Origin: Zygnema cylindricum
Taxonomy: Eukaryota > Streptophyta > Zygnematophyceae > Zygnematales > Zygnemataceae
NCBI GenBank assembly: GCA_037447655.1
Contig: JBBHKE010000368.1
Span: forward strand, 170,151-195,051
DNA length: 24,901 nt
Direction: 5' to 3'
Below, one piece after another: positions 1-24,901 of the stretch (positions are counted from its first letter, which is position 1; every line of letters begins with the position of its first letter). The notes under the pieces were generated by a model. The model was not told the DNA's origin and searched no databases. It saw only the letters and a program-made list of their open reading frames with translations. Both the position numbers and the translations under genes were made by a program.

Positions 1-118
1 GTCATCATCATCATCATTACAGTGTCATCATCAACAATATTATCATCATCATCATCATTATCATTATCATTATCATTATCATTATCATTATCATTACATC
101 ATCATCATCATCATCATC

Positions 119-150
<32 letters not shown>

Positions 151-440
151 GATTATGATCGTCATTATCATCATCATTATCAACATCATCTACATCACCA
201 TCATTATCTCATCTTCATCTTCATCATCATCATCATCATCGTCGTCATCATCATCGTCATCATCATCATCGTCAACATCTTCATCATCATCATCATCATA
301 ATCATTACATCGTTATCATCGTCATCATCATCATTATATCATCATCATCATCATCATGATCATCATCATCGTCATCATAATCGCAACATCATCGTCATTA
401 TCATCATCGGTATCATCATCATCATCATCGTCATCATCAG
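1..440. repeat. (ATC)n/(TCA)n trinucleotide microsatellite with (ATTATC)n segment
   Basis: An almost unbroken imperfect trinucleotide array, mainly ATC/TCA with interspersed TCG and TTA units and a run of hexamer units near 55-95. Open frames across it would encode only His, Ile or Ser runs, so I do not treat it as coding. It continues off the left edge of the window. Confidence 0.97.
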
Positions 441-530
441 AACTGCAATTCTGATTGGAAATGAACGGCGTAGACTGACGTAGTTCAAATGACGAACTTC
501 GGAACTGCACGCGTGATCTATCTAGATCAT

Positions 531-900
531 TTCTGTACTATCATGTCGGCAGAATTGACGCGAAGTAAAATAACGACTACGTCATTATTTCAGCGGTACT
601 ATCATCTCGGCAAGAAGACCGGGGTGAAAATGAACGAACACTACGTCATTATTTCAGCGGTACTATTATGTTGGCAGAATACAACCTCGCGAAATACAAC
701 AAGTAATATTGTTCCACGTGTCTACTTTCATTACAACAAAATTCTACAATCATTCAACGGCTCACGATCTTACACTAAAAAAATACGACGGTCAACAATC
801 GCTGTCACGAAAGACGACAAACAAAACTCAAAATGTTCAACGGCTCAAGATCTCAAACAAAAAAACCAATGATCAATTCTCGTTGTCACCAGAGACTAAG
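531..900. repeat. Degraded short tandem repeats (63-bp and about 84-bp periods)
   Basis: A segment beginning CTACGTCATTATTTCAGCGG occurs at 578 and again at 641, a period of 63, with a weaker partial unit starting near 531. A second unit beginning TTCAACGGCTCA occurs near 753 and 837, a period of about 84, diverged. Short open frames here are repeat translations with no recognisable domain. The rest of 441-1341 shows nothing else I can identify. Confidence 0.7.
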
Positions 901-1341
901 GCGACTACAATGCTTTCCCCTTTTAGAAAATGGGCAAAGCAAAAAGAAAATGAAATTGGAACATTGACATGTGACGGTTGTAGACGTAAGTACAACTTTG
1001 TGACGGATGAAGACGACTACAAAACTTTCGACAATACGCGACGCAAACAAAAATAGCGACAATTGTAGACGTTGTAGATTTTTGTCATTTTGTGACATAT
1101 TAGATGTTTAGGGTGTTGTGACATTGTGACGCCATGCTCACTTTTGACAACGTTGACGACACAAATTCAAGAACTTTTTTTGTTTTTCAAAAATCTTTCA
1201 TTTCATACCAGTATTTGTCATGCCTCAATTCTAAAAGTGTGAGATAAAAGTGACAGTGTAAGAGGGAGAGGGGAGAGGCGACGACGACCCAAAATTTTGT
1301 AAAGGACCCATGTTTGAAGTGGAGGTCCGAGACCCTTGCAG

Positions 1342-3986
1342 TAGTGTTGGGCAGAGGTCGCAAACGGTCAACCGAAACCGTAACCGACCGTTGACCAACG
1401 GTCCGCGTCGAACACGGAACGAATTCGGTTGCCAAATATGGGCGGCCGGGCGGATTCGGGCGGTTTATTCACAGGAAAAAAAAAAACGGTTATTGTCGAG
1501 TAAGCAAAAAACGAAAAAAAATGAAAGTTTTAAACTGTCCGTACTATCCAACATTATTGTACTTTGTACTCTTGGTATCTTGGAAGTACATTATCATCAT
1601 GATTACTGTTGCAAATTTGACACGGTAATAACACTATTCATTTTGCAAATCTTACTGGAAGATAATGGGCCGCAAATCGTACTCTATTGTAAAGTGTTTG
1701 GTTCAGGTATGATTTATTTTGAATTCTGTTTAGGATGGCTTTAATGTACATGTCATTATAACTTGTTTTGTTAATAAATATATATTTTTTGGAGCGTCAT
1801 CACTTTTTTCTTATCAATAATTTATATTCGTACGCTTATTTTTTTTATTATTATTATTACTTGGTTTGTCATGATGTTGTTTTTTATTTGTCTATCCATA
1901 AAATAAAAGTTTTGGTATAAACCTTATTTATTGATCATGGTAATTGTATGGTATTCTCTTCTTCTTTTTTTCCAAGGTTTTTAAGTATTTTGTCAAGCAT
2001 TGTTTGATGTTGGTGTTGCGTCCAACAAAAGTGTTAACATCAACCAACTGCTCCCGTCCGTCAATAGCATGAAAAACCACATCATATCTTCGGCCAAAGA
2101 TATTCACAGTTTGATCATCCCAAAACTTAGAGAAAATATTGAAAACAATGCTTCTACCACTTTTACGACCGATCTCTAGACCGAGAAAATTAAAAGTACC
2201 TCAATCATGTCAGTAACAGCTCATCGTATTGACAAAGAATTTCAAATTTATGCACGGACGCTTCAAGTCGATCATTTTCCGGAGGAAAAACATATCGCGG
2301 AAAAGGGTTTATCGGTTTTCAAAAATTGTTTGACCAATTTTGAAATTTCCAATTTTCATGTTTTGGAATATCGTTGCGATGTTGTGACCTTTAGTGGCTC
2401 TAACATGTGTGCGGCTGAAGGTCTACCGAGTATGTTTACTTGGATACCTTGCGCGGACCATAAAGTTGCTACAATTGTGACAAAGATTTTGAACAAGAGC
2501 TGATTTTCCAAAAAATACAAATACAATGTGGAAGTTCTTGAATAGTTTGATCTAATAGACGTGTGTAAATCATTTGTCGCGTTTTTCAAATAGAGTAATT
2601 TACAAAATCTTTTGAAAAACACTTTAAAACAAGAACACTCAACACAGTAGAATTCTTTGCTCCGAATGCTTAAGAGTATTTACGATGCATTTAATGAGAT
2701 AGGACTAATCGCTCAAGCAAAAAATAAATTAATACTTTTTGTTTGTATTGATAAGACTCACTTTACTAAACTTATACGATTTTTTGAAAGGTTTCAAGAA
2801 GCGACTCTAATGTTGGAAAAATAAAAAGAACTAACTTTACATTTGGTTTTCTTTAAACTATCGTATCTCCAAAACCACTATAAGATAAAAATAACATCTT
2901 ATAATGACGGTGAAAAAGAATGCCCTCCGATTCCCCAAACTTGCAAAAAATGATGTAACTTTTTATAAAACTTGCACTACCAAAGAAGGGTCTTCATGAG
3001 TATCATATTGTTGCGGCTCTCTTAGATCCCCGACAAAAATATAGGCTTGAAATAATTGGGGTATCGAAAACCGAAATCAAAAGCACGAGGGTCAAACTTT
3101 GGCACTCACAATCGACCTTGGTGATGACGTTGATTTTAGTAGTCCTCAACGTATAGCAAAAAAGTGAAAAACATCGCAAAGTATGGACGGTTTCCTCAAA
3201 TTTTCTGGTGAGAGCGATAACGAAATCGAGGTTCTTATTACCACAAACAAAAAAACGCTCGTTAATGACGGATTGAAACGTTGATTTTCCATGTGATTTA
3301 CTAAGATGTTTATTTTATAGATACATAATAAAAACTTTAACGTTTTTGCATAATTCATAACATAGCATAGTAGTCGAAAGAAAAACCGTCCAAAAAATGT
3401 AGCGAAAAATTTAGATTTGCGAGAGAAAAAACATTAATGTAAGAGTTTAAACATTAGTCTAAGAGATACTAACAAAATTAGGGAAAAATCTCTTGAGGGA
3501 GGTAACTAACGAGGAAAAAAAATATTTGTCAAGACAGAGCGCAAAAAGACAAAATAGTAAAAAGAAGAGGTACACGAACTGTTTTTTTGCAAAGGGAGAT
3601 GTACCACTACACCGCTCATTGTTATTAGTGTTAATAAGTCGAAAATCAGAAAATAGAGTTAACAACGTTATTTAAAGACGTGGACTACAACCTGCCACGT
3701 CTCCTTGTATTAGATAGTGTTATTCATCATAATTTTTTATTAACAGTAACAAATGCTCAACGCTAATGGCAATGAGTGTTGTAATTTTGTACTTTTTTTG
3801 GTACGGGAGGGTACAGTTAGTCGCGAGAAATCGAGTTTTGGTTAACTTATATTTTCGTAAACGCGTTTTGGTTAACGCTTATCAATTTAGGAGCGTGAGA
3901 TAACCCAGTCAGGCGTCGGGTACTCAGATTTTTGAAAAAAAAAACGGTCGGTTTCGGTTATCTAAAATTTTGACTTTTGTGACCTC
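1342..3986 (+). mobile_element. Decayed autonomous hAT-family DNA transposon
   Basis: The left end reads TAGTGTTGGGCAGAGGTCGC, a terminal sequence of the hAT type. At the right end the complement of the same subterminal block (CAGAGGTC, then CAAA, then AACCGAAACC and GACCG) appears in inverted orientation at about 3930-3988. Between the ends lies a broken hAT transposase (1965-3160). The length of about 2.65 kb is normal for an autonomous hAT element. The outermost CCCAACACT expected at the right end is missing: the sequence runs from GACCTCTG directly into GTGTTGGG of another element. No target-site duplication can be read. Confidence 0.75.
1965..3160 (+). pseudogene. hAT transposase, degenerate
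   Basis: The translation keeps hallmark stretches of hAT transposases in the right order. First comes an N-terminal block ending TTFTTDL, followed by TAG where the family has Trp (about 2177). Next is MSVTAHRIDKEFQIYARTL near 2207, then a region ending FTWIPCADHK near 2440-2460. A later block, STQ-stop-NSLLRMLKSIYD near 2640-2680, stands for the usual TRWNSLLRML. The C-terminal HIVAALLDPRQKYR lies near 3003-3045. These are RNase H-fold transposase features from family knowledge. Several in-frame stops and frame changes interrupt it, and I could not find the C-terminal dimerisation block. It cannot make a full transposase as it stands. It may once have mobilised the short elements nearby that share the GTGTTGGG end. 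Confidence 0.85.
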
Positions 3987-4258
3987 TGGTGTTGGGTATC
4001 GGTCAAATTCATATCGCGATAACTTCGAAATTCGATATATCGAATATAGATCAAGCAGAATCCTCGATATATCGTACCGAGACCAATATTGTTTATCGCG
4101 ATATATATTGCGATGTATAGTATTTTTTTTAAAATTTAATATTTTATGTAATATGTTATTTTAGTGATAAAGACAACTTTTTTGATACGCTCCGTACGAC
4201 GTGATTTCGTTTTGTGAATTAGAGGTAGACGTCGCAAAATATTACTGACAAAAAAGTA

Positions 4259-4755
4259 CACCCTGAATCGTTATTAGCGTCAATGATGCTAATTCGGTGC
4301 CCTTTTTTTTCCGAAATACAATCAATAATTCTATTTTTTCTTTTACGCCTTTTAAGGTTCTTTTTTTAATTTGCGTTTATAACGAAGTACACCGCGATGT
4401 TTATATTGTGGTGTACGGACGGGGTTTGTCCTGTCCAAAATGTGCTTTATGAAATAAAAATGTACAAAAAGTCATTTAATGTAATCGTGCACGCATGCAA
4501 ATGTGCACTGGGATAAGAGACGCAAACTCGAATATTCAGAATTCGGCGTACTAATTATCAGATTTTGTACGGGTACATATATTGATGTAGACATCGATAC
4601 AACGGGTATTTATTATTCGAAAAAACCCAAAAATTAGAGTTAGTGATTAATTAGTATATATGTGTTTTTTGATTTTTTTTTTCCCAATTAGCTTTAATAA
4701 CACTTATTTTATTTTTACCCTATTTATTCCTTGACGCTAATAGCGATTTGCGGTG
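4259..4755. mobile_element. Tc1/mariner-like MITE, long or interrupted member
   Basis: The ends resemble the inverted repeats of the two 215-bp elements at 5022 and 8106. The left end is CACCCTGAATCGTTATTAGC followed by a T-rich tract. The right end is GACGCTAATAGCGATTTGCG then GTG. It is flanked by TA on both sides (4257-4258, 4756-4757). At 497 bp it is more than twice the family length, so it is either a longer relative or has its own insertion. No coding potential is seen. Confidence 0.55.
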
Positions 4756-4905
4756 TACTAATTCTGTAATTTATATAATTACTTATTTTGTACGTAGAGA
4801 ACTTCACATACGAAAAGTTATAATTCTATTATTTTTTATTATTATAAATTATTCTATCTTGTATTATTTTATAAGTTCTATTCTAATTTTTAGGGGTTTT
4901 TTTTA

Positions 4906-4985
4906 GAAGTGTACATAATGTGAATTTTTATTATTATTTTTCTTAACTATTTTATGAAGTGTACAAAATGTGAATGTTTATTATT
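4906..4985. repeat. 50-bp direct repeat
   Basis: A block of about 30 bases beginning GAAGTGTACA and ending TTTATTATT occurs at 4906 and 4956 with few mismatches. It lies in AT-rich sequence between two MITEs. No function is apparent. Confidence 0.6.
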
Positions 4986-5021
4986 TTTTTCATTAATTTG
5001 GAGTAGCAGCAGCTAGTACTA

Positions 5022-5236
5022 CACCGCCAATCGCTATTAGCGTAGTGTACGCTAATTCCGTCCCGCTTTTTTTTATTCTATTCTTAGATAGAATTATCCA
5101 TACTATTTAAAAATACCCTAATTTCTAATTAAAGTAGACGATTTCTTTCAAAATTTTGAAATTCTCAATTAGTGTACACCATTGTAATTATTCTTATGTG
5201 CTAAAGAAACTTCTACGCTAATAGCGATTGGCGGTG
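5022..5236. mobile_element. Tc1/mariner-like MITE, 215 bp
   Basis: The left end CACCGCCAATCGCTATTAGC and the right end GCTAATAGCGATTGGCGGTG are perfect inverted repeats over at least 20 bases. The element is flanked by TA on each side (5020-5021, 5237-5238), the duplication typical of Tc1/mariner insertions. It is non-coding, with a T-rich interior. The copy at 8106-8320 has exactly the same length. Confidence 0.85.
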
Positions 5237-5289
5237 TAACAGTTGCATTCGCACAAGTAATGGCAGCAGCAGCAGTAACAATTAGCAAC

Positions 5290-5657
5290 TAGTGTTGGGT
5301 ATCGAGGACCAATTGCCGATATTCGATATATATCGAATTTTAGGTATCCGATAATCGATATATCGAATCCATGTACCTAGAAGCTAAATATTCGGATATT
5401 TATGCGATTTTGTTTTTTCTTCCTGATTTTTTTCTCACGCGCGCGCTCAGTGGGTGGAGGGGTTCTGTACGATTTTTCGTATGATTTTCCGTACTAATTT
5501 CTGTACTTATGCTGTATGGATACCCATTTTTTGCGATATATATCGCGATAATTTATGTTGGTCGCGGTACGATATATCGAGGAGTCTGCTCGATCGATAT
5601 TCGATATATCAAATATCGAAATTATCGCGATATGAATTTACCCGATACCCAACACTA
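5290..5657. mobile_element. hAT-like MITE, 368 bp, inverted relative to its neighbours
   Basis: The ends are TAGTGTTGGGTATCG and CGATACCCAACACTA, perfect inverted repeats. It is flanked by TTAGCAAC (5282-5289) and CTAGCAAC (5658-5665), an 8-bp target-site duplication with one mismatch, the size expected for hAT. The interior is rich in CGATAT-type palindromes, with a central GTAC-rich segment and a GC-rich core near 5439-5460. It is the same family as 16440-16892 but lies in the opposite orientation to the outer element it sits in. Confidence 0.85.
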
Positions 5658-5865
5658 CTAGCAACAGTTGCAATAATAGTTACATTTTTTTTTTAGAAAA
5701 GCCTCGATATATTGGGACACGATATATTGGCGATATATCGCGATATTTACCTTTTCAATGTATGGAAGCAATATATTGATTATCGGGTACCTGAAAGTCG
5801 ATACATATTGAATATCGGTAAATTGTCCTCGATACCCAACACTACGGGCCTGCAGATTTTTTCCG

Positions 5866-6450
5866 TACAATTTCGTCTTTTCCGTACATGCTAGTGACGG
5901 GCAGGGAGAAAAAATAGCGATTGCTCTCCCTCGACCTAAATTTTTACCACTCGAGTGGCGCGTGCGTGGGCCGTTTTTCATTCGCTGTTTTGGCGGTACT
6001 GTACTTTCCCTGAAATCCAGTCGCGAGGTGATTTCCGATGAAGTTTTTTGACGGGTTGGATTCTCTTTCCCCGAGGGTCGAAAAACGCAAAACGCCAAAA
6101 TGCGTTCACTTGACGACAAACATGAAGTACATTCAAAGTATCGACTTGACGTTTGCTGTACTTTTGAAGAATTGGTTTTCTCGTACGATAAAAGTTTTTC
6201 TCGTACGGCGTTGCGTTTTTGGCGAAAACGACAGAAAAAGTCGAATCTTTAATACATGGGGACATACCTTGAGTATTAAGACAGTTGTACATTATATGAA
6301 TGTTTTCCGTACAATATTGTACAAATATAGCCGAATAGTAAATCTGCCGTACATTACATGGATGTACGGCAATTTTAAAACGGTAATGGTTGACACCTGC
6401 AGTTCCGTTTCCATTTCGTAAAGTCTCGTACATAAAGTGCGCACTGTACA
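5866..6450. other. GTAC-rich non-coding stretch
   Basis: No gene is supported here. The tetranucleotide GTAC, usually as CCGTACA or TCGTAC, occurs repeatedly, with about eleven copies in the last 330 bases (6120-6450). Open frames on both strands show no domain and overlap each other, so I treat them as chance frames. Confidence 0.5.
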
Positions 6451-6630
6451 AAATAATATCGAATTAAATTTCAAATGTGAAACTTTAATGAACAATGCCG
6501 GTACCATAGAATTTTTGAAATTTGAACCAAAGATGATAATAAGATTCTCCTCAATTTTTTAAAAATGTATTTATAAAATGTTCTGCCGTAGAATATTATA
6601 ATTTCGTAATAAAAAGTAATAGAACTGAAA

Positions 6631-6754
6631 AAAAAAAAAAAAATTATAACAGAATCAAAGAAAAGGAAAGTCAACATTAAAACCACAAAATTGATAAGAA
6701 AAAAAAAAAAAAGGGGAAAAAAAAAAAAAACGGGATGAAAAAAAAAAAAAAAAA
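6631..6754. repeat. Poly-A-rich low-complexity tract
   Basis: Several A runs of 10-15 bases are separated by short interruptions, and the tract runs directly into the assembly gap. The homopolymers probably caused the gap. Confidence 0.9.
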
Positions 6755-6764
6755 NNNNNNNNNN
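6755..6764. other. Assembly gap (10 N)
   Basis: Ten undetermined bases inside a poly-A region. The true size is unknown if this is a fixed-length placeholder. Confidence 0.99.
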
Positions 6765-6791
6765 AAACTTATTTAGCCCTTTTTTGCGCTA

Positions 6792-6938
6792 CATGAAAGA
6801 CAGGCCATTTGACTTGCCGATTAAGTGCCTTTGACATGCCATAAAAGGCTATAGACATGCCAAAACATGCCATTTACATGCTTTAAACTGCTTTTCTATG
6901 CAACGTGAAGCATCATGAAAGACAGGCCATTTGACTTG
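6792..6938. repeat. Direct repeat, 25 bp identical, 122 bp apart
   Basis: The block beginning CATGAAAGACAGGCC and ending TTTGACTTG occurs at 6792-6816 and 6914-6938 without mismatch. The sequence between and after is full of ACATGCC and TGCC motifs, so an older ACATGCC-based tandem repeat is likely. No coding function is seen. Confidence 0.8.
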
Positions 6939-7076
6939 TCTTAAAATGCCTTTACATGCATTAACATGGTTTTTACATGCCTGATAATGCTTTTCTTTTA
7001 GTGCGAACGATTTAATCGTGACGAATTATACGTAACAAACGCATTGAACCTTTTGAAAAAATCGTAAAAATCGTTA

Positions 7077-7372
7077 ATGAATTTTCGTCCGTACTATTCC
7101 GTACATGTAAACAAAAATAAATTTCACATATATCGCAGTTTATACCATTTTCGTACATTTCCCGTATCTTTTCGTAATAGTCCGTACATTTTTGGTACAA
7201 TTACGTACATTTCCGTAAAATTCTGTTCAGTTTACCGGACAGAAAGTACTACGAAGTGCAACGTATCTTTTCGTCAAATTTCGTACATTTACCGTACAAA
7301 ACCGTACAGATATCGGAAAATACCGTACAGTTTCCGTGAATTAGCCGTTCAGTTTACCGGACAGAAAGTACA
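7077..7372. repeat. GTAC-rich cluster with duplicated segment
   Basis: I count twelve GTAC sites in about 296 bases, where about one is expected for this base composition. A 25-base segment beginning GTTCAGTTTACCGGACAG is repeated without mismatch at 7225-7249 and 7347-7371, and weaker similarity extends upstream of both. The open frame on the plus strand has no recognisable domain. Confidence 0.7.
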
Positions 7373-7531
7373 TCGCGTTTTTTCCCGATTTATTCAAAAG
7401 TCACGAACTATACGTTTTAATCGGAAAAAAGGAAAAAATCGCGCGATTTGAACAACTATGAAAAAAACTAAAAAAAATAATTAGAGTATTTTACTTTAAT
7501 TTATGTGATAGAACTTTTTCAAAAAGGAATT

Positions 7532-8514
7532 TTAGGGTAATCTTCCATCAGGCGTTCCCAGTAAATCGTACGGTCACGTTTACTGGCAGTAATATTTGTA
7601 GCACCTTTCCATCAGGTCGTGCCAGTGAAGTGAAAATTGTTTACGTGTTAGATTGCGATTGGTACCACGTAGGATTCTGCTGACCCGCCCGGGATTAATG
7701 AAAGTTTTGAAAAGGACAAAATCTCAACTGCGTATCTGTACGGGCGGACGCAGATTAAATATCTAGTAGCGTCACGCTAATGTACAATCTGTACATCCTT
7801 GTATTTGTCGTTGTTCCAACGGTCACGAAAACCGTTGCAAAATGAAAATTCGTACAAATGTCCATGAATGTACTATTTGTACGTTCATGTATTATCGCTG
7901 TACCAGCGGAGGCGTGACAAGATATCCTACAACCAAGATTTTGTCGTCGAACAGGGTGGCTTTGATGTCAGAAGGTACACGCCATCTGCCACATGTAAGT
8001 TTATAGCTTCACGTCCGTCGTGGATCGACTCTGACTTTTACAAGTGGACCAATCAGTAAGCGCAAAGTGTCCTCCTGAGGACAGTCGGAGGAGACTCGCC
8101 AGGTACACCGCCAATCGTTATTAGCATGTAAGTTTTTTTAGCGTATACGAATAATTAGCGTGGTTTACGCTAATTGGGAATTTGTAAATTTTCGAAGAAA
8201 TCGTCTATTCTAATTAGGAATTAGAGTTTTTTTCAAATAGTGTGGATAATTCTATTTGAGAATAAACAAAAAAAAGCGAGACGGAATTAGCGTACACAAC
8301 GCTAATAACGATTGGCGGTCTACTGGATAGAACGGGCGTTTGCGCCGAAATTTCAAAATCGGGCGGTGGAAGTTTTCGCCAAAAAGTCAGGAGAATCTTA
8401 ACGAATTTCTGGTAAACATCTTTTGTAAAAAAAAAAAAACAGTACGACTTAGTACGGAAAGGTACTTTCTCTAGTAAACAACCCCACTTTTCGCCTGATG
8501 GAAGGTTACCCTAA
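7532..8514. mobile_element. DNA transposon of unassigned family, non-autonomous
   Basis: The left end TTAGGGTAATCTTCCATCAG plus GCG is matched by the complement of the right end CGCCTGATGGAAGGTTACCC plus TAA, with 22 of 23 positions agreeing. A diverged second copy of the subterminal motif (CCATCAGGTCGTGCCAGT) lies near 7608. No transposase frame is visible. A mariner-like MITE (8106-8320) is inserted in it. The target-site duplication is unclear because the TTA/TAA borders are palindromic. A relative's right end lies at 13692-13714. Confidence 0.75.
8106..8320. mobile_element. Tc1/mariner-like MITE, 215 bp, nested
   Basis: The ends are CACCGCCAATCGTTATTAGC and GCTAATAACGATTGGCGGTC, with TA on both sides (8104-8105, 8321-8322). 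It has the same length and end sequences as 5022-5236 but a diverged interior. It lies inside the element 7532-8514, so it is the younger insertion of the two. Confidence 0.85.
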
Positions 8515-9259
8515 TTTATAGCTACAGTTTAGTACTTTATTGTTCATTTTTTATTTAATCCACAGATTGCACTGCGAAGACATCTTCTACCCTGTGTTTC
8601 TCCTCTTGTATTTCTTGTTTATTTTCTTGTTCTTTGTGTCATGTCCTGTTTCTTTAATCCATTATCTTTGAACTTTTTCTTTAATTTCTCTCTCTTTTGC
8701 ATATCATGCCCTTGCCTTCGAGAACCTGCATTGTTGAAAGTCACTAGATTAACACGATGAGTCACCATAGGGAAGTACAATGTCACGTCACAGGCACACT
8801 AGTATAGAATAGTGAAGTCATTGCCAGATATTATTTTGAGATCGCTTCTTGCATTGAAACTCAGACTATTCACCATAATTGGCGATCCTGGTTTACTTCA
8901 AATTTTGTTAGATGTCAACAAAGAAATGAAAGAGAAAGGAAAATAAAATCAAAGGAAAAAAATGATGTATTGTCTTCATAAAAGGATTGTAACCTTCTGG
9001 AGCTGTTGTGGCATATAGCTGTTCTCATTTTTTCTGATTGCCACTTTTTTTTTTCTACTGGTTGTATAAACTTAGCTTGAAGTTTCTGTCTTTCATTGAA
9101 GCTAATTGAATCTCAAATACCTTTACAGAAAGGATAATACATGGCGAAGTATTCATTCTGACAAAGTTTCCAGTTCTTCAGTTTTCCGTTTTCCGTTTTT
9201 CTTTTTTTTTGCCTTTTCCATTTTCTATTTAGTGTTGCAGTTGAAATTTGGAGAAAACT

Positions 9260-9943
9260 ATGATGGCACCCTTTTCTCTCTCTGAAATTTTAACTAGAGA
9301 TTTGGTTAATTTTACATTATCGGAAATTCAGGGATTGACAAACAATTCGATCCTGAATCTCGTCTCTCACCATTTTAAGAGTTTTACGGATCAAAATGAC
9401 GACAAAGAACCGTCCGAGAACCTTAAACATTTTGGAAGTCTCATTGACAATTACGTCCTGTGGGCAATTTCACATAAAGAAGATTATGAATTCGAAGATT
9501 TCACGACAATATTGGAGTCCATTCCTTTCAAAGCGAGGGAAAATTGTGACACAATATATACTGTGATAGATTCGTTGTTAGAGCGATATCCAACCATGAG
9601 TGAAAATAACTTGATCCGTTTATGTGAATTCTTGGATCCTCTCAAAATGTCCGAAAACACTATAGAATCTGCGATACGGAAGAATCGGATTCCTTTAAAA
9701 CCAGAATACGTTACCTCCTTATATTTTGTTCAAAAGAAAAAAATTCTCAGCTTGCAGAAAGATATGAAAAGGATTGAATTGAGAATAGCTTTGGAGAATG
9801 GTATGGAGAGGGAAGCAGATGCGGAAAATTATCAAATTGAAATTGCAGGAATCATGGAGGACATTGACTTGCTACAAAAGGAGTTAAAAAAGAAGAGTCT
9901 CGAAATCTCGACTTACAAGGAACTGAATCTGGGCAACTTAAAG
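9260..9943 (+). CDS. NPH3-domain exon (first predicted exon of the fusion gene)
   Basis: 228 codons from ATG 9260 to the donor. From family knowledge, NPH3 domains contain the run D-x-LYR-x(2)D-x-YL-x(3)HP-x-LS, then R(L/I)CRL(M/L)D, KLS and A-x(2)NERLPLR. This exon has CDTIYTVIDSLLERYPTMS, RLCEFLD, KMS and AIRKNRIPLK at the same spacing. The usual N-terminal BTB and the first half of the NPH3 domain are not recognisable. The diverged stretch from residues 1 to 56 may stand for the latter. The exon ends at AAAG/GTAATC. A TTGCAG acceptor-like site at 9235-9240 could join an untranslated 5' exon. Without splicing, the frame ends four codons later at TAA 9959-9961. Confidence 0.85.
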
Positions 9944-11651
9944 GTAATCTTTAACGTTTAATTTTCTATGTGGAAGAATTGCATATGTAAGACCTCTTAA
10001 ATTATGGTATGATATTGCAGGCCTTTAATAAGACTATGGTTTATTGCTTTACTTGGGAAGAAATTTTCATCCATCTGAGCAAGTGTTGATTTTTTTTTTT
10101 AGATAAGAATGTTACTGAAATTTTAGATCGGCCATTTGAGTCAATGGATGTTGACTTTGTTGGATTGGCACGTGGATGCCGGTTCAATACGGGGTAGAAT
10201 ATGGTAATTCCATAGTTGAAGCCGCTCGATATAAATGGGTACGGAACCCCGAGGATCTACATCGAGCTGGTGGCAAGTGGTTAGTGCGTTGATAACTCAA
10301 GTCAAAGGTCGTAGGTTCGAGCTCGGCTCAATTTTCCCCTGTGTGGGACATGCCGAAATGCCGAATCCCGGATTTCACTGAAGTAAATCTAACAGACTTC
10401 AGGCTAAACTTCAGGCTTTGTGGTCATGTTCTAGTCTAGTGGTCACATACTGAGCCTCATCTGTAAGGCTAAACGCCAACCAATGACATAATGAGACCTG
10501 TACATGTGCGACCGTATTCGGCTAAGTCGTTACATATTCGATGGTTCGCCGGTTTTTCTGAGGTGAGTCGGTGACATTGTGTCATAAATCGTTGCTGACA
10601 TCAAATCTGCGGACAGAATTCGAGTATCACGTCATTCGTACTGTACTCTAAATATTGGGTGATGTCGCATATCGCCTCGGATTGTACATTGCGGTGAATA
10701 TCGGATATCGCCTGAAATTTTGCTCTCCAGCAGGTACTGATCCACTCTTCTTTGTTTTATATTATTTTTGATGTTGGTTGTTCACAGATCGAAAAACAAC
10801 TAAAGATGACTGTAGCCACAGAAATAAGTGTTGATTATGGTATTCGTGATCTGATCTTGACCGGCGACGGAAATATTTTGATTGGCGGAGATTACATTTC
10901 TCATTGGAAAATAGAAACAAAGGAATGTTTTACAAAGAGACAAGATCGTATTGTGGCTGCTCTCGCTTACCATTCGGGACAACTTTGGGTTGCTTATAGT
11001 AGCGGAGAATTATTGTTGTTTGAAGTCACGAAAGAAATGGTTCTGAAATCCCAAGTTGAAACAGGGAGTTGTATCAAAGGTCCACTTAAAGCAAAAGAAA
11101 AGAACAAATGCTATGTGGGCGGTATTTCAAAAATTTTGGGTTGGAGTTTGAAGGAATCTAAACTCCAAAGTGACTGGAGATCGACTAATCGAATGACTGC
11201 TGTCACTTCTTTATGCAACGATGTGAGAAATCATTTGTGGTCAGCTCATAAAGATGGAACCATTATGCGTTGGACGAAAGGTCTTGACTTATTTCCTAGC
11301 GAGTCATCAAGATTGGTTTCTTCACTTGTGGCAAATGAATTTTTGTGGGGAGGACAAAACGACGGAAAAATATTTTGCTGGGATTTAGATGGGGAGTTTG
11401 TAAGCGATTGGAAGGCACATCCGAAAAGTGTTTCCTGTTTGTGTTTGGATGAAAGGAAGACTTTGTGGTCGGGGGGAGAGGAAGGAAGTATTCGAGGATG
11501 GGTGGAAACATGGAGAAAACCCATATGTGTGACAATTTTGAAAGCACATTCTGCTCCGGTGAGAGCTTTGGTTTGTGATTCGGATGGAAGTATTTGGTCC
11601 GGCGGTGATGATAAATCCGTAAAACATTGGAAGCCGGTCGAAGAAATTTGA
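9260..11651 (+). CDS. NPH3-coiled-coil-WD40 fusion protein (predicted, two exons)
   Basis: Predicted join: 9260-9943 and 10788-11651, 515 residues. An in-frame TGA at 9242-9244 sits just upstream, so ATG 9260 is the first usable start. Residues 57-158 match the C-terminal part of NPH3 domains without gaps: LIDNY, then CDTIYTVIDSLLERYP, RLCEFLD and NRIPL. Residues 163-220 are a charged heptad-like coiled coil. Residues 229-515 form seven WD40-type blades with LW(V/S/G) and (S/G)GxDG(S/K) strands. Intron: AAAG/GTAATC to TTCACAG/ATC, phase 0 on both sides; the unspliced frame stops at 9959. BTB-NPH3 proteins act as CUL3 adaptors in plants, but no BTB is visible here. A scaffold or adaptor role is only inference. 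Alternative: two separate genes. Confidence 0.65.
9944..10787 (+). other. Predicted intron of the fusion gene
   Basis: 844 nt, GT at the left edge and a T-rich stretch followed by TTCACAG at the right edge. Exon phases agree (0/0). The left half matches the sequence after the NPH3 copy at 18672-19262. It contains a tRNA-like SINE-type insert absent from the other copy. No open frame of interest is present. Confidence 0.65.
10125..10410 (+). mobile_element. tRNA-derived SINE-like insertion
   Basis: Relative to the second block copy, an extra segment of about 260-290 bp lies here; its exact edges are uncertain. It contains a Pol III A-box-like TGGCAAGTGG at 10271-10280 and a B-box GGTTCGAGCTC at 10314-10324, about 33 bases apart as in tRNAs. 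The region between can form a short D-arm (GCA/TGC) and a 5-bp anticodon-like stem (TTGAT/GTCAA) with a 7-nt loop. A full cloverleaf is not convincing, so it is a tRNA relic within a SINE-like insert, not a functional tRNA gene. Confidence 0.6.
10788..11651 (+). CDS. Seven-blade WD40 propeller exon
   Basis: 287 codons ending at TGA 11649-11651. Seven consecutive repeats of about 40 residues can be read. Clear strand motifs are LWVAYSSGELLLFE, LWSAHKDGTIMRW, FLWGGQNDGKIFCW, LWSGGEEGSIRGW and IWSGGDDKSVKHW. The W at the end of each stands where WD40 repeats have WD. The LW(S/G)GxxDG style resembles propellers of plant inositol polyphosphate 5-phosphatases, but no phosphatase domain follows. If unspliced, translation could begin at ATG 10806 (TVATEI...), which would give a free-standing propeller. 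No clear AATAAA follows the stop. Confidence 0.85.
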   Translation: MEKQLKMTVATEISVDYGIRDLILTGDGNILIGGDYISHWKIETKECFTKRQDRIVAALAYHSGQLWVAYSSGELLLFEVTKEMVLKSQVETGSCIKGPLKAKEKNKCYVGGISKILGWSLKESKLQSDWRSTNRMTAVTSLCNDVRNHLWSAHKDGTIMRWTKGLDLFPSESSRLVSSLVANEFLWGGQNDGKIFCWDLDGEFVSDWKAHPKSVSCLCLDERKTLWSGGEEGSIRGWVETWRKPICVTILKAHSAPVRALVCDSDGSIWSGGDDKSVKHWKPVEEI

Positions 11652-12185
11652 AAACAAAATAGAAAAAATTGAAAGCGCTAAGTCTAGATGAAGTAAATTT
11701 TCGGATAGAGTCCTCTTACTGGGATCGACAAAAAAAGTGTGAAGTGTCACAAAAAAATGGTGTATGGTGGTGCATAAAAACGATAAAAAGACACTATAGA
11801 GATAGATGTGGTTTTTAGAAGCAATTTCCACCTGTTTCGCTTTAAACGAGTCCATTTGTTCTTATGACTTGTTGTAGATTCCTAGACTTTTTTATTTGTG
11901 AGTTGTGATAATTTTTATTGACATCTGTCTTCGTTTGAAATGATATTTTCACGGAAATTACTATAATTTTGAAAGCGGATGTTCTTGCCAGGACTTTTTC
12001 GTACAGATGTTTCAAATCTCATCTTCCAATTCAAGTAGCTTATGCGTTATTTTTTTGTGCAAACATTCCTTTTTTGCCATAAATGTGATTGTTATTTCAT
12101 TTCCTAAAGTCAACTTATGTCATAACATTTTTTGTATCCTTTGAAGCTTGAATAAGGGGATAAAGTTTAGGATTATGAAGTTTTT

Positions 12186-12188
<3 letters not shown>
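11652..12188. other. Intergenic, AT-rich
   Basis: No coding region, RNA or repeat that I can support. It presumably contains the 3' untranslated region of the preceding gene, but no convincing polyadenylation signal is visible. Confidence 0.5.
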
Positions 12189-12276
<88 letters not shown>

Positions 12277-12291
12277 CTACATATCTCTATA

Positions 12292-12334
<43 letters not shown>
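12189..12334. repeat. (AT)40 and (GTAT)n microsatellites
   Basis: An uninterrupted AT dinucleotide run at 12189-12268 is followed by a short imperfect AT/CT spacer and a GTAT tetranucleotide array at about 12299-12334. Open frames through it are repeat artefacts. The true length is likely variable. Confidence 0.98.
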
Positions 12335-12336
<2 letters not shown>

Positions 12337-13640
12337 GTTTACCATACTCACCGGCAATCACATTCTTATTCAACTGTCTGAATATTTGTGAAGAAAAAGG
12401 CATAGTGTACTTTTTTGCGCGGGGTGAGGAGGCGGTGCTGGTTTTTTGGCAGGACTTGATAGAGGAAGGAAGAGATAAAGAGAAAAGGCAAATATGGGGG
12501 CAAAGAGGTTAGGAAGACATCGGTTAAAGAGGGAAAGGAGACGATTGGAATTGTAACTACCCTACAATATATGAAATATGTGTTTGAGAAAGTGAGGGAG
12601 CGGGAGAAAGAGAGGGGGAGCGAGTGTACGGGTGTCCAGTGCTTATTGCCACAACTGTTACATATTTTGGGCACTCAAAATGACTTTTCCCCTTCACATA
12701 GTTTTTAGATTATTAATCGTGATGTGACATATGACAGAGGAGACCGTTAACTAATTCTCCGCTAAAAAATAAAAATTAACATGCAAAAATGGAACTATAC
12801 AAATATTTCTTTTTTGCTGTTTAAGATTGCTGTTGAGAGGATGGGCACTGTTGGGTACCGTAAATAATGTTGAATATAAAGTGGAAGAACTACAAGAGGC
12901 ATACCGAAACTTTTTTTTTTTTGAGTTTCGACTATTTTGTAAGATCCGAAGAACTTTATGGGCGCGTTATTTTAAATTTTCTTACAGCGAGAGAAGTTGC
13001 TTACTTCGAACGGAAAACTATCAAATTGTAGGTTAACTGTGATGTAAAGTAGGTTTTTTTGGATTTGATGCCAAAACTTCCTGAATATAATTTAATGTTT
13101 GTAATAAGTCACATCTTTTGCACATTGCCATTAAATATTTTGGCGTACAGGATACATTATCACATTTGTACTAATATTTTCCAACAAAAGCTTGAAAGTC
13201 AGAATTGGATGTAGATTCTAGTATGTTAAAATTAGAGTTAATGATCCAAATTTTCAGTAATGAATATTAGATTCATTATCGCAGTTCATCTCCACATGAT
13301 ATGTCAGGTACACTCTTAGTGTTTAATGTCTAAAACTATTTTCTTTAATTTTATTCACTTTAATCCACTTTTAGTTTCTTTTCTAATTTTGTTTACTTTT
13401 AATGCAATTAAATATCAAATTTGTTGCCGTTGGGTTCATTGTTAATGTCGGTTTTGCGATCTCGGTCGATACTGACACGTGGGAAATCGAGGAGACTATA
13501 TTGTAAGGACGGACGAATCGGAATGTACAGAATTTAGTGACGATTTCGAACATCCGACGGCCAGTATTACCTCCAAGACCTTCGGAGAGTATCGGCAAGA
13601 TTCTCTGTAATGTTGTTTTTCGTATAAAAACAAAATAGGC
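12335..13640. other. Intergenic stretch without recognisable features
   Basis: Short open frames on both strands (up to 108 codons) show low-complexity or no domain similarity. A purine-rich GAGAGG-type segment lies at about 12460-12625. No RNA gene, TIR or LTR is seen. Confidence 0.5.
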
Positions 13641-13714
13641 TGTAAGATTTGTTACCGAGGGCCCCGGATTACTGTAAACTACGCCACTTTTCGCCTGATG
13701 GAACGTCACCCTAA
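13641..13714. mobile_element. Right end of the TTAGGGT-family transposon, truncated
   Basis: GTAAACTACGCCACTTTTCG then CCTGATGGAACGTCACCCTAA matches the right end of the element at 7532-8514 (8475-8514) over about 40 bases with few mismatches. No matching left end was found in the 1.3 kb upstream, so the copy seems truncated or too decayed. Confidence 0.6.
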
Positions 13715-13848
13715 GTGTGAACGGTTTGGTCTATTTCGTTTGTGTACGTGACTTCTAGTACTTTCGGTTCATGCGTAGTACTTCTTGCAGTTTCGTTTCG
13801 CGTAGGTTAAGTCGTACTTTAAGTACTGTACTTCTCGATGTTTCATTT

Positions 13849-14700
13849 CGAGAAGGGAATTGCTAATCGCAGAGACGATTTTTGCTGCGCGCAGGTAGTT
13901 GTCAGAAATTGTACATTTGGAGTACAGTTTCGTACAAGATACGTACCTTTGATTTTAGATTTGACGGTCAATCTGTCGAACAACTTTGACTGGCGAAATA
14001 TTGTAACGGCGGTTAAAAAACTGTCGCGCTTGAGAACGTCGACCGTCATAAAAGAAAAACAATTCACACGGCCGGCGCAGGTTTACTGTAACAAAACTGC
14101 GGCAGCCACATATAAATAAAATGGCTGGGCGCAGATAGTTCACACTGACATTTGACTTATTCGCAAAAATGAAATCTACTCGCGAACCAGGACGCTGAAC
14201 CCGTAAAGTACGTTCTGTAGAGGTGTTGATTCGTAAATAGTGTGACTTCATGTGGTCGAGCGTGACGACGCGTCATCTTAGTTTCATCGATATTTAAAAG
14301 CGGGTACGCTTCTTTATTTTGTACTAAGTTTATTTCCTTTCGTGCGAGTTCATACATGTTGCACGTCGTCCTTTAATTGGTGTCAGCGTCCAAGTCAAAT
14401 GTCAGTGTGAACTATCTGCGCGCAGCCATTTTATTTATATGTGGCTGCCGCAGTTTGGTTACAGTAAACATGCGCCGGCCGTGTGATTTTTTTTTTTTAT
14501 GACGGTCGACGTTCGCAAGCGCGACACTTTTTTAACCGCCGTTACAATATTCCGCCAGTCAAAGTTGTTCGACGGATTGACCGTCTAATTTGAACTTAAA
14601 GGTACGTAGCTTGTACAAAACTGTACTTCAAATGTACAATTTCTGACGACTACTTGCGCGCAGCAAAAATCGTCTCTGCGATTAGCAATTCCCTTTCGAG
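13849..14700. mobile_element. Foldback (long inverted repeat) element
   Basis: Arms at 13849-14158 and 14392-14700 are inverted copies of each other over about 310 bases with scattered mismatches, around a 233-bp unique spacer. Shared landmarks on both arms are GGGAATTGCTAATCGCAGAG, AACTTTGACTGGC, GGCGGTTAAAAAA, CCACATATAAATAAAATGGC and AGTTCACACTGACATTTGAC. Neither arm nor spacer has a convincing coding frame. The arrangement fits a foldback transposon or MITE, and a transcript would form a long hairpin. No clear target-site duplication was found. Confidence 0.85.
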
Positions 14701-15000
14701 AATTTTCACTTTGCGTCGTACTCTATTTTGCGTCCAAGTGCATGTGACGCTTTTAGAATTAGATTTCTGGATGTAATCTAGCGATTAAGTTAAAAAAAAT
14801 GTCAGCCAGTGAGGGAATTAGAAACAACTAAGGATAAATTATTGTAGAGTTAATGTATGAGAATTAATGTGAGATTTCTTCTTCTGAATTGTGTAATGTC
14901 TCTATCTATGTTCATGAGAATTTAATGTATGTGAGCTGGTTGATAATTGATTTAAGTTAAATTCGCTTCCGCATTGTGTAATTTGTTAATTTTCTGCGCA
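14701..15000. other. Intergenic, no recognisable features
   Basis: AT-rich sequence with repeated AATTAATGT/AATTTAATGT words; nothing supportable on either strand. Confidence 0.5.
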
Positions 15001-15187
15001 TTCCGATTGAGTCTCGACCCTTTCATCCCTCTTCCCCCCTCTTCCCTCTCCCTCTCCCGCCTTGCGCCTCTCCCTCTCCTTCTCCTCTCCTCCTCCCTCC
15101 TCGGCTCTCCCTTTCCCTCACTCCCTCTCCCTTCCCCTCTCGTCCCCTTCCCTCCTCCTCCACCCTCACCCCCGCCAACCCTCCGCC
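15001..15187. repeat. Polypyrimidine (CT-rich) tract
   Basis: About 185 bases are almost entirely C and T on the plus strand (TCCCTC-type units), ending at CCGCCATGGCTTC. The ATG at 15188 sits in a good translation context but opens only a 35-codon frame, followed by TGA. I see no recognisable protein, so it is reported only as a low-complexity tract. A triplex or H-DNA-forming potential follows from its strand asymmetry. Confidence 0.9.
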
Positions 15188-15364
15188 ATGGCTTCTATCC
15201 CTCGAAACAGCGCAGCCACAAAAGCCAATTTTTTTGGGATGGAAACGAATGTGCTTCCAGATGCTGCCGTCCGTACAGATTTTGTCGTTTTCTGATGTAT
15301 GATAAAAATGTCGCGGAAGCCGACGGTGAAGGAGCAGCAAAGGATCTCGTGGATTTCGTAAAGG

Positions 15365-15760
15365 GTACAAATGGGGTTTTTTAAATGAAGCTTTTCAAAT
15401 GGGGTTTTTTAAATCGCGTCTTTGAAATGGTGTTTTTGAAAAGGGATTTTCAAAAGTATTATTTTGTTTTTATGATGAATTTCTCCCCCCCCCCCCCCAA
15501 TGCTGGTATTTTTGTGGGTTTTTTTGTGGAGTTTTTTGGGTTTATGCTTATTTGTGTGGTTTTTGAGGTTTTTTGGAGTTTTGGTTTTTTGGGATTCTGG
15601 GATTTTAAAGGGTTTACGAACGTTAGGATTTTGGGATTTCGGTGTCTTCGGTTTTTGGGTTTTTTGGGGTTTTTGGGGTTTTTGGGGTTTTTGGGGTTTT
15701 CGGGGTTTATGGCCCGTTTTCTCAGTGTTTTTGGAATATTAGGAGTGTTTTAGATTTAAA
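15365..15760. repeat. G/T-rich low complexity with (TTTTTGGGG)n minisatellite and a C run
   Basis: The segment starts with loosely repeated AAATGGGGTTTTTT units, contains a C homopolymer at about 15484-15498, and ends with tandem 9-mers TTTTTGGGG between about 15651 and 15712. The long plus-strand frames across it encode only Phe/Gly/Leu repeats and are not considered genes. Confidence 0.9.
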
Positions 15761-16126
15761 AAAATTAAATTTGATGGATTTTCTTTGAAATGTACATATT
15801 TTGGCTCTCCATATTAGAAGAAAACAAAAAATATCAATAGAATCTATCCGTAAAATTTCCGAAAAAGTTTCCTAACCTTCCCATTTATTTTTTTGTTTTC
15901 TGGAGGATTTACAAACTCGGTACATTCGATGAAGTATGCTGTATGGTGACGATGGTTGGCATGAATTAAAACAATCCGTACAGTTTTCTACCGAGTGGGC
16001 GTGTGAAAAAGTACGCCTTTTGCACTTGAAGCGAAGACTTGAACGTTTGCCTTTCCGATTTTTCTTTTTTTGAAAAGTAAAGCCACGCTGGTTCCATTGC
16101 ATGAACCGCGTCATAATTTCATTATT

Positions 16127-16177
16127 TTCAACGCGGTGTTGTTTTTCAACGTGGTATTGTTTTTCAACGCTGTTTTA
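16127..16177. repeat. 18-bp tandem repeat, three units
   Basis: TTCAACGCGGTGTTGTTT and two diverged copies start at 16127, 16145 and 16163. The surrounding 15761-16439 holds no gene that I can support. Confidence 0.8.
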
Positions 16178-16209
16178 CGCCGGTCACGTAAATTCTTCCG
16201 TAATGTGCG

Positions 16210-16257
16210 GATAATTTTATTACAGTACTGTACTGTATTGTACTGTACCATCCGCAC
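16210..16257. repeat. (GTACT)n pentanucleotide array inside an inverted repeat
   Basis: About five GTACT-type units at 16228-16251 lie between GTGCGGAT and its exact complement ATCCGCAC. The whole can fold into a hairpin. Confidence 0.75.
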
Positions 16258-16439
16258 ACATTGTACTTATTATAAAGCCGTCCTTTTGTGTTTGTCGTGT
16301 TCGTTTACAAATTCTTTCATCGTAGATTCCGAAAATTTCAAATTTGTCATTCGCCGTAACCAATTCTACCTTTCCGTACATTGTACTTTACGGTTACGCG
16401 GTTACGTTTATTTCGTTGACAATAATTTAGAGCTACAGA

Positions 16440-16623
16440 CTGTGTTGGGTATCGGGTAGTTTCATATCGCGATAATTTCGATATTCGATATATCGAATAT
16501 CGATCGAACAGATTCCTCGATATATCGTACCGGGACCAACATAAATTATCGCGATATACATCGCAAAAATTGCTTGTCCGTACAGTGAGAGTACGGAAAA
16601 CTGTACGAAAAATCGTACGGAAA

Positions 16624-16658
<35 letters not shown>

Positions 16659-16892
16659 AGCGCTCGTGGGGGGGGGGGGGGGTTTCAAAAAAAAATTTAA
16701 AATTTTCATTTTCGATATATCGTCGATACGATATATCGGCGATATATCGGAAATATATCGCGATATTTCGATAATCGATATATCGAAGCGATATTTCGAT
16801 AATCGATATATCGAAGCGATATATCGATTATCGGGTACCTAAAATTCGGTACATATCGAATATCGGCAAGTGGTCCTCGATACCCAACACTA
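16440..16892. mobile_element. hAT-like MITE, 453 bp, complete
   Basis: The ends TGTTGGGTATCG and CGATACCCAACA are inverted repeats. It is flanked by GCTACAGA (16432-16439) and GCTACAGT (16893-16900), an 8-bp duplication with one mismatch. The other block copy at about 8515-8535 reads AGCTACAGTTTAG without an insert and serves as the empty site. The interior is CGATAT-palindrome-rich, with a GTAC-rich middle and a C33/G15 core. No coding capacity. Confidence 0.92.
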
Positions 16893-17164
16893 GCTACAGT
16901 AGACTTCGTACTTTATTGTTAATTTTTGAACTGACTAGAAAACCAATGCCTGTTCCACAACATGGACCGTGTTTTGTTGTATGCACACCATTTGCGACAC
17001 TATCGCGAACCGGGTCGACTTTAAGACGGGACATCTACACACTGCGCGCCACCGATTTTTTACCGTTGACCGTCCGCTAACTAACGCGTTGGCTTGGCGG
17101 TTAACATACACTAATCGAAGAGATGCCACGATACCTTTCCTCATTGGTGCCCATTAAAACGGAC

Positions 17165-17285
17165 ATGGACCGTGTCACGTCATACAAACGCTTCCGTACA
17201 GGCGTGCAGACGGACAACGCGCGGACGGAGTGACAACGCCTATTTAAAGGCTTTTAGAACGACAACCAAACGTCTATAATTTGTA
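17165..17285 (+). promoter_or_regulatory. Possible core promoter in the copy-2-specific segment
   Basis: GTGTCACGTCATACA (a TGACG/ACGTCA-like element) lies upstream of a TATA-like TATTTAAAGG at about 17239-17248. The segment is missing from block copy 1. The spacing is reasonable for a Pol II promoter, but this is motif-level evidence only. Confidence 0.3.
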
Positions 17286-17992
17286 TAAAGATCCACAAAT
17301 TAGGCTAGGAAGACATCTTTTACCCTATGCTTCTCCTCTTGTATTTCTTGTTGATTTTCTTGTTCTTTGTTTCACATTGCTCCCCGTCTTGTTTCTTAAA
17401 TCTATTATCATTAATCTTTTTCTCTGATTTCTCTATCTTTTGCCCATCACGCCCTTCCCATCGAGAACCTCCATTGTCAAAAGTCACTAGATTAGCATGA
17501 TGAGTCACCATAGGGAAGTACGATATCACGTCACAGACACACTAGGTATAGGACAGTGAAGTTATTGCCGGATATTATTTTGAGATCACATGTTGCATTG
17601 AAACTCAGACACTGCACCACAATTGGCGATCCTGGTTTCCTGCAAATTTTGTTAGATGTCAACAAAAAAATGAAAAAGAAAGGAAAACAAAATCAAGGGA
17701 AAAAATCATGTATTGCTTCTCAAAGGATTGTAACCTTTTAGACTTGTTGAAGTATATTAGTTGTTCTCATTTTTTTCTGTTTGCCACTTTTTGTTTTCCA
17801 CTAGTTGTATAAACTATGCTGGAAGTTTGTGTCGTTCATTGAAGCTAACTGAATCTCAAATACCTTAAAACAAAGGATATACATTGTGAAGCAATCATTC
17901 TGACAACATTTCCAGTTCTTCAGTTTTCTGTTTTTCTTTTTTTTCCTTTTTCATTTCCTATTTAGTGCTGCAATTGATATTTGAAGAAAACT

Positions 17993-18682
17993 ATAATATC
18001 ACCCTTTACCATCTCTCAAATTTTGACCTTAGAATCGGACGAATTGACATTACCGAAAATTCAGGGTTTGACAAACAATTCGATTTTGAATCTCCTCTCG
18101 CGCCATTTTAGGAGTTTTACGGATCAAAACGATGACTAAGAACCTTCCGAGAACCAAAAACGTTTTGTGGCTCTCATTGACCAATACCTCATGTGGGCAA
18201 TTTCACACAAAGAAGATTTTGAATTCCAAGATTTTACAAGAGTATTGGAGTCTGTTCCTTTTAAAGCGAGGGAAAATTGTGACACAATATATAGTGTGGT
18301 AGATTCGTTGTTAGAGCGATATCCAACCGTGAGTGAAAAAGCTGTCATTGGTGTATGTGAATTCTTGGATCCTCTCGAAATGTCCGTAAATACGATAGAA
18401 TCTGCGATGCAGGCAACCGGGTTCCTCAAAAACCACAATATGTTACCTCTATATATTATGTTCAAAAGAAAAAAAACTCTCAGCTTGCAAAAAGACATGA
18501 AGAAGATTCAATGTCGAATAGCTTTGGAGAATGGTATGGAGATGGAAGCAGATGCGGAAATTAATGGAATTGAAATTGCAGCAATCATGGACATCATGGA
18601 CTTGCGACAAAAGGAGCTAGAAAAGAAGAGTCACGAAATCGGGACTTACAAGGTACTAGGGCAACTTAAAGGCAATCTTTAA
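17993..18682 (+). pseudogene. NPH3-domain exon, decayed second copy
   Basis: It aligns with 9260-9943 over its whole length. Both tandem ATG codons of copy 1 are ATA here. Codon 49 is TAA (18137-18139) where copy 1 has AAA. A 1-base loss before GGGTTCCTC and a 1-base gain in the A8 run near 18468 put about 19 codons out of frame, exactly where copy 1 reads NRIPLKPEYV, the most conserved NPH3 stretch. Near the end, five bases are missing after TACAAGG. The donor AAAG/GT of copy 1 is AAAG/GC. An open frame still runs from GTG 18167 to TAA 18682 with good NPH3 and coiled-coil similarity (LIDQYLMWAISHKEDFEF, CDTIYSVVDSLLERYP). No WD40 exon follows. A short N-terminally trimmed product from a non-ATG start cannot be excluded but is unlikely. 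Confidence 0.85.
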
Positions 18683-19262
18683 GGTTTCCTTTTCTATGTG
18701 GAAAAAATGCATATGTAAGACCTCTTCAATTATGGTATGATATTTTTGGCCTTTAAAAAAACTAAGAGTTTGTTGTTTTTCTTTTGAAGGAAATAACGGG
18801 GTTTAAACATAGGATCTTTTCTGTATCCAAGCAAGTGTTGACTTTTATTTAGATAGACTGTTATTTGAATGTTGGATAGGGCTTTGTAGTCACGTCACAG
18901 TCAAGTGGTCACATAGCCAAGCTATAATAAGCCTCCAAGGGAGATCACCATCGAATATTGAACACTTGTAACTCTTGTCCAGCTACGGTAAATCTGGTCC
19001 TTGCTATTTGTGATCTACAATGGAACATGTCAATGTGTTCTGTGTGACATATGAAGACAACACCTTTCTGTACCTTGTGGAACTTGTGTGCCTTGCTTTG
19101 TCTAGCATGTTGCTAGAATGCCTGTCCCTTCAATAACTGTAAGGTTAAACGCCAACCAATGACAAAATGACACTTATGCATGTGCGACCATACTCGGCTA
19201 AGTCGTTAGATATTCGACAATTCCCCGAAATTTTTGAGGTGGATAGGTGACGTTATGTCCTT
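18683..19262. other. Intron-like remainder of block copy 2
   Basis: Non-coding, similar to the first part of the predicted intron in copy 1 (GCAAGTGTTGA, GTGGTCACATA, TAAACGCCAACCAATGACA, CGGCTAAGTCGTTA). A segment of about 170 bp near 18955-19130 has no counterpart in copy 1. Confidence 0.7.
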
Positions 19263-20216
19263 GTCATGCCGTAAGGCGTCGGCGGGTATTATTGTTGTAT
19301 CCTATACTAATAGGCGTGTATGTGACGTGACAGGTTTGTAATTTGGCGTACAACTGAAGGTACAATATAATCAAAGGCGGTACTACATTCACGTACGACA
19401 CAACGGGAAACCGACGTGGAACGGGATTGCGGTTCGGCATCGGTATTCAGGAACTCAAATGGCTCCAAACCTGACAGATGGTTAAGTCGTGAACCCTCGG
19501 AGGTTCATGCATTATTTTTGGCAGTGTAGGGAGGGTTTATATCCTCGAGGTGTATACGTAAGGCATTCTGAGGCCGCCACGCAGCATTCGTCTCTAAAAA
19601 TTGGCAGCGTTTACACATAGAAACGTGCTTGCTCAAAGACATTCATGAATAAGTGTAGCTGTACGATAGACAACAACATAGGATAAAAGCCATGTGGCTC
19701 CGTAGGAATGGTTGCAAATTACAACACGGGAATCCAACATTGGAGAGTTGTCGTTTTCTCGCAAATCTGCATTCTCGGGATTTGTCAACCTTTTTGTTTC
19801 AGTTGGCATTTTTCGGCAGCATATTTAGTATCAATTAGTTATTCAGTTAGGGTTTGGCTCTCTGGGTCCTTAGTCTTTGGCTAGCTGTTGTCTCTGAGCT
19901 TTCTTATCTCTCTTTTCTGTACTAAAGCCCTTACCTAATCTACAAGCGCAAGCCAGCCTGCAAGGTTTCCCTCCAGTTTGTGTCTCACTTGCCGTGGTCT
20001 ATGAATTCTGGCGTGGTTCCCTCCAGTTTGTGTCTCACTTGCCGTGGTCTATAAATTCTGGCGTGTGAATCTTGTGTTTTATTGTTGTAGGTGCGCGGTT
20101 TCCGTCGCTTGTCTCCCTTTTCTTTCCGTCGCTTGTCTCTTTTTTCTTCTAACTTCTAGAGTGCCGGTTTGTAGCAAATTTTTCTAAGTCCTATCTCTCT
20201 CTAAAACTCTATCTAC
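19263..20216. repeat. Intergenic with two small tandem duplications
   Basis: A 50-bp unit beginning TTCCCTCCAGTTTGTGTCTC is duplicated at 19967-20016 and 20017-20066 with few changes. A 24-bp unit beginning TCCGTCGCTTGTCTC is duplicated at 20101-20124 and 20125-20148. The rest (19263-19966) has no supported gene, RNA or transposon end. Confidence 0.7.
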
Positions 20217-20984
20217 TGATGTACGACACCAATTATATTGCACTTCCGTACACAAAAGTACAGCTGCCGGTGTACTTTATGTACGGATATTGTACGACAT
20301 GGCCTAAATGTAGACACTTGTTATATCCGGATTCACTTCGTTAATCCCCGGAGATGCCGCGATCCAATGTCATTCTGCCACGTGTCATCCGATGTGGCGA
20401 TGACCAAAAACCGCTGAAATCCTCTTTTGCGATCTCGACATTCATTCCGACCGTCCGATTTAAATGCAGATTTAATCGTAGCCGTAATAAATACCTGCAC
20501 AGTATTTGTTGCGATAGCGAAACGAATGTGCGGTACTTGTTTCTTGTCCGTACGTTAATCCGTACTTTTACATAACCGAACCTATGTATCCTGTAAATAG
20601 TTTCCATTAAATGAATTTGTCAGTGTAAAAATGTTTATGTAATTATTAAACGCTATATAGTCTAACACTAGTCATAGACTAAATGGATAGAGCAACTAGC
20701 TACCGGCGGCTCAAACTGCCGGTAGATACGAGGATCAAATCTTGGGTCCGACAGCATTACTTTTAGTAAATAAACTAATTTACTACCGTAAATCAACTAA
20801 TCTACTACCCGTAAATCTCAGGATAGCATAGGCAGCCATGGCTTTAGCTTCCTCTTCAACTTTCAGTGACTGCAACAAGTGTGGGAGTTGCAGAGAGAAG
20901 TTAGAGGCAGACTACCTTGGCTTCTTTTTTGCATTTTATTTTAGACCTAGAAAATAATAAAAGAACCATCAATTTCTACAAGCA
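20217..20984 (+). mobile_element. LTR-like repeat A
   Basis: About 768 bp, starting TGATGTACG and ending ACAAGCA, aligned by eye with repeat B over its length. Shared landmarks in order: a GTAC array, CCACGTG G-box, ATAAATAC TATA-like box, CTATGTAT then TTAAATGAATTTGT, a tRNA-like segment, GGCAGCCATGG and CTAGAAAATA. The TG...CA ends, promoter-like middle and direct repetition suggest an LTR, given as plus strand from the TATA and G-box order. It is well diverged from B, so they need not belong to one insertion. Confidence 0.6.
20671..20754 (+). other. tRNA-like segment in LTR-like repeat A
   Basis: AAATGGATAGAGC resembles a Pol III A-box and GGATCAAATCTTGG a degenerate B-box (8 of 11 positions by eye). 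Between them CTACCGGC and GCCGGTAG form a perfect 8-bp stem. The corresponding part of repeat B has the same layout. It is not a canonical cloverleaf and is not called a tRNA gene. Confidence 0.45.
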
Positions 20985-21268
20985 ATAGGAGTAAGAGGTG
21001 TCTCCTTTTCTTTCCCCATTTCGGACATACTGCTGTTCCTATCATTTGCCTCTTGTGCTGCAACAGATGTTGCTACAGAAAAACTTATTCCACCAAATCC
21101 CGGTGGTGTTCCTTGAGGTGGACGTTTAACTTTTCCACTAACAATACCCCAGTATCGTTTTTCACACAAAGCTCCTGTCATCATGGCTTCTCAATAGATA
21201 AACCCCGATCCGTTGAAGATGGGCACCCTAGAGGGTGGGCCTATTACCTGCAATTTTGTGTCCTCCAT
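20969..21268 (-). pseudogene. Copia-like Gag N-terminus, minus strand, broken
   Basis: From ATG at 21268 the minus strand reads about 100 codons. It contains VPIFNGSGFIY, then TGA where copia-type Gag has Trp, then EAMMTGALCEKRYWGIVSG. Copia-family Gags characteristically have P-x-F-x-G-x-N-(Y/F)-x-x-W followed some 25 residues later by LW-x-(V/I)-V-x-G, which this matches (FNGSGFIY-stop, YWGIVSG). The frame ends at the edge of LTR-like repeat A. No integrase or reverse transcriptase lies nearby, so this is a remnant. It lies exactly between the two LTR-like repeats and on the strand opposite the gypsy-like gag to the right. Confidence 0.6.
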
Positions 21269-21544
21269 TAGACTACACAATACATGAAGCCTTTAGATAG
21301 TTATTAGCTAACCAACTTTCAATGGCAACCAGTGCTACCCAAGCAGACAAGCAAATAATCTAACTGCACCCGTGTGCAGCGTGGACTCCCTTGAGTACGT
21401 ATGAAAAATAATCTATGAAAACGCCCAACTAGGCGATAAGTTATGAGGCAGCAAAAATGCCAATTTGTACAAACTCTCAAAGGGAGAGGTGACTACCTAC
21501 CAAAATTGTCTAAGTCGTGATTCCCTCAAATAACTCCTATGTAT
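21269..21544. other. Spacer between copia-like Gag remnant and LTR-like repeat B
   Basis: Non-coding on both strands. If the Gag remnant and the two LTR-like repeats form one minus-strand element, this is its untranslated leader. I could not recognise a primer-binding site. Confidence 0.4.
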
Positions 21545-22292
21545 TGAAGTACGTACCAATCAGAATACTATACCGTACCAAAAAGTACTACTACCGGTGT
21601 ACCTTTTGTACGACCTATGTACAACAAGACTATTAAGCGGACACGTGTCCACAATTCACTCGTCCGTACGTTCCTCGAAATTCCCTCGACCGAATGTTAT
21701 CTCTCCACGTGGCGCTAGGTCATGCCACATCACTAAACGCCAAAGAGACCATTTCGGGATCCCGGCGATGATGTGCGCCGTCGGATATGAACCAAAACGC
21801 AATCTCAACCGTCATAAATACTTGTGTGATATTCGTTTCCCTGTCGAAACAAAATGCGTGGTATCCGTTTCAAAATAGTATCGTACTTCGTACTTTTACA
21901 AAACTATATCTATGTATGCCGTATACAGTTTCAGTTAAATGAATTTGTTCACTGCTAAATAAATATATATCTATCATACCCTATAGTATTTAGCATTGGT
22001 CCTAGTCTAATAGGATAAAGCTGACAATTACCGGCTGACTTGACAGGTGGCCAGTGCCGAGATCAAGTCCTGGGTCGGTCAGGATTCTTTTGAGTAACCT
22101 ACTAAAAATAACTGTCTATTAAACTAAGGCAGCCATGGTTCAACCACCCTCTCTATCCTTTTGTGACTACAACAAGTATGGGGGTTAGAGAAAAGAGGTG
22201 GAGGTAGGCTGTCCGTCCTATTCTTTTCCTTTTATACTAACATATTTATACCTAGAAAATATTATAGAAATCTATTAATTTGAACACTTGCA
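21545..22292 (+). mobile_element. LTR-like repeat B (probable 5' LTR of the gag-pro element)
   Basis: About 748 bp, TGAAGTACG to ACTTGCA, the counterpart of repeat A. It has GTAC cores at 21549, 21553, 21575, 21585, 21599, 21608 and 21619, the G-box CCACGTGG near 21706, ATAAATAC near 21815 and an AATAAA-type signal near 21957. It lies just upstream of the plus-strand gag, as a 5' LTR would. The sequence after it (TAGGTGACATGAG) does not match the initiator-methionine primer-binding site common in plants. Confidence 0.6.
21999..22080 (+). other. tRNA-like segment in LTR-like repeat B
   Basis: ATAGGATAAAGC then AGATCAAGTCCTGGGTC mirror the A- and B-box-like motifs at the equivalent place in repeat A. 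The central stem is less regular here. Confidence 0.4.
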
Positions 22293-22478
22293 TAGGTGAC
22301 ATGAGTTTTACTTGATGTGGCTTGATTTGAGTGGAACTGTGAAAGATAGAATACGAGTAGACCAACACCAGTGATACAGGATAGACTGAACTGCTTAATG
22401 TTTTTGGTTTGCAGTTATTAACATACTTTTGTGTGTTTAGACTTTAGTTGCATTTGGATAGGACAATCTTCTAGTTAC

Positions 22479-23510
22479 ATGCCAACGGACTGGAATAATT
22501 TACAGTTTCTGGGTGGTACCACCAAAAGCTCCGGTTCTTACCGGGGGCTGCCCATAGAGTCAATTAAGACCGGCTCCCCTCCGACATGTTTTCCAAACTC
22601 AGAAGTTCAGTCGCCATTTTTAGGGTCACCCAATTTGTCTAGATCTGGTCTTTCTTCCCTCGATAGGTCTACGTCATCTATTTCTTCCTCTTCCACCCGC
22701 TGTTCGAGGGAAGAATCGGACATTGACTCACTTGACATACAGGGTTTAGGGCTACCGCCATCAATTTTCTTAGTGAAGAGTACCTTACACACTAATTCGT
22801 ATCCTTCTAGCGTAGGCATGGCTTCATCTATGGACACTGGAGGAAAACATCATTTTTGTTTTTTTGGTCTCAAGGAAACCATGTCCTTGTCACACTTTCG
22901 CATCCTTTTCAATACCGAAATGCGTGACCTCGCGTTTCAGTACCAAGGTCGTTATGACCTGTGGGTTGCTTTTCCTTTACTAGGGAAATACCTCAAAGGA
23001 TCTGCCCTATCCATTTATACATGGAAATATGAGGAAATTTGTGCTATGACTGAAATAGCACCTGCCTTTTCCGGAGCTCTAGCCATAATTGGCAACCCTG
23101 AAATTCCTTTCCAACCCGCTGTCCTTGCAATTTATGACTTCGCAGGCAATGAAATTTCACTTGAAATACCTGAGGTCCCTCATCAATTTGCAATGGCAGC
23201 TAAGAATGCAATTCCGGCTAGACCTGAAATGCTAGTCCCTCTAAGAGATCCAGTCTCGTTAATTTTCGATATATTACAGGACGAATATCGAATGCAGAAT
23301 CCTGACCAAGTTAAAGAATTAATGAATTTCGAATATCGAATGCACAATCCTGACCAAGTCAAAGAAATAATGAATTTCGAATGCAAACTGGGTGAAACAA
23401 CCCCGGTATTGCGGTCACGTATGGAAACTTTGCATGAAGCCCTACCGGATCTAATGTCAGAGGCTGAGGCGGTACAAACATCAGTGGGTCAATTTTCCAC
23501 ACAATCATGA
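22479..23510 (+). pseudogene. Retrotransposon Gag, main part
   Basis: 343 codons from ATG 22479 to TGA 23508. The N-terminal 120 residues are Ser/Pro-rich and low in order. The segment near residues 150-200 (YDLWVAFPLLGKYLKGSAL) resembles the capsid region of gypsy-type Gags. Residues 269-300 hold a perfect-register tandem duplication: EYRMQNPDQVKELMNF and EYRMHNPDQVKEIMNF, from a 48-bp repeat at 23283-23330 and 23331-23378. The same frame continues after the TGA with Gag-like hydrophilic sequence (RLTEIYGLKF, EKQTSWWDAHEPPK) to TAA 23712, so the TGA is probably a mutation. An alternative is programmed readthrough, which I cannot exclude. Confidence 0.7.
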
Positions 23511-23724
23511 CTGTTCATTCAGAATCGTCTGACCGAAATATATGGCCTTAAATTCACTTTCGAGCAGGCTACAGAAAATACTGTAAAGTATGAAAAACAG
23601 ACCAGTTGGTGGGACGCTCATGAGCCTCCGAAACCTTCACCTAAAGATTACCCTAATCCGAATACTAACCTGAATCCTAACTCGACAACTAATGGCCTAA
23701 CCAAAGACCTCTAAGGGCCCCCGC

Positions 23725-23938
23725 CATTGGATCTTTACCAACGACTCCTAGGGTGAGTATATGTTTCCGGTGCGGTCACAGTGGTCATGACGCACGCAAC
23801 TGTCCAGAAAAGGCAGCCACGTGTACCAACTGCAATCTAACAGGTCATTATGTACATCGATGTCACATTAAAAATCTTGATTTCATTTATCAAATTCAAA
23901 TCAAAAACGGCGGTATACCTGCTCGCTTGGCAAAATAA
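23725..23938 (+). pseudogene. Gag nucleocapsid with two CCHC zinc knuckles
   Basis: In a frame shifted relative to the Gag body, two knuckles follow each other: CFRCGHSGHDARNC and CTNCNLTGHYVHRC, both exactly C-x2-C-x4-H-x4-C. These bind nucleic acid in retroelement nucleocapsids. The frame ends at TAA 23936-23938. The shift from the Gag frame occurs between about 23688 and 23712. Confidence 0.85.
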
Positions 23939-24031
23939 GCCACTCCACCTAAAGGGGAAGAGAAAGACACTCCCCCCAAAATCAGCAAGATGGACCAAGA
24001 CAGAGCAATGATGTAGGCAACCACGGCGGCC

Positions 24032-24901
24032 ATGATGAAAGAGGAGTTTGCCGCGCTTATGGCGCAGGTCAAACCGCAATTAACAGGAATGGCCCGAACC
24101 GTAGTCCATATGCCCTCCTTTGCTGGACGATCTTTTCGAGAGTCAACCGTCGAACAGCGGGCAACTCTTTTCAAAATGACTCTCGATCATAATCGTGAGT
24201 TTAAATCCATTAATACTCTCATACCATTATCGTTAAATAAAGAACTTAAATTATCTATTGCAAAAACTGCCTCTTGCATTACCGCTGAAGCATTAACAAT
24301 TCTAGAGGGTAGTATACAAGACGCGTATAGAGTCAAAGAACGCTTGGCAATATTGGCTACCATGCTTGCGGAGATAGATAGCGATGCTAAATCCTTAGAG
24401 CTAACTCAATCAGCGCATGCATTACCGGAACTACAAAACCATCGTAACACCCTATCTCTTCAGACAATTACTCTCGAAGAACGCTCAAGTCTTACTCCAC
24501 ACATCAATTTCTTAGATAACAAACTAGGTAAGTTCACAGTTCATGGAATAGCCTCAGCTTTACCTCTCATGGACAGAGGGGCGAAATCAATTATCCTTGG
24601 ATCACATTTTGCCAAGAAAATAGGTCTTACTGCAGATACACTACAACCCACTACCACTCGTTTGTTCACTTCCGCAGGAACCATCGAACTAGTCCTTGGT
24701 ATGACAAAAGAACCACTATGTTTTCAATTTCAGTGTCATCTAAAAACGATTTCGCAAAAATATACGCTCACGCCTTGGTCACCACGTGTAGTGATTAGGA
24801 ATGCTTGGTCGGCCAAGACGTCATTTTTTCGAGTGGGGGGGGGGGGGTTGATATGCATGATCAAACATTTTCCTACAGACGAAACAATTTTCCGAACTGC
24901 A
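24032..24901 (+). CDS. Retroelement aspartic protease region, open at the window edge
   Basis: An uninterrupted frame of 290 codons runs from ATG 24032 to the last base of the window. It is in frame with the zinc knuckles but separated by TAA 23936 and TAG 24014. The first 150 residues are helical and Gln/Glu/Leu-rich, of unknown role. At residues 170-200 it reads KFTVHGIASALPLMDRGAKS, then IILGSHFAKKIGL, the pattern of a retroviral-type aspartic protease. The catalytic D-(S/T)-G is D-R-G here (D181, R182, G183), which argues against activity. Near the end, VVIRNAW stands where (V/I)LGMxWL is usual. A run of 13 G (24835-24847) follows. The downstream sequence reads more naturally in another frame, so the real frame may break there. 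Confidence 0.65.
   Translation, partial: MMKEEFAALMAQVKPQLTGMARTVVHMPSFAGRSFRESTVEQRATLFKMTLDHNREFKSINTLIPLSLNKELKLSIAKTASCITAEALTILEGSIQDAYRVKERLAILATMLAEIDSDAKSLELTQSAHALPELQNHRNTLSLQTITLEERSSLTPHINFLDNKLGKFTVHGIASALPLMDRGAKSIILGSHFAKKIGLTADTLQPTTTRLFTSAGTIELVLGMTKEPLCFQFQCHLKTISQKYTLTPWSPRVVIRNAWSAKTSFFRVGGGGLICMIKHFPTDETIFRTA

What the first reader, a model, noticed from the sequence alone, without database searches (positions are those of the whole stretch)
9260..11651. Candidate new domain architecture: NPH3 half-domain, coiled coil and seven-blade WD40 propeller without BTB
Seen: an NPH3 exon ending AAAG/GTAATC and a WD40 exon preceded by TTCACAG/ATC, both phase 0, 844 nt apart, same strand; the unspliced first frame stops after four more codons. 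Known: plant NPH3 proteins normally carry an N-terminal BTB for CUL3 binding, and WD40 fusions with NPH3 are not an architecture I know. Inference: one spliced gene encoding a 515-residue adaptor in which a propeller replaces or adds to the partner-binding role.
Basis: partly seen in the sequence, partly recalled or inferred. Interest (0 to 1): 0.88.

Follow-up and report, generated by a model that had tools for sequence, protein, structure and literature searches.

The report
Algal NPH3-WD40 fusion gene family
A probable green alga close to land plants has a gene family joining part of a plant light-signalling adaptor (NPH3) to a seven-bladed propeller; some relatives in the same genome also carry the BTB part usually needed for attachment to protein-destroying machinery, so the family looks like a plant-lineage counterpart of animal BTB-Kelch adaptors.

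Summary
Exon 9263-9943 encodes the C-terminal half of an NPH3 domain (Pfam 8.5e-14) and a predicted coiled coil; exon 10788-11651 encodes a WD40 propeller; a phase-0 intron of 844 nt separates them.

That they form one gene is supported by comparison, not by reads from this organism. In the window's genome 28 of 39 merged NPH3 loci have the WD40 exon within 3 kb 3' on the same strand. Splice sites and phase recur in distant paralogues. NPH3 and WD40 trees largely agree. A database protein reads NPH3, coiled coil and propeller in one frame across the junction (P0001).

Correction: BTB is not absent from the architecture. Paralogues C550 and C615 splice in silico to BTB-NPH3-CC-WD40 proteins of 823 and 792 aa. 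The window gene belongs to a BTB-less, tandemly duplicated branch with many broken copies, one in the window (17993-18670).

Ten literature searches listed no paper describing this architecture. Roles as CUL3-type adaptor (full-length) and BTB-less modulator (window form) are inference.

The parts
9263..9943 (+). Coding exon 1: C-terminal half of NPH3 domain plus predicted coiled coil (ATG at 9263 conserved; 9260 is a second in-frame ATG)
   Evidence: homologous exon in 20 further loci of the window clade, many of them broken
9362..9658 (+). NPH3 (PF03000) match, profile positions 148-256 of 258
   Evidence: E 8.5e-14, 52.3 bits against cut-off 27
9731..9931 (+). Predicted coiled-coil helix (limits approximate, by alignment to the 376-432 helix of relative P0001)
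   Evidence: low confidence there, block pLDDT 45-68; limits are an inference
9944..10787 (+). Phase-0 intron, GTAATC...TTCACAG; interior not conserved between distant copies, ends conserved
10788..11651 (+). Coding exon 2: WD40 propeller (seven blades by comparison with P0001) and stop codon; starts at the closing ('velcro') strand
9190..9240 (+). Pyrimidine tract and AG just 5' of the conserved start: possible acceptor of a 5'UTR intron (an in-frame TGA at 9242 excludes coding read-through from upstream)
   Evidence: inference
17291..18792 (+). Tandem copy of 8558-10063 (83.8% DNA identity)
17993..18670 (+). Broken NPH3 exon of the tandem copy: no ATG, in-frame TAA, donor GT changed to GC, no WD40 exon found between it and the contig end
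19137..19259 (+). Remnant of the tandem copy's intron (matches 10461-10583)

Best explanation
9263-11651 is one two-exon gene encoding a 514-residue protein: NPH3 C-terminal half, coiled coil, seven-blade WD40 propeller. It belongs to a multigene family whose likely older form in this genome is BTB-NPH3-coiled coil-WD40; the propeller is one phase-0 exon joined after the coiled coil of a BTB-NPH3 (NRL) gene. Probability of this anatomy about 0.93.

Mechanism (inferred): full-length members work as CUL3 adaptors, with BTB binding CUL3, NPH3 as helical spacer, coiled coil for pairing and the propeller as substrate receptor, arranged like animal BTB-BACK-Kelch proteins and like F-box-WD40 proteins of SCF ligases. 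The window branch, without BTB, would keep target binding and pairing but not ligase attachment, acting as competitor/modulator of full-length paralogues or as a scaffold. Probability of the adaptor mechanism about 0.35; of the modulator role for the window gene about 0.25.
For: Shown by calls: NPH3 and WD40 homology; 28 of 39 merged NPH3 loci followed by the WD40 exon, 20 of 21 in the window clade; donor GT at the projected place in 14 of 19 linked window-clade copies examined and acceptor AG exactly at the projected exon start in 13 of 19; same place and phase in distant C550, C615 and C1915 (43, 53; C1915 phase worked out by hand from 39 and 43); C615's WD40 exon has no ATG that could start a whole propeller; trees share most clades and distances correlate, r 0.94 over 24 loci, 0.38 within the 18 window-clade loci; P0001 joins the parts in one frame at the junction; window and nearest copy differ mostly at third positions, 7/5/23 in both exons together, dN/dS 0.19 (NPH3) and 0.09 (WD40); C550 and C615 splice to proteins with Pfam BTB (1.1e-8, 3.6e-8) and NPH3 (4.5e-20, 7e-14) above cut-off and propeller matches. 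From papers (passages seen): NPH3 is BTB + NPH3 + coiled coil, reported as CUL3 substrate adaptor (PMC8531357); BTB-NPH3 seen only in Arabidopsis among 17 genomes, and BTB-BACK-Kelch not found in Arabidopsis (PMC1257465).
Against: No reads from this organism were seen. Most copies are broken: only 9 of the 26 linked loci are free of stops and frame splits in both aligned exons. dN/dS for other window-clade pairs is 0.26-0.78, so constraint is weak or lifted in many. Five close NPH3 paralogues (BTB seen upstream in three) have no WD40 exon within 3 kb, so the propeller is dispensable in some lineages. The two trees differ in branching order inside the window/C1287/C1086c group and inside the C884 group. 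P0001's first 173 residues match an unrelated locus (C1686, 70%), so that record may be a chimera. In C615 the PF00400 match is below the cut-off (23.1 against 27 bits; Reg_prop is above it). CUL3 binding, dimerisation and any substrate are untested; the coiled-coil helix is of low confidence; the propeller's predicted top face is not more variable than its bottom face (p 0.63), so receptor-type diversification was not seen.
Confidence: 0.62

Rival explanations
1. Two separate neighbouring genes: an NPH3-half gene ending five codons after 9943, and a WD40 gene starting at ATG 10806, duplicated together as a unit.
For: Each exon is open by itself and the WD40 exon has an ATG at 10806 in the window. 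Nine of 36 merged WD40 loci lack an NPH3 exon within 3 kb 5', and 11 of 39 NPH3 loci lack the WD40 exon.
Against: Frame continuations after the donor differ in length and sequence between the seven copies compared, while donor and acceptor are mostly kept. C615's WD40 exon has no usable start. P0001 crosses the junction in frame. Of the 11 unlinked NPH3 loci, one is broken and five are deep NRL-like genes.
Confidence: 0.05
2. A decaying segmental duplication: the window gene is one of many pseudogenes in tandem arrays and makes no protein.
For: 17 of 26 linked loci carry a stop or a match split over frames in an aligned exon; the tandem copy in the window is broken; a zinc-knuckle frame of a likely retroelement lies downstream.
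Against: The window copy and C1086a are open in both exons with intact splice sites, and differ mainly at third codon positions (7/5/23) with dN/dS 0.19 and 0.09.
Confidence: 0.15
3. The window gene is still full length, with a BTB exon that lies further upstream behind a long intron or has diverged beyond detection.
For: A pyrimidine tract and AG stand just before the start codon, which suggests an upstream exon.
Against: An in-frame TGA at 9242 lies between that AG and the ATG; the ATG at 9263 is conserved in 16 of 18 copies; no BTB in three forward frames of 1-9259 and none on this contig in a genome search with one BTB of the family (a diverged BTB could be missed); the genome-wide NPH3 search gives only profile positions 141-256 for the window clade.
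Confidence: 0.06
4. The propeller is not a ligase substrate receptor but a docking scaffold of a light-signalling complex, comparable with the Gbeta subunit AGB1 reported to bind NPH3 in Arabidopsis.
For: [quoted passage not shown] that paper itself not seen). Foldseek's best PDB matches to the P0001 model are Gbeta chains.
Against: Gbeta matches reflect the common seven-blade fold (14-16% identity). By sequence no chain named as a G protein beta subunit is among the 24 matches or the 60 of 106 shown, apart from one named 'beta-like protein'.
Confidence: 0.2

Closest known systems
BTB-NPH3 (NPH3/RPT2-like, NRL) proteins of land plants
   Same: NPH3 domain with a predicted coiled coil after it; in the full-length paralogues also the N-terminal BTB, in the same order
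   Different: A WD40 propeller follows the coiled coil; the window branch lacks BTB and the N-terminal half of NPH3; the propeller ends the protein, so the membrane/14-3-3 tail of NPH3 is not in place
BTB-BACK-Kelch (KLHL) CUL3 adaptors of animals
   Same: Layout BTB, helical linker, beta-propeller (full-length paralogues)
   Different: NPH3 instead of BACK, WD40 blades instead of Kelch; not homologous as an architecture; CUL3 binding untested here
F-box-WD40 proteins (beta-TrCP, Cdc4/FBW7) of SCF ligases
   Same: Helical adaptor part followed by a WD40 receptor; Foldseek aligns the P0001 model to beta-TrCP1 over 482 columns, rank 43, rmsd 20.5 (1p22_A)
   Different: No F-box in the Pfam matches; BTB, where present, would bind CUL3 directly

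Membership tests
BTB-NPH3 (NRL) | NPH3 domain (PF03000) above the curated cut-off | tested here: met
   52.3 bits against 27, but only profile positions 148-256
BTB-NPH3 (NRL) | N-terminal BTB domain | tested here: not met
   Window gene: none found. Full-length paralogues C550 and C615: Pfam BTB 35.6 and 34.0 bits against 20.5; C2580, C1848 and a second C550 locus by similarity
BTB-NPH3 (NRL) | C-terminal coiled coil | tested here: inconclusive
   One long helix 376-432 in the model of relative P0001, block pLDDT 45-68; window sequence aligned to it; no coiled-coil predictor run
BTB-NPH3 (NRL) | C-terminal RxS (14-3-3) tail after the coiled coil | tested here: not met
   The protein ends in the propeller; no RxS in its last 55 residues, read by eye from the sequence
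WD40 propeller | WD40 repeats above cut-off | tested here: met
   PF00400 33.9 bits against 27
WD40 propeller | Seven four-stranded blades | tested here: inconclusive
   28 strands in the P0001 model, block pLDDT 73-95, to which the window exon aligns; the window exon folded alone gave no usable model
CUL3 adaptor (BTB-BACK-Kelch type function) | Binding to CUL3 through BTB | not testable with these tools
   Window gene has no BTB found; for the full-length paralogues only the BTB homology is shown
F-box-WD40 | F-box before the propeller | tested here: not met
   No F-box among the Pfam matches of the window exons, P0001 or C550 and C615

The most novel reading that the evidence does not exclude
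A streptophyte alga assembled, independently of animals, a BTB-helical linker-propeller adaptor family by adding a WD40 exon to an NRL gene, then multiplied it by tandem birth and death and derived from it a BTB-less branch of decoy or modulator proteins.
Probability: 0.35. Interest if true: 0.78.

Novelty: new variant of a known kind. Interest (0 to 1): 0.66.

Why it matters
NRL proteins (NPH3, RPT2, NPY) link blue-light receptors and related kinases to growth direction, and how the NPH3 domain finds partners is, to my knowledge, still open. A natural fusion of NRL with a propeller says that such a protein can accept a dedicated partner-binding module in the place where land-plant NPH3 carries a regulatory tail. 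It gives a testable algal counterpart of BTB-Kelch adaptors, a layout that a survey did not find in Arabidopsis (PMC1257465). It also gives a family in which BTB-containing, BTB-less, propeller-containing and propeller-less forms coexist in one genome, so the contribution of each part can be tested by comparison.

Tried and rejected
Protein search with exon 1 alone (264 candidates by shared words, length-limited) and with the single spliced window protein (7994 candidates sharing most words scored) found nothing at E 0.001. Only an alignment with the full-length paralogues reached P0001 and P0002 (7995 candidates scored). Absence elsewhere is therefore not shown, and land-plant NRL proteins did not appear either, so the searches say little about plants.

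Folding the window's WD40 exon alone gave no usable model; the seven-blade statement rests on a relative.

Higher variability of the propeller's top face was looked for and not found.

PDB sequence search found no convincing homologue of the window's NPH3 part (one unrelated hit at E 0.55).

That all WD40-linked NPH3 loci and their close kin form one clade apart from five deep NRL-like loci is not rejected (p-AU 0.39) but not shown. Parsimony needs at least 6 changes of WD40 presence on the NPH3 tree, so loss or breakdown of the pair has recurred.

A reading as a plain NRL pseudogene next to an unrelated WD40 gene was rejected on the co-linear copies.

Streptophyte, probably zygnematophyte, is my inference from NPH3 genes and from 27 GRAS matches; that GRAS genes mark zygnematophytes and land plants is recalled.
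Full report
WHAT WAS CLAIMED AND WHAT IS THERE. The first exon (stop-to-stop 9245-9961) and the second (10716-11651) are present as written. Exon 1 matches Pfam NPH3 with E 8.5e-14 at profile positions 148-256 of 258; exon 2 matches WD40 and beta-propeller models. The start is better placed at 9263 than 9260: of 18 copies compared, 16 have ATG at the place of 9263 and 6 at that of 9260. The protein is then 514 residues.

THE GENOME. The window lies on contig C284 of a 352.8-Mb assembly and runs to that contig's end. Many NPH3 matches (32) and 27 GRAS matches (matches, not genes) suggest a streptophyte, probably a zygnematophyte; the taxonomic meaning of GRAS is recalled.

A FAMILY, NOT A SINGLETON. 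Exon 1 finds 47 matches in its own genome, exon 2 finds 48, a distant WD40 exon 42. Merged, they give 39 NPH3 and 36 WD40 loci. Of the 39, 28 have a WD40 locus within 3 kb downstream on the same strand; two of the 28, on C884, share one WD40 locus. Controls: WD40 within 3 kb upstream on the same strand in 4 cases (two of them the neighbouring gene of the C1287 array), on the opposite strand in 2. Of the 11 without, one is the broken tandem copy in the window, five are deep NRL-like loci, and five are close kin of WD40-carrying ones, with BTB seen upstream in three. Nine WD40 loci have no NPH3 exon within 3 kb 5'. In the fetched set of 37 loci, chosen by NPH3 matches, 26 have the pair; in the window clade 20 of 21.

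SPLICE SITES. I looked at 19 of the 20 linked window-clade loci. The donor GT stands at the projected phase-0 place in 14; a fifteenth (C2053b) also shows GT there, but after a diverged tail with a stop, and is not counted. The acceptor AG stands exactly before the projected exon 2 in 13; three copies (C884b, c, d) have AA there. In C1263a and C2053a the exon tail differs and other phase-0 donors are available upstream. Projected introns range from 168 to 1046 nt. In DNA comparison with C311 and the C1868 copies, similarity ends at about 10027 and resumes at about 10735, or 10783 in one, so exons and splice-site flanks are alike and the interior is not. The deep paralogues C550, C615 and C1915, 28-38% identical to the window gene by exon, have a phase-0 intron between the coiled coil and the propeller (for C1915 worked out by hand). 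In C615 the WD40 exon holds no ATG that could start a whole propeller.

CO-INHERITANCE. Separate trees were built of 36 NPH3 rows (C2053c, short, left out) and 25 WD40 rows (C1086b, short, left out). Both recover window with C1086a; C1287a with b; C311 with C1868b inside the C1868 group; the three C884a, c, d; the C1263 pair; and the C550-type group. C2053a and b pair in the WD40 tree and stand in an open trio with C884b in the NPH3 tree. Orders inside C884a, c, d and of C1086c relative to the C1287 pair differ between the trees. Path distances correlate at r 0.94 over 24 shared loci (0 of 2000 permutations as high) and at 0.38 within the 18 window-clade loci (5 of 2000). The second figure is modest.

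AN ORF ACROSS THE JUNCTION. With an alignment of three spliced proteins, the database search gave 19 hits among 7995 scored candidates. P0001 (730 aa, 3,023-base contig) holds NPH3 and WD40 in one frame, and its coiled coil runs into the propeller at the place of the intron. P0002 (529 aa) holds BTB and NPH3 and ends a few residues after the same place. The other 17 are listed with many WD40-type domains; their domain lists are cut in the output, and I saw no PF03000 in what is shown. The simplest reading is that P0001 comes from a spliced transcript of a related species, but the source type was not shown. Its residues 1-173 match an unrelated locus of this genome, C1686, at 70%, so its N-terminus may be an assembly chimera and says nothing about BTB.

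LIKELY OLDER FORM. Five loci have BTB, NPH3 and WD40 in order on one strand: C550 (two), C615, C2580 and C1848. The C550:20398-16780 and C615:12780-8114 genes splice in silico into 823 and 792 residues without a stop, with a phase-1 intron after BTB and the phase-0 intron before the propeller. Pfam finds BTB (1.1e-8 and 3.6e-8) and NPH3 (4.5e-20 and 7e-14) above cut-off in both; WD40 PF00400 is above cut-off in C550 (44.7 bits) and below it in C615 (23.1 against 27), where Reg_prop passes. The other three have stops or frame breaks. As BTB-NPH3 is the known plant form (PMC1257465, PMC8531357; passages seen), BTB-NPH3-CC-WD40 is the likely older form, and the window branch has lost BTB and the N-terminal half of NPH3. 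No BTB was found in the forward frames of 1-9259.

STRUCTURE. P0001, aligned with P0002 and both window exons, models as NPH3 helices up to 368, one long helix (376-432) and 28 strands (441-728). Block pLDDT is 73-95 in the propeller, 51-85 over most of the NPH3 part and 45-68 along the long helix; residues 1-216 are unreliable; the whole-model mean is 63.9 and pTM 0.44. The strand order gives seven blades closed by the first strand after the exon junction. Foldseek's best PDB matches are Gbeta chains; beta-TrCP1 is rank 43. The window exon alone failed (mean pLDDT 36.8).

SELECTION. Window against C1086a: third-position changes dominate (5, 3, 12 in NPH3; 2, 2, 11 in WD40), dN/dS 0.19 and 0.09, on 35 differences in all. 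Other window-clade pairs lie between 0.26 and 0.78. In 7 of the 8 pairs where both exons gave a ratio the propeller's is higher, window-C1086a being the exception (C1915-C615 set aside, NPH3 dS saturated). Top-face loops are no more variable than bottom-face loops (p 0.63). Only 9 of 26 linked loci are free of stops and frame splits in both aligned exons. This is a family with rapid gain and loss.

HOW IT MAY WORK. Shown: the parts and their order. From papers: NPH3 is reported as a CUL3 substrate adaptor and its C-terminal part with the coiled coil is said to mediate binding to phot1 (PMC8531357, passages); its last 51 residues, after the coiled coil, are needed for lipid and 14-3-3 binding (PMC8531446, passages); propellers are the ligand-binding parts in SCF complexes and in a model of BTB-Kelch complexes (PMC1257465, passages). 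Inferred: full-length members are CUL3 adaptors with the propeller as receptor; the BTB-less window form competes with or tunes them, or serves as a scaffold.

NOVELTY. Ten searches of the paper library listed no paper whose title or abstract start describes an NPH3-WD40 fusion; NPH3 with Closterium gave none and NPH3 with Zygnematophyceae two, which were not read. Several searches listed only the top part of longer lists, and most subscription journals are not held. I rate it a new variant of a known kind.

Noticed in passing
window 17993-18670: Broken tandem copy of exon 1 (no ATG, in-frame TAA, donor GC) whose nearest relative in the NPH3 tree is C1086b on another contig, not the intact window copy: the gene pair seems older than the C284/C1086 duplication.
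   Followed up: partly
window 22422-24901: Likely remains of a retroelement: zinc knuckle at about 23756-23938 (PF00098, 3.3e-5) between two long frames without Pfam match, up to the contig end.
   Followed up: partly
window 13848-14158 and 14392-14699: Inverted repeat of about 310 bp, 93% identical, 233 bases apart; looks like a foldback element.
   Followed up: no
window 3989-4111, 5474-5655, 16442-16623: Dispersed repeat copies in both orientations, 86-89% identical.
   Followed up: no
L026, L033, L037, L038, L028 (C2018:20503, C1515, C2528, C2475, C2580:35174): NPH3 paralogues close to the WD40-carrying ones but without the WD40 exon within 3 kb; C1515 and C2580:35174 still show AAAAT/GTGAGT at the former donor. 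Possible loss or alternative last exon.
   Followed up: partly
P0001 residues 1-173; G000:C1686:73570-74076: The N-terminus of the database NPH3-WD40 protein matches an unrelated locus at 70%; by eye it looks transit-peptide-like and serine-rich. Chimera or a second fusion.
   Followed up: no
G000 C1263:89205-90041, C1868:152642-153496, C1264:493883-494605: WD40 exons of this family without an NPH3 exon within 3 kb upstream.
   Followed up: no
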